Assembly (NCBI GenBank): GCA_014654775.1
Contig: JACVZW010000059.1
Location: 50,341-114,340, forward strand
Length of the DNA: 64,000 nt
Direction: 5' to 3'
Origin: Paracoccaceae bacterium
Lineage (GTDB): Bacteria; Pseudomonadota; Alphaproteobacteria; Rhodobacterales; Rhodobacteraceae
Under the pieces are notes generated by a model. It ran no database searches. It had not been told where the DNA came from and saw only the letters and a program-made list of their open reading frames with translations. Positions 1-64,000 of the stretch are shown piece by piece. The stretch's first letter is position 1, and the number at the start of each line of letters is the position of its first letter. Position numbers and translations under genes: made by a program.

Positions 1-782
1 AGGCCCGCCGCGCGGGCGGCATCCACCATCAGCAGCGCTTCGGTCAGGCCGCCTGTCTTGTCCAGCTTGAGGTTGACCATGTCGTACTTGCCCCGCAGCG
101 CGGGCAGGCTGTGGCGGTCATGGGCGGATTCGTCGGCGCAAATGGGGATGGGGTGGGGAATCTCCGCCAGCAGATCATCCGCTCCGGCAGGCAGCGGCTG
201 TTCCACCAGCGCCACGCCAATGCGCGACAGGTGCGGGGCGAGGTCGGCATAGATCTCGGGCGTCCAGCCTTCGTTGGCATCGATGATGATGGTGGCTTTC
301 GGCGCGCCGATGCGGACGGCCTCGAGCCGCGGCATGTCGTCCGGGGTGCCGAGCTTGATCTTCAGAAGCGGGCGGTGGGCATTCTCGGCCGCTTGCGCGC
401 GCATAGCATCAGGGATGTCGAGTGACAGGGTGAAGGCGGTAATGCAGGGCCTCGGCGCGGGCAGGCCCGCGAGGTGCCAGATGCGGGTGCCTGCGGATTT
501 CGCCTCCCAGTCCCAAAGCGCGCAATCGACGGCGTTGCGCGCGGCACCGGGGGGGAGTGCGTCCTGCAGCGCGGCGCGTGTGATGCCGTTGGGCAGGGTG
601 GCGATCTGGGCCAGCACGGAGTCAGGCGTTTCGCCATAGCGCGCATAAGGGACGGATTCGCCGCGCCCCGTGACCCCGCCGCGCGTGACGGTTGCGGTGA
701 TGACCCGCGCCTCGGTCTTTGACCCGCGTGAAATGGTGAAGGTGCGGGCGAGGGGAAAGGTGTCGAGCGTGGCGGTGATCAT
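1..782 (-). CDS. Dipeptide epimerase / L-Ala-D/L-Glu epimerase, enolase superfamily (3' end truncated by window)
   Basis: Reverse translation MITATLDTFPLARTFTISRGSKTEARVIT...IIIDANEGWTPE...KYDMVNLKLDKTGGLTEALLMVDAARAA; enolase-superfamily motifs DANEGW and NLKLDKTGG. Confidence 0.85.
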   Translation of the reverse strand, partial: MITATLDTFPLARTFTISRGSKTEARVITATVTRGGVTGRGESVPYARYGETPDSVLAQIATLPNGITRAALQDALPPGAARNAVDCALWDWEAKSAGTRIWHLAGLPAPRPCITAFTLSLDIPDAMRAQAAENAHRPLLKIKLGTPDDMPRLEAVRIGAPKATIIIDANEGWTPEIYADLAPHLSRIGVALVEQPLPAGADDLLAEIPHPIPICADESAHDRHSLPALRGKYDMVNLKLDKTGGLTEALLMVDAARAAG

Positions 783-925
783 CGGTGTCTCCTGATGGTC
801 GGAGGGGGCGGGAGAGGGGATGCGCTGTCAAGTCATGCTGCAAGTGCGAAATGGCGCTTGCGCAGTGCAGCGCAAGATTATAACGCTATGGCAGCCCAAA
901 CCGAAATTTCCTTGCGAGACCGACC

Positions 926-1882
926 ATGAGCTTCCGCCTGCAACCCCCCGCCCCCGCCCGCCCGAACCGCTGCCAGCTGTTCGGCCCCGGATCGCGGCCC
1001 GCGATCTTTGCCAAGATGGCGGCGAGCGAGGCGGATGTGATCAACCTTGATCTGGAGGACTCGGTCGCGCCGTCGGACAAGGCTGTGGCGCGGGAGAACA
1101 TCATCGAGGCGATCTCTGCCGTGGACTGGGGGCGCAAGACGCTGTCGGTGCGGATCAACGGCTTGGACACGCCGTGGTGGTATCGCGACGTGGTTGATCT
1201 GCTGGAAAAGGGCGGCGAGCGGCTGGATCAGATCATGATCCCCAAAGTGGGCTGCGCCGAGGATATCTATGCCGTCGATGCGCTGGTCACGGCAGTGGAA
1301 CGCGCGATGGGGCGGACCAAGCCCATCGCCTTTGAGGTCATCATCGAATCGGCGGCCGGGATTTCCCATGTGGAAGAGATCGCCAAAGCCTCACCCCGCC
1401 TGCAGGCCATGAGCCTTGGCGCGGCGGATTTCGCGGCCAGCATGGGGATGCAGACGACGGGCATCGGCGGCACGCAGGAGAATTACTACATGCTGCGCGA
1501 GGGGACGAAGCATTGGTCGGACCCGTGGCATTGGGCGCAGGCGGCCATCGTCGCGGCCTGCCGGACGCATGGCATCCTGCCTGTCGACGGGCCCTTCGGC
1601 GACTTCTCCGACGACGAGGGGTTCCGTGCGCAGGCGCGGCGGTCGGCCACGCTGGGCATGGTGGGGAAATGGGCGATCCACCCCAAGCAGGTGACGCTGG
1701 CCAATGAGGTCTTCACCCCGTCGGAACAGGCGGTGACCGAGGCGCGCGAAATCCTCGCCGCGATGGAGGCCGCCAAGGCGCGGGGCGAGGGCGCGACGGT
1801 TTACAAGGGCCGTCTGGTGGACATCGCCAGCATCAAGCAGGCCGAGGTGATCGTGCGGCAGGCGGAACTGATCGCGGGTTGA
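926..1882 (+). CDS. mcl1: L-malyl-CoA/beta-methylmalyl-CoA lyase (HpcH/HpaI family)
   Basis: Protein MSFRLQPPAPARPNRCQLFGPGSRPAIFAKMAASEADVINLDLEDSVAP... closely resembles Rhodobacter Mcl1 as I know it. Confidence 0.93.
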   Translation: MSFRLQPPAPARPNRCQLFGPGSRPAIFAKMAASEADVINLDLEDSVAPSDKAVARENIIEAISAVDWGRKTLSVRINGLDTPWWYRDVVDLLEKGGERLDQIMIPKVGCAEDIYAVDALVTAVERAMGRTKPIAFEVIIESAAGISHVEEIAKASPRLQAMSLGAADFAASMGMQTTGIGGTQENYYMLREGTKHWSDPWHWAQAAIVAACRTHGILPVDGPFGDFSDDEGFRAQARRSATLGMVGKWAIHPKQVTLANEVFTPSEQAVTEAREILAAMEAAKARGEGATVYKGRLVDIASIKQAEVIVRQAELIAG

Positions 1883-2174
1883 CGTTGCGTCAACAATGAA
1901 TCGTTGACAGGTCGCCTGTCCAGCGGGCAGGGTTCGGCCACCGAAGCGGCAAAACAAGGCGCTTTGCAAAGATTACCCGAGCTGCGACCCACGGGGAGAG
2001 GAGGCCCCGCGCAGCAGATGGGAGGACGCACGCCCCGTGGCCCGGCCACGGGGCGCTGCTGTTTCTGGGCGCGGTTTTGGCGCAACGCTTTGATATAAAA
2101 CCCGAAAAATCGACATACTTCGGCGCGGTCTGATCCTTTGCTAGCGCTGGGTCAGGTTTCACGCGGAGGATTTC

Positions 2175-2660
2175 ATGCGGTTTCTGGTCTGGACGGGTGT
2201 CGCCCTGCTGGTGCTGGCAGGGCTGGTGTTTCTGGTGGGCTGGCTTCTGCCCGCCACGCGCGAGGGGCGGGCGGAGGTGGTGATCGCGGCGCCGCCCGCG
2301 CGGATCGTGGCGGTGATCGCCGATGTCGAGGCGCAGCCCGACTGGCGCGAGGGGATCGCGGCGGTGGAGCAGACGGCCGAGGGTTGGGTCGAGGTGACGG
2401 CGCGGGCGGAGCGGATCACCTTCCTGGCTGAGGAGATGGGCGAGGCGCGCATTAGGCTGCGCTTTACGTCGGATGCCGGATATTCGGGGTCGTGGGAGGC
2501 GGCGCTGGTCCCGGAGGGGGACAGCACGCGGGTTTCGGTGGTGGAGCGGGCAACGGTGCCATCGCCCCTTGGCCGGATTCTCGCGCGGCTCCTCTTTGAT
2601 CCGGAGGTCTTTGCCACCACTTATCTGGCGGCCCTGAAGGCACGTGTGGAGGGGATGTGA
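2175..2660 (+). CDS. SRPBCC-family protein (polyketide cyclase-like) with N-terminal TM
   Basis: N-terminal hydrophobic segment then VVIAAPPARIVAVIADVEAQPDWREGI typical of SRPBCC domains. Confidence 0.7.
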   Translation: MRFLVWTGVALLVLAGLVFLVGWLLPATREGRAEVVIAAPPARIVAVIADVEAQPDWREGIAAVEQTAEGWVEVTARAERITFLAEEMGEARIRLRFTSDAGYSGSWEAALVPEGDSTRVSVVERATVPSPLGRILARLLFDPEVFATTYLAALKARVEGM

Positions 2661-3094
2661 TGGCCGAGCGGAAGAAGAAGCCAACCGATTGGCGCAAGCG
2701 GTTCGGGGCGGCGAAGGACCCGCATGTGGTGATGCTGCATGCCGATTTTGCTGGGGTGAAGGCGGGCAACACGATGCTGATCTCCTCTCCCGGCGAGATC
2801 GCCAATTACCTGGCGCGCATCCCGCAAGGCGAGACGCGGACAATGGATCGGCTGCGCAACGAATTGGCGCGCAAGGCGGGGGCCAACGCGATGTGCCCGG
2901 TGACAACGGCCATCTACCTGCGCGTGGTGGCCGAGGTGGCCTTGGCCGATCTGGCCGAGGGCAAGCCGCTGGATCAGGTTGTGCCCTTCTGGCGGGTGGT
3001 GATGCCTGACAGCAAGGTGGCGAAGAAGCTGTCCTGCGGGCCGGACCACGTGGCGCATCTGATCGCGCTGGATCAGGGGCAGGCGGCGGGATAG
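2660..3094 (+). CDS. Conserved hypothetical protein
   Basis: ATG overlaps TGA of preceding gene (TGATG); MAERKKKPTDWRKRFGAAKDPHVVMLHADFAGVK...AMCPVTTAIYLRVVAEVALADLAEG. Confidence 0.7.
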   Translation: MAERKKKPTDWRKRFGAAKDPHVVMLHADFAGVKAGNTMLISSPGEIANYLARIPQGETRTMDRLRNELARKAGANAMCPVTTAIYLRVVAEVALADLAEGKPLDQVVPFWRVVMPDSKVAKKLSCGPDHVAHLIALDQGQAAG

Positions 3095-3172
3095 GGCCGG
3101 GGGGAGGCGCGGGCGAGTTGCATCTTGCCCCGCCTCTGGCCATATAGGGACGACGCGCTTAGGGGGTGTCCC

Positions 3173-4132
3173 ATGAACTATCTGGAATTCGAAAAGCCGC
3201 TGGCCGAGATCGAGGGCAAGGCGGAAGAGCTGCGCGCGATGGCGCGGGGCAATTCCGGCATGGATGTGACGAAGGAGGCAGAGGCGCTTGACCGCAAGGC
3301 AGAGGCGCTGCTGAAAGACCTCTACAAGGACCTGACGCCTTGGCGGAAATGTCAGGTGGCGCGGCACCCGGACCGGCCGCATTGCAAGGATTATATCGAC
3401 GCGCTGTTCACGGAATTCACCTCGCTTGCCGGGGACCGGAACTTTGCCGATGACCATGCTGTGATGGGCGGGGTGGCGCGGTTCAACGATCAGCCCGTGG
3501 TGGTGATCGGGCATGAGAAGGGCAACGACACCAAAAGCCGGATTGAGCGGAATTTCGGCATGGCGCGCCCCGAGGGGTACCGCAAGGCCATCCGGTTGAT
3601 GGAGATGGCGGATCGGTTCCGCCTGCCGGTGATCACGCTGGTCGACACGCCCGGCGCCTATCCGGGCAAGGGCGCGGAAGAACGCGGGCAGGCCGAGGCC
3701 ATAGCGCGGTCGACCGCCAAATGCCTTGAGATCGGGGTTCCGCTGATCTCTGTCGTGATTGGTGAGGGCGGGTCGGGCGGGGCGGTGGCCTTCGCCACGG
3801 CCAATCGCGTGGCGATGCTGGAACATTCCGTATATTCCGTAATTTCCCCCGAAGGCTGCGCCTCGATCCTGTGGAAGGATGCCGAGAAGATGCGCGAGGC
3901 GGCGGAAGCGCTGCGCCTGACGGCGCAGGACCTGCAGAAGCTGGGCGTGATCGACCGGATCATCAAGGAACCGCTGGGCGGCGCGCAGCGGAGCCGGAAA
4001 GAGACGATCGAGGCGGTGGGCAAGGGCATCGAGGCGATGCTGAAAGAGATGGCGGGCAAGAAGCCCGACACCCTGATCAAGGAACGCCGCGCGAAATTCA
4101 TGGAGATGGGGTCGAAAGGGCTGGCCGCGTGA
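3173..4132 (+). CDS. accA: Acetyl-CoA carboxylase carboxyltransferase subunit alpha
   Basis: [26 protein letters not shown]...[25 protein letters not shown]...[12 protein letters not shown]; AccA hallmark motifs. Confidence 0.96.
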
Positions 4133-4443
4133 ATGCGTGGCTGATCGTTCTGATCGCGGGTCTTCTGGAAACCGGCTGGGCGCTGGGCTTGAAGTATTCG
4201 GACGGGTTCACGAAGCCCATTCCTTCGGTGCTGACGGTGATCGGGGCGGCGGCGTCCTTCTGGCTTTTGTCCGTCGCCATGAAGGACCTGCCGGTGGGCA
4301 CGGCCTATGCCGTCTGGGTGGGGATCGGTGCAGTGGGGACGGCGATCCTGTCGGTCTTCCTGTTCGGTGATCCGGTCAACCTGATGCGGGTTGTGGGTGT
4401 CTGCCTGATCATCGCCGGGATATTGGCGCTGAAATTCGCGTGA
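4129..4443 (+). CDS. SMR-family transporter (SugE/Gdx-like), GTG start
   Basis: 104 aa, four [38 protein letters not shown] start overlaps accA stop. Confidence 0.85.
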
Positions 4444-4561
4444 TGGCGTGGGGCGGACCCCCCCCGGGGGGTTTCACCCCGTGCCGATTGGTTCTTGACC
4501 CAATGGCGAACCGTCGGCACCCCAGAGTATCTTTCCCAAGATGAAGCCAAGAGTATTGAAG

Positions 4562-4589
4562 AAGGGGCGGCCACTCGGACCGCCCCTTT
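4562..4589. terminator. Bidirectional terminator-like hairpin between convergent sugE-like and mtkB
   Basis: AAGGGGCGG...CCGCCCCTTT inverted repeat between two convergent genes. Confidence 0.65.
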
Positions 4590-4607
4590 GTTCATCAAGC
4601 TGACCTG

Positions 4608-5507
4608 TCAGGCCGCAGCGCGGCGGGTGCTGAGCACGCGGGCCATCGTTTCGCCCATCGCCGACGGGTTGGGGGCAATGGTGATGCCGGCGGCGGACAG
4701 GATTTCCACCTTTTCCTGCGCACTTTCCCCGAATGCCGAGATGATCGCCCCGGCATGGCCCATCTTGCGGCCCTTGGGGGCCGACAGGCCCGCGATATAG
4801 GCGACGACCGGCTTGGTCATGTGGTCGCGGGCATAGATCGCGGCTTCGGCTTCCTGCGGGCCGCCGATTTCGCCGATCATCATCACGGCATCGGTTTCCG
4901 GGTCCGCTTCGAAGAGTTCAAGGATGTCGCGGAAGCTGCTGCCATTGATCGGGTCGCCGCCGATGCCCACCGAGGTGGAGACGCCGATGCCCAGCGCCTT
5001 CATCTGCGAGGCTGCCTCATAGCCCAGCGTGCCAGAGCGGCCGACGATGCCGATGCGGCCCGGCATGTAGATATGCGGCGGCATGATGCCCATGAAGCCC
5101 TTGCCGGGCGAGATGATGCCCGCGCAGTTCGGCCCGACAAGGCGCATCTTGCGGTCGGCCGGATAGCGTTTCAGGAAACGCTTCACCTTCATCATATCCT
5201 GAGACGGGATGCCGTCGGTGACGCAGACGGCGGTCTTGATGCCCGCATCCGCCGCTTCCATGATCGCATCGGCGGCAAAGGGCGGGGGCACGAAGACGAG
5301 GGAGGCTTCTGCCCCCGTCGCCTCGACCGCCTCGCGCACGGTGTTGAAAAGCGGACGGTCCAGCAGGCTTTCGCCGCCCCGACCGGGGGTCACGCCGCCC
5401 ACGACATTGGTGCCGTGCTTGATCATGTCCTCGGCATGGAACTGGCCGATGCGGCCGGACATGCCCTGCACGATGACGCGGGTCTTTTCGGTGATGAGAA
5501 TGGCCAT
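4608..5507 (-). CDS. mtkB: Malate--CoA ligase subunit alpha (succinyl-CoA synthetase alpha family)
   Basis: [45 protein letters not shown]...[11 protein letters not shown]...[12 protein letters not shown]; adjacency to mtkA, mcl and sgaA supports malate rather than succinate ligase. Confidence 0.85.
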
Positions 5508-5519
5508 GATGTTTCCCCC

Positions 5520-6692
5520 TTACGCGGCGAGTTTCTGGCGCGTGGCGACGGCCTTGCGGGCGGCGTCTTCCAGCGTGTCGGCGGTGATCAGCGGCAGGCC
5601 CGAGGCATCGATGATGCGGCGGCCTTCCTCGACATTCGTTCCGGCGAGGCGGACGACGACGGGCAGGGTCAGGCCAAGCTCGCGATAGGCCAGCACCACG
5701 CCTTGGGCGACCCAGTCGCAGCGGTTGATGCCCGCGAAGATGTTCACGAGGATGACGCTGACGTTACGGTCGGCCAGCACGGTACGGAAAGCCCGCACCA
5801 CCCGCTCCGGGCTGGCCCCCCCGCCGATATCGAGGAAGTTTGCAGGCTCCCCCCCGGCGAGTTTGATCATGTCCATCGTGGCCATCGCCAGACCCGCACC
5901 GTTGATGATGCAGCCGATGTCGCCATCAAGGCCGACATAGGCGAGGCCGTGGTCGCCCGCCGTGCTTTCGCGCGGGTCTTCCTGGCTGCGGTCGCGGAGT
6001 TCCGCGATCTCGGGGCGGCGGAAGAGGGCATTGGTGTCGAAGGACATCTTGGCGTCGAGCGCGACAAGGTCGCCCGCGCCGGTGATGACGAGGGGATTGA
6101 TCTCCACCATCATGGCGTCGAGATCCCGGTAGGCGCGGTAGCAGGCCTTGAGGATATTGACCATCTGGGCGATCTGGCCGCCCTTCAGGCCAAGCTGGAA
6201 GGCCAGTTCGCGGGCCTGAAACTCTGACAGGCCCACCGCCGGGTCGATCGTCATGCGGCGCAGCGAGTTGGGGTCGTTTTCGGCAAGATCTTCGATCTCC
6301 ATCCCGCCATGGGCGGAGGCGACGATCATGATGCGTTCGGATTTCCGGTCGAGGACGAAGCCCAGATAGAGCTCTTGCTTGATGTCCGAGGCCCCTTCGA
6401 CCCAGAGGCGGTAGACGCCCTTGCCATTGGCATCGGTCTGCTTGGTGACCAGCTGGCGCCCGAAGAGGGTGGCGGCGAATTCCTGCACCTCGGCCTCGGA
6501 GCGGCACAGCTTCACCCCGCCTGCGGCACCACGGCCGCCGGAATGGATCTGCGCCTTGACGACCCAAGCGCTGCCACCCAGTTCGCGGGCGCGGTAGCCC
6601 GCCTGTTCGGGACTGTAGGCAAGGCCGCCACGCGGAACGGGCACGCCGAAGCGGGCGAGGATTTCCTTGGCCTGATATTCGTGAATGTCCAT
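5520..6692 (-). CDS. mtkA: Malate--CoA ligase subunit beta (ATP-grasp, SucC family)
   Basis: [31 protein letters not shown]...[20 protein letters not shown]. Confidence 0.87.
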
Positions 6693-6714
6693 TCGGTATT
6701 CCTCCCTGATGCAG

Positions 6715-6768
6715 GGATGGGCGGATCGCCCATCCTACGGGCCTGTAGGATGGGCCATTGGCCCATCC
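6715..6768. repeat. Overlapping triple inverted repeat (REP-like) between mcl and mtkA
   Basis: GGATGGGCG-GAT-CGCCCATCC; GCCCATCCTAC-GGGCCT-GTAGGATGGGC; GGATGGGCC-ATT-GGCCCATCC; arms shared between hairpins. Confidence 0.75.
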
Positions 6769-6778
6769 CCGGCTCTGG

Positions 6779-7717
6779 TCACTTCCCGGCGATGGCTTCC
6801 GCGATCACCAGCACGTTGCGCGCCATCTTTTCCGATGCCGCGTCGATCATCTTGCCGTCGAGGCTGGCCGCGCCCTTGCCTTGAGATTCCGCGATACGCA
6901 GTTCCTCGATGATGCGCTGGGCCTTGGTCACTTCGGCGTCGGTCGGGCTGAACACTTCGTTTGCCATACTGACTTGGCTGGGATGGATCGCCCATTTGCC
7001 TTCGCAGCCAAGGGCGGCTGCGCGGCGCGCGCCTTCCTTGTAGCCTTCCGGATCGGAGAAATCGCCGAAGGGCCCGTCGATGGCGCGCAGGCCATAGGCG
7101 CGGCAGGCGATGACCATGCGGCTGATCGCGGCGTGCCACTGGTCGCCCGGATAGTGCGGGTTCAGACCGCCGATATTCGTGGTCCGGGCGCGCATCGATG
7201 CGGCGTAGTCAGCGACGCCGAAATGCAGCGCCTCAAGCCGCCCGCCGAATTGGGCGATGCTTTCGACATTGGCCATGCCGAGGGCGGTTTCGATCAGCGC
7301 CTCAAGCCCCACGCGGGTGGTGTAGCCCTTGCCCTGTTCGATCTGGTTGACCATCGCCTCGACCATGTAAAGGTCATCGCGCACGCCGACCTTGGGCACG
7401 AGGAGGGTGTGCACGCGGCTGCCCGCCTGCTCCATCACGTCCACGACGTCGCGATACATGTAATGCGTGTCGAGCCCGTTGATGCGGACCGAAACGGTCT
7501 TGCCCTTGGCGGCCCAGTCGATGTCGTTCAGGGCCTGAATCGCGTTCTTGCGGGCCTGTTCCTTTTCCGGGGGCGCAACGGCGTCTTCCAGATCAAGGAA
7601 AACATAATCGGCGGGGCCTTGGGCGGCCTTGTCGATCATCGTCGGGTTGGAGGCCGGGACAGCGAGTTCCGAGCGCTGCAGGCGTTGACGCCGCAGCGGG
7701 TACAAAGTGTGGGACAT
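6779..7717 (-). CDS. mcl: Malyl-CoA lyase / CoA ester lyase (serine-cycle MclA type)
   Basis: MSHTLYPLRRQRLQRSELAVPASNPTMIDKAAQGPADYVFLDLEDAVAPPEKEQARKNAIQALND; HpcH/HpaI fold, distinct from mcl1; start chosen at 7717 inside longer ORF. Confidence 0.88.
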   Translation of the reverse strand: MSHTLYPLRRQRLQRSELAVPASNPTMIDKAAQGPADYVFLDLEDAVAPPEKEQARKNAIQALNDIDWAAKGKTVSVRINGLDTHYMYRDVVDVMEQAGSRVHTLLVPKVGVRDDLYMVEAMVNQIEQGKGYTTRVGLEALIETALGMANVESIAQFGGRLEALHFGVADYAASMRARTTNIGGLNPHYPGDQWHAAISRMVIACRAYGLRAIDGPFGDFSDPEGYKEGARRAAALGCEGKWAIHPSQVSMANEVFSPTDAEVTKAQRIIEELRIAESQGKGAASLDGKMIDAASEKMARNVLVIAEAIAGK

Positions 7718-7734
7718 GATTTCCTCAGATGGCT

Positions 7735-8955
7735 TTATTCGGCGGCGATGCGGCTTGCGCTGCGGGCGCTGCGCTGCACGGCGCGGGCGACGGGTTCGGC
7801 ATAGACTTCCTGCGCGGCGGCGACGCCCGATCCAAAGCGGATCTGTGCGCCAGCGGCGGCAAGGCACAGCTCGGCGATGGAGATGGCCGAGAGGCACATG
7901 CCTTCGTTCAGGTCGCCCAGATGGCCGATACGGAAGACCTTGCCGTTCAGCGGCCCGAGGCCCGCCCCGAAAGAGCAGTTGTAACGGTCATAGGCGATGC
8001 GGATCACGTCACGCGCATCCACGCCCTGCGGCACGCGGATCGCGCTGACCGTGTCGGAGTAGAGTGAGGGGTGTTCGGCGCACAGCTCCATCCCCCAAGC
8101 GGCGACGGCATTGCGCACGCCGGTCGCAAGGCGGCGGTGGCGGGCGAAGATGTTCTCCATCCCCTCGTCCAGCATGCGGTCCAGCGCCTTGCGCAGGCCG
8201 TGGAACAGGGGAACCGGGGGCGTGTAGGGGAAGTAGCCGGTGGCGTTGACGCGGGCCATGTCGGCGAAGTCGAAATAGGCGCGGCGCATCGTGGCGGTTT
8301 CGGCCATCGCCATCGCCTTGGCCGAGACGCCGATCATGCCCAGACCGGCGGGCAGCATGAAGCCCTTTTGGCTGCCCGTGACGGCAAGGTCGACGCCCCA
8401 TTCATCCATGCGGAAGTCGATGGAGCCGATGGAGGACACGCCGTCTACGAACAGCAGCGCGTCGTGGAAGGATTCGTCCAGCGCGCGCCGAACCTGCGCC
8501 ACGTCGGAGGTCACGCCCGTCGCGGTTTCGTTGTGCGTCACGAAGACGGCCTTGATCTTGCCGTGGCGGTCATTGCCAAGGATGCGGGCGAATTCATTCG
8601 CCGGCGTGCCTGCGCCCCAAGCCAGATCGACGATTTCCACATCGAGGCCCAGTTTCACGGCCATATCGGCCCAGAGCAGCGAGAACTGGCCGTGACGCGC
8701 CATCAGCACCTTGTCGCCCGGGTTCAGCGTGTTGGTGATCGCCGCTTCCCAGCAGCCGGTGCCCGATCCGGGGAACATCATCACGGTGCCGGTCTCGGTT
8801 TTGAAAACCTTTTTCATATCAGCGAAGAGGTTCAGGGTCAGATCGCCGAAGTCCGGGGCGCGATGGTCCTGCATGGGGACGATCATCGCCTGACGCACCG
8901 CCTCTGGCACATTGGTGGGGCCGGGGATGTAAAGGTGCTGGGTTCCGGTCTTCAT
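7735..8955 (-). CDS. sgaA: Serine--glyoxylate aminotransferase (class V)
   Basis: MKTGTQHLYIPGPTNVPEAVRQAMIVPMQDHRAPDF...VDGVSSIGSIDFRMDEWGVDLAVTGSQKGFMLPAGLG; PLP lysine motif. Confidence 0.92.
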   Translation of the reverse strand: MKTGTQHLYIPGPTNVPEAVRQAMIVPMQDHRAPDFGDLTLNLFADMKKVFKTETGTVMMFPGSGTGCWEAAITNTLNPGDKVLMARHGQFSLLWADMAVKLGLDVEIVDLAWGAGTPANEFARILGNDRHGKIKAVFVTHNETATGVTSDVAQVRRALDESFHDALLFVDGVSSIGSIDFRMDEWGVDLAVTGSQKGFMLPAGLGMIGVSAKAMAMAETATMRRAYFDFADMARVNATGYFPYTPPVPLFHGLRKALDRMLDEGMENIFARHRRLATGVRNAVAAWGMELCAEHPSLYSDTVSAIRVPQGVDARDVIRIAYDRYNCSFGAGLGPLNGKVFRIGHLGDLNEGMCLSAISIAELCLAAAGAQIRFGSGVAAAQEVYAEPVARAVQRSARSASRIAAE

Positions 8956-9055
8956 TGGGGTCCTCCCTGACGTTTCGCCTGTTCTGTTGAGAGGAGAGAT
9001 GCCACCGAGATCGATTCCGGCAAACCGAAAGCGGGTCCTGCTGTGAATGCGAGAA

Positions 9056-9088
9056 TTTACAAACGGTGTAATTTGTAATATTGTAAAC
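9056..9088. promoter_or_regulatory. Candidate operator repeats between sgaA and scfR-like gene
   Basis: TTTACAAA-CGGTGTAA-TTTGTAA-TA-TTGTAAA: inverted TTACAAA/TTTGTAA and TTTACAA/TTGTAAA in the divergent intergenic region. Confidence 0.6.
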
Positions 9089-9105
9089 ATGACGAAGCCG
9101 GGAAT

Positions 9106-10515
9106 GTGTGCGACGGTATGCAGAAAACCTTCATCGGCCCGCATCTGCGGCGCCTGCGGATCGAACGGGGCGAAACCCAAGGCGCCATGGCCAAGGCGCT
9201 GGGCATCAGCCCCTCTTACGTCAACCTTCTGGAAAACAATGAAAGATCAGTTTCCGTCTCGGTCCTGCTGCGGCTGTTCGATGTCTATGGGGTCGATTGG
9301 CGGGAAATCGCGGATGAGGACGGGACCAGCCAGCTTGCCGATCTGCGGGCGGTGATGCAGGACCCGCTGTTTGCGGAAACCCGCCCAGACCTTGCCCAGA
9401 TGCGCGCGGCTTTGGTGCATTCGCCCGGGCTGGCGGCGTCGTTTCTGCGCCTGCACAGTGCCTATCAGGCGGCGACGGACCAGCTTTTGGCGCTGACCGA
9501 AGGGGAGGCGCCGCAAATCCTGTCAACGCCCGAGGCGGCGGTGCACAATGAATTCCGCAAGCATCGGAACCATTTCCGCGAGTTGGAAGAGGCGGCGGAA
9601 GGCTTCTGGGGCAGCGCCGCGGTGGAGCCGGATGAGATCTATGTCGCGCTCAAGCGGCGATTGCGCGGACGGGTGGGTGTCACCGTGCGGCTGGTGCGGG
9701 TGGAGGATCTGCCCGACACGCTGCGCCAATATGACGAAGGGCGGCGCGAAATCCTGCTGTCCGAGGCGCTGGATCACACCAACCGCATCTTCCAACTGGT
9801 GCATATGGCGGGGCTTTTGGAGCAGCGCGCGCTGCTGGACAGCCTCGTGGCGCGGTCGGGCATCACCGATCCGCGCGGCGTGGCGCGGCTGCGGGTGGAA
9901 CTGGCAAACTATTTCGCGGCGGCCGTGCTCATGCCCTATGAGGCCTTCATGGCCGAGGCGCGGGCGACGAAATACGACCTCGATCATATCGCCACGCGCT
10001 TTGGCGTCAGTTTCGAACAGGCCTGCCACCGGGCGACGACGCTGCAGCGGGAAGGGGCGCTGGGCGTGCCGTTCTTCTTTCTGCGCATCGACAAGGGCGG
10101 GAACGTCACCAAGCGGTTCAATGCGACGGGGTTCCATCTGGCCGAACATGGCGGGGCCTGTCCGCGGCTGGATGTGCACACCAGCTTCCGCACGCCGGGG
10201 CGGATCGTGCCGCAATTCGTGGAGATGCCGGACAAGTCGCAATTCTTCGTCTTTTCCCGCACGGTGGATCGCCCGACTTGGGCGCGGCATGCGCAGGACA
10301 ACCGGCTGGCCGTGGCGATGGGCTGCGCGATCGAACACGCGCCCGAAATCGGCTATGCCGAGGCCTTTTCGGTAACGGGCGCGCGGATGACACCGGTGGG
10401 GATCAACTGCCGCATCTGCCCAAGGTCGGGCTGCGACCAGCGGGCGCATCAGGCGGTGGTGCTGTCCCAGCCCGTGGATGAAAAGCGCCGGGGCGCGACG
10501 CGGTTCGAGGTGTGA
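9106..10515 (+). CDS. Short-chain fatty acyl transcriptional regulator family (XRE HTH + ImmA/IrrE-like + C-terminal Cys-rich domain); start may be 9118
   Basis: LRRLRIERGETQGAMAKALGISPSYVNLLENNERSVSV HTH; C-terminal GINCRICPRSGCDQRAH; ScfR/RamB/PccR architecture. Confidence 0.87.
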   Translation: MCDGMQKTFIGPHLRRLRIERGETQGAMAKALGISPSYVNLLENNERSVSVSVLLRLFDVYGVDWREIADEDGTSQLADLRAVMQDPLFAETRPDLAQMRAALVHSPGLAASFLRLHSAYQAATDQLLALTEGEAPQILSTPEAAVHNEFRKHRNHFRELEEAAEGFWGSAAVEPDEIYVALKRRLRGRVGVTVRLVRVEDLPDTLRQYDEGRREILLSEALDHTNRIFQLVHMAGLLEQRALLDSLVARSGITDPRGVARLRVELANYFAAAVLMPYEAFMAEARATKYDLDHIATRFGVSFEQACHRATTLQREGALGVPFFFLRIDKGGNVTKRFNATGFHLAEHGGACPRLDVHTSFRTPGRIVPQFVEMPDKSQFFVFSRTVDRPTWARHAQDNRLAVAMGCAIEHAPEIGYAEAFSVTGARMTPVGINCRICPRSGCDQRAHQAVVLSQPVDEKRRGATRFEV

Positions 10516-10516
10516 G

Positions 10517-10598
10517 GTCCCCCCTCCCCGACCCTCCCCCGGTTCGGGGGAGGGAGACACTCCCCTCCCCGGACCGGGGAGGGGTTGGGGGAGGGGGA
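10517..10598. repeat. C/G-rich double hairpin (REP/BIME-like) between convergent genes
   Basis: CCCTCCCCCG-gtt-CGGGGGAGGG and CCCCTCCCCGG-a-CCGGGGAGGGG. Confidence 0.7.
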
Positions 10599-10624
10599 CT
10601 TCGATATCAGGAAGGGGGCCTTGA

Positions 10625-11365
10625 TCAGGCCGCCTTGGCGTAGGTGAAGCCCGCCTCGGCCATCAGGGCATCCGAGGCGGTTTCAACCACCTGCTCCAGT
10701 TCTGCCATGAAATCCGCGACGGAGCGGCCCGGCGGGATGGCGGGCAGGAATTCCACCACCGCCAGCCCCGGCTTGCGATAGATGCCGTGGCGCGGCCAGA
10801 ACACGCCCACATTGGTGGCCGCCGGGATGCAGGGCTGCGTGATCTGCTGGTAAAGAAGCCCCGTGCCCACCTTGTAGGGCATGGGCTTGCCAGGGGCGAC
10901 GCGGGTGCCCTGCGGATAGATGATCAACTGTCCCGGCACGGCGGAGCCTGCGGCGACGGCCTTCTTCATCTCGGCAATGGCGCGGCCCTTCTTGCCGCGA
11001 TCCACTGGAATGCAGCCGATCCGCCACGCGTAAAAGCCAAGAAGGGGCGTCCAGCGCAACTCCTTCTTCATGATGAATTTCGGGCGGCGGACGACGGAAC
11101 AGATCAGGATGATGTCGAAGAAACTTTGATGCTTGGAGGCGATCAGAACCTCGCCCTCGGGCACTTGCCCGCGAATCTCGGACCGCAGGCCGATCATCAG
11201 ATGCGCCGTCAGCCGCACATAGCGGCAATAGGCGTGGATGCCCGCCCATGCGCCGTTGCGGCTGAGGATGGCATAGGGGGCATAGGCGAAGGCGTAGATC
11301 ACCATCGCCAGATACATCTGGATGATGAACAGAAGCGACATCAGCCAGCGCAGCGCATAGGTCAT
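10625..11365 (-). CDS. plsC: 1-acyl-sn-glycerol-3-phosphate acyltransferase
   Basis: MTYALRWLMSLLFIIQMYL...ASKHQSFFDIILIC (HX4D) ...IIYPQGTRVAPG. Confidence 0.88.
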   Translation of the reverse strand: MTYALRWLMSLLFIIQMYLAMVIYAFAYAPYAILSRNGAWAGIHAYCRYVRLTAHLMIGLRSEIRGQVPEGEVLIASKHQSFFDIILICSVVRRPKFIMKKELRWTPLLGFYAWRIGCIPVDRGKKGRAIAEMKKAVAAGSAVPGQLIIYPQGTRVAPGKPMPYKVGTGLLYQQITQPCIPAATNVGVFWPRHGIYRKPGLAVVEFLPAIPPGRSVADFMAELEQVVETASDALMAEAGFTYAKAA

Positions 11366-12258
11366 GGCAGTTCCCGAAGCTTGCGGAAGGCCGCGGCCCC
11401 CGTGGCCAGCAGCGCGACAAGCGCCGCGACCGGGGGTAGCAGAAGCGGCAGCAGCCATCCAGCCCCCTGAAAGCCAAGGCCGGTAAGGAAGCCGCCCGCC
11501 TCATCCACCGGGGGCAGCAGGGCGATGCCGATCATCCCCGCCGCTGCACCGACCGCGGAACCGGCCAGCGCGCGCAGGGTGAAGCGGCGTACGAAGGCGG
11601 CGGCGATATAGTCGTCCTGCGCGCCCACCACCCGCAGCACGCGGATCACCTGCGCATTGGCGGCAAGGGCTGCATTGGCGGCAAGCGTGATCATCGCGGC
11701 CATCGCCGCGCCGATCAGCACGATGGACAGTCCGCCCAGCAGGTTCAGCCGCGCGGCAGCCGTGGCCAGCGGTCGGCGCCAGCGGGTGTGATCATCCAGC
11801 ACGGCCCCCGGTGCCTCGGCCAGAAGGCGCTGGCGGAGACCTTCGCCATCATAGCCTTCGGGGGCTTCGGTCACCTCCACCAGACGGGGCAGCGGCAGGG
11901 CGTCGACGGGAAGGTCGGGGCCGAACCACGGGGTCAGAAGGGCGCGCTGTTCGTCATCCGTCAGGGCGCGGGCTTCTGCGATGCCCGGGGTGGTGCGCAG
12001 CACTTCCAGAACGGCGGCGGTTTGCGCCGCCATCTGGTCGGGCGGGGCGCTGATGCGGATGGTCGCCGTGCGCGACAGCGCATCGGACCAGCGGTCGGAC
12101 AACCGGTCAGCGGCCATCGACAGGGCAAGGGCGAAGACGGCAAGGAAGGTCATCGCCCCGGCGGTGAAGCCCGTCAGCCATGCGGTATGGCCGGTGGGCG
12201 GGACCACGCGGTCGGCCTGCCGGTCGGGGGTGAGGAAGAGGCGGAGGCGGTCGATCAC
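11362..12258 (-). CDS. ftsX: Cell division protein FtsX (permease)
   Basis: Four TM, FtsX-like core, directly downstream of ftsE with overlapping stop/start. Confidence 0.88.
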   Translation of the reverse strand: MIDRLRLFLTPDRQADRVVPPTGHTAWLTGFTAGAMTFLAVFALALSMAADRLSDRWSDALSRTATIRISAPPDQMAAQTAAVLEVLRTTPGIAEARALTDDEQRALLTPWFGPDLPVDALPLPRLVEVTEAPEGYDGEGLRQRLLAEAPGAVLDDHTRWRRPLATAAARLNLLGGLSIVLIGAAMAAMITLAANAALAANAQVIRVLRVVGAQDDYIAAAFVRRFTLRALAGSAVGAAAGMIGIALLPPVDEAGGFLTGLGFQGAGWLLPLLLPPVAALVALLATGAAAFRKLRELP

Positions 12259-12926
12259 AGGTCGGCCCCCGCAAGCTGGATTCGGCGGTTGCGGATGCGC
12301 AGCACGCGCGCGGCGACCTGATTTTTCGCGGTGCGGATCAGGTTCATGTCATGGGTGGCAACGAGGATGGTCTTGCCCATCTTGTTCAACTCCACCAGCA
12401 GGGTCAGAAGGCGCAGCGACATCTCCCAGTCAAGGTTGCCGGTCGGCTCATCCGCAAGGATCACGTCGGGGCCCATGATGACGGCCCGCGCCAGCGCCGC
12501 GCGCTGGCGTTCCCCGCCTGAAAGCTGCGGTGGCAGGGCATCGGCCAGTTGGCCGAGGCCCACCCAAGCGAGAAGGTCGGTTAGGTCGCGCGGATCGCCC
12601 GCCCGCCCCGATACGGTCAGCGGCAACGAGACATTGGCCGCCATCGGCAGATGATCAAGGAACTGCACATCCTGATGCACCACCCCGATCCGCCGCCGCG
12701 TGCGGGCGACATCATCGCGGGTCAGGCTGCGAACATCGCGGTCGAAGATCGTCACGCGTCCCGCGGTGGCCTGCAACTCGGCATAGGCCAGTTTCAGGAA
12801 TGTCGTCTTGCCCGCGCCGGAGGGTCCGGTCAGAAAATGAAAAGATCCTGGGGCAAGGCGCAGGGTGACCTCAGAAAGAAGCTCTCCCCCGCCGTAATTA
12901 TAGGCGACGTTGTCGAAGGCGATCAC
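12255..12926 (-). CDS. ftsE: Cell division ATP-binding protein FtsE
   Basis: MIAFDNVAYNYGGGELLSEVTLRLAPGSFHFLTGPSGAGKTT...LSGGERQRAALARAVIMGPDVILADEPTGNLD. Confidence 0.95.
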   Translation of the reverse strand: MIAFDNVAYNYGGGELLSEVTLRLAPGSFHFLTGPSGAGKTTFLKLAYAELQATAGRVTIFDRDVRSLTRDDVARTRRRIGVVHQDVQFLDHLPMAANVSLPLTVSGRAGDPRDLTDLLAWVGLGQLADALPPQLSGGERQRAALARAVIMGPDVILADEPTGNLDWEMSLRLLTLLVELNKMGKTILVATHDMNLIRTAKNQVAARVLRIRNRRIQLAGADL

Positions 12927-13116
12927 GAGTATTCACTGCCCCTTGCTTGCGGGCCCTTGCCTGCGCAGGCAGCATTGCCCAAGGTGGCGGCGGTTGCAAT
13001 GCGGGCTGACTGGCGGTTGTGGTGCCGGTGGGTTGGTGTCATCTTGCGGCGACGGTGGGTCTTGCGGCGAAAGCCGGGGCTGATCTGGGGCTTGGGTGAA
13101 CTTGGGGTAGTGGCGA

Positions 13117-14034
13117 ATGCGGCTCATCTGTCCGAACTGCGACGCGGAATACGAGGTGGAGGATTCCGCCATTCCGGATACCGGGCGGGACGTGCAATGT
13201 TCGAATTGCGGTCATGCCTGGTTCCAGCTTCCGCCTGAGATCGAACTGGCGCTGGAGCAGGAAGACGAACTTTTCGGTCAGGCGGCAGCTGCCGACCCGG
13301 CCATGGCCGGACCTGTTGCCGCGCCCGAACCGATGCGGGACCCCGCACCCGCGCAGGAGGACGCAGAGGCGGTGCTGGCCGCCGCCCTGAAGGCCGATCC
13401 GCCCAAGGCCGCGTCGGCTGGCCCCGTGCCCTCCGATCCGCCGCGTCGGACGCTGGACGACAATCTGATGACAATCCTGCGCGAAGAGGCCGAGCGGGAG
13501 GCCGCCGCGCGCCGCAGCGAGGGCAGCGCGATCGAGACGCAGCCTGATCTGGGCCTTGCCGCGCCGCCCGCCCCGCCGCCCTCGGCCCCCCCGGCGGGCG
13601 GAGGTCTGGCCGGTGCTGCGCGCCGGATCGCACAGATGCAGGGGATCGATCCCGATGCTGCGCCCGCCGCCCCGCCGCGCCCCGCCGCGCGGCGCGATCT
13701 GTTGCCGGACATCGAAGAGATCAACTCCTCGCTCAAGGGCAACGAGGCCCCGGTCGAGACTTGGGACGAGGATCGCCCCGGTGCCGCCGCCGCCGCCGAG
13801 GCGCGCGGCTTCCGCAGCGGTTTCGCGCTGGCGCTGTTCGCTGCGGTGATCTTGCTGGCGGCCTATGTCGCCGCGCCGCAGATCAAGGCGCAGATTCCCG
13901 CGCTGGCCGGAGGTCTGGATGCCTATGTTGCCGGGGTGGACGGGCTTCGCCTGTGGCTTGATGGCGCGATGCGCGCGGCCACCGACCTGCTGCGCGGCAT
14001 GACCGCCAGCGAGGGGGGCGTGGCGGGCGGCTAA
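13117..14034 (+). CDS. Zinc-ribbon (MJ0042-type) domain membrane protein
   Basis: MRLICPNCDAEYEVEDSAIPDTGRDVQCSNCGHAWFQ at N-terminus, Pro/Ala-rich linker, TM near C-terminus. Confidence 0.85.
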   Translation: MRLICPNCDAEYEVEDSAIPDTGRDVQCSNCGHAWFQLPPEIELALEQEDELFGQAAAADPAMAGPVAAPEPMRDPAPAQEDAEAVLAAALKADPPKAASAGPVPSDPPRRTLDDNLMTILREEAEREAAARRSEGSAIETQPDLGLAAPPAPPPSAPPAGGGLAGAARRIAQMQGIDPDAAPAAPPRPAARRDLLPDIEEINSSLKGNEAPVETWDEDRPGAAAAAEARGFRSGFALALFAAVILLAAYVAAPQIKAQIPALAGGLDAYVAGVDGLRLWLDGAMRAATDLLRGMTASEGGVAGG

Positions 14035-14047
14035 GGCCGCCCCAGCC

Positions 14048-16564
14048 CTAAAACTGATCCAAGAGGCGGCGCAGGTAATCCCTTTCGCTTTCGGGTCGGG
14101 CCTGTTCGCCAGACCGGCGGCGGATTTCGTCAAGGATATCCTGCGCGCGGCGATAGACATCCTCGCCCTGCAGCATGTTGCGGTCCGATCCGATGCGGGC
14201 CGAATTGCCCGGTTCGCGCCCAAGCGGATCGCGCTGGCCATTGGGATCGGCCTGCCCGAATTCCTGCCCGCGTTCGGCATCGCCCTGCTGCTGCTGTTCC
14301 TCGGCCATCGCATCGCCGAATTGCCGCATGCCGTCGCGCATGGCTTCCATCGCCTCGGCCTGCCGATCCAGCGCGCCGGGAAGATCGCCGTCGCGCAGCG
14401 CCTCTTCCGCCTCTTCCATCGCGCGGCCTGCACGATCCAACTGGCGACGGCCCTCTTCGCCCGCCTCGCTGCCATCGCCCGGAAGCTGGCCACCCTGCAG
14501 CCGGCCCAGACGATCGCGCAATTCCTGCTGGCGTTCGGCAAGGCTCCGCCCTTCGCCTTCGCCTTGACCTTCGCCTTCGCCCTGCTGGCCTTCGCCTTGC
14601 TGCTGGCCGGGCTGCTGGCCGTCATTGCCCTCTTGCCCGTCCTGCAGATCGCGGAAGGCATCGTCCGACAGGCCCTGCTGGCCACGCAGCGTATCCTGCA
14701 ATTCGCGCATGGCCTGCTGACCCGGGCCACCCTGCCCTTGCCCCTGCCCTTCGCCCTGCGCGACCTGCATGTTCTCCATCAACTGGCGCAGCATCTCCAT
14801 CAATTCCTGCGCCTCGGCCATGCGGCCCTCTTCCATCAGGCGCTGCAATTCATCCAGCATCTGCTGCAGCTGGTCGCCCGACATCTCCATCCCTTCCATG
14901 TTCTGGGAAAGCTGGCTGTCAGGATTGCGCTCTGCCTCTTCGGCCAGTTCGCGCATGTAATCGTTCAGCGCCTCGCGCAGTTCCTGCATCAGTTGTTCGA
15001 TTTCGGACGGATCGGCCCCGTTCCGCATCGCTTCGTCCAAACGATCCTGCGCGCGGCGCAGGCGTTCCATCGCCGAGGCGAGATCGCCTTCCTCCACCAG
15101 AAGGGCGATTTCCCACAGTTCGGCGGCGATGGCATCGCGCGCATCGGGCGATAGACTGGCCTGCTGCGCCTCCAGATCCCGCATTAGGACCCGCAGACGT
15201 AGATAGGCGCGCTGGTTGCGGATCAGGTCTTCGGGGCGGTGAGTGACGGCCTTCAGGACCTGCGCGGCGCGGGGCGCATTGGCGCGGGTCCACAGAAGAT
15301 CGCGCCGCATCTCGATCAGGGCGGCGGCGAGGGGATCGAAAAAGCGCTTGGCGGGCAGGGTCAGGCGCACGGGTTCGGCGCTGCCCTCTTGCCCTGCGGC
15401 ATCGTCCACGGTGAAGGTCATGGCGACAGGCAGATTGGCGAAGGGATGCTGCGACAGATCGTCGACCAGCGTCTCGGCAATCTGAGCGCGGTCGCCCGTC
15501 ATCGGCATGGGCAGGTCAAGCACGACGGGTTCGCGCGGTTCGGGGTCTGCCGCAAGGCCAAAGCGGCGGTCCACGGCGGGCAGATCCAGCGCAATGCTGA
15601 CCCGGCCCGAGGCCACGCCGTAATCATCCGTCGCGGCGAATTCCATGGTGAATTGGCCGTCGCCTTCGCGTTCGGCGCTTTCGGCAGGGGTGACGGCGGG
15701 GGCCATATCGGGCGTGGCGATGAACCGCCATGTCCGCCCGCCGGGGCCGCCCACCGTCACCTCGCCGCTGCGTTCCAGCGTGAAGTCGTGCAGCGGGTCC
15801 GAGGCGGGGGGCACATCCGTCCCCGTCCGGCCCGACACGGTTTCCGACAGCGTAAGCTCGCCCACCTCGCCATATAGGCGGAATTGCAGCCGCGTGCCCA
15901 CAGGCAGGTCGAGGCTGCCCTCGGCAATGTCGTTCAGATAGAGCGACGGCTTGCCCGTATAGGCGGGCGGCTGCGCCCAGCCTTCCCAAGCCGGGCCTGC
16001 CGCAAGCGCGTTCCCCGCACCGGGGGCCAGCGCCTCGACCGAGGTGACGCGCCAGAGCGAGCCGAAGATCATCGCCATGACGAAAGCCGTCAGCGCGACA
16101 TAGCGCAGCGCGAAAGGGTCGCGACGGGCGAGTTTCAGATCGGGTTCGACAGGGCGCGCGGTGGCGGCGCGGGCCGCCATGCGGGCGCGGTGCGCCTGCC
16201 AGACGGCGAGCGAGGCCGGATCATCCCCGCCGATCGCCTGCGTGTCGGTCAGGGCGGCGATGGGCTGGCCGGGCAGGCGGGAATCGAGACGCACCAGCGC
16301 CTCGGCCCGCGTCGGTCGGCGGAAGGCGCGCAGCCCGCGCCAAAGCGTCGCCAAAGCGGCGGCCAGCGCAAGAATCAACGCGAACCATGCCGCCTCTAGC
16401 GGCAGGTGATCCTGCAGGCCGAAGGACAGGGCCGAAAGGGCAATGAGCAGGACTGTCCAGAACGGCCAGAAGCAGCGCGCCAGCCGTTCTGCCCAAAGGC
16501 CCAGCAGCGTCAGCCGCAGTGGGCGGGATAGGGCCGAAAGGGTGCTGTCCTGATGCTGTGTCAT
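14048..16564 (-). CDS. DUF4175/TIGR02302 family membrane protein with Q/G/E-rich C-terminal region
   Basis: 838 aa; N-terminal TMs; C-terminal GQGQGQGGPGQQ...QQPGQQQGEGQQGEGEGQGEGEG. Confidence 0.82.
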   Translation of the reverse strand: MTQHQDSTLSALSRPLRLTLLGLWAERLARCFWPFWTVLLIALSALSFGLQDHLPLEAAWFALILALAAALATLWRGLRAFRRPTRAEALVRLDSRLPGQPIAALTDTQAIGGDDPASLAVWQAHRARMAARAATARPVEPDLKLARRDPFALRYVALTAFVMAMIFGSLWRVTSVEALAPGAGNALAAGPAWEGWAQPPAYTGKPSLYLNDIAEGSLDLPVGTRLQFRLYGEVGELTLSETVSGRTGTDVPPASDPLHDFTLERSGEVTVGGPGGRTWRFIATPDMAPAVTPAESAEREGDGQFTMEFAATDDYGVASGRVSIALDLPAVDRRFGLAADPEPREPVVLDLPMPMTGDRAQIAETLVDDLSQHPFANLPVAMTFTVDDAAGQEGSAEPVRLTLPAKRFFDPLAAALIEMRRDLLWTRANAPRAAQVLKAVTHRPEDLIRNQRAYLRLRVLMRDLEAQQASLSPDARDAIAAELWEIALLVEEGDLASAMERLRRAQDRLDEAMRNGADPSEIEQLMQELREALNDYMRELAEEAERNPDSQLSQNMEGMEMSGDQLQQMLDELQRLMEEGRMAEAQELMEMLRQLMENMQVAQGEGQGQGQGGPGQQAMRELQDTLRGQQGLSDDAFRDLQDGQEGNDGQQPGQQQGEGQQGEGEGQGEGEGRSLAERQQELRDRLGRLQGGQLPGDGSEAGEEGRRQLDRAGRAMEEAEEALRDGDLPGALDRQAEAMEAMRDGMRQFGDAMAEEQQQQGDAERGQEFGQADPNGQRDPLGREPGNSARIGSDRNMLQGEDVYRRAQDILDEIRRRSGEQARPESERDYLRRLLDQF

Positions 16565-16609
16565 CCGTTCGGGCGGGGCCTTTGTCGCGTCTGGCGCGGC
16601 AAGGCCGCC

Positions 16610-17875
16610 TTACAACCACGTGGGGATGGTATCGCGGTTCAGGATTTCGTCAAAGGTCGGTCTTTCCCGAATGACAGCGAAGTGATCCCCTTTCACCAGA
16701 ACCTCGGGCACGAGCGGGCGCGAATTGTATTCCGATGCCATCACCGCACCATAGGCCCCGGCCGAACGGAAGGCGACAAGGTCGCCTTCGCCCAGCGCGG
16801 GCAGGTCGCGAGCCTTGGCAAAGGTGTCGCCCGTCTCGCAGACCGGACCCACAACATCGAAGGGCTGGGTGGGGGCGGCGGGCGGCGGTTCGGTGACCGG
16901 GACGATGTCGTGATGCGCGCCGTACATGGACGGGCGCACGAGGTCGTTCATCGCGGCGTCGAGGATCAGGAAATCCCGCCCTTCACCGTTCTTGACATAG
17001 ATCACCGAGGCGACCAGCAGCCCGGCATTGCCAGAGATCAGGCGACCGGGTTCGATCTCTATCTCGCAGCCCAGATCACCTACGGTACGCTTGATCAGCG
17101 CGCCGTAATCGGTGGGCAGCGGCGGGGCCTCGTTTGACCGAGTATAGGGAATGCCCAAGCCACCGCCCAGATCGAGGCGACGGATGTCATGGCCCTCGCT
17201 CCGCAAGCGACGGGTCAGATCGGCCACCTTGAGATAGGCCTGTTCAAAGGGTTCCAGCTCGGTCAGCTGGCTGCCGATATGGACGTCGATCCCGATCACG
17301 TCGATCCCCGGCAGGCGGGCCGCCTCGGCATAGACCTCGGACGCGCGGTCGATGGGGATGCCGAACTTGTTCTCTTTCTTGCCTGTCGCGATCTTTTCAT
17401 GCGTGCGGGCATCGACGTCGGGATTGACGCGGATGGTGATGGGTGCCGTCGCGCCCAGCGACGCGGCCACTTCGGACAGGGCGCGCAGTTCCGGCTCGCT
17501 TTCCACGTTGAATTGACGAATGCCGCCCGTCAGGGCCAGACGCATCTCTTCCCGCGTTTTGCCGACGCCGGAGAAGACGATCCGCTCTCCCGGAACGCCC
17601 GCCGCCCGGGCACGGCGGTATTCACCGCCCGAGACCACATCCATCCCCGCACCAAGATCCCCCAGCAGCTTCAGCACCGCCACGTTGGACAGCGACTTGA
17701 TGGCAAAGCAGACGAGGTGCGGCAGCGGCGACAGCGCCTCGGTGAAGAGGTGGTAATGCCGCGTCAGGGTGGCGGCGGAATAGACATAGAAGGGCGTGCC
17801 CACCTGCGCCGCGATGTCGGCAATCGGCACATCCTCGGCATGCAGGGTGCCGTTGCGATACAGGAAATGGTCCAT
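16610..17875 (-). CDS. lysA: Diaminopimelate decarboxylase
   Basis: MDHFLYRNGTLHAEDVPIADIAAQVGTPFYVYSAATLTRHY...FAIKSLSNVAVLKLL...GLGIPY...CETGDTFA. Confidence 0.95.
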   Translation of the reverse strand: MDHFLYRNGTLHAEDVPIADIAAQVGTPFYVYSAATLTRHYHLFTEALSPLPHLVCFAIKSLSNVAVLKLLGDLGAGMDVVSGGEYRRARAAGVPGERIVFSGVGKTREEMRLALTGGIRQFNVESEPELRALSEVAASLGATAPITIRVNPDVDARTHEKIATGKKENKFGIPIDRASEVYAEAARLPGIDVIGIDVHIGSQLTELEPFEQAYLKVADLTRRLRSEGHDIRRLDLGGGLGIPYTRSNEAPPLPTDYGALIKRTVGDLGCEIEIEPGRLISGNAGLLVASVIYVKNGEGRDFLILDAAMNDLVRPSMYGAHHDIVPVTEPPPAAPTQPFDVVGPVCETGDTFAKARDLPALGEGDLVAFRSAGAYGAVMASEYNSRPLVPEVLVKGDHFAVIRERPTFDEILNRDTIPTWL

Positions 17876-17952
17876 CCGTCGGCCCCTGCGGAAAACACGT
17901 GTCGCCCGTTGCTATAACAGACACCGCCGGGGGCGCAATTCGCGGCTGGGGC

Positions 17953-18031
17953 CGAAAAATTTTCGTCCGAAAATTTTTCGCACCGCTCTGCCTTGGCAGA
18001 GCGGCGAAGATTTTTCGGACGAAAAATCTTC
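17953..18031. repeat. Three consecutive perfect palindromic hairpins
   Basis: CGAAAAATTTTCG-TC-CGAAAATTTTTCG; CCGCTCTGCC-TT-GGCAGAGCGG; GAAGATTTTTCG-GA-CGAAAAATCTTC. Confidence 0.9.
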
Positions 18032-18042
18032 CTTCGCGGGCT

Positions 18043-18354
18043 TCAGCCCGCGCGGCGCAGCAGCAGGTAAAGCGGCAGGCCACAGCTGACCCCGATGCAG
18101 AAGGTGGCCGGGATGGCCACCAGCCCCCGCCAATTCCGCTGCGCGATGCATTCCGCGATCACCCAGACGGTCAGGGTGACGGCGGCGATGGTCAGGTCCC
18201 ATGTCAGCCCCGTGGTGGAGGCGTTGACATACCATGCGTCGATCAGACCCGAGAGGCCCGTCCCTGTCTCGCGCATGTAGGTGACGAACCAGTACATCGG
18301 ATGCACCGCACCCCAGACGGCCAGTGCCAGCCAGACCCAGCGCATCGGTGTCAT
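18043..18354 (-). CDS. DUF2834-like small membrane protein
   Basis: MTPMRWVWLALAVWGAVHPMYWFVTYMRETGTGLSGLIDAWYVNASTTGLTWDLTIAAVTLTVWVIAEC; start overlaps upstream lipoprotein stop. Confidence 0.75.
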   Translation of the reverse strand: MTPMRWVWLALAVWGAVHPMYWFVTYMRETGTGLSGLIDAWYVNASTTGLTWDLTIAAVTLTVWVIAECIAQRNWRGLVAIPATFCIGVSCGLPLYLLLRRAG

Positions 18355-18509
18355 CCGTTGCCCCCCACGATACCGATCTGGGCCTGACCCGAGATCGAGA
18401 CGCCGCTGGCCTGTGCCTCGGCTGCCGCCTGTGACGGCGGCACGGGCGGGCCATCCGCGCCGCAAGCGGCCAGAAGGGCAAGGGAGGCGAGGGCGAGAAG
18501 GCGCGTCAT
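18351..18509 (-). CDS. Small lipoprotein, LptM-like N-terminus
   Basis: 52 aa MTRLLALASLALLAACGADGPPVPPSQAAAEAQASGVSISGQAQIGIVGGNG; lipobox LLAAC then CGxxGPxxPP; ATGA overlap with next gene. Confidence 0.7.
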   Translation of the reverse strand: MTRLLALASLALLAACGADGPPVPPSQAAAEAQASGVSISGQAQIGIVGGNG

Positions 18510-18551
18510 GGCAATCCTCTATCCGGTTCACAAAAGGGCACTGCAGCGGGC

Positions 18552-18707
18552 TCAGGGCGAATAGCTGATCCGTCCCCCAGCCAGTCCGGCAGAAACCGAA
18601 GGGCTGACCGTCAGCCCGTCCGCGCCAAGACTTAGCCCGGCATTCAGCCGGGGCGAGCTGCAGGCGCAAAGGCCGATCAGGGTGGCAAGGGCAAGAACGC
18701 GCGTCAT
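18552..18707 (-). CDS. Small lipoprotein
   Basis: 51 aa MTRVLALATLIGLCACSSPRLNAGLSLGADGLTVSPSVSAGLAGGRISYSP; lipobox; ATGA overlap with upstream ORF. Confidence 0.6.
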   Translation of the reverse strand: MTRVLALATLIGLCACSSPRLNAGLSLGADGLTVSPSVSAGLAGGRISYSP

Positions 18708-18892
18708 CCAGGCAGCCTGTGGAACGGGTCGATCACGGTGATGCCAAGGACCGGGTCATCGGCGCCGAGGTCGGTGCCGAAGCTGGTATTATGGCCCATC
18801 GGCACGCTCAGGTTCGGCAGGCGTCTGTCCTCGCAGGCAGAGAGCGCGAAGAGCGGCAGAAGGCCAAGGGTCAGGGCGGTGGGAGGGATCAT
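18704..18892 (-). CDS. Small lipoprotein
   Basis: 62 aa MIPPTALTLGLLPLFALSACEDRRLPNLSVPMGHNTSFGTDLGADDPVLGITVIDPFHRLPG; lipobox LSAC. Confidence 0.6.
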   Translation of the reverse strand: MIPPTALTLGLLPLFALSACEDRRLPNLSVPMGHNTSFGTDLGADDPVLGITVIDPFHRLPG

Positions 18893-18953
18893 GGGTGCAA
18901 CTGTCCCTCAAGCCGGCCGCCGAGGCAAGGCAGCCCGCGCGCCGCTCCCCCGA

Positions 18954-20357
18954 TCAGCCCAGCCGCGCCGTCCAGTCGGCGATACGCGCGCGCACCTGAT
19001 CCGGGGCCGTCCCGCCATAGGAGCGGCGCGAGCGGACGGAGTTCTCCACCCCCAGCACGTCGAAGACATCGGCGCGGATGCCGGGATGCACCGCCTGCAT
19101 CTCGGAAAGCGTGAGGTCGGGCAGGTCGCAGCCCTTCGCCTCGGCCTTGGCGACGAGGGTGCCCGTCACGTGATGCGCCTCGCGGAAGGGCAGACCCAAT
19201 TCGCGCACCAGCCAGTCGGCCAGATCGGTGGCGGTGGAAAAGCCCGAAGCCGCCGCCTGCGCCAGCACGGCGCGGTTGGCGGTCATGTCGGTGACCATCC
19301 CTGTCATTGCGGCCAGCGCGAGCATCAGCGTATCGGCGGCGTCGAAGACCTGTTCCTTGTCCTCCTGCATGTCCTTGGAATAGGTCAGCGCCAGCCCCTT
19401 CATCACGGTGAACAGGGCCACCGTTGCGCCAAGGATGCGGCCCAGCTTTGCCCGCAAGAGTTCCGCCGCATCGGGGTTCTTCTTCTGCGGCATGATCGAG
19501 GACCCGGTGGTCCAGCGGTCCGACAGCCGCACGAAGCGGAATTGGGCGCTGGACCAGATCACCAATTCCTCGGCAAAGCGCGACAGGTGCATGGCGCAGA
19601 TGCTGCTGGCGGCAAGGAATTCCAGCGCGAAGTCGCGGTCGCTTACCGAATCCAGCGAATTTGCCGTGGGCCGGTCAAAGCCCAGCGCCCGCGCCGTCAT
19701 GTGCCGGTCGATGGGGAAAGAGGTGCCCGCCAGCGCCGCCGCGCCAAGTGGGCATTCGTTCATCCGCGCGCGGGCATCGATGAACCGACCCCGGTCGCGC
19801 GCCAGCATCTCGACATAGGCCATCATGTGATGGCCCCATGTCACGGGCTGCGCTGACTGCAGATGAGTGAAGCCGGGCATGACCCAATCCGCCCCCGCCT
19901 CGGCCTGTGCAAGGAAGGCGCGGATCAGCGCTTCAAGCCCCGCGATGGCGGCATCGCACTGGTCGCGGACCCAGAGACGGAAGTCGACCGCCACCTGATC
20001 ATTGCGCGACCGGGCGGTGTGCAGGCGGCCTGCGGGTTCGCCGATGATCTCTTTCAGCCGGGCTTCCACGTTCATGTGGATGTCTTCCAGATCGGTGCGG
20101 AAGGGGAAACCGCCCGTTTCAATCTCTGACAAGACCGTGAGAAGCCCTTCCCCGATCGCCTCGGCGTCACTATTCGTCAGGATGCCTGTGGCGGCGAGCA
20201 TCGCCGCATGGGCGCGTGACCCTGCGATGTCCTGCGCGTAAAGCCGTTTGTCGAAGCCGATGGAGGCGTTGATCGCCGTCATGATGGCATCCGGCCCTTC
20301 GGCGAAGCGCCCGCCCCACATCTGGTTGGCGGTGCGGGACGGATCGGGACTGGACAT
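18954..20357 (-). CDS. argH: Argininosuccinate lyase
   Basis: [28 protein letters not shown]...[19 protein letters not shown]. Confidence 0.97.
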
Positions 20358-20379
20358 GGCGGGGGCCTTCGGAGGGATG

Positions 20380-20925
20380 ATGCTGCGGAAAATTCTGGTC
20401 GTCGTCTACACGGCCTTGGCCATCGGTGCAAATGCGGCCCTTGCGGGCGATGTGGCGGACCTGCGCGACGGCGACATGAAGAAGCTGGCCCTGCATTCTG
20501 AACCGGTCGCGGTGCCGGACGGGGTGTTTCTGGATGCCGCTGATGCCGAGGTGCCCTTGGCGCAATGGCGCGGGCAATGGGTGGTGCTGAACTTCTGGGC
20601 CACATGGTGCGCGCCCTGCCGGAAGGAGATGCCCTCGCTTCTGCGCCTGCAGCAGGCGATGCCCGAGATCGCGGTGTTGCCAGTGGCGACGGGCCGCAAT
20701 GCGGTGGAGGGGATCGAACGCTTTTATGAAGAGGCGGGCGTGCAGGCCCTGCCCATCCTGCGCGACCCGCGCAGCGAATTCGCCCGGCCGATGGCGGTGA
20801 TGGGCCTGCCGGTGACGGTGATCCTGAACCCGGACGGGCAAGAGGTGGGCCGTCTGATCGGCGATGCGGAATGGGACAGCGCCCATGCGCAGACGGTGAT
20901 CCGGGCCTTGATGGCGGCCAATTGA
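20380..20925 (+). CDS. TlpA-family thiol:disulfide oxidoreductase (start could be 20356, 20377 or 20380)
   Basis: Signal peptide then [21 protein letters not shown] thioredoxin-like CxxC motif. Confidence 0.88.
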
Positions 20926-20936
20926 TCGGCGCGCGC

Positions 20937-20969
20937 CGGGCGCAGGCGCCCGTCGCGCATTCCTTTTTT
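20937..20969 (+). terminator. Rho-independent terminator after tlpA-like gene
   Basis: CGGGCGC-AG-GCGCCCG followed by ...TTTTTT at 20964-20969. Confidence 0.75.
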
Positions 20970-21065
20970 CCGCGGCGCCGCCTTCGGCTTTGCCGCGGCA
21001 GAGGGGGGCCAGCCCCCCGTCCCGTTCCGTGACTCCCCCCGGAGTATTTCCGGCCAAGATGAAGA

Positions 21066-21644
21066 TCAGGCGGTTTCGCCCAAGGCGCGGATGCGGGCAT
21101 GGGCCGGGCAGGTGACCAGATGATCGTTCACCATCCCCGCGGCCTGCAGGAAGGCATAGACGATGGTGGGGCCGCAAAAGGTGAAACCGTCCGCCTTCAA
21201 CTGTTTCGAGATGGCCTGCGAGACCGGGGTTTCTGCGGGGATGTCGGCCATGCTGCGTGGTGCGTTCTGCACAGGGTGGTGGCCCACATGTTTCCATAGA
21301 TAGCCCGCAAACCCCTCGCGTTCTTCCACCGCCAGATAGGCGCGAGCAGAGCGGATCGTGCCTTCGATCTTGCCGCGATGGCGCACAATGCCGGGATCGG
21401 CCATCAGGCGGGCGACATCGCCCTCTCCCCATGAGGCGATCATGGCGGGATCGAAGCCCGCAAAACTGCGGCGGAAATTGTCGCGCTTTTTCAGGATCGT
21501 GATCCAGCTGAGCCCGGCCTGAAACCCCTCGAGGATCAGCTTTTCCCACAGCGCGCGGGGATCGCGTTCTGGTACACCCCATTCTTCATCGTGATAGGCG
21601 ATATAGAGGGGATCGGTGCCGCACCATGGGCAGCGGTCTGTCAT
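21066..21644 (-). CDS. tag: DNA-3-methyladenine glycosylase I
   Basis: MTDRCPWCGTDPLYIAYHDEEWGVPERDPRALWEKLILEGFQAGLSWITILKKRDNFR. Confidence 0.95.
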   Translation of the reverse strand: MTDRCPWCGTDPLYIAYHDEEWGVPERDPRALWEKLILEGFQAGLSWITILKKRDNFRRSFAGFDPAMIASWGEGDVARLMADPGIVRHRGKIEGTIRSARAYLAVEEREGFAGYLWKHVGHHPVQNAPRSMADIPAETPVSQAISKQLKADGFTFCGPTIVYAFLQAAGMVNDHLVTCPAHARIRALGETA

Positions 21645-21749
21645 CCTGCGGCTCTCCCTTGGCCCCGGCATGCGGCTTTACCCGATCTTTACGGGGATGC
21701 GGGCAGTCTTGCCAAGGCTTGGATCGACAGGGCGCAGGGGGCGCGGGCG

Positions 21750-22532
21750 ATGGAAGACGGGCTGGGAAGCCCGCTCTCGGCAGCTTTGGCCGAGGGCGAG
21801 GGACGCATACTGGACCGGGTGGCGGACGCGGTGCGTGAGCGCCGCCTGCGGCTGGCCTATCAGCCGGTGGTCGTGGCGCGCAGTCCGCAGCGGATCGGGT
21901 TTCATGAGGGGTTGATCCGGCTGCTCGATCCGGGCGGGCAGGTCATCCCGGCACGGGACTTCATTCGGGCGGTGGAACCCCATGCGCTGGGCCGCGACAT
22001 CGACTGTGCGGCGCTGGCCATCGGGCTGGATGCGCTGGTCCGCCATCCCGACCTGCGGCTGTCGATCAACATGTCGGCGCGGTCGGTCGGTTGGCCGCGC
22101 TGGCTGCGGCTGCTGCGCGCAGGGCTTGCGCGCGAGGCCGGGCTGGGCGAGCGGCTTATTCTGGAGATCAGCGAGGCAAGCGCGATGACCGTGCCGGAAC
22201 TGCTGGCCGGGCTGATGGCGGAACTGCGGCCCAAGGGCATCGCCTTCGCGCTGGACGGGTTCGGGGCGGGGCCGATCACGCTGCGGCATTTCCGGGACCT
22301 GCATTTCGACATGATGAAGATCGATGCGGGTTTCACCCGCGGTGTCGCAGGGCAGGCGGACAATCAGGTGATGATGTCGGCTTGCCTGGCCCTGGCACGG
22401 GAATTCGACATGCTGACCGTGGCGCAGGGGGTAGAGACGGCGGCCGAGGCGCAGTGGCTTGCCGCGCTGGGGGTGGATTGCCTGCAGGGCCATCATTTCG
22501 GGGTGCCGAAACTGTATCCCCACGGGCTGTGA
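21750..22532 (+). CDS. EAL-domain protein with degenerate active-site motifs
   Basis: LAYQPVV...EGLIRL...LSINMSARS...LILEISEAS...FALDGFGAGPITL...DMMKIDAGF...VAQGVET...LQGHHFGVP. Confidence 0.85.
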   Translation: MEDGLGSPLSAALAEGEGRILDRVADAVRERRLRLAYQPVVVARSPQRIGFHEGLIRLLDPGGQVIPARDFIRAVEPHALGRDIDCAALAIGLDALVRHPDLRLSINMSARSVGWPRWLRLLRAGLAREAGLGERLILEISEASAMTVPELLAGLMAELRPKGIAFALDGFGAGPITLRHFRDLHFDMMKIDAGFTRGVAGQADNQVMMSACLALAREFDMLTVAQGVETAAEAQWLAALGVDCLQGHHFGVPKLYPHGL

Positions 22533-22688
22533 TCCCGCGCCGTGGCCGCGCGCCATGCCCCAAGCCATGACCCTGCGTCAATCTGCGTGGGCAAGATTGT
22601 TGCTTTTGTTTCCCCCGGCGTCTAGGCCATGCTGCAAGGCGGCAGGGTCGCGTGGGCCCTGCCCGGTCTGGGAGAGAGAGGATCAGCC

Positions 22689-23864
22689 ATGACCAATGTC
22701 GTCATCGTTTCCGCGGCACGGACGGCCGTGGGCAGCTTCAACGGCGCCTTCGCCAATACCCCGGCCCATGATCTTGGCGCGGCGGTGATCGAGGCCGTGG
22801 TGGCCCGCGCCGGCGTTGACAAGGCCGAGGTGGAGGAGACGATTCTCGGTCAGGTGCTGACCGCAGGTCAGGGCCAGAACCCGGCGCGGCAGGCGCATAT
22901 CAAGGCCGGTCTGGCCAAGGAAGCCAGCGCATGGTCGCTCAATCAGGTCTGCGGATCGGGCCTGCGGGCGGTGGCGCTGGGCGCACAGCATGTGCAGCTG
23001 GGCGATGCGAAGATCATCGTCGCGGGCGGGCAGGAAAACATGTCTCTCTCGCCCCATGTCGCGCATCTGCGCGCGGGCACCAAGATGGGTGACATGAAGT
23101 TCATCGATTCGATGATCAAGGACGGGCTGTGGGATGCCTTCAACGGCTATCACATGGGCCAGACGGCCGAGAACGTGGCCGCGCAATGGCAGATTTCCCG
23201 CGACATGCAGGACGAATTCGCGCTGGCCAGCCAGAACAAGGCGGAGGCCGCGCAGAAGGCGGGCAAGTTCAAGGATGAGGTGACCCCCTTCACCATCGCA
23301 ACCCGCAAGGGCGACATCGTGGTGGATGCCGACGAATACATCCGCCATGGCGCGACGCTGGAATCGATGCAAAAGCTGAAACCCGCCTTCACCAAAGAGG
23401 GTTCGGTGACGGCGGGCAACGCTTCGGGCCTGAACGATGGCGCGGCGGCGGTGCTGCTGATGTCTGCCGAAGAGGCCGAGAAGCGCGGTCTGACGCCGCT
23501 TGCCCGCATCGCCTCCTACGCAACGGCGGGGCTTGACCCGTCGATCATGGGCGTGGGCCCGATCCATGCCAGCCGCAAGGCGCTGGCCAAGGCAGGCTGG
23601 AAGGTGGGCGATCTGGATCTGGTCGAGGCGAACGAGGCCTTTGCCGCACAGGCCTGCGCGGTGAACAAGGACATGGGCTGGGACCCGTCCATCGTGAATG
23701 TCAACGGCGGCGCCATCGCCATCGGCCACCCGATCGGCGCGTCGGGCGCGCGCATCCTCAACACTCTCCTGTTCGAGATGGCGCGGCGTGACGCCAAGCG
23801 CGGCCTTGCCACGCTCTGCATCGGGGGCGGCATGGGCGTCGCCATGTGCCTGGAACGCGCCTGA
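22689..23864 (+). CDS. phaA: Acetyl-CoA C-acetyltransferase (beta-ketothiolase)
   Basis: [38 protein letters not shown]...[16 protein letters not shown]...[17 protein letters not shown]...[14 protein letters not shown]. Confidence 0.95.
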
Positions 23865-23903
23865 TCGGAAAATGCTGCGGCCACATTGCCGCATCTGCAA
23901 AAT

Positions 23904-23933
23904 GGGCGCGCAATAATGTTGCGCGCCCTTCTT
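23904..23933 (+). terminator. Terminator-like hairpin between phaA and phaB
   Basis: GGGCGCGCAA-TAATG-TTGCGCGCCC followed by TTCTT. Confidence 0.7.
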
Positions 23934-23983
23934 CGTTTCGGTAACACCATTTCAAACAAGTCTGGATTCTCAAGGAGGGACGA

Positions 23984-24709
23984 ATGGCACGAGTGGCTTT
24001 GGTGACGGGTGGTTCGCGCGGGATCGGTGCCGCGATTTCGGTGGCGCTGAAGGCGGCGGGCTACAAAGTGGCCGCGAACTATGCCGGAAACGATGAGGCC
24101 GCGGCGGCCTTCACCAAGGAGACAGGCATCCCGACCTACAAGTGGTCGGTCGCGGATTACGATGCCTGCGTTGCGGGCATCGCCAAGGTCGAGGCCGAAG
24201 TCGGGCCGGTGGATGTGCTGGTCAACAATGCGGGCATCACCCGTGACGCCATGTTCCACAAGATGACGCCGCAGCAGTGGAAAGAGGTGATCGACACCAA
24301 CCTGACGGGTCTGTTCAACATGACCCATCCGCTCTGGTCGGGGATGCGGGACCGCAAGTTCGGGCGCGTAATCAACATCTCCTCCATCAACGGTCAGAAG
24401 GGGCAGGCCGGGCAGGCCAACTATTCCGCGGCCAAATCGGGCGATCTTGGCTTCACCAAGGCGCTGGCGCAGGAAGGCGCGCGGGCCGGGATCACGGTCA
24501 ACGCGATCTGCCCGGGCTACATCGCGACCGAGATGGTGAAGGCGATCGACGAGAAGGTGCTGGCCGAACGCATCATCCCGCAGATTCCTGTGGGCCGTCT
24601 TGGCGAACCGGAAGAAATCGCGCGGACCGTGGTCTTCCTTGCCGCCGATGAGGCGGGCTTCATCACCGGATCGACGATCTCGGCCAATGGCGGGCAGTTC
24701 TTCGTCTGA
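23984..24709 (+). CDS. phaB: Acetoacetyl-CoA reductase
   Basis: SDR: MARVALVTGGSRGIGAAISVALKAAGYKVAANYAGND...YSAAKSGDLGFTKALAQEGARAGITVNAICPGYIATEMVKA. Confidence 0.94.
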   Translation: MARVALVTGGSRGIGAAISVALKAAGYKVAANYAGNDEAAAAFTKETGIPTYKWSVADYDACVAGIAKVEAEVGPVDVLVNNAGITRDAMFHKMTPQQWKEVIDTNLTGLFNMTHPLWSGMRDRKFGRVINISSINGQKGQAGQANYSAAKSGDLGFTKALAQEGARAGITVNAICPGYIATEMVKAIDEKVLAERIIPQIPVGRLGEPEEIARTVVFLAADEAGFITGSTISANGGQFFV

Positions 24710-24730
24710 TCCCGGCGTTTCGAATGGACA

Positions 24731-24761
24731 GGCCCGCGCCCGGCGCGGGCCTTTCTCTTTT
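24731..24761 (+). terminator. Rho-independent terminator of phaB
   Basis: GGCCCGCGC-CCG-GCGCGGGCC then TTTCTCTTTT. Confidence 0.8.
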
Positions 24762-24783
24762 GTCCCGCACCCGCTAGAGAAAC

Positions 24784-24827
24784 CAAAAATCTTCGAAGAT
24801 TTTTGCAAATTTCTTCGAAGAAATTTG
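24784..24827. repeat. Two abutting perfect 22-bp AT-rich palindromes
   Basis: CAAAAATCTTCGAAGATTTTTG immediately followed by CAAATTTCTTCGAAGAAATTTG. Confidence 0.95.
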
Positions 24828-24838
24828 GCGGGGCAGGG

Positions 24839-25702
24839 ATGACGACGACACGCGCAACGGCCATCGGCTTTACCGCCGTCCTGATGTGGGCGCTTCTGGC
24901 GCTCTTCACCATCGGGTCCGCCCCGGTGCCGCCCTTCCTTCTGAACGCCTTGACCTTCGGCATCGGCGGCACGCTGGGCCTGATCTGGACCTTGCGGAAC
25001 GGGCTGGACCGGCTGCGCGGTATCTCTTGGCGCGTTTATGCCTTCGGCATCATTGGCCTGTTCGGCTACCACGCGCTCTACTTCACCGCCTTCCGCATCG
25101 CGCCTGCGGCGGAAACCGGGCTGATGGCCTATCTCTGGCCGCTCTTCATTGTGCTCTTCGCCAGTTTCCTGCCCGGAGAGCGGCTGCGCCCGATGGTCCT
25201 GATCGGGGCCCTTATCGCCTTTGCGGGCGCGGCGCTTATCGTACTGGGGCGCGACTCCGGCGGGGCGGCCACCCCGCTTGGCCTGTTCTTGGGCTTTCTC
25301 TGCGCGATCACTTGGGCGGGCTATTCCACCCTCTCGCGCCGTCTGGGCGACGTGCCCACGGAAAGCGTCACCGTCTTCTGCCTTGGCACGGCGCTGCTAT
25401 CGGCGCTGGTGCATCCGATGGTGGAGGAAACCGTCTGGCCCGCCACAAGCTTGGGCTGGCTGTCCATTCTGGCGCTGGGCATCGGGCCGGTGGGCGCGGC
25501 CTTCTTCACATGGGATATCGGGATGAAGAAGGGAGACATCCAACTTCTCGGCGTCGCCTCCTACGCGGCGCCCCTGCTGTCGACCCTTGCCCTTGTCGTC
25601 GCGGGCATCAGCCCGGCATCGTGGACAATCCTCGGCGCGGCGGTGCTGATCACGGGGGGGGCGGCGCTGGCGGCCCGGGCGGGCACCAGCGCCGGGGACT
25701 GA
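24839..25702 (+). CDS. EamA/DMT-family transporter
   Basis: MTTTRATAIGFTAVLMWALLALFTIGSAPVPPFLLNALTFGIGG; about 10 TM, internal duplicated EamA-like domains. Confidence 0.9.
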   Translation: MTTTRATAIGFTAVLMWALLALFTIGSAPVPPFLLNALTFGIGGTLGLIWTLRNGLDRLRGISWRVYAFGIIGLFGYHALYFTAFRIAPAAETGLMAYLWPLFIVLFASFLPGERLRPMVLIGALIAFAGAALIVLGRDSGGAATPLGLFLGFLCAITWAGYSTLSRRLGDVPTESVTVFCLGTALLSALVHPMVEETVWPATSLGWLSILALGIGPVGAAFFTWDIGMKKGDIQLLGVASYAAPLLSTLALVVAGISPASWTILGAAVLITGGAALAARAGTSAGD

Positions 25703-25706
25703 TCCC

Positions 25707-25874
25707 TTACGCCTGTTGCAGGCGGGTCATTTCTTCCTTGAGCCTGAGTTTCTGCTTCTTCAGCTCGGCAATCCTCAGGGCATCTGCGCCGGGGCTTCGC
25801 TGCTCACGCTCGACCATATCAGAGAGGTGCTCATGCTTGCGGCGCAGTTCCTGCAGATGCGAAGCAATCGTCAT
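25707..25874 (-). CDS. YdcH/DUF465 family small coiled-coil protein
   Basis: MTIASHLQELRRKHEHLSDMVEREQRSPGADALRIAELKKQKLRLKEEMTRLQQA. Confidence 0.85.
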   Translation of the reverse strand: MTIASHLQELRRKHEHLSDMVEREQRSPGADALRIAELKKQKLRLKEEMTRLQQA

Positions 25875-25954
25875 ATCCGTCCTCCTCGTGGTTGGGTCCG
25901 ATCCCTTGAGTGCAACACAACCTCCGAGTCGTGTCACGGACATTCGGTGCCGAC

Positions 25955-26740
25955 TTACGGACAGGTGTTCCCATCCCTGCCGAAAGCGGCCAAGAGGTCG
26001 GCGCCTTCCCGCAGAACCGCGTTTGCGGCTGGGGTATAGCTTTCGCGGTCGCCGTCATGCGCCGCGCCCGCATGCAGCGTGAAGGGGGCCAGCAAGCGGA
26101 ACGCGGCCCGCCCGCCCTTCCGCGCCTGCAGGATTACGCGCGGCGGCGCGCGGCCCACGCGCGGCTCCAGCGGCAGCACGGCGGCCGAGCCGAGCTTCGG
26201 TGCCAGCGCCGCCAGCGCCTCGGGCAGGCAGGGCGTGGCGAAGATCATGGTCAACCAGCCGCCTGGCCGCAGCCGCGCCCCTGCGGCGGCGACCCAGGCG
26301 GCGATGGGCGTTGCCACCCGCACCGCCCGGTCCCGCCCCGCCACGGGCGAGGGCGATCCGCCCGCATCGTAATAGGGCGGGTTGGCGATGACATGGTCGA
26401 AGTCGCGGCGCAGCCCCTTTGGCATCGCCGTCAGATCGCCCTCCACCACCTCCATCGCCACGCCGTTGCGGTCCGCATTGCGCCGCGCCAGATCGGCGTA
26501 TTCGGGCTGCACCTCCAGCCCCGCCAGCACCACCCCCGGCACGCGTGCCGCAAGGCACAGGCCCGCCGCCCCCGCGCCGCAGCCCAGATCCAGCACGCTT
26601 TCCCCTGCCCGCGCCGGGCAGGCGGCGGCCAGCAACACAGGGTCCGTCGCCGCGCGATAGCCCTTGACCGGTTGCAGCAGGCGCAGGCGGCCCATCAGGA
26701 ACTTGTCATCCGACAGCGCGTTGTCGGGAAACACGTTCAC
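25955..26740 (-). CDS. tRNA1(Val) (adenine-N6)-methyltransferase-like (TrmN6) protein
   Basis: VLDLGCGAGAAGLCLAARVPG SAM motif and VIANPPYYDAGGS N6-adenine MTase motif. Confidence 0.88.
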   Translation of the reverse strand: MNVFPDNALSDDKFLMGRLRLLQPVKGYRAATDPVLLAAACPARAGESVLDLGCGAGAAGLCLAARVPGVVLAGLEVQPEYADLARRNADRNGVAMEVVEGDLTAMPKGLRRDFDHVIANPPYYDAGGSPSPVAGRDRAVRVATPIAAWVAAAGARLRPGGWLTMIFATPCLPEALAALAPKLGSAAVLPLEPRVGRAPPRVILQARKGGRAAFRLLAPFTLHAGAAHDGDRESYTPAANAVLREGADLLAAFGRDGNTCP

Positions 26741-26955
26741 TCCAGCCCCGTCGGGATGCCGTTGTCGCGCAGCACGGCGCGGGCGATGAACAGATCCTCG
26801 TCCCGCACCATCAACCGGCGCGGCAATATGCCGAGGCTCCCGTCAAGGATGCTCATGTGGACGTCCAGATCGAATACCTCTATATCCTCGCCTTCAAGAA
26901 GGGCGGAGGCGAAGGCGATGATCGTGGGATCGGTGCTGCGCAGAAGTTCTTTCAT
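26737..26955 (-). CDS. DUF2007 domain protein
   Basis: MKELLRSTDPTIIAFASALLEGEDIEVFDLDVHMSILDGSLGILPRRLMV. Confidence 0.85.
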   Translation of the reverse strand: MKELLRSTDPTIIAFASALLEGEDIEVFDLDVHMSILDGSLGILPRRLMVRDEDLFIARAVLRDNGIPTGLE

Positions 26956-27002
26956 GGGACAGAGTTAAGGGGCACCGCCCCGGAATGTCGAGAGGCGGGG
27001 GA

Positions 27003-28004
27003 ATGGGTTTGGACGAGGCCGCGCAGAAACCGCACGACCGGCTGGCCGAATGGCTGGCACAGGATATGGCGGCGGTGAATGCCCTGATCCGCACCCGCAT
27101 GGCCAGCGAACATGCCCCGCGCATCCCCGAGGTGACCGCCCATCTGGTCGAGGCGGGGGGGAAACGGCTGCGGCCCATGCTCACCCTCGCCGCCGCGCAG
27201 ATGTGCGGCTATCAGGGCGAGAACCACGTGAAACTCGCCGCGACGGTGGAATTCATCCATACCGCGACGCTCCTGCACGACGATGTGGTGGATGAAAGCG
27301 AACGCCGCCGGGGGCGGCCCACGGCGAACCTGCTTTGGGACAACAAATCCTCGGTCCTTGTCGGGGATTACCTGTTCGCCCGCTCGTTCCAGTTGATGGT
27401 GGAAACGCAGTCGCTGCGCGTGATGGACATCCTTGCCAATGCTTCTGCCGTGATCGCCGAGGGTGAGGTGCTGCAACTCACCGCCGCGCAGGATCTGGCC
27501 ACGACGGAAGCCATCTATCTGCAGGTGATCCGGGGCAAGACGGCGGCGCTTTTCGCCGCCGCGATGGAAGTGGGCGGCGTCATCGCCGCCGTGCCCGAGG
27601 CACAGGTGCAGGCGCTGCGCGCCTATGGCGACGCGCTCGGAATCGCCTTCCAGATTGTCGATGACCTTCTGGATTACGGCGGCACCGATGCCGCTATAGG
27701 CAAGAACACGGGCGATGATTTCCGCGAAAGAAAGCTCACGCTGCCCGTCATCAAAGCCGTGGCGCGGGCCGATGCCGAAGAACGCGCTTTCTGGACCCGC
27801 GTCATCGAAAAGGGCGATCAGCGCGACGGCGATCTCGCCCATGCGATTGCGCTGATGGCCCGTCATGGCGCGATGGAGGCCGCCCGGGCTGAGGCGTTGG
27901 GCTGGGCCGCGACGGCGCGGCAGGCGCTCGATCTCCTGCCCGCGCATGAGTTGCGCGACATGCTGGCCGACCTTGCCGATTACGTGGTGGCGCGGATCAG
28001 CTGA
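27003..28004 (+). CDS. Polyprenyl diphosphate synthase (octaprenyl/decaprenyl, ubiquinone side chain)
   Basis: LLHDDVVDESERRRGRPTANLLWDNKSSVLVGDYLFARSF...QIVDDLLDYGG; two Asp-rich motifs. Confidence 0.93.
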   Translation: MGLDEAAQKPHDRLAEWLAQDMAAVNALIRTRMASEHAPRIPEVTAHLVEAGGKRLRPMLTLAAAQMCGYQGENHVKLAATVEFIHTATLLHDDVVDESERRRGRPTANLLWDNKSSVLVGDYLFARSFQLMVETQSLRVMDILANASAVIAEGEVLQLTAAQDLATTEAIYLQVIRGKTAALFAAAMEVGGVIAAVPEAQVQALRAYGDALGIAFQIVDDLLDYGGTDAAIGKNTGDDFRERKLTLPVIKAVARADAEERAFWTRVIEKGDQRDGDLAHAIALMARHGAMEAARAEALGWAATARQALDLLPAHELRDMLADLADYVVARIS

Positions 28005-28098
28005 TCCGCCGCTCACGCCCGATAAACTCCGCGTCAGGATCGTTGTGCAGGCGTGGTCGCGTCCCGACCTTCGTGAAAGTGACAACACGGAGGGTTCG

Positions 28099-28437
28099 AT
28101 GCGCAGTGTTCTTCTTCTTTCCGGCCTGCTCGTGGCCGGTCCCGCCTTGGCGACGACCGCGGCGACCACGGTCGCCATTGACGACCTGCAATACGGCACC
28201 ACCGCCACGATCAGCGGCGTGGTGGAACAGATCACGGATGAGGATGAATTCCGCCTGCGCGACGACAGCGGGTCGGTCCTTGTCTATATCGGCCCGGGCA
28301 TCGTGCCCTTCAACACGGGCGAGACGATCACCCTCAGCGGGATCGTGGACCGCGACTTCGGGCGGCTGGAGGTCTATGCGCGCGACGCGGTGCGCGCCGA
28401 TGGCAGCCGGGTGACCTTCACTCATCAGTACGAATGA
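28099..28437 (+). CDS. YgiW/YdeI-like periplasmic OB-fold (BOF) protein
   Basis: Signal peptide; ATISGVVEQITDEDEFRLRDDSGSVLVYIGPGIVPFNTGETITLSGIVDRDFG. Confidence 0.75.
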   Translation: MRSVLLLSGLLVAGPALATTAATTVAIDDLQYGTTATISGVVEQITDEDEFRLRDDSGSVLVYIGPGIVPFNTGETITLSGIVDRDFGRLEVYARDAVRADGSRVTFTHQYE

Positions 28438-28511
28438 TCTGGGCAGGCCGCCCCCTTGCGAAGGGCGGGCGGCTTTCCCACCTCCCTTTGCAACAAGACA
28501 ACAACAGGGAG

Positions 28512-28844
28512 ATGACGATGATCCGTTCCGCCGCGATGGCCGCCGTTCTGCTCTCGGCCTCTGCCGCCTTCGCGGCCCCCGTTCCCATCACCAAGGCCCC
28601 GCGTGGTCAGCCCGTCACGCTGGCGGGCAAGGTGCTGCGGATCACCGATGCTGATGCCTTCCGGCTCAAGGATGAGACGGGGGTCGTTACTGTCTATGTC
28701 GGCCCGAACAGCCTGCCGGTCGAGGTGGGCGAAGAAGTGACGGTGGTGGGCGCGCTGGAGGAAGGCTTTCCCCCGGAATTTGTCGCCCGCGCCATCCGCC
28801 GCGCCGATGGCAGCGAGGTGGCCTTCCGTCACGACTGGGGCTGA
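28512..28844 (+). CDS. YgiW/YdeI-like periplasmic OB-fold protein, tandem paralogue
   Basis: Signal peptide; [51 protein letters not shown]. Confidence 0.72.
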
Positions 28845-29671
28845 AGGAGCGGCGCGTCGGCCACCCACCAGCCCGGTTCCACCGCGCGGATCGCGCGGGC
28901 GGCTGCATTGGCCGACAATGGATCGGCGAAGAGGCCGAAACAGGTGGCCCCCGATCCCGACATCCGCGCCATGAGGCAACCTGCCTGCGCTGTTAGCGCC
29001 GCCTTCACCCGCCCGATGACGGGTTCCAGCGTCACGGCCGGCGGTTCCAGATCGTTCCGCTGCATCGTGAGGAAGGCCGCCAGTTCGGCGGGCGTCCTCA
29101 GGCGTGGCAGGTCGCGCGGCAGAGGGGCGTTGTCGGCCCGCGCCAATGCGCGAAAGATCGCGGGGGTGGACACGGCCACCCCCGGATTGGCCAGCACCAT
29201 CCATGCCTCGGGCAGCGCGGGCAGGGGGGCCAGCCCCTCGCCGATCCCGGTCATCCGCACGGGGCGGCCCGCCAGACAGACGGGCACATCCGCCCCAAGG
29301 GCCAGCACCGCAGCCGCATCCGGCAGGGGCCGCCCCGAAAGCCGCGCCAGCAGGCGCAAAGTGGCGGCGGCATCCGCCGACCCGCCACCGATGCCCGATG
29401 ACACGGGCAAGTGCTTTTCCAGCACGATCCGCGCCGACACCCCCATCGCACGGGCGGCCCGCAGGACGAGGTTGTCGCCCTCGCCCGTCAGGCCCGCCGC
29501 CATTGGCCCCTCCACCGTCAGGGACGGGGGACCCTCCAGCGTCGCGCTGACCCGATCCCCCACCCCGGCAAAGACCACCAGCGAATCAAGCAGGTGATAC
29601 CCGTCCGCCCGCCGTCCCGTGACATGCAGGCAGAGGTTGATCTTGGCAGGCGCGAAGTCAGTTGCTGCCAT
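28829..29671 (-). CDS. ispE: 4-(cytidine 5'-diphospho)-2-C-methyl-D-erythritol kinase
   Basis: [34 protein letters not shown]...[21 protein letters not shown] (GHMP kinase). Confidence 0.95.
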
Positions 29672-31373
29672 TCGCCACTTCGGTCAGGGGTTTGGCGCCT
29701 TCTTCGGCCAACACGGCATCCAAGCCCACCTCCAGCTTGCGGCGGATTCGGTCGGCGTCTTTTTCCGTCGGATCGAAGGACAGCGCGCGGTGCCATTGGA
29801 ACCGCGCTTCCAGCTTGCGCCCCACAGCCCAGTAGACATCGCCCAGATGGTCGGTCACCACCGGATCGACAGGCTCCAGCAGCGCCGCGCGTTCCATCGG
29901 CTCCACCGCCTCGTCATAGCGGCCCAAGCGGAACAGAGCCCAAGCAAGGCTGTCGATGATATAGCCTGCATCGGGCTGCGCCGCGACGGCGCGTTCGATC
30001 ATCCCCAGCGCCTCGTCCAGATTTTCGCCCCGGTCGACGAAGCTATAGCCCAGATAGTTCAACACCTGCGGCTGATCGGGGTTCAGGTCCAGCGCGCGGC
30101 GGAAATCGGCCTCCGCCTCGGGCCAGTTGCCCGCGCGTTCGTTCGCGATCCCGCGCGAATAATACAGCGTCCAATGCCGCTGTTCCGTCTCGGTGATCCG
30201 GTCGATGGCGGCGGTGTAATAGGGGACGGCATCGGCAAAGCGTTCCTCGCGCCGCAGGGCATCGGCCATGGCCGATTGCACCTCCACCAGATGGCCATGG
30301 CTGCGCGTCAGGGCCTGCAGCACCTCCAGCGCCGCATCGACCTTGCCTTCCGCGATCAGCGTGTCGGCGCGGCCCACCTCGGCCACGTGATAGGCGGGGT
30401 CCTCGGGCGGGATCGTGGCATAGACCTCGCCCGCCAAGGCGTGCTGATCCAGCGCCTCCAGCAGGCCCCCGGCCAGCAGCCGCGCCTCAGTATGGTCGGG
30501 GCGCAGGTCGCCGGTGACGCGGGCATAGACGAGGGTATAGCCATCCTCCGCCTCGCCGCGCAGGGCGGTGGCAAGGGTGAAGAAGCCCTCGGCGATCCCG
30601 TCCTGCGCGTTGCGCACGATGTCGAAGGGGATCGGTTCCCCCGCCGCCAGCCGCGCGCGCAGCGCGTCAAGCTGGGGGTCGGCCTCCGCCCCAAAGGCGC
30701 GGTCCAGCAGGGCCAGCGCATCCGGGTTGCGTTCCAACTGGCTCAGAACCTGCGCATGGGCGATGGCCCCGCGCCGCATCAGCGCGATCTGCCCCGCCTC
30801 CCGGCCCGACAGGATGTTGTCGGCCCCCTCGAAATCCCCCACCGAAGCCAGCGCCAGCGCCTTGTGATAAAGCCCGAACGCCTCCAGCCCCGGGGATTTG
30901 GCCAGCGCGTCAAAGGCTGCCAGTGCATCCGACATCCGCCCGTCGCCCAGCGCGGCCCAAGCCACGACAAGATCATCGACCAGCCGCCCGACCGACCGCC
31001 CCGCTTTGGTATCCGCGATCAGCCCGGCATAGTCGCCGCGCTTGGCCTGATCCGCCAGCAGCGCGATATAAGCCGTCTGGCTGCGCCCGCCCTTCTGCAC
31101 CAGTTGACGCGACAACTCGGCGGCCCGTTCCATCTCGCCCAGACTCAGTTGCGCGATGACCGCGCCTTCCAGCGTAGCGGGATCGTTCACCCCCGTCGCG
31201 ATCAGCCGGTCGTACCAGCGCGCGGCCTCGCGGAAATCGTTCTCGGATGCCGCCACGCGCGCGGCAAGGAAGGCCCCGGCCGACCCGTCAACCCTTTCCT
31301 GCGCGGCGGCAGGCAAGGCAAGCGCCGCCGTCAGGGCAAGGGCAAGCAGCGCAGGCAGGGGGCGGGTGGGCAT
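29658..31373 (-). CDS. Tetratricopeptide-repeat protein with signal peptide
   Basis: [25 protein letters not shown] signal; TPRs such as [52 protein letters not shown]. Confidence 0.87.
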
Positions 31374-31495
31374 CAGGCGGCGCTCCGGCATCAAGGATCA
31401 GGGGAAAGCTAGCGGTGCAGGCCCCTGCTGGCAATCGGGCCGGGGGCTTTTCGCCACCCGGCCCGCCGCGCTACACGCAAATGTCACCGCATCGC

Positions 31496-33142
31496 TTACA
31501 TGTTGGGATAGTTCGGCCCGCCCCCGCCCTGCGGCGTGGTCCAGTTGATGTTCTGCGACGGGTCCTTGATGTCGCAAGTCTTGCAATGGACGCAGTTCTG
31601 GAAGTTGATCCGGAACTTGGCGTCATTGCCTTCGCCCAGCACCTCATACACACCCGCCGGGCAATAGCGCTGCGCGGGTTCGGCATATTTCGGCAGGTTG
31701 ATCGAAATTGGAACCGACGGATCCTTCAGCTTCAGATGCGCGGGTTGTGCCTCATCATGGTTGGTGAAGCTGTAGGCCACGTTCGTCAGCCGGTCGAAGG
31801 ACAGCACGCCGTCGGGCTTTGGGTAATCGATCGGCTTGTGATCCTTGGCCTGACCCGTCGCCGCCGCATCCGACTTGCCGTGCTTCAGCGTGCCAAAGAT
31901 CGTCATGCCGATGGTATTGGCCCACATGTCGATGCCGCCACCCATCAGCGACGCCACCAGCCCGTATTTTGACCACAGCGGTTTGACATTCCGCACGCGG
32001 CGAAGGTCCTTGCCGATGGGGCCGTTGCGGACCGCCGTCTCATAGGCCGAAAGCTCGTCGCCCGCACGGCCTGCCTTGATCGCGGCATGCGCGGCCTCGG
32101 CCGCCGCCTTGCCCGACAGCATAGCGTTGTGGTTGCCCTTGATGCGCGGCACGTTCACCAGCCCCGCCGAACAGCCCAAAAGCGCCACGCCCGGCGCCAC
32201 CATCTTGGGGATCGACTGCCAGCCGCCCTCGGAGATCGCCCGCGCGCCATAGGCCACGCGCTTGCCGCCCTTCAACAGCTCGGCCACCATCGGGTGGTGC
32301 TTGAACCGCTGGAATTCCATATAGGGATACAGATGCGGGTTCTCGTAGTTCAGGTGAACGACAAAGCCGACATAGACCTGGTTGTTCTCCAGATGATAGA
32401 TGAACGACCCGCCCCCGGCGTTGGACCCAAGCGGCCAGCCCATCGTGTGGGTGACCGTGCCCTCGCGGTGCTTGGCGGGGTCGATCTCCCAGATCTCCTT
32501 CATGCCAAGGCCGAATTTCTGCGGGCATTTGCCCTTGGACAGGTCATACTTGGCGATGACCTCCTTCGACAGCGACCCGCGCACGCCTTCCGACAGGAAG
32601 ACATACTTCCCGTGCAACTCCATCCCCGGCTCATAGCTCGGCCCCGGCTCGCCCGTCTCTGGATCGCGGCCAAACTCGCCCGCGACGACACCCTTCACCC
32701 GGTCGCCATCATAGACCAGCGCCGAGGCGGACATGCCCGGGAAAATCTCCACGCCCAAGCCTTCGGCCACACCCGCCATCCAGCGGCAGACATTGGCCAT
32801 CGAGACGATGAAATTGCCGTGGTTGTTCATCAAGGGCGGCATCGGGAAGTTCGGAATCCGCACCTGCCCCGCCGGGCCGAGGATGTAGAAATTGTCCTCT
32901 TTCACCTCGGTCTTGATCGGCGCGCCCATGGCCCGCCAGTCGGGCAGCAGCGCATCAAGGCCCGACGGATCAAGGACAGCGCCCGACAGGATATGCGCGC
33001 CGACCTCGGACCCTTTTTCCAGCACCACCACCGTCAGATCGGGGTCAAGCTGCTTCAGCCGGATCGCCGCCGACAGGCCCGACGGGCCCGCCCCCACGAT
33101 CACCACGTCATATTCCATCGACTCACGGACGATGTCGGCCAT
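31496..33142 (-). CDS. Electron transfer flavoprotein-ubiquinone oxidoreductase
   Basis: YDVVIVGAGPSGLSAAIRLKQ FAD motif; C-terminal 4Fe-4S CPAGVYEV...NCVHCKTCDIKDPSQNINWTTPQGGGGPNYPNM. Confidence 0.96.
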   Translation of the reverse strand: MADIVRESMEYDVVIVGAGPSGLSAAIRLKQLDPDLTVVVLEKGSEVGAHILSGAVLDPSGLDALLPDWRAMGAPIKTEVKEDNFYILGPAGQVRIPNFPMPPLMNNHGNFIVSMANVCRWMAGVAEGLGVEIFPGMSASALVYDGDRVKGVVAGEFGRDPETGEPGPSYEPGMELHGKYVFLSEGVRGSLSKEVIAKYDLSKGKCPQKFGLGMKEIWEIDPAKHREGTVTHTMGWPLGSNAGGGSFIYHLENNQVYVGFVVHLNYENPHLYPYMEFQRFKHHPMVAELLKGGKRVAYGARAISEGGWQSIPKMVAPGVALLGCSAGLVNVPRIKGNHNAMLSGKAAAEAAHAAIKAGRAGDELSAYETAVRNGPIGKDLRRVRNVKPLWSKYGLVASLMGGGIDMWANTIGMTIFGTLKHGKSDAAATGQAKDHKPIDYPKPDGVLSFDRLTNVAYSFTNHDEAQPAHLKLKDPSVPISINLPKYAEPAQRYCPAGVYEVLGEGNDAKFRINFQNCVHCKTCDIKDPSQNINWTTPQGGGGPNYPNM

Positions 33143-33439
33143 ACCGCCTGCTCCTTCCCCGCTATCCCTTGCATGCCCGCGCAATAATCTTGCGGGCGGC
33201 TCGCAATCCCCTAGCCGATGCTGCGCCAAGGGGTCAATCGGAACGCGGCATCACAATGTCGCTTCGCGGCATGTCGTCGCGTTCCGTGCCCCGCAACCGC
33301 CGCTGATTTCCGCATTCCGCCACGGCAGGGCCTTGCAATTGCCGCCTCGGTCGGGTTGGGTGAAGGGGCAATCGCTGGACGGATCGCGCCACTGCCCCGG
33401 AAACAGGGCCGTGGCCTTCCTTTTGTTATGTTGGGGCCG

Positions 33440-33910
33440 ATGGAAAAGATTCCGATGACGCGCGCGGGCTTCACTGCGCTGGACGAAGAGTTGAAGGTTC
33501 TGAAATCGGTCGAACGCCCCGCCGTGATCCGCGCCATCGCCGAGGCGCGCGAACATGGCGACCTCTCCGAGAACGCCGAATATCACGCCGCACGCGAAAA
33601 GCAGTCTTTCATCGAAGGCCGCATCAAGGAACTCGAAGGGATGCTGTCCCTTGCCGATGTCATCGACCCGTCGAAACTGTCCGGCGCGGTGAAGTTCGGC
33701 GCCACGGTGACGATCGTGGACGAAGATACGGACGAAGAACGCACCTACCAGATCGTGGGCGAGGCCGAGGCCGATATCGAACGCGGGCTTTTGAACATCC
33801 GCTCGCCCATCGCGCGTGCGCTGATCGGCAAGGACGAAGGCGACAGCGTCGAGGTCAAGACGCCCGGCGGCACCAAAAGCTATGAGATCCTGACCATCCG
33901 TTACGTTTGA
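33440..33910 (+). CDS. greA: Transcription elongation factor GreA
   Basis: [66 protein letters not shown]. Confidence 0.97.
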
Positions 33911-33937
33911 CGCAGAAGGAAGGAGGAACGGGACCGC

Positions 33938-34939
33938 ATGCCGCAAGATCGCGACAGGCCCGAACCGCTCGGGCTGTTCCTGCGCAGCGAGGACAGCCCC
34001 CCCTTCGGCCCGACCGAGATCGTCGCCACGCTGCTGGCGCTGGTCTGGGTCGTGGCCGTGATCGCCTATGCGCTGATCTCTCCCGCCACTGATGGTGGCG
34101 GCCTTCTGGGCGTGGTGATGACGCTTCTGGTGGTGTTCCTGCCGCTTGCGCTGATCTGGGCGGCAGTGACGACGCTGCGCTCCGTCCGCGTGCTGCGGGC
34201 CGAGGCGGCGCGTTTGCAGGCCACGGTGGATGCGATGCGCAACGCCTATCTTCTGTCGCAGCAGACACAGGCCGCGATCAAGCCTGTGGTCGAGCAGAAG
34301 CTGGACGAGGTGGCTGGTGTTCTGGCCACCTTCCAGACGCGGCGCGACCCCGGCCTGACCGTCCCCTCCGCCGACCGCAAGGCGGCGCTGGTGCCGCCCG
34401 TGCGCGCCACGGTGCAGGACGAACAGCCCGCGCTGGCCCTTGGCACCCCGGCCGAGGACCTGCGCGCGCCCCTGTCCGTATCGGACGTGATCCGCGCGCT
34501 GAATTTCCCCGAAAACCCGGATGACCGCGAAGGCTTCCGCGCCCTGCGTGCGGCGCTGGAGGATCGCAACACCGCCAAGCTGATCCGCGCGGCGCAGGAC
34601 GTGCTGACCCTTCTGTCGCAGGAAGGCATCTACATGGATGACCTGCGCCCCGATCGCGCTCGGCCCGAATTGTGGCGGCGCTTCGCCCAAGGCGAACGCG
34701 GGCGCACCATCGCCGCGCTGGGCGGCGTGCGCGACCGGTCGTCCCTTGCCCTGACAGCGGCGCGGATGCGCGAGGACACGGTCTTCCGCGATGCGGCGCA
34801 TCATTTCCTGCGCAGCTTCGACAAGACGTTTCAGGAATTCGAAAAGGTCGCCTCCGACGCCGATCTGGCCGAAATCGCCGACACCCGCACGGCGCGGGCC
34901 TTCATGCTCTTCGGGCGGGTGACGGGCATCTTCGACTGA
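33938..34939 (+). CDS. Conserved hypothetical membrane protein
   Basis: Two N-terminal TM segments followed by coiled-coil and soluble alpha-helical region; no family recognised. Confidence 0.75.
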   Translation: MPQDRDRPEPLGLFLRSEDSPPFGPTEIVATLLALVWVVAVIAYALISPATDGGGLLGVVMTLLVVFLPLALIWAAVTTLRSVRVLRAEAARLQATVDAMRNAYLLSQQTQAAIKPVVEQKLDEVAGVLATFQTRRDPGLTVPSADRKAALVPPVRATVQDEQPALALGTPAEDLRAPLSVSDVIRALNFPENPDDREGFRALRAALEDRNTAKLIRAAQDVLTLLSQEGIYMDDLRPDRARPELWRRFAQGERGRTIAALGGVRDRSSLALTAARMREDTVFRDAAHHFLRSFDKTFQEFEKVASDADLAEIADTRTARAFMLFGRVTGIFD

Positions 34940-34948
34940 GGGCGCGCC

Positions 34949-35986
34949 TCAGCACGCCTGCCATAGCCACGCGCCCTCCGCCGACAGCCGCCGCGTGACC
35001 TGACCCCGGCGCAGAAGGCAATTCAGATGCGCCACTGATTCCACCAGCGCCATGCCATATTCCGCCCCGTCGATCTGCCGTTTGAACAGCGGCAGAAAGC
35101 AATCCGCCGCCACTTGCGGCACCGCCAGATGCTCCTGCAGCCGCGACAGCGCGCCTTCGTGATTGTCGATCATCTGGCGCAGACGCAAAGGCAGCCCGGC
35201 GAAGGGCAGTTTGTGGCCGGGCAGGACCAGATGGTCCTCGCGCGCCAAGGGCTGGAACCGCGCACAACTCTCCAGCCATTCGGTCAGGGGGTTGGCCTCG
35301 GGTTCCGTCGGATAGACGCCGATATTGGCCGAGATGCCGGGCAACAGCTGATCCCCGCCAAGGATCAGCCCATCATCCAGCGACCATAGCGTGGCATGTT
35401 CCGGCGCGTGGCCATCGCCGCAGCGCACAAGCCAGCGGCGGCCCCCGGCGGTGATCACATCCCCCTCGCGGATGCGGGTGAAGCCGGGCGGCAGCGGGGC
35501 CACCACATCGGCAAAGTTGAAGGGCCGGGTCGTGGCATAGCGCTCCAGCCGATCCGCAGGCACGCCCGCACGGCGCTGAAAGTCCACCGCCTGCGGCAAA
35601 GGCAAGGCATGGTCGTCCAGCACCAGCATCCGGGCATAAAGCCATGAGGTGCGAGTCGTCACCAATTCCGCTCCGCGCGTCTGGAACCACCCGGCCAGCC
35701 CGATATGGTCGGGGTGGTAATGGGTCACGATCACGCGCGTGACGGGCTTGGCCGCCAAAGGCCCCGCCAGCAGCCCCTCCCAGATCGCCTTGGCGCGTGT
35801 GCTGGCAAAGCCTGTATCCACGATGGTCCAGCCATCGCCATCGTCCAGCGCGAAGACATTCACATGGTCCAGAGCCATCGGCAGCGGCAGGCGCAGCCAC
35901 AGGATGCCGGGTGCAACCTCCACCGCCGCGCCTTCGGCGGGGGCCGTGTCGAACGGGTGGCGGATACCTGCGTCGGTCATGGCCAC
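34949..35986 (-). CDS. MBL-fold metallo-hydrolase
   Basis: TRVIVTHYHPDHIGLAGW HxHxDH motif. Confidence 0.9.
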   Translation of the reverse strand: MAMTDAGIRHPFDTAPAEGAAVEVAPGILWLRLPLPMALDHVNVFALDDGDGWTIVDTGFASTRAKAIWEGLLAGPLAAKPVTRVIVTHYHPDHIGLAGWFQTRGAELVTTRTSWLYARMLVLDDHALPLPQAVDFQRRAGVPADRLERYATTRPFNFADVVAPLPPGFTRIREGDVITAGGRRWLVRCGDGHAPEHATLWSLDDGLILGGDQLLPGISANIGVYPTEPEANPLTEWLESCARFQPLAREDHLVLPGHKLPFAGLPLRLRQMIDNHEGALSRLQEHLAVPQVAADCFLPLFKRQIDGAEYGMALVESVAHLNCLLRRGQVTRRLSAEGAWLWQAC

Positions 35987-36004
35987 CGCTTATGCCGCCC
36001 GCCC

Positions 36005-37708
36005 TCAGGCGGCAAGGTCCTCCGGCGACAGGGCGTAAAGCTGCGCCGCCCCTTCCCGCGCCTCGGCCAGCAGCCCTGCATGGGCGGGCAACAGGCGCCG
36101 GATCGCCACCCGCGCCAGCGCCGTGCGTGGCCCCCCCGCGACATGGGCCGCCCGCAGATGGGCATCCGCGCCAAGGACAAGCGCGAAGGCGCGCAGATAG
36201 GGCACCGCGCCCGCGAAACGGTCCGTCAACTCCTGCCGCAGCAGCGCCTCGGTCCCTTCGCGCAGCGCCTCGGCCGCGTTCCAGACATCCCCCGCCAGAT
36301 CGGGCAACGCAACGCGGGCCGCTTCGGCCGCCGCCTGCACCTCGTCGATCAGGGCAAAGGCAGCGGCCCCGCCATCGGCCATCTTGCGGGCAGTCAGGTC
36401 CATCGCCTGAATCCCGTTCGTGCCCTCATAGATCGTCGTCACCCGCACATCGCGTGCAAATTGCGCCGCCCCCGTCTCTTCGATGAACCCCATGCCGCCA
36501 TGGACCTGCAGCCCCATCTGCGCCACCTCGTTGCCCGTATCCGTGCCATAGGCCTTGGCAATCGGGGTCAGCAGCGCTGCACGCGCCTGCCACTCGGGCG
36601 CACCCGTCGCCGCCGCCATGTCGATGGCCACCGCACAGGACAGCGCGATGGCCCGGGCCGAAAAGACCTGCGCCCGCATCCCCGCCAGCATCCGGCGCAC
36701 ATCGGCATGATCGGTGATCGGCCCGCGCCCCGTGGGCGTGCGCCCCTGCACCCGGCCCTCGGCATAGGCCAGCGCATGCTGAAAGGCCGCCTCGGCCACG
36801 CCCACGCCCTGCACCGCCACGCCAAGGCGCGCGTTGTTCATCATGGTGAACATGGCCGCCATGCCCTTATGCGCCTCGCCCACCAACCAGCCGGTCGCAC
36901 CGTCATATTGCATCACACAGGTGGGCGACCCGTGCAGGCCCAGCTTATGTTCCAGCGACACGACCGACAGGCTGTTCCGCCGACCGGGGTTTCCGTCGGC
37001 GTCGGGGATGAACTTCGGCACGAGGAACAGGCTGATACCCCCCGTTCCCGGCGCGCCATCGGGCAGGCGGGCCAGCACCAGATGGCAGATGTTGGGCAGG
37101 AAATCCGCGTCGCCGTAAGAGATGTAGATCTTCTGCCCGGTGATCGCATAGCGCCCGTCGCCCAGCGGTTCCGCCTTCGTCCGCAGCGCCCCGACATCCG
37201 ATCCGGCCTGCGGTTCGGTCAGGTTCATCGTCCCGCCCCATTCCCCGGACACAAGCTTGGGCAGATAGACCGCCCGCAGCGCGTCCGATGCGTGATGCTC
37301 CAACGCCTCGATCTGGCCTTGCGTCAGCAGCGGGCCGATCTGCAGCGCAAGGCAGGCCCCTGCCATCATCTCATTCACCGCGGTGGCCAGCGTCATGGGC
37401 AGGCCCATTCCGCCCGTCTCGGGCCGTGCCGCCATGCCGATCCATCCCCCCGTCGCGATGGCGCGATAGCCTTCGGCAAAGCCGGGCGGGGTGCGGACAA
37501 TGCCGTTTTCCAGCCGTGCCGGGGTCTTGTCGCCCACGCGGTTCAGGGGGGCCATCGTGGTTTCGCTCAGCCGCGCCGCCTCGGCCAGAACGGCGCGGGC
37601 GGTGTCGGGCGTGGCATCCGCGAAACGGTCGGTTGCCGCCACGCGCCCGTATCCCAGCACCTGCGACAGAAGAAGGTCGTAATCGGCAAGGGGCGCGCGG
37701 TAGGGCAT
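36005..37708 (-). CDS. Acyl-CoA dehydrogenase (large, DmdC/AidB-like with C-terminal extension)
   Basis: MPYRAPLADYDLLLSQVLGY...MNLTEPQAGSDVGALRTKA...YISYGDADF...ARDVRVTTIYEGTNGIQAMDL. Confidence 0.9.
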   Translation of the reverse strand: MPYRAPLADYDLLLSQVLGYGRVAATDRFADATPDTARAVLAEAARLSETTMAPLNRVGDKTPARLENGIVRTPPGFAEGYRAIATGGWIGMAARPETGGMGLPMTLATAVNEMMAGACLALQIGPLLTQGQIEALEHHASDALRAVYLPKLVSGEWGGTMNLTEPQAGSDVGALRTKAEPLGDGRYAITGQKIYISYGDADFLPNICHLVLARLPDGAPGTGGISLFLVPKFIPDADGNPGRRNSLSVVSLEHKLGLHGSPTCVMQYDGATGWLVGEAHKGMAAMFTMMNNARLGVAVQGVGVAEAAFQHALAYAEGRVQGRTPTGRGPITDHADVRRMLAGMRAQVFSARAIALSCAVAIDMAAATGAPEWQARAALLTPIAKAYGTDTGNEVAQMGLQVHGGMGFIEETGAAQFARDVRVTTIYEGTNGIQAMDLTARKMADGGAAAFALIDEVQAAAEAARVALPDLAGDVWNAAEALREGTEALLRQELTDRFAGAVPYLRAFALVLGADAHLRAAHVAGGPRTALARVAIRRLLPAHAGLLAEAREGAAQLYALSPEDLAA

Positions 37709-37881
37709 CGGTCTTTCCTTCAGGCAGAGGCATTGCCGTCGCAGGCCGCTTGGCATCAGGGCCGAGGCGCGCTAGGACGACGGACCTGCAAAGGTTTACA
37801 GGCCCGCGCCCCCCACTCAAGCCCAACGCTGCGTCACGCCCTCGTAGGATCGCCCCTCGGTAACGCCTCCCGGTATCGCCC

Positions 37882-38835
37882 ATGACCGAAACCCTGACCC
37901 TGCCCCCGACGCCGGACGGCCTTGCCCGCGCCGCTGATCTGCTGCGTGCGGGCGGGCTGGTCGCCTTCCCGACGGAAACGGTCTACGGCCTTGGCGGCGA
38001 TGCGCGGAACGACCGGGCGGTGGCGGCGATCTTTGCGGCAAAGGGGCGGCCCAGCTTCAACCCGCTGATCGTGCATGTGCCCGATCTTGCGGCAGCACGG
38101 ACGGTGGCGGTGTTCGATGATCGGGCCGAGGCGGTGGCGGCGCAATTCTGGCCCGGCCCCCTGACACTCGTCCTGCCTTTGCGAGAGGAGGCGGGGATAT
38201 CCCCCCTCGTCACGGCGGGCTTGGCCACGGTGGCGGTGCGGGTGCCCGCCCATCCCGTGGCGCAGGGGCTGCTGCGGGCCTTCGGCGGGCCGCTGGCCGC
38301 GCCGTCGGCCAATCCGTCGGGCAAGGTGTCACCCACGCGCGCCGCCCATGTCCTTGCGGGGCTGTCGGGCCGCATCGCGGCCGTGGTCGATGGCGGGGCC
38401 TGCGCGGTGGGGGTGGAATCCACCATCCTTGGCCTTGACGGCCCGCCCGCCCTGCTGCGCCCCGGCGGGGTGACGGTAGAGGCGCTGGAACAGGCGCTCG
38501 GCACCCCCTTGCCCATCGGCGGGTCCGAAACCCGCCCCAACGCGCCGGGGCAACTGGCCAGCCATTACGCGCCGGGGGCTGCGGTGCGGCTGGAGGTCAC
38601 GCAGCCAGCGGCGGGCGAGGTCTGGGTGGGCTTCGGCCCCTGTCCCGGTGCGGCGCTGTCGCTGTCGGAAAGCGGCGATCTGGTCGAGGCGGCGGCGCGG
38701 CTCTTCCACCTCCTGCGGCAGGCGGATGAGGTTGCGGGCGACCGTGGGCGCATCGCCTTCGCCCCGGTGCCCGAAACGGGCCTTGGCCGCGCGATAAATG
38801 ATCGCCTCCGCCGCGCCGCCGCGCCGCGCGGCTGA
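37882..38835 (+). CDS. L-threonylcarbamoyladenylate synthase (Sua5/YciO/YrdC)
   Basis: LLRAGGLVAFPTETVYGLGGDARNDRAVAAIFAAKGRPSFNPLIVHV...APSANPSGKVSPT. Confidence 0.95.
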   Translation: MTETLTLPPTPDGLARAADLLRAGGLVAFPTETVYGLGGDARNDRAVAAIFAAKGRPSFNPLIVHVPDLAAARTVAVFDDRAEAVAAQFWPGPLTLVLPLREEAGISPLVTAGLATVAVRVPAHPVAQGLLRAFGGPLAAPSANPSGKVSPTRAAHVLAGLSGRIAAVVDGGACAVGVESTILGLDGPPALLRPGGVTVEALEQALGTPLPIGGSETRPNAPGQLASHYAPGAAVRLEVTQPAAGEVWVGFGPCPGAALSLSESGDLVEAAARLFHLLRQADEVAGDRGRIAFAPVPETGLGRAINDRLRRAAAPRG

Positions 38836-38893
38836 TCTCCACCCTTGCCAGACGGCCCGCGATCCCGTTCCCTGACCGTAACAGGAGGACGGC

Positions 38894-39361
38894 ATGAGCA
38901 ACGACATCCCCCCCACCGCCTCGGCCCAGCCGCGCGCAAAGGCCGTGCATTCCGACCCCGCGCAATGCGGCACGCTGGAAACCGCGCCCCTGCCCAAGGC
39001 CGCCACCCGCCGCAAGGTCGAAGACAAAAGCCCCGCCGAATGGGCCTATGAACGCCTGATCCTCTACATCCAGAATTTCGAGGCCCAGCTTAACGCCGAT
39101 CAAGAGGTGGCGATGGGCTTTGCCGGCGGGCAGGCCGGGGTTCTGGCCATCGAAGGGGTGGGGTTCTTCGACCCCGACCTCGTCACCTTCTACGGCCGGG
39201 ACGAGGACGGGCTGAAAACCCAGCTCATCCAGCATGTCAGCCAGTTGAACGTCCTGCTGCGCGCCGTGCCGAAGGATCAGCCGGAAGACCCGCCGCGCCG
39301 GATCGGGTTCCAGATGATGCGCCAATGGGCAGGGGGCGAGTCCGGCGACGGCTCGGCTTGA
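38894..39361 (+). CDS. DUF6173-like conserved protein
   Basis: KSPAEWAYERLILYIQNFEAQLNADQEVAMGFAGGQAGVLAIEGVGFFDPDLVTFYGRDEDG. Confidence 0.7.
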   Translation: MSNDIPPTASAQPRAKAVHSDPAQCGTLETAPLPKAATRRKVEDKSPAEWAYERLILYIQNFEAQLNADQEVAMGFAGGQAGVLAIEGVGFFDPDLVTFYGRDEDGLKTQLIQHVSQLNVLLRAVPKDQPEDPPRRIGFQMMRQWAGGESGDGSA

Positions 39362-39439
39362 ACGTCGCAGGGCACAAGGGGTGACAGGCGGGCGTGAATC
39401 GGGTATTCGGCGCGGAAAGACGAAGAAAAGGGAACCGAC

Positions 39440-39586
39440 ATGGCCGACCATCACGACGAGTTCAAGCCCGGCAGCATGGACATCCGCGCGCAGGAAAAGA
39501 CCTTCGCGGGCTTCATCGCCTTCACCAAATGGGGCGTGATCATCATCTTCGCGATCCTGATCTTCCTCGCCCTCGTCGGCGCCTAA
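39440..39586 (+). CDS. aa3-type cytochrome c oxidase subunit IV (48 aa; absent from ORF track)
   Basis: MADHHDEFKPGSMDIRAQEKTFAGFIAFTKWGVIIIFAILIFLALVGA; typical alphaproteobacterial COX IV. Confidence 0.85.
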   Translation: MADHHDEFKPGSMDIRAQEKTFAGFIAFTKWGVIIIFAILIFLALVGA

Positions 39587-39628
39587 GGCCGGATCGGCCC
39601 CCCATTTCCGCCATTTCAGGACCTGATC

Positions 39629-40237
39629 ATGCTGCGCGCCGCTCTTGCCCTTCTCGCGCTCCTCACGCTTGCGGGCTGCGGGGCGGAACCCGTCTGGGCC
39701 CCCGACCACGAGGTCGAGGCGGCGCGCTACGTGCATGACGGCCCGAATACGATCACGCTGTTCACCGTGATTAACAACCGCTCCGACGCCGGGGCGCATA
39801 GCGGGCTGATGATCAACGATTCCGAACGGATCATGTTTGATCCGGCCGGGACATGGCAGCATCCGCGCATCCCCGAACGCAACGATGTGCATTTCGGGAT
39901 CACCCCGCGCATCGTCAACTTCTACATCGACTATCATGCGCGCGAGACGTTCCGCGTGGTGGAGCAAACCGTTGTCGTCTCTCCCGGCGTGGCCGATCTG
40001 GTGGCGCGGCGGGTCAAAGCCTATGGCGCGGTGCCCAAGGCGCAATGCGCCCGCTCCGTTTCCGATATCCTGCGCGGCGTTCCGGGCTTCGAATCCATCG
40101 GCTCCACCTGGTATCCCAACCGGCTGATGGAGGATTTCGGTCGCCTTCCCGGCGTCACCAGCCGCATCATCTATGACGAGGATGCCGACAAGAACCACGG
40201 CGTCCTGCTGGTGCAGGCAGGCGAGAGCCCGATCTAA
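39629..40237 (+). CDS. Lipoprotein of unknown function
   Basis: MLRAALALLALLTLAGCGAEPVWAPDHEVEAARYVHDGPNTITLFTVINNRSDAGAHSGLMI; lipobox LAGC. Confidence 0.8.
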   Translation: MLRAALALLALLTLAGCGAEPVWAPDHEVEAARYVHDGPNTITLFTVINNRSDAGAHSGLMINDSERIMFDPAGTWQHPRIPERNDVHFGITPRIVNFYIDYHARETFRVVEQTVVVSPGVADLVARRVKAYGAVPKAQCARSVSDILRGVPGFESIGSTWYPNRLMEDFGRLPGVTSRIIYDEDADKNHGVLLVQAGESPI

Positions 40238-40560
40238 CCCGTCAGCGCCAGAAGCGCGAACAACGTCCCGCCCCCGGCAAGGATCGCCGCCATCGTGCTG
40301 CGCGTGGCCACCCCCACCGCCAGCGTGACCAGCGCCGCCGACAGCCGCGCGGGGTCCGTCTCGCCCCCCGTCGCGGCGGGCCACAGAACACCGGGCGCCA
40401 CCAGCGCGGGCAGCACGGCCACCGCCGTATAGCGCAGGCTGCGTGTCAGCCAGCCGGGCAGGGGCCGCGCCCCCAGCGTGCCAAGGAAGGAAAAGCGGAT
40501 CGCATAGGTCCCCGCCGCCAGCGCCGGCATCACGATCCAGAAGGTGGATTTGTCGATCAT
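40234..40560 (-). CDS. azlD: AzlD-family transport protein
   Basis: MIDKSTFWIVMPALAAGTYAIRFSFL...; overlaps the azlC stop; small hydrophobic AzlD-like. Confidence 0.82.
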   Translation of the reverse strand: MIDKSTFWIVMPALAAGTYAIRFSFLGTLGARPLPGWLTRSLRYTAVAVLPALVAPGVLWPAATGGETDPARLSAALVTLAVGVATRSTMAAILAGGGTLFALLALTG

Positions 40561-41261
40561 GCCCGCCGCCCCTCCAGCCACCGCTCCAGCCCCGCGCCCG
40601 CCGCCATGGCGATGCTCGCCGCGACCAAAAGCCCCGTGCCATAAGGCATCCCCGCCAGCAGCAGCGACAGCAGGATCGACACCCCCGCCGCCGCCAGATG
40701 CGGCAGGCTGCGCAGCATGGGCGCGACCATGGCCAGAAAGGTGATCGGCAGCGCGAAATCCAGCGCATAGTCAGGCGGGATCGCCCGCCCGATCAGCGCC
40801 CCGGCCAGTGACGCAAGAAACCACAGCGGCGCCACCGCCACCACCGCGCCAAAGAAGACCGCCCGCTTTTCCTGCGCCGTCATCGCAGGGCGGCGGTCGA
40901 TCTCGGCCATCGTGGTGGCAAAGCTCTGATCCACAAGGAAATAGGCCATCAGCGCCCTCGACCGCAGCGGCAACTCCCCGAAATGCGGGGCCAGCGTCAC
41001 CGAATACATCACCATCCGCAGATTCACCGCCAGCGCGGTGGCCAGCACCACCAGAACCGGCGCGTTCTCCTGCATCGTTTGCAGCGCCGCGAATTGCGAC
41101 GCCCCTGCAAAGACCGACACCGAAAACAGCATGGTTTCCGCCACGTTCAGCCCGGCCTCGGTCGCCACCACGCCAAACAGCAGCGCGAAGGGGCCAACGA
41201 CCACGACCATCGGCAGGGCGGCCAGCAGGCCGCGCAGGAATGCGGTACGGTGGGGGGTCAT
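40557..41261 (-). CDS. azlC: AzlC-family permease
   Basis: FLRGLLAALPMVVVVGPFALLFGVVATEAGLNVAETMLFSVSVFAGASQFAALQ. Confidence 0.9.
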   Translation of the reverse strand: MTPHRTAFLRGLLAALPMVVVVGPFALLFGVVATEAGLNVAETMLFSVSVFAGASQFAALQTMQENAPVLVVLATALAVNLRMVMYSVTLAPHFGELPLRSRALMAYFLVDQSFATTMAEIDRRPAMTAQEKRAVFFGAVVAVAPLWFLASLAGALIGRAIPPDYALDFALPITFLAMVAPMLRSLPHLAAAGVSILLSLLLAGMPYGTGLLVAASIAMAAGAGLERWLEGRRA

Positions 41262-41342
41262 CGACGAAGGTTCACGGGGCCTCGCGCTTTACCTTGCGCA
41301 AGGAAGGGCTTAGGCCTTTCCGCAGTGAAGGGAAAGGTCGGG

Positions 41343-41933
41343 ATGCGGATTTTCGGGGCAATCCTTGCAGGCGGGCAGGGCCGCCGCATGGGCGGGGCGG
41401 ACAAGGCGCTCCTGCCGCTCGCAGGCCGCCCGCTGATCGCCCATGCGCTGGATCGGCTGGAACCGCAGGTGGAACGGCTGGCAATCAGCGCGAATGGCGA
41501 TCCGGCCCGCCTTGCCCGCTTCGGCCTGCCCGTCCTGCCCGATGGCGATGGCTCGCACGGCCCCCTCTCCGGCCTCCTCGCCGCGCTGGACTGGGCCGCC
41601 CCCCTTGGCGCGACCCATCTTGTCACCGCGCCTGTGGATGCGCCCTTCCTGCCGCCCGACCTTGTTCCCCGCCTGCTCTTGGCCGCCGAAGGCCCGGGCG
41701 CGGCGCTGGCACGGTCAGGCGGCAATGATCACCCGACCTGCGGCCTCTGGCCGATCACCGCCCGCGAACCGCTCCGCGCCTTCCTCGCCAGCGGCGCAAA
41801 GCCCCGCGTCCGCGACTTCGCCGCGACCCTGCAGGCCGCCCGCGCCGATTTCCCCGATGACGGGGCCTTCACCAACCTCAACACCCCCGAAGACCTTGCC
41901 GCCGCCGAATCCCGGCTGAAGGGTGCCGCATGA
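41343..41933 (+). CDS. mobA: Molybdenum cofactor guanylyltransferase
   Basis: IFGAILAGGQGRRMGGADKALLPLAGRPLIAHALDRL. Confidence 0.95.
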   Translation: MRIFGAILAGGQGRRMGGADKALLPLAGRPLIAHALDRLEPQVERLAISANGDPARLARFGLPVLPDGDGSHGPLSGLLAALDWAAPLGATHLVTAPVDAPFLPPDLVPRLLLAAEGPGAALARSGGNDHPTCGLWPITAREPLRAFLASGAKPRVRDFAATLQAARADFPDDGAFTNLNTPEDLAAAESRLKGAA

Positions 41934-43285
41934 GGGTCTATGGCGTCATCGGCTGGAAGAATTCGGGCAAGACCGGCCTGATGGAACGTCTGGTGGCCGA
42001 GATCACGGCGCGCGGCTTCTCCGTCTCTACCGTCAAGCATGTGCACCATGACGTGGACCTCGACCAGCCCGGCAAGGACACCTTCCGCCACCGTCAGGCG
42101 GGCGCGCGCGAGGTGGTTCTGGCCTCCAAGGACCGCTTCGCCCTGATGGTGGAACATCGCGGCCCGGAACCAGACCTTGCCGCCGTGCTGGCCCGCCTCG
42201 CCCCTGTCGATCTGGTGCTGGTGGAAGGCTACAAGCGTGACAGCCACCGCAAGGTCGAGGTGTGGCGGCGCGAAACCGGCCAACCCCTGATCCAGACTGG
42301 CGACCCGCTGGTGCGTGCCGTGGCGACGGATGATGCCGACCTCGCGCTGCCTGTTCCGGTGCTGGACCTGAACGACACCGGTGCCGTGGCCGACTTCATC
42401 CTGTCCGAAGTGGGACTGTCTGGTCCGGTCCGGTTCGACACTGTCGCCATCGTGGACTGGTCGGCCACCAACGGCCCCTCGCCCGCCAAACCCTCGCCCG
42501 ATGCGATCTGGATCGGCACCGCCACCGCCACCGGGACAGAGGCACGCTATTTCCGCACAAGGGCCGAGGCAGAGGCGCATCTGTCCGCCCTGATCGATGC
42601 GGAACGCGCCGCAGGCCGCCGTCTGCTGGTGGGGTTCGATTTCCCGATGGGCTATCCGGCAGGCTTTGCCGCGCGCCTGACGGGGCAGGGCGATCCCCGC
42701 GCCATTTGGCGCTGGCTGGCAGGGCGCATCACGGACGGGGGCAACCGCAACAACCGCTTTGCCGTGGCCGATAACATCAATGCCGTCATGGGCGGCGGTC
42801 CGTTCTGGGGTCGCCCCTCCACCCTTTCCCTGCCGCATCTGCCGGAAAAGAAGGCCGTCGATTACGCCGCGCTCGGCCTGCCCGAGCGCCGGGCGGTCGA
42901 ACGGGCGGTGCCGCGCGCCCAGCCGGTGTGGAAGCTTTACACCACAGGCTCCGTCGGATCGCAGGCTCTTATGGGCCTGCCCATGATCCACCGCCTGTCA
43001 CAGCGCGAGGGCATTGCCGTCTGGCCCTTCCATCGGCCGGGGACGTCGCCCACGGTGTTGGCCGAAGTCTATCCCTCGCTCCTCGCCCCCCTCGTGTCTC
43101 GCGCGGCAGGCATCAAGGATGCGGCACAGGTCACCCTCCTTGCCCGCGCCCTCTGGCGGCTGTCGCAAGACGGCATGCTGGATGCCCTTCTTGCCACGCC
43201 CGATATCAACGATATCACCGAAGAAGGCTGGATCCTCGGCGCGGGCCACGACGCCGCGCTTCTCGCAGCAGCGGAGGCCCCATGA
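41930..43285 (+). CDS. MobB (N-terminal P-loop) fused to a ~290-aa C-terminal domain
   Basis: MRVYGVIGWKNSGKTGLMERLVAEITARGFSVSTVKHVHHD; second domain starts near FDTVAIVDWSATNGPSPAKPSPDAIWIG. Confidence 0.87.
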   Translation: MRVYGVIGWKNSGKTGLMERLVAEITARGFSVSTVKHVHHDVDLDQPGKDTFRHRQAGAREVVLASKDRFALMVEHRGPEPDLAAVLARLAPVDLVLVEGYKRDSHRKVEVWRRETGQPLIQTGDPLVRAVATDDADLALPVPVLDLNDTGAVADFILSEVGLSGPVRFDTVAIVDWSATNGPSPAKPSPDAIWIGTATATGTEARYFRTRAEAEAHLSALIDAERAAGRRLLVGFDFPMGYPAGFAARLTGQGDPRAIWRWLAGRITDGGNRNNRFAVADNINAVMGGGPFWGRPSTLSLPHLPEKKAVDYAALGLPERRAVERAVPRAQPVWKLYTTGSVGSQALMGLPMIHRLSQREGIAVWPFHRPGTSPTVLAEVYPSLLAPLVSRAAGIKDAAQVTLLARALWRLSQDGMLDALLATPDINDITEEGWILGAGHDAALLAAAEAP

Positions 43286-43875
43286 CCCGCCGCAGCATCC
43301 GCATTGAACAGGGCCTGCCCGATGCCCTGCGCGACGAGGCCGCCGTGCTTTACTGGCAGGCCTTCGGCGGCAAGCTGGGGCGGGTGCTCGGCCCCGAAGA
43401 CCTCGCGTTGCGCTTCCTCACCCGCGTCATGCGCGCCGATCACTGCCTGACGGCCATCGATGCCGAAGGCCGCCTTGTCGGCCTCGCGGGGTTCAAGACG
43501 CGGCGCGGCAGCTTTGCCGGGGGCAGCGAGGCCGATCTGCGCGCCGTCTACGGCCAGATCGGCGGTCGCTGGCGCGGCCTATTGCTGCGGCTCTTGGGCA
43601 ATGAGGTGGACAACCGCCGCTTCCTGCTGGACGGTCTCTGCGTCAGCCGGCGCGCGCGCGGGCAAGGCGTGGGATCCGCGCTCTTGGAGGCGATCGTGGC
43701 CGAGGCGCGGGCGCGCGGCTATCCGGCGGTGCGGCTGGATGTGGTCGATACCAATTGGCGGGCAAGGGCGCTCTATGAACGGCGGGGCTTCGTGGTGGAC
43801 CGCACGGCGGAAATCGGCCCCCTGCGCCTGATCTTCGGATTCAACGCCGCCCATACGATGGTGCGGACCGTCTGA
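43282..43875 (+). CDS. GNAT-family N-acetyltransferase
   Basis: LLDGLCVSRRARGQGVGSALLEAIVAEARARGYPAVRLDVVDTNWRARALYERRGFV. Confidence 0.92.
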   Translation: MTRRSIRIEQGLPDALRDEAAVLYWQAFGGKLGRVLGPEDLALRFLTRVMRADHCLTAIDAEGRLVGLAGFKTRRGSFAGGSEADLRAVYGQIGGRWRGLLLRLLGNEVDNRRFLLDGLCVSRRARGQGVGSALLEAIVAEARARGYPAVRLDVVDTNWRARALYERRGFVVDRTAEIGPLRLIFGFNAAHTMVRTV

Positions 43876-44006
43876 ACACAATCACCGCGGCCTTTCGCGC
43901 CGCAGCGCGCGAAACAGGTGAAATGTTCTAAATTCTATGCATACTTTCGGATGTCTCGTGCCAAACGCTGCGGGGCCAAAGCGGAAAAACCCAGGGAACC
44001 AGTGGA

Positions 44007-44432
44007 ATGCTCAACGAATTCAAGACGTTCATCGCCCGCGGCAATGTCGTGGACCTTGCTGTCGGTATCATCATCGGTGCGGCCTTCACGGCCATCGTCA
44101 ACTCGCTCGTGGGGGATCTGATCAACCCCATCATCGGCCTGATCACGGGCGGGGTCGATTTCTCCAACCTCTTCATCGATCTGTCGGGCGCGGGTCCCGC
44201 CTCGCTTGCCGCCGCCCGTGAGGCCGGACAGCCGGTCTTTGCCTACGGGGCCTTCATCACCGCCGTGATCAACTTCGTGATCATCGCTTGGGTGGTGTTC
44301 TTGCTGGTCAAGGCGGTGAACAAGCTCAAGGAAGCCACCGCCAAGAAAGAGGCCGCCGAAGCCGCCGCCGCCCCGGCGGGCCCGACCGAACTGGATATCC
44401 TGATGGAGATTCGGGACGCCCTGAAGAAGTGA
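44007..44432 (+). CDS. mscL: Large-conductance mechanosensitive channel
   Basis: [54 protein letters not shown]. Confidence 0.97.
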
Positions 44433-44454
44433 CACCGTCACCGATCGGGCCAAG

Positions 44455-44480
44455 GGGCCGCGGGGGCAACCCCGCGGCCC
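44455..44480. terminator. Bidirectional terminator hairpin between mscL and ald
   Basis: GGGCCGCGGGG-GCAA-CCCCGCGGCCC then TTT, in convergent intergenic region. Confidence 0.8.
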
Positions 44481-44487
44481 TTTCGCA

Positions 44488-45606
44488 TCACAGCGCCAGC
44501 GCCTCGGCCCCGCTGATCGACGGCAGGCCCAAAGCGGTGCCCACCGCCGCATAGGTCAGCTTGCCCTTGTGCGTGTTCAGCCCGTTCAGCAGATGCTTGT
44601 CCTCGGCGCAGGCGCGCTTCCACCCCTTGTCGGCCAAGGCCAGCATGAAGGGCATCGTCGCATTGCCCAGCGCCAGCGTGGATGTCCGCGCCACCGCACC
44701 CGGCATGTTGGCCACGCAATAGTGCAGGATGCCGTCCACTTCATAGATCGGGTCCTGATGCGTGGTCGCGCGGCTGGTCTCGAAACACCCGCCCTGATCG
44801 ATGGCCACATCCACGATGGCAGCACCGGGCTTCATCGTCTTCAACTGTGCCCGCGTCACCAGCTTGGGCGCCGCCGCGCCGGGGATCAGCACCGCGCCGA
44901 TCACCATATCGGCCTCGGCCACCAGCTCCGCCGTCAGGCCCGCGCTGGCATAGCCCGTCTTCACCGTGCCGTGGAAAATATCATCCAGATAGCGCAGCCG
45001 GGGCACCGACCGATCAAGGATGGTCACATCCGCCCCCATCCCCGCCGCGACCCGCGCCGCATGGGTGCCCACCACCCCGCCGCCGATCACCACCACCTTC
45101 GCAGGCAGCACGCCGGGCACGCCGCCCAGCAGCACGCCGCGCCCGCCATTCGCCTTCTGCAGCGTCCATGCCCCTACCTGTGGGGCCAACCGCCCGGCCA
45201 CCTCGGACATCGGCGCCAAGAGCGGCAGACCGCCCCGGTCATCCGTCACCGTTTCATAGGCGATAGCGGTCACACCAGACGCCAAAAGTTCCTTCGTCTG
45301 CTCCGGATCAGGGGCCAGATGCAGGTAGGTGAACAGCACCTGCCCCTCGCGCAGCCGCGCGCGCTCCACCGCCTGCGGCTCCTTCACCTTCACGATCATC
45401 TCGGATTTGCTGAAAACCTCCGCCGCATCGGCGGCGATCTTCGCCCCCGCCGCGATGTAATCGGCATCGGCAAAGCCCGCGCCAAGCCCTGCGCCGGTTT
45501 CCACCAGCACCTCATGCCCATGCGCCACCGCCTCGCGCGCCGCAATCGGCGTCATGCCGACGCGAAACTCCTGCGGCTTGATCTCTTTCGGACATCCGAT
45601 CTTCAT
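44488..45606 (-). CDS. ald: Alanine dehydrogenase
   Basis: [55 protein letters not shown]...[23 protein letters not shown]. Confidence 0.96.
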
Positions 45607-45703
45607 TTGCTCTCTCCCGTGCGGGCCCTCCTCGGCCCGGATGGGAAAAGCTTCCGCCAGATCGGGTGCAATTGCTTTGAATACTGCATGACGCAAGGCG
45701 CGC

Positions 45704-45726
45704 TTTGCGGTAGATTTCGCCGCAAA
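45704..45726. promoter_or_regulatory. Candidate Lrp/AsnC operator in ald-lrp intergenic region
   Basis: TTTGCGG-tagatttcg-CCGCAAA inverted repeat between divergent genes. Confidence 0.55.
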
Positions 45727-45755
45727 TGGCCCCTCTGGCGAAGGTTTCTTCCGCA

Positions 45756-46217
45756 ATGTCCGAACTTGACGCAACCGACCGCCGCATCCTGACCGTGTTG
45801 CAGAAGGAAGGCCGCATCACCAATGCAGACCTGTCGGAACGGGTGAACCTCTCGCCCTCCGCCTGCCACCGCCGCACCCAGCGGCTAGAGGAAGAGGGGT
45901 TCATCGCGGGCTATGTCGCCCTGCTCGACCCCCGCCGCTTGGGTCGCCCGACGACGGTCTATGTGGAAATCACCCTGCAAGGTCAGGCCGATGAGTTGCT
46001 GGATGCCTTCGAACGCGAGGTCGCGCGCATCCCCGACATCCTCGAATGCCATCTGATGGCGGGGCAGGCGGATTACCTGCTGAAAATCCTCGCACAGGAC
46101 ACCGAAGATTTCGCCCGCATCCACCGCCAGTATCTGTCGCGCCTGCCGGGTGTGCGGCAGATGCATTCCTCCTTCGCCCTGCGGACCGTGGTGCAGACCA
46201 CGGCCTTGGCGGTGTAA
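45756..46217 (+). CDS. Lrp/AsnC-family transcriptional regulator
   Basis: [60 protein letters not shown]. Confidence 0.95.
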
Positions 46218-46220
46218 TGC

Positions 46221-46496
46221 CTAAAGCGGCTTTGGTCGCACAGAGGCTTTGCATTCCAAGGGGCGCCGCTTCGTCGCAGAATAGGCCAAGACCCCGCAAG
46301 TTTGACAGGTCCACGCGGTCAGATTGGCGGAACCTTTGGATCGGTCCCGTTTCCATTTGCAGGTCCGTCGATCAGACCGCCGTCGTCCGATACGCGTGAC
46401 ACCGCGCAGCAAGAGCCACAGGAAACCCACACTCACCAACAGGCCGAACAGCGCCAGCCACGGTTCAATCTGATGGTCCGCAATGATCCATTCCAC
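46221..46496 (-). CDS. Putative small membrane protein with cytoplasmic Cys motif
   Basis: MEWIIADHQIEPWLALFGLLVSVGFLWLLLRGVTRIGRRRSDRRTCKWKRDRSKGSANLTAWTCQTCGVLAYSATKRRPLECK; one TM plus C..CxxC..C. Confidence 0.5.
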   Translation of the reverse strand: MEWIIADHQIEPWLALFGLLVSVGFLWLLLRGVTRIGRRRSDRRTCKWKRDRSKGSANLTAWTCQTCGVLAYSATKRRPLECKASVRPKPL

Positions 46497-46652
46497 GGCA
46501 ATGCACCCATCGCGTCTGTCAAGGCGATGCTATCGAAAGTTAAGGACGAGGCAAACCATGCGGCACGCTTCGCTTTGGGTTTTTCGGAAAACGGATAGCG
46601 GGCGCTCCGGCCCCGTGATCCCCTCGCCGTGACAGCGCAAAGGAATCCCGTC

Positions 46653-47426
46653 ATGACCATCCACAGAATTGCCATAGCCCTTGTCACCTTCGTCATCTGG
46701 GCGGTCATCACGGTATGGGGCGCGCGTCTTCTTCAGGGGGGCGAGGCAGGTCTGGGCGACATGCTCAGCCAAGGCCCGGCTTGGCAGATCGTCGCGGCGG
46801 CGGCTTTCGTCCTTGCCGTCACGCTCTGGAAGGGATGGGGCAATGAAACCGGCCTGCGCCCGATCCGCCATCCCGGAACATTGCGACTGGCATGGTTCCC
46901 GATGCTCTATATCCTCGCCGGTCTGGCGGCAGCCACAGCCCTTGGCCTGCCGCCTGCGACGGTGATGCTCTGGGTGCTCATCAACACGCTTTTCGTGGGC
47001 TTCTCGGAAGAATTGATGTTCCGCGGCGTCCTGCTGCAGGCCTTCCGGTCGCGCTACAGCATCTGGCCCGCTGTCATCATCACCTCGCTCATGTTCGGCG
47101 CGGTGCACAGCCTGAACATCTTCACCACCGGGCAGGTCGCGCAATCGCTGATCCAGTCCTGCGCGGCGGCGCTCAGCGGGCTGATCTTCATGGCGCTCCG
47201 CCTGCGCACGGGGTCCATCTGGCCCGGGATGCTGCTGCATGGCTTGTGGGATTTCTCCACCTTCACCTTTGGGGCCGCCGCAGGCGGTGCGGGTGATGCC
47301 GCCACCGCCACCCCGCCGGGGATCGGGGCGATGCTCTTCCCGGTCCTGCTCGTGCTGCCCAACGCGATCTATGCGCTCTACCTCTTGCGCAATATCGGGC
47401 GCGACAATCGTGACCCGTCCAGTTGA
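46653..47426 (+). CDS. CPBP-family intramembrane metalloprotease
   Basis: GFSEELMFRGVLLQAF and later LMFGAVHSLN; EExxxR + H motifs. Confidence 0.9.
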   Translation: MTIHRIAIALVTFVIWAVITVWGARLLQGGEAGLGDMLSQGPAWQIVAAAAFVLAVTLWKGWGNETGLRPIRHPGTLRLAWFPMLYILAGLAAATALGLPPATVMLWVLINTLFVGFSEELMFRGVLLQAFRSRYSIWPAVIITSLMFGAVHSLNIFTTGQVAQSLIQSCAAALSGLIFMALRLRTGSIWPGMLLHGLWDFSTFTFGAAAGGAGDAATATPPGIGAMLFPVLLVLPNAIYALYLLRNIGRDNRDPSS

Positions 47427-47613
47427 ACCCGCCGCCGCGCCCCGTGGCCTCTGTGCGCAGGCGCACCGTTAACCAGTTTTCCCCGTGCTACCCTGCCGAA
47501 ATTTGTATGTACAGTTTGCTGCACAGAATGCGGCACAAAACAGGGCACAGCCGTTGCGGCGCATCTTCCTGAAATCGCTAGGGAAAAGGCAGGATCATGA
47601 AGCACCCGAAATG

Positions 47614-47642
47614 AAAAACCCCCGGCCTTGCGGACGGGGGTT
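47614..47642 (-). terminator. Rho-independent terminator of rpsU
   Basis: On - strand AACCCCC-gtccgcaaggccg-GGGGGTTTTT. Confidence 0.8.
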
Positions 47643-47680
47643 GATCGGGTGGGGATCGCTCCCCCAGTGTCGCTAACGCC

Positions 47681-47887
47681 TTAGATGGCGCCTTCACGCT
47701 GCGCCTTCTTGCGCGCGAGTTTGCGCGCACGGCGGACCGCTTCGGCTTGCTCGCGCGCTTTTTTGACCGACGGTTTCTCGAAATGCTGCTTGAGCTTCAT
47801 TTCACGGAAAACGCCTTCGCGCTGGAGCTTTTTCTTCAGAGCACGGAGTGCCTGTTCGACGTTATTGTCGCGGACGCTGACCTGCAT
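47681..47887 (-). CDS. rpsU: 30S ribosomal protein S21
   Basis: [68 protein letters not shown]. Confidence 0.98.
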
Positions 47888-47995
47888 GTGGTTGTCACCA
47901 CCTTCCTAAGTTAGAGTTGCACTACAGTGTGCAGGCGCGCGCCCTATAACAAAGGAAACCGCCCCTGTCCACCAATGCCCGCGAAGGAGACTGTC

Positions 47996-48700
47996 ATGGA
48001 AAGCCAGCAAGCCACTGAAAACGCCCACGAGGCCGTGCTTCAGGCCGCGCTCCCCCATGTGCCCTTCGACGGCTGGTCGGCGCTGACGCTGCGCGCCGCC
48101 ATCGCCGATTCGGGTGTGGCGGAAGGGCTGGCCCGCGCCCTTTATCCGCGCGGAGGGATCGATCTCGCCGTGGCTTATCACAAGGACGGCGATCGCCGCA
48201 TGGTGGCCACGCTGGCCGCGACCGACCTGTCGCAGATGCGCTTCCGCGACCGCATCGGCTTCGCCGTCCGCACCCGCCTCGATCAGGTGGAGGACCGCGA
48301 ACTGGTGCGCCGGGGCACCACGCTTTTCGCTCTGCCACAGCATGCCCCTGAAGGGGCAAAGCTGATCTGGGGCACCTCCGACGCGATCTGGACCGCGCTC
48401 GGCGACACGACGCGCGACCTGAACTGGTATTCCAAACGCGCCACGCTGTCGGCGGTCTATGGCTCCACCGTCCTCTACTGGCTGGGGGATGACAGCCTCG
48501 GCCATCAGGCGACATGGGATTTCCTCGACCGCCGGATCGGTGACGTCATGCAGATCGAAACGCTGAAGGCCAAGTTGCGCGAAAACCCCTTGGGCAAGGC
48601 CCTGCTTGCAGGCCCCGCCAAGGTGATGGAGAAATGGCGCGTGCCGACGGTCCCCGACGACTTGCCCGGCAAGATGATGGACCGCTTCCGCCAAGGCTAA
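47996..48700 (+). CDS. COQ9-family ubiquinone biosynthesis protein
   Basis: VPFDGWSALTLRAAIADSGV...LYPRGGIDLAVAYHKDGDRRM...NWYSKRATLSAVYGSTVLYWLGD. Confidence 0.92.
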   Translation: MESQQATENAHEAVLQAALPHVPFDGWSALTLRAAIADSGVAEGLARALYPRGGIDLAVAYHKDGDRRMVATLAATDLSQMRFRDRIGFAVRTRLDQVEDRELVRRGTTLFALPQHAPEGAKLIWGTSDAIWTALGDTTRDLNWYSKRATLSAVYGSTVLYWLGDDSLGHQATWDFLDRRIGDVMQIETLKAKLRENPLGKALLAGPAKVMEKWRVPTVPDDLPGKMMDRFRQG

Positions 48701-48715
48701 GCCCAAGGATTTGCT

Positions 48716-49705
48716 ATGGAACTTTCCCACACGATGCGCGCCGTGGAAATCACCGAACCCGGCGGGCCGGAGGTTCTGAAACCCTGCACCCGCCCCGTTC
48801 CGGTGCCGGGTCACGGCCAGATCGTCATCCGCGTGGCCTATGCCGGGGTGAACCGCCCCGACGCGCTGCAACGCGCAGGCAGCTATGCGCCCCCCGCCAA
48901 TGCCTCGCCCCTGCCGGGGCTGGAAGCCTCTGGCACCGTTGTCGAAATCGGCCCCGGTGTCACGCGGTGGAGCATCGGCGACAAGGTCTGCGCGCTTTTG
49001 CCCGGTGGCGGCTATGCCGAATATGTCACCACGCCAGAAGCCCATGCCCTGCCCATCCCCGAGGGGCTGTCGCTGAAAGAGGCGGCTTGCCTGCCCGAAA
49101 CCTGCTTCACCGTCTGGTCCAACGTGGTGATGCGCGGCGGGCTGAAGGCGGGGGAACGCTTCCTCGTCCATGGCGGATCGTCGGGCATCGGCACGACCGC
49201 CATCCAGATCGCAAAGGCGCTGGGTGCGCGGGTCTTCACCACCGCAGGCTCCGACGACAAATGCGCCGCCTGCGAAGCCTTGGGTGCGGAAAAGGCGCTG
49301 AACTACCGCAACGGCGATTTCGTCGCCATGATGCATGACGAAGGCGGTGCGCACCTGATCCTCGACATGGTCGGGGGCAGCTATCTTCCTCGCAATGTCA
49401 AAGCCTTGGCCACCGAGGGGCGGCTGGTGCAGATCGCTTTCCTGCAAGGCCCGAAGGTGGAATTGAACTTCGCCGAGGTGATGATGCGCCGCCTGACGAT
49501 CACCGGATCGACCCTGCGCCCGCAGAGCGACCTCGCCAAGGCCCGCATCGCCGCCGAGGTGGAGGCGCATGTCTGGCCAATGATCGCCGCAGGAAAGCTG
49601 CGCCCCGTGATGGACAGCGAATTCCCCCTGAACGATGCCGCCGCCGCCCATGCCCGGATGGAAAGCTCCGGCCATGTCGGCAAGATCGTCCTGAAGGTGG
49701 AGTGA
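48716..49705 (+). CDS. NAD(P)H quinone oxidoreductase (zeta-crystallin/MDR family)
   Basis: MRAVEITEPGGPEVLKPCTRPVPVPGHGQIVIRVAYAGVNRPDALQRAG...LVHGGSSGIGTTAIQIAKALGARVF. Confidence 0.93.
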   Translation: MELSHTMRAVEITEPGGPEVLKPCTRPVPVPGHGQIVIRVAYAGVNRPDALQRAGSYAPPANASPLPGLEASGTVVEIGPGVTRWSIGDKVCALLPGGGYAEYVTTPEAHALPIPEGLSLKEAACLPETCFTVWSNVVMRGGLKAGERFLVHGGSSGIGTTAIQIAKALGARVFTTAGSDDKCAACEALGAEKALNYRNGDFVAMMHDEGGAHLILDMVGGSYLPRNVKALATEGRLVQIAFLQGPKVELNFAEVMMRRLTITGSTLRPQSDLAKARIAAEVEAHVWPMIAAGKLRPVMDSEFPLNDAAAAHARMESSGHVGKIVLKVE

Positions 49706-50161
49706 TCAGACCTCGTCCAGCGCGGCGTGAAGGATGGGCGGCAACTTCGACGCGGGCATGCCGGTCAGCGTCTTGGGGATGGTTCCGAGAAGGTTCAGTT
49801 TTCCAGGCCCTGCCAACGCATCCTGCCGATTCAATTCCGCCCGCACCGCGCCCAGAACCTGCGGTGCCGCCGCGATCAGCACCGGTCGATCCCCGGCCAC
49901 CTGTTTCAGATGCGTCACCACATGCGCGGCCAGCCTTGCGCCGGCGATCCGGTCCAGATCTGGCATTTCCATCGCCGAACGCTGATCCCCGGTCGATTCA
50001 TGCACGCGCCCCGGTCTGTCGCTATAGCGGGCCAGCGGTTCCGCCGCGATCCGCTCCACCTCCTGCATGTGGGGCCTGTCCACCGTTCCCGTGTTCTCAA
50101 GAATGATGGCACGTTCCTCGTCCATCACCACCGCCCACGTTCCCTTTGCCAGAAGTGCCAT
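49706..50161 (-). CDS. Host attachment protein family (BaeRF-like)
   Basis: TWAVVMDEERAIILENTGTVDRPHMQEVERIAAEPLARYSDRPGRVHESTGDQRSAMEMPD. Confidence 0.85.
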   Translation of the reverse strand: MALLAKGTWAVVMDEERAIILENTGTVDRPHMQEVERIAAEPLARYSDRPGRVHESTGDQRSAMEMPDLDRIAGARLAAHVVTHLKQVAGDRPVLIAAAPQVLGAVRAELNRQDALAGPGKLNLLGTIPKTLTGMPASKLPPILHAALDEV

Positions 50162-50239
50162 GTCCTATCCTTTCAAAGCCAAGCTTGAAGGCCATTAGAC
50201 ACCCGGATCAGCGGTCTCCGCCCTGATCTGCAGCAATGC

Positions 50240-50875
50240 TCACCGCACTGCCTCCATCCCCACGACACCGCGGCAGACCCTGCCCACATCACCACCGCAG
50301 GGGCGGAGATCGAGGTCTTTGGTCAGGCAGATGCGCACCTCCTGCACCAGACCCTGACGGCAGGTGACCACCACCCCCGCCGGATCAAGCGCGGGGTTGG
50401 CCTCCAGAAACGCCTCTTCCACCACATCCGCCTCCAGCCGCAAATCACGCCCGAGTCCCCGGAACACCTCTGGCACCGCGACCCGCGCCTTCGCCTGCCG
50501 CGCAAGGTCGTAGAACCCCGCCGCAGGCAAGCCCGAACAGCGCCCGTGCTTTTTCCACTGATAGAAGGCCGCGCCCGCGCCACCGAACAGATCGGCTTGC
50601 ATGGCAGTCAGGCTGCGAGGCGGGTCCCGCTCTACCGTCCGGCAGAAGCTGGGCCACCCGTCCTCATATTGCGGCCACAGCCCGTGCAGCACGAAATCCA
50701 CACCGCGCCCCGCATCGCATTGCGGATCGTCGCGCGCATCACCCTCCAGCGCGCACCAGCTGGCCGACCAAGACAGCGCCATCACGTAATAGTCGAAATC
50801 CCCCGCCCGCTCGCCCTCGGCCCGCGCCGTGCCCGCCAGCGCCAGCGCCAGCAGCGCCGCAAAGATCACACGCAT
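50240..50875 (-). CDS. Ribonuclease T2-family secreted nuclease
   Basis: Signal peptide MRVIFAALLALALAGTARAE; FVLHGLWPQ and QWKKHGRCSG (CAS I and CAS II motifs). Confidence 0.92.
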   Translation of the reverse strand: MRVIFAALLALALAGTARAEGERAGDFDYYVMALSWSASWCALEGDARDDPQCDAGRGVDFVLHGLWPQYEDGWPSFCRTVERDPPRSLTAMQADLFGGAGAAFYQWKKHGRCSGLPAAGFYDLARQAKARVAVPEVFRGLGRDLRLEADVVEEAFLEANPALDPAGVVVTCRQGLVQEVRICLTKDLDLRPCGGDVGRVCRGVVGMEAVR

Positions 50876-50999
50876 TTTCCCTTCCCTCCGCTTGCGAAAC
50901 TGACTATATCCGCGCCTGAACTTCCCCGAAATCGTGGAATGGCGGCCCCGGCCGCAGCCGATTTCCCGGCCCGAGAGAGATATTGCAAGGAGCGATCCG

Positions 51000-51758
51000 A
51001 TGACGAAGCCCCTCATGGCAAAGGCCACCGCCGTCTGGCTTGTGGACAACACCACCCTTTCCTTCAAGCAGATCGCCGATTTCTGCGGGATGCACGAGTT
51101 GGAAGTGCAGGGCATCGCAGATGGCGACGTCGCGGCGGGGGTGAAGGGCTTCGATCCCATCGCCAACAACCAGCTGGAACAGATCGAGATTGAACGTGGG
51201 CAGGCCGATCCGGCCTACAAGCTGCGCCTGAAGCACAACCTTGCCGCCGTGGGCGAAGAAAAGCGCCGCGGTCCGCGCTACACCCCCCTGTCCAAGCGGC
51301 AGGATCGCCCGGCGGCGATCCTTTGGCTGGTGAAGTTCCATCCCGAACTGTCGGATGGCGCTATCGGCAAGCTGGTCGGCACGACCAAGCCCACCATCCA
51401 GTCGATCCGTGAACGCACCCACTGGAACATCAACAACATCACACCGATCGACCCGGTCGCGCTGGGCCTGTGCCGCCAGACGGAGCTTGACACCGCCGTT
51501 CAGCAGGCCGCCCGCCGCAAGGCTTCGGAAGGCTCGGTCATGTCGGATGATGAACGGCGCAAGCTGGTGTCGACCGAACAGTCGCTGGGCATGTCCGACG
51601 ATCCCAAAATGCCCACAGGCATCGAAGGGCTGGCCGCCTTCACCCGCCGCGAAGAGGAAGAGAAGCCCGCCGATTTCTCGGATGCCGAAAGCTTCTTCAA
51701 CCTGCCGCAGTCGGATGATGACGACGAGGATGAGGAAGAGACGACCCGCCGCCGCTGA
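51000..51758 (+). CDS. trcR: Cell-cycle transcriptional regulator TrcR (DUF1013)
   Basis: MTKPLMAKATAVWLVDNTTLSFKQIADFCGMHELEVQGIADGDVAAGVKGFDPIANNQL. Confidence 0.93.
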   Translation: MTKPLMAKATAVWLVDNTTLSFKQIADFCGMHELEVQGIADGDVAAGVKGFDPIANNQLEQIEIERGQADPAYKLRLKHNLAAVGEEKRRGPRYTPLSKRQDRPAAILWLVKFHPELSDGAIGKLVGTTKPTIQSIRERTHWNINNITPIDPVALGLCRQTELDTAVQQAARRKASEGSVMSDDERRKLVSTEQSLGMSDDPKMPTGIEGLAAFTRREEEEKPADFSDAESFFNLPQSDDDDEDEEETTRRR

Positions 51759-51778
51759 TCGCGGGCGACAGGATCAGG

Positions 51779-51810
51779 GGGCCGGGGCATTTCCCCGGCC
51801 CTTTTCCTTT
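51779..51810 (+). terminator. Rho-independent terminator of trcR
   Basis: GGGCCGGGG-CATTT-CCCCGGCCC then TTTTCCTTTT. Confidence 0.85.
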
Positions 51811-51818
51811 TGCCAGTA

Positions 51819-52427
51819 TCAGAACGATTTCCGCGCCCGCAGCGCCGCGCCCAGCGTGCCGTCGTCTAGGTAATCAAGCTCGCCGCCGATGGGCACGCCC
51901 TGCGCCAGAGACGTCACCGTGACCCCGGTCCCGGCCAGCGCGTCGGCGATGTAATGCGCCGTGGTCTGCCCATCTACCGTGGCGTTCAGCGCAAGGATCA
52001 CCTCGCGCGCGCCCTCATCTGCCACCCGGTCGATCAGCGCAGGAATGCGCAATTCCTCCGGCCCCACGGCATCCAGCGCCGACAGCGTGCCGCCCAGCAC
52101 GTGATAGCGCCCCTTGAACACCCCCGCCCGCTCCAGCGCCCAGAGGTCCGCCACATCCTCCACCACGCAAATCTCGCCCGTGGCGCGGCGGTCGTCGGCG
52201 CAGATGCCGCACAGATCCGCCGTCCCGATATTTCCACAGACCCGGCAATCGCGGGCCGAGGCCGCCACTTGCGCCATCGCCTGCGCCAAAGGGGCCATAA
52301 GCGCCCCCCGCCGTTTCAACAGCACCAGCACCGCCCTGCGGGCCGAGCGCGGGCCCAGCCCCGGTAGCCGCGCCATCAGGTCGATCAACGCCTCGATCTC
52401 GCGCGGGGCCTCGCCCCCGTTGCCCAT
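51819..52427 (-). CDS. recR: Recombination mediator RecR
   Basis: [27 protein letters not shown]...[21 protein letters not shown]...[13 protein letters not shown]. Confidence 0.96.
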
Positions 52428-52437
52428 GAACCCCGCC

Positions 52438-52791
52438 TCAGAAGGGCAGCTTCATATCGGCGGGCAGACCCAGCGCCTCGGTCATGCGGCGCATCTCTTC
52501 GCCCATCCGCTGCTGGCCCTTGACCTGCGCGTCCTTGATGGCGGCGACGATCAAATCCTCCACCACCTCTTTCTCCGAGGCGACAAGGATCGACGGGTCG
52601 ATGTCCAGCCCCGTCACATCCCCCTTGGCCGTCGCGCGCACCTTCACAAGGCCCGCGCCCGATTCACCGATCACGACGGTCGATGCCATCTGCTCTTGCA
52701 TCTCGGCCATCTTCGTCTGCATGTCCTGCGCGGCCTTCATCATCTTGGCCATGTCGCCCAGACCGCCCAATCCGCCCAAACCCTTCAGCAT
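52438..52791 (-). CDS. YbaB/EbfC nucleoid-associated protein
   Basis: [40 protein letters not shown]. Confidence 0.94.
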
Positions 52792-52844
52792 CGCACCGCT
52801 CCCTTGATCGCCTGTTGCAGTGATAGGGGTTGCCCCCTGCCGCT

Positions 52845-53225
52845 TCAAGGCTGCCGCCGCCGCGCGGCAAAGCCCCGCACCAGAACCGCCGCCGCGATCA
52901 GGATCAGCAGCACCACGGTCGGCCCGATCCCGCCGATACAGCCCTCGGTCATCGCTTGCACCGCGACATCCGCCCGCCGCGCTAGAAACAGAAGCCCCGC
53001 CAGCACCAGCAGCGGCAAAGCCGCCAGCACCGCAAGCCAGCGGCGCGGCCAGATCATCGCCAGTGCCACAAAGGCCAACAGGATCAGACCCACGGGCGAG
53101 GCCAGCACATAGCCCGCCTCTGCCAGCGCGCCGACGGGGCCATCGACCGGGGTCCAGCCGGGGCGGACCTTGTCGCAAACCTCGGCCTGCGCGGGCAGGG
53201 GAAGCAGCGGCAAAAGCGCGATCAG
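52845..53225 (-). CDS. Hypothetical membrane protein
   Basis: MGPVRGRLIALLPLLPLPAQAEVCDKVRPGWTPVDGPVGALAEAGYVLASPVGLILLAFVALAMIWPRRW; signal peptide plus 3 TM. Confidence 0.7.
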   Translation of the reverse strand: MIALLPLLPLPAQAEVCDKVRPGWTPVDGPVGALAEAGYVLASPVGLILLAFVALAMIWPRRWLAVLAALPLLVLAGLLFLARRADVAVQAMTEGCIGGIGPTVVLLILIAAAVLVRGFAARRRQP

Positions 53226-54988
53226 CCGTCCTCGAACGGGTCCCATTCATCCTCGACTTCCGGCAGGGCCGCCGCTTCGGCTGCCGCTGCCATCGCCTCT
53301 GGCGTGCGGATATCGGCGATCCTTGCGCCCGGAAAGGCCGCCAGCACCGCCTGCACCAGCGGGTTCTGCATCGCCTCTGCCTCGGCCATCCGCCGCGCCG
53401 CGTCGCGCGCCTCGGCCAGCGTCGGCGCGCCGCCCTCGTTCACCACCGACACGCCCCAGCGCGCGCCCGTCCACATCTGCAGCCGCGCACCAAGCTGCGC
53501 GGCAAGATCGGGAGGCGCTTCGGGCGTGGGCTGGAACTCGATCCGCCCGGGGGCATAGCGCACAAGGCGCAACCCCTGCTCCACCTCGTAAAGCAGCTTC
53601 ATGTCCCGCTTCTCGCGGATCAACTCCACCACCTGATCAAAGCTGACAAAGACCTGCAGCGTCCCTTCCGCCACGGCGAGCGCCTGCCCGCCTTGCATCA
53701 CCGGGCCGTGCACGGGGCCGCGTGTGGGGCTGGCCGGGGCCATTCGCATCGCAGGCGCATGCATCACCCGTCCGCCACCGCCGCCGCCACCCGCAGGGGC
53801 GCCGCCCGTCGGTCCGGGCGCGGGCGCATCCTGCAACTTGCGGATCAACGTTTCGGGATCGGGCAGATCGGCCACATGCGTCATGCGGATGACCGCCATC
53901 TCGGCGGCCATCATCGCATTGGGGGCCATCGCCACCTCTTCCAGTGCCTTCAGCAGCATCTGCCACAGCCGCGTCAGCACCCGCATCGGCAGCCGCCCTG
54001 CCATGTCAAGGCCCCGCGCCGCCTCGTCCGGCGGGGTGGTCGGGTCTTCCGCTGCAGCAGGCGTCACCTTCACCACCGAAAGCCAATGCGTGATCTCGGC
54101 CAGATCGCGCAGCACCGCCATCGGATCGGCACCATCGGAATACTGCGCCGCCAGTTCCGCCAGCGCGCCGCCCGCATCCCCCGTCACCACAAGATCGAAC
54201 AGATCAAGCACCCGCCCGCGATCCGCCAGCCCCAGCATGGCCCGCACCTGATCGGCGGTCACCTCGCCCATCCCATTGGCGATGGCTTGATCCAGCATCG
54301 AGGTCGCGTCCCGCGCCGACCCTTCCGCCGCCCGTGTGATGAGCGCGAGCGCCCCATCGGTGATCTGCGCCCCCTCCGCCGTGGCGATCCGGCGCAGAAG
54401 GGCCATCATCACCTCAGGCTCGATCCGCCGCAGATCGAACCGCTGGCAGCGCGACAGGACGGTGACCGGAACCTTGCGGATTTCCGTGGTGGCGAAGATG
54501 AATTTCACATGGGCGGGCGGTTCCTCCAGCGTCTTGAGCAGCGCGTTGAACGCGCTGTTCGACAGCATGTGAACCTCGTCAATGATATAGATCTTATAGC
54601 GCGCCGAGGCCGCGCGGTAATGCACAGAGTCGATGATCTCACGGATGTCACCCACGCCAGTCCGGCTCGCGGCGTCCATCTCCATCACATCAACATGCCG
54701 GCCTTCCGCAATCGCCCGGCAGGGGTCGCATTTCCCGCAAGGATCGGTGGTCGGCCCTCCCGTCCCGTCCGGGCCAACGCAGTTCAACCCCTTGGCGATG
54801 ATCCGCGCTGTGGTCGTCTTTCCGGTCCCCCGGATGCCCGTCATGATGAAGGCATGCGCGATGCGGTCGGCGGCAAAGGCGTTGCGCAGCGTGCGCACCA
54901 TCGCCTCCTGCCCCACCAGATCGGCAAAGGTTTCGGGCCGGTATTTCCGGGCCAGAACGCGATAGGCTTTGTCAGAGGTCTCGGTCAT
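53222..54988 (-). CDS. dnaX: DNA polymerase III subunit gamma/tau
   Basis: YRVLARKYRPETFADLVGQEAMVRTLRNAFAADRIAHAFIMTGIRGTGKTTTARIIAKGLNC. Confidence 0.97.
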   Translation of the reverse strand: MTETSDKAYRVLARKYRPETFADLVGQEAMVRTLRNAFAADRIAHAFIMTGIRGTGKTTTARIIAKGLNCVGPDGTGGPTTDPCGKCDPCRAIAEGRHVDVMEMDAASRTGVGDIREIIDSVHYRAASARYKIYIIDEVHMLSNSAFNALLKTLEEPPAHVKFIFATTEIRKVPVTVLSRCQRFDLRRIEPEVMMALLRRIATAEGAQITDGALALITRAAEGSARDATSMLDQAIANGMGEVTADQVRAMLGLADRGRVLDLFDLVVTGDAGGALAELAAQYSDGADPMAVLRDLAEITHWLSVVKVTPAAAEDPTTPPDEAARGLDMAGRLPMRVLTRLWQMLLKALEEVAMAPNAMMAAEMAVIRMTHVADLPDPETLIRKLQDAPAPGPTGGAPAGGGGGGGRVMHAPAMRMAPASPTRGPVHGPVMQGGQALAVAEGTLQVFVSFDQVVELIREKRDMKLLYEVEQGLRLVRYAPGRIEFQPTPEAPPDLAAQLGARLQMWTGARWGVSVVNEGGAPTLAEARDAARRMAEAEAMQNPLVQAVLAAFPGARIADIRTPEAMAAAAEAAALPEVEDEWDPFEDG

Positions 54989-55103
54989 GCACGCTCCTCG
55001 GTCGGGGCCAACCTAGTGCCAGCGGCCCTGCGGGGGCAAGACATGGCGTCCCCCTGTGGGATGCGGGCGGGGCATTTCTTCGGGATAACTTCCCGCTGGG
55101 GCG

Positions 55104-56339
55104 TCAGTCCGCCAACGCCCGGTCCAGATCGGCAATAAGGTCCTCCGCCGCCTCCAGCCCGATGGACAGGCGGAACCCGCCCGCGCCCGCGTAATCCCGA
55201 TAGGCCGCCTCCTGCGCGGGTGACAGGCGGTAGGTGCCGCGCATCATCTCTTCGGTGTCCAGCAACACCACGATGCTGCGCTGATGGCCCAGCGAAAAGG
55301 CGTAATGCGCCACCTTCAACCGCGCCGCCATGCGCGCGGCCATCCCGCGCGGATCGGCGGTGCGGAAAAAGATCATCCCGCCCGGAATATCCATCTGCCG
55401 CGCGGCAAGGTCGCGCTGGGGATGCGAGGGCAGCCCCGGATGGATCACCCGCGTCACCTTGGGATGGGTCTCCAGAAAGGCCGCCACCCTTCCCGCCGTT
55501 TCGGAAATCTGCCGCATCCGCGGGAACAGCGTGTCGATCCCCCGCAGGATCAGCCATGCGTTCATCGCGGGCATCGCCGCACCCAGATAGACGCCCGCCC
55601 GCCCGCGCAGCCCCGCGATCACCTCGCGCCGCCCCGCGACGATGCCGCCCAAGGCATCGCCATGGCCGTTGATGAACTTGGTCAGCGAATGGATCACCAG
55701 ATCGACGCCAAGGGACAGCGGCCGCGTGGCCACCGGAGTGGCCAGCGTGCTGTCCACCGACACCAGCGCGCCATGGGCATGCGCGATGCGCGCCACCTCG
55801 GCCAGATCGGTCAGCCGCAGGATGGGGTTGGCCGGGCTTTCACAATGCACCAGCCGCGTCTCGGGGCGCAGCGCCGCCTGCAGCGCGCCGGGTTCGGTCA
55901 GGTTCACCGGCGTCACCGCGATGCCCAGATCGGGGAGGATCGTCCGCGCCAGTTCCGCCACCCCGGCATAGGTCACGTCCGAAATCACCAGATGGTCGCC
56001 TTGTTTCAACAGTCCAAGGAAGACCCCTGCCATCGCCGCCACCCCGGTGGAAAAGGCCAACGCATCCTCGGCCCCCTCCAAAGCGGCCATCCGCGCCTCC
56101 AGCGCCCGCACCGTGGGATTCAGCCAGCGCGCATAGGTGAAGGGCTCGCCCGCGATATCGCCCAGTTCGGCGGCCGAGAAGGCCCCCTCGCCGGGCACGA
56201 CCAAATGGTTCACGCTCATCGTCACGCCGGGCTGGATCGCCCCCGTCACCGGGTCGATCACCAGCCCGCCATCCAGCGCCAGCGTCTCGGGGCGCAGCCC
56301 GTCCATCGGCCCCGAAGGCATGCTGTCTCGCTTCGTCAT
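55104..56339 (-). CDS. Cys/Met metabolism PLP-dependent enzyme (cystathionine gamma-lyase-like)
   Basis: FTYARWLNPTVRALEARMAALEGAEDALAFSTGVAAMAGVFL...SLTKFINGHGDALGGIV. Confidence 0.92.
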   Translation of the reverse strand: MTKRDSMPSGPMDGLRPETLALDGGLVIDPVTGAIQPGVTMSVNHLVVPGEGAFSAAELGDIAGEPFTYARWLNPTVRALEARMAALEGAEDALAFSTGVAAMAGVFLGLLKQGDHLVISDVTYAGVAELARTILPDLGIAVTPVNLTEPGALQAALRPETRLVHCESPANPILRLTDLAEVARIAHAHGALVSVDSTLATPVATRPLSLGVDLVIHSLTKFINGHGDALGGIVAGRREVIAGLRGRAGVYLGAAMPAMNAWLILRGIDTLFPRMRQISETAGRVAAFLETHPKVTRVIHPGLPSHPQRDLAARQMDIPGGMIFFRTADPRGMAARMAARLKVAHYAFSLGHQRSIVVLLDTEEMMRGTYRLSPAQEAAYRDYAGAGGFRLSIGLEAAEDLIADLDRALAD

Positions 56340-56542
56340 CCCGGGCCTTTCCCGCCAAACCGCCGTCTTCAGTCCGGCAGCAGCGATCCCCGGACCTGCC
56401 CCTTCTTGGATCAGGCGCAGGGGCGCAACAAGGGACAATCCGCCCGCCGCCGGGCGGCCATCCCCACCTTGCGCTTGCCGCCGTTAGGCCGGACAGTCGC
56501 GCAAAGCGTTCCCTCACCCTCGTCCCGGATGGACAGACCGAC

Positions 56543-57610
56543 ATGACCAGACCCCGCGCCCGCGACCTCGGCCTGCCCTTCCCCGGCACGCCCGGCCCCT
56601 TAAACGCCATCACCGATGTTGCGGGTGTGCAGGTGGGTTTCTGCACCCTGACCGATCCGGCGCGGAAGATGCGCACTGGCGTTACCGCCATTCTCCCCCG
56701 CCCGGGAACCGAACCTCGCCCGGTGCGGGCGGGCCATTACGCGCTGAACGGCAATGGCGAGATGACGGGAACCCATTGGGTCGATGATGCGGGCTATTTC
56801 CTCGGCCCCGTGCTGATTACCAACACCCATGGCGTGGGGGCCGCGCATCTGGGGGCCACGCGCTGGATGATCGACACCTATGCCGACTGGTTCCGCGACC
56901 AGCACGCTTGGGCCATGCCCATCGTGGCGGAAACCTATGACGGGCTTCTCAACGACATCAATGCCCTGCATGTGCAGCCCGACCATGCGCTGGCCGCGCT
57001 GGCTGCACTGTCGGGCGGGCCGGTGGCCGAAGGGTCCACCGGCGGCGGCAACGGCATGATCGCCTACGAATTCAAGGGCGGCACGGGCACGTCCTCCCGC
57101 CGCGTGGCGCTGGGCGGGGCCGATTACATGGTCGCCGCCCTCGTGCAGGCCAATCACGGCATCCGCCCGTGGCTGTCCATCCTTGGCCGCCCCGTGGGCC
57201 GCCTGATGCCCGAAGGGGCCTTCCGCAGCGCCGAGATGGGGTCGATCATCGTGATCCTCGCCACGGATGCGCCGCTCTCGCCCCTGTCGTTGCGCCAATT
57301 GGCCAAGCGGGCGGCGATCGGCATTGGTCGCAACGGCACGCCGGGGGGGAACAGTTCGGGCGACATCTTCCTCGCCTTTTCCACCACCGATGACGGGCCG
57401 ATGCCACAGGCGCAGGGCCCTCTGGTGCAACGGACCGAGATCAATCCCGAATGGATCGATCCGCTGTATCTCGCGGCTGTGGAGGCGGTAGAGGAATCCG
57501 TCATCAACGCCCTCGTCGCAGGCGAGGAGGTCCCGCTGGTCAAACCGCCGGGCAAGGTTTGCCCCGCGCTCGACACTGCCCGCCTGCGTGCGATCTTCGC
57601 GACAGGCTAG
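56543..57610 (+). CDS. P1-family peptidase (DmpA/BapA-type aminopeptidase)
   Basis: GPLNAITDVAGVQVGFCTL...GTHWVDDAGYFLGPVLITNTHGVG...GRNGTPGGNSSGDIFLAF; autoproteolytic GNSSGD. Confidence 0.93.
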   Translation: MTRPRARDLGLPFPGTPGPLNAITDVAGVQVGFCTLTDPARKMRTGVTAILPRPGTEPRPVRAGHYALNGNGEMTGTHWVDDAGYFLGPVLITNTHGVGAAHLGATRWMIDTYADWFRDQHAWAMPIVAETYDGLLNDINALHVQPDHALAALAALSGGPVAEGSTGGGNGMIAYEFKGGTGTSSRRVALGGADYMVAALVQANHGIRPWLSILGRPVGRLMPEGAFRSAEMGSIIVILATDAPLSPLSLRQLAKRAAIGIGRNGTPGGNSSGDIFLAFSTTDDGPMPQAQGPLVQRTEINPEWIDPLYLAAVEAVEESVINALVAGEEVPLVKPPGKVCPALDTARLRAIFATG

Positions 57611-58221
57611 CCGCGCGGGCCAAGGATCGCGGCGCTTATCCCCATCAGATAGGCCCAGTCGCCCGACATGTCGAACTTGCCTTCCGTCTTGCGGTCGATG
57701 GTCAGAAAGGAATGGCCATGCACGCAGGTCCAGAGCATGTAGGCCCGCTCCCGCACCGCAGCATCCTCCATCGGCAGGTGCAGCACCGCCGCCGTCGCCC
57801 GCAGCACCACGCCAAAGCAACTGCTGCCTTTCTCCTGCAGCAGGGGGTCGCCCTCATGCCCCTCTGTCAGCCCGAAGACCAGACGAAACACGCCCGGCCC
57901 GCCGCGCGCGAAATCCACATAGGCCTGACCGATCGCCGCCACCGACTGGAGCGATCCTGCCGGATGCTGCGCCAGACCCGCCTCCATCGCGTCGCGCAGC
58001 CTGTCCATCCCTTCGGCAGCGACGGCGCGCAACAGCTCGGGTCGGTCGCGGAAATGCTTGTAGGGCGCGGCAGAGCTGACCCCGGCCTGCCGCGCGGCCT
58101 CGGCCACCGAAAACCCGTCGGGACCATGCGCCTCCACAAGGTCTCGCACGGCGGCGATCAACTGCGCGCGCAGATCGCCATGGTGATAGCTGCTGCGGCG
58201 CGAAGGGGTGTCGTCGGACAT
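57607..58221 (-). CDS. TetR/AcrR-family regulator
   Basis: YHHGDLRAQLIAAVRDLVEAHGPDGFSVAEAARQAGVSSAAPYKHFRDRPELLRAVA. Confidence 0.94.
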   Translation of the reverse strand: MSDDTPSRRSSYHHGDLRAQLIAAVRDLVEAHGPDGFSVAEAARQAGVSSAAPYKHFRDRPELLRAVAAEGMDRLRDAMEAGLAQHPAGSLQSVAAIGQAYVDFARGGPGVFRLVFGLTEGHEGDPLLQEKGSSCFGVVLRATAAVLHLPMEDAAVRERAYMLWTCVHGHSFLTIDRKTEGKFDMSGDWAYLMGISAAILGPRG

Positions 58222-58305
58222 GGGCTCTTCTCGGAAGGGGCGGCGCGGGGATTAGGGGTCATTCACGGGCGCGATGCAACGGGGGCGATGAAGGGGGGGG
58301 TTGCC

Positions 58306-58343
58306 ATGTAAGTGACTCTTACATAAGTTAGAGGCACTAACTT
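58306..58343. promoter_or_regulatory. Two abutting 19-bp palindromes, candidate TetR operator
   Basis: ATGTAAG-TGACT-CTTACAT directly followed by AAGTTAG-AGGCA-CTAACTT, in the tetR/RND divergent region. Confidence 0.8.
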
Positions 58344-58367
58344 TGCAAGAATCATCGCGAGGGCGAC

Positions 58368-59498
58368 ATGGCACGCAAACTTGGCAGGCGCAGTTGGGCC
58401 CTTCTGGCCTTCGGGGTGATGACGCTGGGCGGTCTGGCTGCGGCCGGGGCCGTCATGGCCCCAAATGCGGCGCCCTCCGCAACGGCTGAACGCCCGGCCC
58501 AACCGGTGCGCGTCACGCCCGTCGCCTTTGACGCATCCGCCCGCATCGCGCGCCACACCGGCACCATCCGCCCCCGGCAGGAGGTGGCGCTGTCCTTCCG
58601 GCTTCCCGGCAAAATCACCGCCCGCGACGTAGAGGTGGGCGACCGCGTCACCGCCGGGCAGGTCATCGCCCGCCTTGATGACGCCGATACTCTGCTGGAA
58701 CTGGAACTGGCGCAGGCCGAGGCCACCGCCTCTGCCATCGACCTGAACCGTGCCCGGGCCGATGCCGCGCGCGCCGCCACCCTTTTCGCCGACGGCCACA
58801 TCCCCAAGGCCACGCTCGACCGCGCCACAAGTGGCGAGGCCGAGGCGGCAGCCCGTGCCGACCGTGCCGCCCGCGCCCTCGCGCTGGCGCAGAACCGGCT
58901 GGATTACACCCAACTCCGGGCCGAGGTGGACGGGATCGTCATCGCCACCCCGGGCGAGGCAGGGCAGGTGGTCGCGGCAGGTCAGCCCATCGTCGCCGTC
59001 GCGCTGGATGGCGCGGCGGATGTGGTCTTCCAGCTTCCTGAACAGGACCGCGCTCTGATCGGGCAGGCCACGGCGCGGGCCGAACTCTGGGGCGATGCGG
59101 TGGGCAGCTATGCGCTGACGCTGCGCGACATCTCGCCCGATGTCGACCCGGCAGGGCGCACCTACCGGGTGCGCATGGCCATCACCGCGCCCGATGACCG
59201 CGCAGCCTTCGGGCGGACGGTGACGGTCGACCTGCTCCTGCCCGCCGAAGCCCCCACCGCCACCCTGCCGCTCGCGGCGGTGCTGAACGATGGCAGCGGC
59301 GCGGCGGTCTGGCGGGTCGATCCCACGGGCGCGCGGGTGGACCGCATCCCGGTCGAGATCGTCTCCCTCACCGACAGGACCGCGCGCCTCCGCGGCGCGC
59401 TGGCCGAAGGCGACCGTGTGGTCAGCCTTGGCGCGTACAAGATCGATCCCGCCCGCCCGGTGCGGGTGGTCGAAACCGCCCCCACGCCGGAAGGCTGA
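58368..59498 (+). CDS. RND efflux periplasmic adaptor (MFP)
   Basis: RHTGTIRPRQEVALSFRLPGKITARDVEVGDRVTAGQVIARLDDADT. Confidence 0.94.
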   Translation: MARKLGRRSWALLAFGVMTLGGLAAAGAVMAPNAAPSATAERPAQPVRVTPVAFDASARIARHTGTIRPRQEVALSFRLPGKITARDVEVGDRVTAGQVIARLDDADTLLELELAQAEATASAIDLNRARADAARAATLFADGHIPKATLDRATSGEAEAAARADRAARALALAQNRLDYTQLRAEVDGIVIATPGEAGQVVAAGQPIVAVALDGAADVVFQLPEQDRALIGQATARAELWGDAVGSYALTLRDISPDVDPAGRTYRVRMAITAPDDRAAFGRTVTVDLLLPAEAPTATLPLAAVLNDGSGAAVWRVDPTGARVDRIPVEIVSLTDRTARLRGALAEGDRVVSLGAYKIDPARPVRVVETAPTPEG

Positions 59499-59502
59499 TC
59501 CC

Positions 59503-62500
59503 ATGCGCAGCCTCAACCTCTCGCTCCTCTCCGTCCGCAATCCTGCTGTCACGCTCTTTGCCATCCTTGTCGCGCTTGCCGCCGGGGCGCTGGCCTATGT
59601 CAATCTGGGCCGCGCCGAAGACCCGACCTTCACCATCAAGACCATGGTCGTCACTGCCGTCTGGCCCGGCGCAACGGCAGACCAGATGCAGAACCTCGTC
59701 GCCGAACCCATCGAAAAGCGCATTCAGGAACTGCCGCAGCTTGACCATATCCGCACCTTCTCGCGCGCAGGGGCGACGGTGCTGCAAGTCCAGTTGCAGG
59801 ACACTGTCCGCGATGAGGTGCCCGAGGTCTGGTACCAGATCCGCAAAAAGGTCGGCGATTTGCGCCCCAGCCTGCCGCAGGGCGTGATCGGCCCCTTCTT
59901 CAACGATGAATACGGCGATGTCTTTTCCGCCGTCTACATGCTCACCGGCGAAGGTCTGGGCCGGGCAGAGCTGAAGACCTATGCCGAACGCCTGCGCACG
60001 CGCCTTCTCGCGGTCGAAGATGCCGCCAAGGTCGCCCTGATCGGTGAGATGGAAGAGCGCATCTTCGTCGAAATCAGCCACAGCCGCCTCGCCACCCTTG
60101 GCATCCCGCCGCAGGCGATCTTCGACGCCATCGCGCGGCAGAACGCCATGGCCGCCTCGGGCAGCATCCAGACGGCGGCGGATGAGGTGCAGGTCCGCAT
60201 CACCGGCGATCTGGGCAGCCTCGCCGCCCTGCGCGACCTACCCATCCCCGCCGGGTCCGCGATCCTGCGCCTTGGCGACATCGCGGACATTCGGCGCGGC
60301 TACGAAGACCCGGCCGCCTACCTCGCCTTCTTCAACGGGCAGCCCGCCGTGGGCATCGGTGTCGCCATGGCCGACGGGGCGAATGTGGTGCAACTCGGCA
60401 AGCGGTTGGAGGCGGAAGTGGACGCCTTCCGTGCCGACCTGCCCCTTGGGGTGGAGGTGACGCAATCCTCCGATCAGGCCGCCATCGTGGAAGACGCCTT
60501 CGGCGAATTCATCACCGCCTTCGTCGAGGCGCTGGTGATCGTGCTGATCGTCTCTTTCGTCACGCTGGGCTGGCGGACGGGGATTGTCGTGGCGCTGTCG
60601 GTGCCCGTCGTGCTGGCCGTGGTCTTCGTCGTCATGCAGGCTTGGGGAATGAACTTCGACCGCATCACGCTGGGTGCCCTCATCATTGCGCTGGGCCTTC
60701 TGGTCGATGACGCCATCATCGCGGTCGAAATGATGGTCGTGAAGATCGAACAGGGCTACGACCGCATCGCCGCCGCCTCTGCCGCATGGTCCTCCACCGC
60801 CTTTCCGATGCTGACCGGCACGCTGGTCACCGCGGCGGGCTTCCTGCCCGTGGGCCTCGCGCAATCCACCAGCGGGGAATATGCGGGCAACATCTTCTGG
60901 GTCGTCGGCATCGCGCTGATCGTGTCGTGGTTTGTCGCGGTGATTGTCACGCCCTATCTGGGGCTCAAGCTCTTGCCGCCACCCAAACCCGGCGCGCATC
61001 ACGCCGCTTATGACAGCCGCCTCTACCGCTGGCTGCGGGCAGGCGTGACCGCGTCCCTGCGCGCGCGCTGGTGGGTGATCGGCGCGACCATGGCCGCGCT
61101 GGTGGCGACGGGCGTCGGCATGGGCTTCGTGCAGCAGCAGTTCTTCCCCACCTCCGCCCGGGCCGAGCTTTTCATCGAAACACGCATGCCCGAAGGCACG
61201 GCGATCGAGGCCACGGCCCGCGCCGCGCTGGCCGCCGAGGCGCTGGTGAAGGATGATCCCGATGTCCGCTTCGTCTCCACCTATGTCGGGGCGGGCGCGC
61301 CGCGCTTCTTCTTCGCGCTCAATCCCGCGCTGCCGAACCCCTCTTTCGCCATGACCGTGATCATGGCCAAGGACAGCGCCGCCCGCGACCGTTTGCGCAC
61401 CAAGATCGAGGCGGCGGTGGCCGCTGGCGCAGTGCCCGAGGCGCGCATCCGTGTTGACCAGATCGTCTTCGGCCCGCCCGTGGGTTTTCCCGTTCAGTTC
61501 CGAGTCATCGGCCCCGATCCCGCCGAGGTGCGCCGTATCGCGTCCGACGTCCGCGCGGTGATGGTCGCCAATCCCGATGCGATCGAACCGCAATTCGACT
61601 GGAACGAACAGTCCAAGACCCTGCATCTGACGCTGGATCAGGACCGCATCCGCGCCCTCGGCCTGAACACGCAGGACGTGTCGAACACGCTGCAGACCCT
61701 GCTGTCGGGCGTGAAGGTCACCGAATACCGCGATGGGACCGACCTGATCGACGTCATCGTTCGCGCCCCGCTTGCCGAACGCAGCGATCCCTCGCGTCTT
61801 GCAGACCTGACGATCCTGCTGCCCTCAGGGGCCGCCGTGCCGCTGTCGCAGGTGGCCGAAATCTCCTACGGCTTTGAAGAGCCGATCCTGTGGCGCCGCA
61901 ACCGCGACATGGTCCTGACCGTGCGCGCCGACGTTCCGCCATCCGTGCAGGCCCCCACGGTGACGGCGGCGCTGCTGCCCGCCCTGCAGCCGGTGATCGA
62001 TGCGCTGCCCCCGGGCTATCGCATCGAAACCGGCGGCGCGGTGGAGGAAAGCGCCAAGGCCAATGCCGCGCTGTTTCAGATCTTCCCGCTGATGTTCCTC
62101 GTGATGCTGTCGCTTTTGATGCTGCAATTGCGCAGCTTCTCAAAGCTCTTCCTCGTCTTCCTGACGGCGCCCTTGGGGGCCATCGGGGCGGTGGCGGCGC
62201 TGCTGTTGTTCAACGCGCCCTTTGGCTTCGTCGCGCTGCTGGGGGTGATCGCACTGGCGGGGATGATCATGCGCAACACGGTGATCCTCGTGGATCAGAT
62301 CGATCAGGATCTTGCCGCCGGGGCCGCGCCTTGGGATGCCATCGTCGAAAGCACCGTCCGCCGCGCCCGGCCCGTGGTGTTGACGGCGCTGGCTTCGATC
62401 CTGGCGATGATCCCGCTCGCCCGGTCGATCTTCTGGGGGCCGATGGCCATGTCGATCATGGGCGGGCTGATCGTCGCGACGCTGCTCACACTCTTCTTCC

Positions 62501-62613
62501 TGCCCGCGCTCTATGCCGCATGGTTCCGCGTGCGTCCTGTTCAGCCCGCCGAACCCAAGGTGGCGGAACCCATCGGTCCCCCCCTCCTTGCCCTCCGGCT
62601 GGCGGGGGAGTGA
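59503..62613 (+). CDS. RND efflux transporter permease
   Basis: MRSLNLSLLSVRNPAVTLFAILVALAAGALAYVNLGRAEDPTFTIKTMVVTAVWPGATADQMQNLVAEPIEK; about 1036 aa with two TM bundles. Confidence 0.96.
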   Translation: MRSLNLSLLSVRNPAVTLFAILVALAAGALAYVNLGRAEDPTFTIKTMVVTAVWPGATADQMQNLVAEPIEKRIQELPQLDHIRTFSRAGATVLQVQLQDTVRDEVPEVWYQIRKKVGDLRPSLPQGVIGPFFNDEYGDVFSAVYMLTGEGLGRAELKTYAERLRTRLLAVEDAAKVALIGEMEERIFVEISHSRLATLGIPPQAIFDAIARQNAMAASGSIQTAADEVQVRITGDLGSLAALRDLPIPAGSAILRLGDIADIRRGYEDPAAYLAFFNGQPAVGIGVAMADGANVVQLGKRLEAEVDAFRADLPLGVEVTQSSDQAAIVEDAFGEFITAFVEALVIVLIVSFVTLGWRTGIVVALSVPVVLAVVFVVMQAWGMNFDRITLGALIIALGLLVDDAIIAVEMMVVKIEQGYDRIAAASAAWSSTAFPMLTGTLVTAAGFLPVGLAQSTSGEYAGNIFWVVGIALIVSWFVAVIVTPYLGLKLLPPPKPGAHHAAYDSRLYRWLRAGVTASLRARWWVIGATMAALVATGVGMGFVQQQFFPTSARAELFIETRMPEGTAIEATARAALAAEALVKDDPDVRFVSTYVGAGAPRFFFALNPALPNPSFAMTVIMAKDSAARDRLRTKIEAAVAAGAVPEARIRVDQIVFGPPVGFPVQFRVIGPDPAEVRRIASDVRAVMVANPDAIEPQFDWNEQSKTLHLTLDQDRIRALGLNTQDVSNTLQTLLSGVKVTEYRDGTDLIDVIVRAPLAERSDPSRLADLTILLPSGAAVPLSQVAEISYGFEEPILWRRNRDMVLTVRADVPPSVQAPTVTAALLPALQPVIDALPPGYRIETGGAVEESAKANAALFQIFPLMFLVMLSLLMLQLRSFSKLFLVFLTAPLGAIGAVAALLLFNAPFGFVALLGVIALAGMIMRNTVILVDQIDQDLAAGAAPWDAIVESTVRRARPVVLTALASILAMIPLARSIFWGPMAMSIMGGLIVATLLTLFFLPALYAAWFRVRPVQPAEPKVAEPIGPPLLALRLAGE

Positions 62614-62634
62614 CCTGTCCGGCAAGCGTGCGCG

Positions 62635-62949
62635 TCACGGCACTTCGATAAAGACGTCAGAGCCATCCACCTTAACCGGATAGGTCCGCAGATCGACGCA
62701 GACGGGCGCACGCTTCGCCGCGCCGGTACGATAGTCGAACTGGCCGTTATGCTTGGGGCATTCGATCAGATGACCCATCACCAGCCCATCGCAAAGATGC
62801 ACGTTCTCATGCGTGCACAGCCCCGCCGTGGCATAGAACCGCCCCTCGGGCGAATGATAGATCGCATAGGTTGCCCCGCCATGGTCAAAGCGGATCAGAT
62901 CCTCCTCCTCGACATCCCCGGTGGCGCAGGCGCGAATCCATTGGGGCAT
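62635..62949 (-). CDS. Rieske [2Fe-2S] ferredoxin (MocE-like)
   Basis: MPQWIRACATGDVEEEDLIRFDHGGATYAIYHSPEGRFYATAGLCTHENVHLCDGLVMGHLIECPKHNGQFDYRTG; CxH...CxxH. Confidence 0.92.
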   Translation of the reverse strand: MPQWIRACATGDVEEEDLIRFDHGGATYAIYHSPEGRFYATAGLCTHENVHLCDGLVMGHLIECPKHNGQFDYRTGAAKRAPVCVDLRTYPVKVDGSDVFIEVP

Positions 62950-62959
62950 CGGTGTGTCC

Positions 62960-64000
62960 TTACTCAGCAGGCAGGGCGTCAGGCATATCGCCCAGCGCCG
63001 CACGGTGGAAATCCTCGCGATAGGGTTTCGCGCCGGCGGGCAGGTCGCGCCGCAGGAAGTAGTCCTCATAGGCGAGTTGCCGCCGCAGCGCGGGCCACAT
63101 TTCGGCAAAGGCCTCCACGATAGAGCGGTTGGGGGCGGGCAGGTCGTGCTTGATCGCCTCATGCAGCCGCGGCAGGGCGTGATAGGGCACCATCGGGAAC
63201 ATGTGATGCTCCACATGGTAATTCATGTTCCAATAAACAAAGCGGCTGACCGGGTTCATATAAACGGTGCGCGAGTTCAGCCGATGGTCGATCACATTGT
63301 CGGCCAGCCCGCCATGCTGCAAAACGCCTGTCATCACATGGTGCCATGCGCCATAGATGCGGGGCAGACCCACCACCATCAGCGGCAGGATCGACTGCAT
63401 CCCGATCGCGGCGGCCAGCGTTGCGGCATAGATCGCTGTGTAGATCAGCGCCACGCGCTGCACCTTGCCCCATTCGGATTGCGGCACGAAGGTCCGCTCT
63501 TCCGCCGTCGGTCCCGACAGGGAGTTGCGGATCATCCGGGGGAAGAAATCGATCACCTCGGGGATGCCGAAGAAACTGCCGATCAGCTTGACGAAGGCAG
63601 GCGGGCGCATGATCGCGATCTCGGGGTCCCGTCCGACGATGTAGGTGTCCGTGTGGTGGCGGGCATGGCTCCACCGCCACGTGGCCGAGTTGCGCATGAT
63701 CATGAAGGAGGCGATCTCGTAGACCGCGTTGTTCATCCACGCCGTCTTGAAAGCCGTCCCATGCCCGCATTCATGCCAGCGCGAATCCGACGCCGATCCG
63801 TAAAGCACGCCATAGGCCAACCAGAACGGCACGCACCACCACGTCCCCCAAAGCGCGATGCCCCCTGCGGCAAAGCCGACCATGCAGCCATAAAGGAGGA
63901 TCGTGTCGCGGATTGCGGGCTGGTCCGACCGTTGCATCAATTCCTTCATCACCTTGCGCGGCACGTCGGTGTGATACCATTCGGCGGCGGCAAGCCCCGT
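62960..64000 (-). CDS. Membrane fatty-acid desaturase/hydroxylase family (MocD-like), 5' end outside window
   Basis: RWHECGHGTAF...RWSHARHHTDTYIVGRDPEI...NYHVEHHMFPMVPYHALPRLHE histidine boxes; frame stays open to window edge (AAEWYHTDVPRKVMKELMQRSDQ). Confidence 0.92.
   Translation of the reverse strand, partial: TGLAAAEWYHTDVPRKVMKELMQRSDQPAIRDTILLYGCMVGFAAGGIALWGTWWCVPFWLAYGVLYGSASDSRWHECGHGTAFKTAWMNNAVYEIASFMIMRNSATWRWSHARHHTDTYIVGRDPEIAIMRPPAFVKLIGSFFGIPEVIDFFPRMIRNSLSGPTAEERTFVPQSEWGKVQRVALIYTAIYAATLAAAIGMQSILPLMVVGLPRIYGAWHHVMTGVLQHGGLADNVIDHRLNSRTVYMNPVSRFVYWNMNYHVEHHMFPMVPYHALPRLHEAIKHDLPAPNRSIVEAFAEMWPALRRQLAYEDYFLRRDLPAGAKPYREDFHRAALGDMPDALPAE

Follow-up and report, generated by a model that had tools for sequence, protein, structure and literature searches.

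Two perfect palindromes lie back to back in the gap between a phaB-like gene and a transporter gene on a contig of a Paracoccaceae bacterium, and we asked what such a pair represents. The first-pass annotation had offered two answers: a dimeric operator or RBS-masking structure controlling the transporter, or a copy of a mobile palindromic repeat. The whole stretch of DNA analyzed, hereafter the window, is 64 kb long, and the features of the locus are listed below.

23984 to 24709, plus strand: short-chain dehydrogenase gene, phaB-like (PF13561/PF00106).
24730 to 24762, plus strand: GC-rich hairpin (24730-24752) and T-rich tail, terminator-like, 3′ of the phaB-like gene.
24775 to 24779, plus strand: TAGAG, part of a TAnA(G/A)-type box, a possible −10 element of a transporter promoter.
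24784 to 24805, no strand assigned: F1 unit A, perfect 22-bp palindrome CAA-AAATC-TTCGAA-GATTT-TTG.
24806 to 24827, no strand assigned: F1 unit B, perfect 22-bp palindrome CAA-ATTTC-TTCGAA-GAAAT-TTG, with no spacer after unit A.
24839 to 25702, plus strand: EamA/DMT-family transporter gene (PF00892), 287 aa.

The description of two abutting, perfect, zero-spacer 22-bp palindromes proved exact. CAAAAATCTTCGAAGATTTTTG (24784-24805) and CAAATTTCTTCGAAGAAATTTG (24806-24827) are longer than any other perfect palindrome without a spacer in the window, where the next has 18 bp, and the core they were said to share, TCTTCGAAGA, occurs twice in the window versus 0.04 times expected, a count reached in none of 100 shuffles. 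Their reported siting was likewise confirmed: the pair follows the phaB terminator, with its hairpin and T-run, and 11 nt separate its end from the ATG at 24839 of a gene whose EamA identity is given by a PF00892 match. Judged from similarity at the transporter locus, the source genome belongs to a Tabrizicola-like member of the Rhodobacteraceae.

On sequence comparison, the pair is best read as one copy of a dispersed element, which we call F1. Other copies in the source genome show that both palindromes are variants of one unit, CAA-N5-TTCGAA-N5′-TTG, two of which abut without a spacer to give an element of 44 bp. The search of the genome and its relatives that had been recommended for the core palindromes returned 56 exact single units in the source genome (backwards control, 0) and 33 two-unit elements when up to 3 mismatches were allowed (controls, 0). 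Units were present in 18 of the 19 genomes of the genus, at 0 to 69 copies each, and were rarer outside it; the full 44-bp pattern with at most 2 mismatches was found in 19 of 199 sampled genomes of the family, or 18 of 198 genera. Nearly all copies have zero spacer. Some genera have GC-rich stems with GG, CC, or GC as the two center bases, so that neither AT-richness nor the exact center is required. Searches of open-access literature on palindromic repeats of Rhodobacter and the Rhodobacteraceae turned up no account of F1. We also note that a record titled Exiguobacterium profundum (CP059262.1; L116) contains a clearly rhodobacterial locus with F1 elements and is probably mislabeled.

Similar wording at 17953-18031 had been taken as support for a family. 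That region comprises the following features.

17953 to 17980, no strand assigned: F3 hairpin 1, CGAAAAATTTTCG-TC-CGAAAATTTTTCG.
17983 to 18004, no strand assigned: GC-rich hairpin between the two F3 hairpins, CCGCTCTGCC-TT-GGCAGAGCGG.
18006 to 18031, no strand assigned: F3 hairpin 2, GAAGATTTTTCG-GA-CGAAAAATCTTC.

The resemblance held for the architecture and failed for the sequence: since the loops are TC and GA instead of a zero-spacer TTCGAA core, and since a GC-rich hairpin stands between the AT-rich ones, the region is not an F1 copy but a member of a sister family, F3, that has only its architecture in common with F1. F3 (window 17953-18052; G009:C11:543392-543468) consists of AT-rich hairpins with TC, GA, or TA loops around a GC-rich hairpin; 15 such hairpins occur in the source genome, and many members of the genus have none. 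When 1.25 Mb from five genomes was scanned for hairpins next to one another, 56 pairs were returned (shuffled controls, 0), among them some ordinary GC-rich hairpins and several distinct AT-rich families with at least two neighboring hairpins of unlike stems. A further design, F2, is formed by unlike pairs of CG-N5-TG-N3-CA-N5′-CG hairpins (G009:C11:447197-447293; also L076, L077, and L081, in the phaB-transporter gap), often with two pairs, their loops in inverted orientation, flanking a GC-rich hairpin; there are at most 12 strict matches per genome and none in the source genome. Rows of three hairpins with long stems of ∼13 to 21 bp, all different and with AT-rich tops, were seen at G008:C1:3024376, G005:C1:1067774, and G007:C1:716258. 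In the window itself, a neighboring hairpin pair at 6705-6778 with common GGATGGGC...GCCCATCC is possibly a further repeat family.

We determined the location of F1 relative to genes called with a home-made codon model trained on 1.25 Mb of the genus. All but one of 113 placed elements, a set that includes orthologues and whose counts are thus not fully independent, lay outside called genes, 43 between convergent, 60 between co-directional, and 9 between divergent genes. Compared with 261 background gaps of similar size, convergent gaps were enriched (43/112 versus 44/261; p=1.5e-5) and divergent gaps depleted (9/112 versus 86/261; p=1.2e-7). The median distance from F1 to the nearest stop codon was 4 nt, versus 17 nt when positions in the same gaps were drawn at random, and 51 of the 60 elements in co-directional gaps lay in the half nearer the upstream stop. 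Which of the two units faced the nearest stop followed no consistent rule; AAGTT/ATTTC leaned one way (p=0.02), with orthologues counted repeatedly. The window copy, 74 nt behind the phaB stop, is an exception to the usual siting.

Dispersal was evident in genome G145, where eight unlinked sites, most of them lying immediately behind a stop, carry an identical 44-mer, AATCC|AAGTT, with unrelated flanks except for one marginal 44-bp match to a further site. The unit of dispersal is therefore the heterodimer. Together with the dozens of copies per genome and their variable presence, this bore out the mobile-repeat half of the original proposal. Most copies have nonetheless been inherited, as 23 of the 33 source-genome elements have an orthologous element in G009; fewer were matched among the sampled elements of G012 and G013. 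One G009 element corresponds to short empty sites in G000 and G002 with no duplication, and direct repeats at F1 ends were no longer than those obtained with shuffled partners, giving no sign of target-site duplication. Comparison of the 44-mer with plasmid records gave no match. RAYT (Y1_Tnp, PF01797), the usual mobilizer of REPs, was rejected as the mobilizer of F1: it was over the cut-off in 0 of 19 genus genomes, although positive controls were detected. Across 226 element ends, no unpaired GTAG or CGTC tag was recognized as adjoining F1; GTAG or CTAC lay within 8 nt of 3 ends, and CGTC was near 13, compared with 9 at both control distances.

The two partners of an element are almost never alike. 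Among 125 elements from four genomes, identical unit pairs numbered 0 against 18.1 expected under random pairing (0 of 5,000 shuffles), and only 3 pairs, versus 47 expected, had one difference or fewer over the five free positions, a figure approached by none of the 5,000 shuffles. The ban on identical partners is thus near-absolute. RNA folding offers a reason for it: the 20-bp hairpin of a homodimer has −23 kcal/mol, and the most that an A-B pair attains is an interrupted fold of −14 to −15. For A-B, the best RNA structure is a single long hairpin with interruptions (−14.0) and not a pair of hairpins, and a lone 22-nt hairpin has −5.9 kcal/mol. Long perfect palindromes are targets of SbcCD as DNA and of endoribonucleases as RNA, an argument that has been applied to REP heterodimers; in the REP literature, the preference of dimeric palindromic repeats for unlike partners is an open question (PMC3733652). 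For F1, we propose that each unit acts as a small hairpin of its own, and that identical units would create one perfect palindrome of 40 to 44 bp, expected to be deleted by an SbcCD-type activity or, as RNA, cut by an RNase III-type enzyme.

Within units, pairing is kept while sequence changes. The free stem positions of 250 units varied widely, almost always as complementary pairs, whereas the fixed positions were set by the search pattern and carry no information on conservation. At pair 5, for example, 142 units had TA and 99 had AT, and 6 were non-Watson-Crick. Mismatches concentrated at the center pair (26 of 250 units), as for a loop. Orthologous elements told the same story, with 18 base pairs changed on both sides, all of them Watson-Crick, where ∼1.5 two-sided changes of any kind were expected, and 40 one-sided changes, 12 of them at the center. 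Between G000 and G009, identity was 97.3% within F1 and 72.2% in adjacent intergenic DNA. Strand-specific wobble, looked for as a sign of RNA selection, was rejected: imperfect pairs read on the gene-sense strand in co-directional contexts comprised 12 G·U and 11 A·C, with no bias, so that selection on F1 at the RNA level is not supported. Template switching can create and maintain hairpins, which then, like F1, have perfect stems whose two sides change together (Monttinen and Loytynoja 2022, PMC8794818); that study concerned RNA genes, whereas F1 is a dispersed intergenic element, for which this mutational route is putative. Selection for a hairpin and template-switch repair both predict the paired changes and the high identity of F1. 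We propose that template-switch repair in replication, combined with purifying selection, probably maintains the complementarity of the arms.

Taken together, these data place F1 among REP-like repeats, with many dispersed and mainly extragenic palindromes (33 elements in the source genome) and stems kept through compensatory change. We hold with considerable confidence that it is a REP-like dispersed heterodimeric hairpin element, and class it as a variant with an unusually strict heterodimer rule. Enterobacterial BIMEs are likewise composite palindromic units near gene ends, but they differ from F1 in sequence and unit length, and F1 lacks spacers. MITE-type repeats share with F1 a noncoding, dispersed, palindromic nature; F1, however, is only 44 bp long, showed no target-site duplication, and had no parent transposon that we could find. 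The GTAG/CGTC-tagged REPs (Di Nocera et al. 2013, PMC3733652) are closest, being short multicopy extragenic palindromes, often dimeric and in many families preferentially heterodimeric, yet F1 has no adjoining tag, its units abut, identical partners are strictly excluded, and no RAYT exceeded the cut-off. At its usual sites, F1 may act as a direction-indifferent gene-end boundary that limits read-through or protects RNA 3′ ends. Such a role would suit convergent genes, since a palindrome reads alike from either side, but a 3′-end function is a tentative prediction that we rate somewhat below an even chance. We commit ourselves to the boundary role only moderately, because G·U pairs show no bias, the hairpins taken singly are weak, and F1 neither replaces ordinary terminators nor is associated with them. 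The full statement, in which a REP-like heterodimer with an unlike-stem rule probably marks 3′-end boundaries and has perhaps been co-opted in the window copy, we judge slightly more credible than its negation.

A selfish or neutral repeat would explain much of the same evidence. F1 would then be spread by some mobile machinery and land behind stops, where it does least harm, with no cellular function, and its palindromes would be perfect only because template switching rewrites one arm from the other. The lack of wobble bias, the variable presence of copies, with G000 and G002 having empty sites, the range of 0 to 69 units within one genus, and the documented ability of template switching to keep stems perfect all fit this account. 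It is less easily reconciled with the excess identity of orthologous copies over their surroundings, although template-switch repair could explain part of that, with the recurrence of double hairpins of different sequence at the phaB-transporter site across genera, or with the closeness of F1 to the stop even in roomy gaps. We regard this account as unlikely but deserving of serious consideration.

Bidirectional intrinsic terminators also lie behind stop codons and are enriched between convergent genes, and F1 hairpins, being equal on both strands, might be predicted to end transcription from both sides; at one site, relatives lacking F1 have ordinary GC-hairpin terminators. The hallmark of a GC-rich stem followed by a T-run was, however, absent from F1: its stems are AU-rich and weak, its 3′ flanks are not rich in T, and the second hairpin has no U-tract after it. 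Several sites, that of the window copy among them, carry an ordinary terminator as well as F1, and the frequency of ordinary terminators was not clearly altered, with recognizable terminators behind 6 of 128 F1-tagged genes versus 39 of 508, neither clearly rarer nor commoner. The notion that F1 replaces ordinary terminators was rejected on these counts. A canonical terminator role is thus not supported, and we consider termination from both sides an improbable explanation.

The window copy could instead be specific to the transporter, a pair of 5′ stem-loops predicted to make up most of the 5′ UTR and to set the stability or translation of the EamA mRNA, with the 3′-end copies unrelated to its role here. 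F1 is kept at the same spot, just upstream of the start, in 11 genomes of the genus and, with changed loops, in Gemmobacter caeni; G012 and G006 carry a paired change in unit B, from T-A to C-G, and in most of the genus a TAnA box lies 4 to 12 nt upstream of F1. Pseudogemmobacter (L119, L122) has a different double hairpin, CCGGAGTTTT.. and CCGTTTCC.., at the position, just upstream of the transporter start, that F1 occupies in the window. Against a transporter-specific role, a consensus sigma-70 scan upstream of the transporter found no promoter, G014, G002, and G008 carry a second hairpin family in this gap in place of F1 and further members of the genus carry neither, and most F1 copies are not in leaders. 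Rfam covariance models gave 0 matches to the window at gathering thresholds. Masking of the RBS found no support in the sequence: the purine-rich stretch preceding the ATG lies outside both palindromes, though in the best predicted structure of an 89-nt fragment of the leader, some of this stretch pairs with sequence farther upstream. A role confined to the transporter therefore strikes us as hardly probable. A regulator bound to two adjacent 22-bp dyads and controlling the transporter, as first suggested, is very improbable: the 22-bp spacing would put both dyads on one DNA face, the CAA/TTCGAA/TTG positions are fixed, and the window copy is conserved near a start codon, but the free positions covary from arm to arm, which protein half-sites do not require, pairing is lowest at the center, F1 is depleted from divergent gaps with their promoters, and copies lie behind many different genes, most just behind stops and not in promoters.

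We thus favor the REP-like heterodimeric element, with the window copy as a conserved and unusual case that lies behind the phaB terminator, would form most of the probable 5′ leader of the transporter, and has perhaps been co-opted as a 5′ stem-loop. A broader and more doubtful idea is that the Rhodobacteraceae possess an untagged class of gene-end elements built of tandem hairpins, with F1, F2, and F3 among others, in which only the loops, the feet, and the rule of two different stems are conserved while stem sequences turn over freely; these would be functional, mobile gene-boundary signals, read by a dedicated paired-hairpin factor and spread by some copying system. F1 is a warning against taking such palindromes for operators, and it suggests a small mobile element, so far undescribed, for which no transposase is recognized. 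It also provides a natural experiment on the avoidance of like partners in dimeric palindromic repeats, in which the near-absolute rule and the paired stem changes would allow limits on stem length, template-switch repair, and 3′-end function to be separated with simple constructs.
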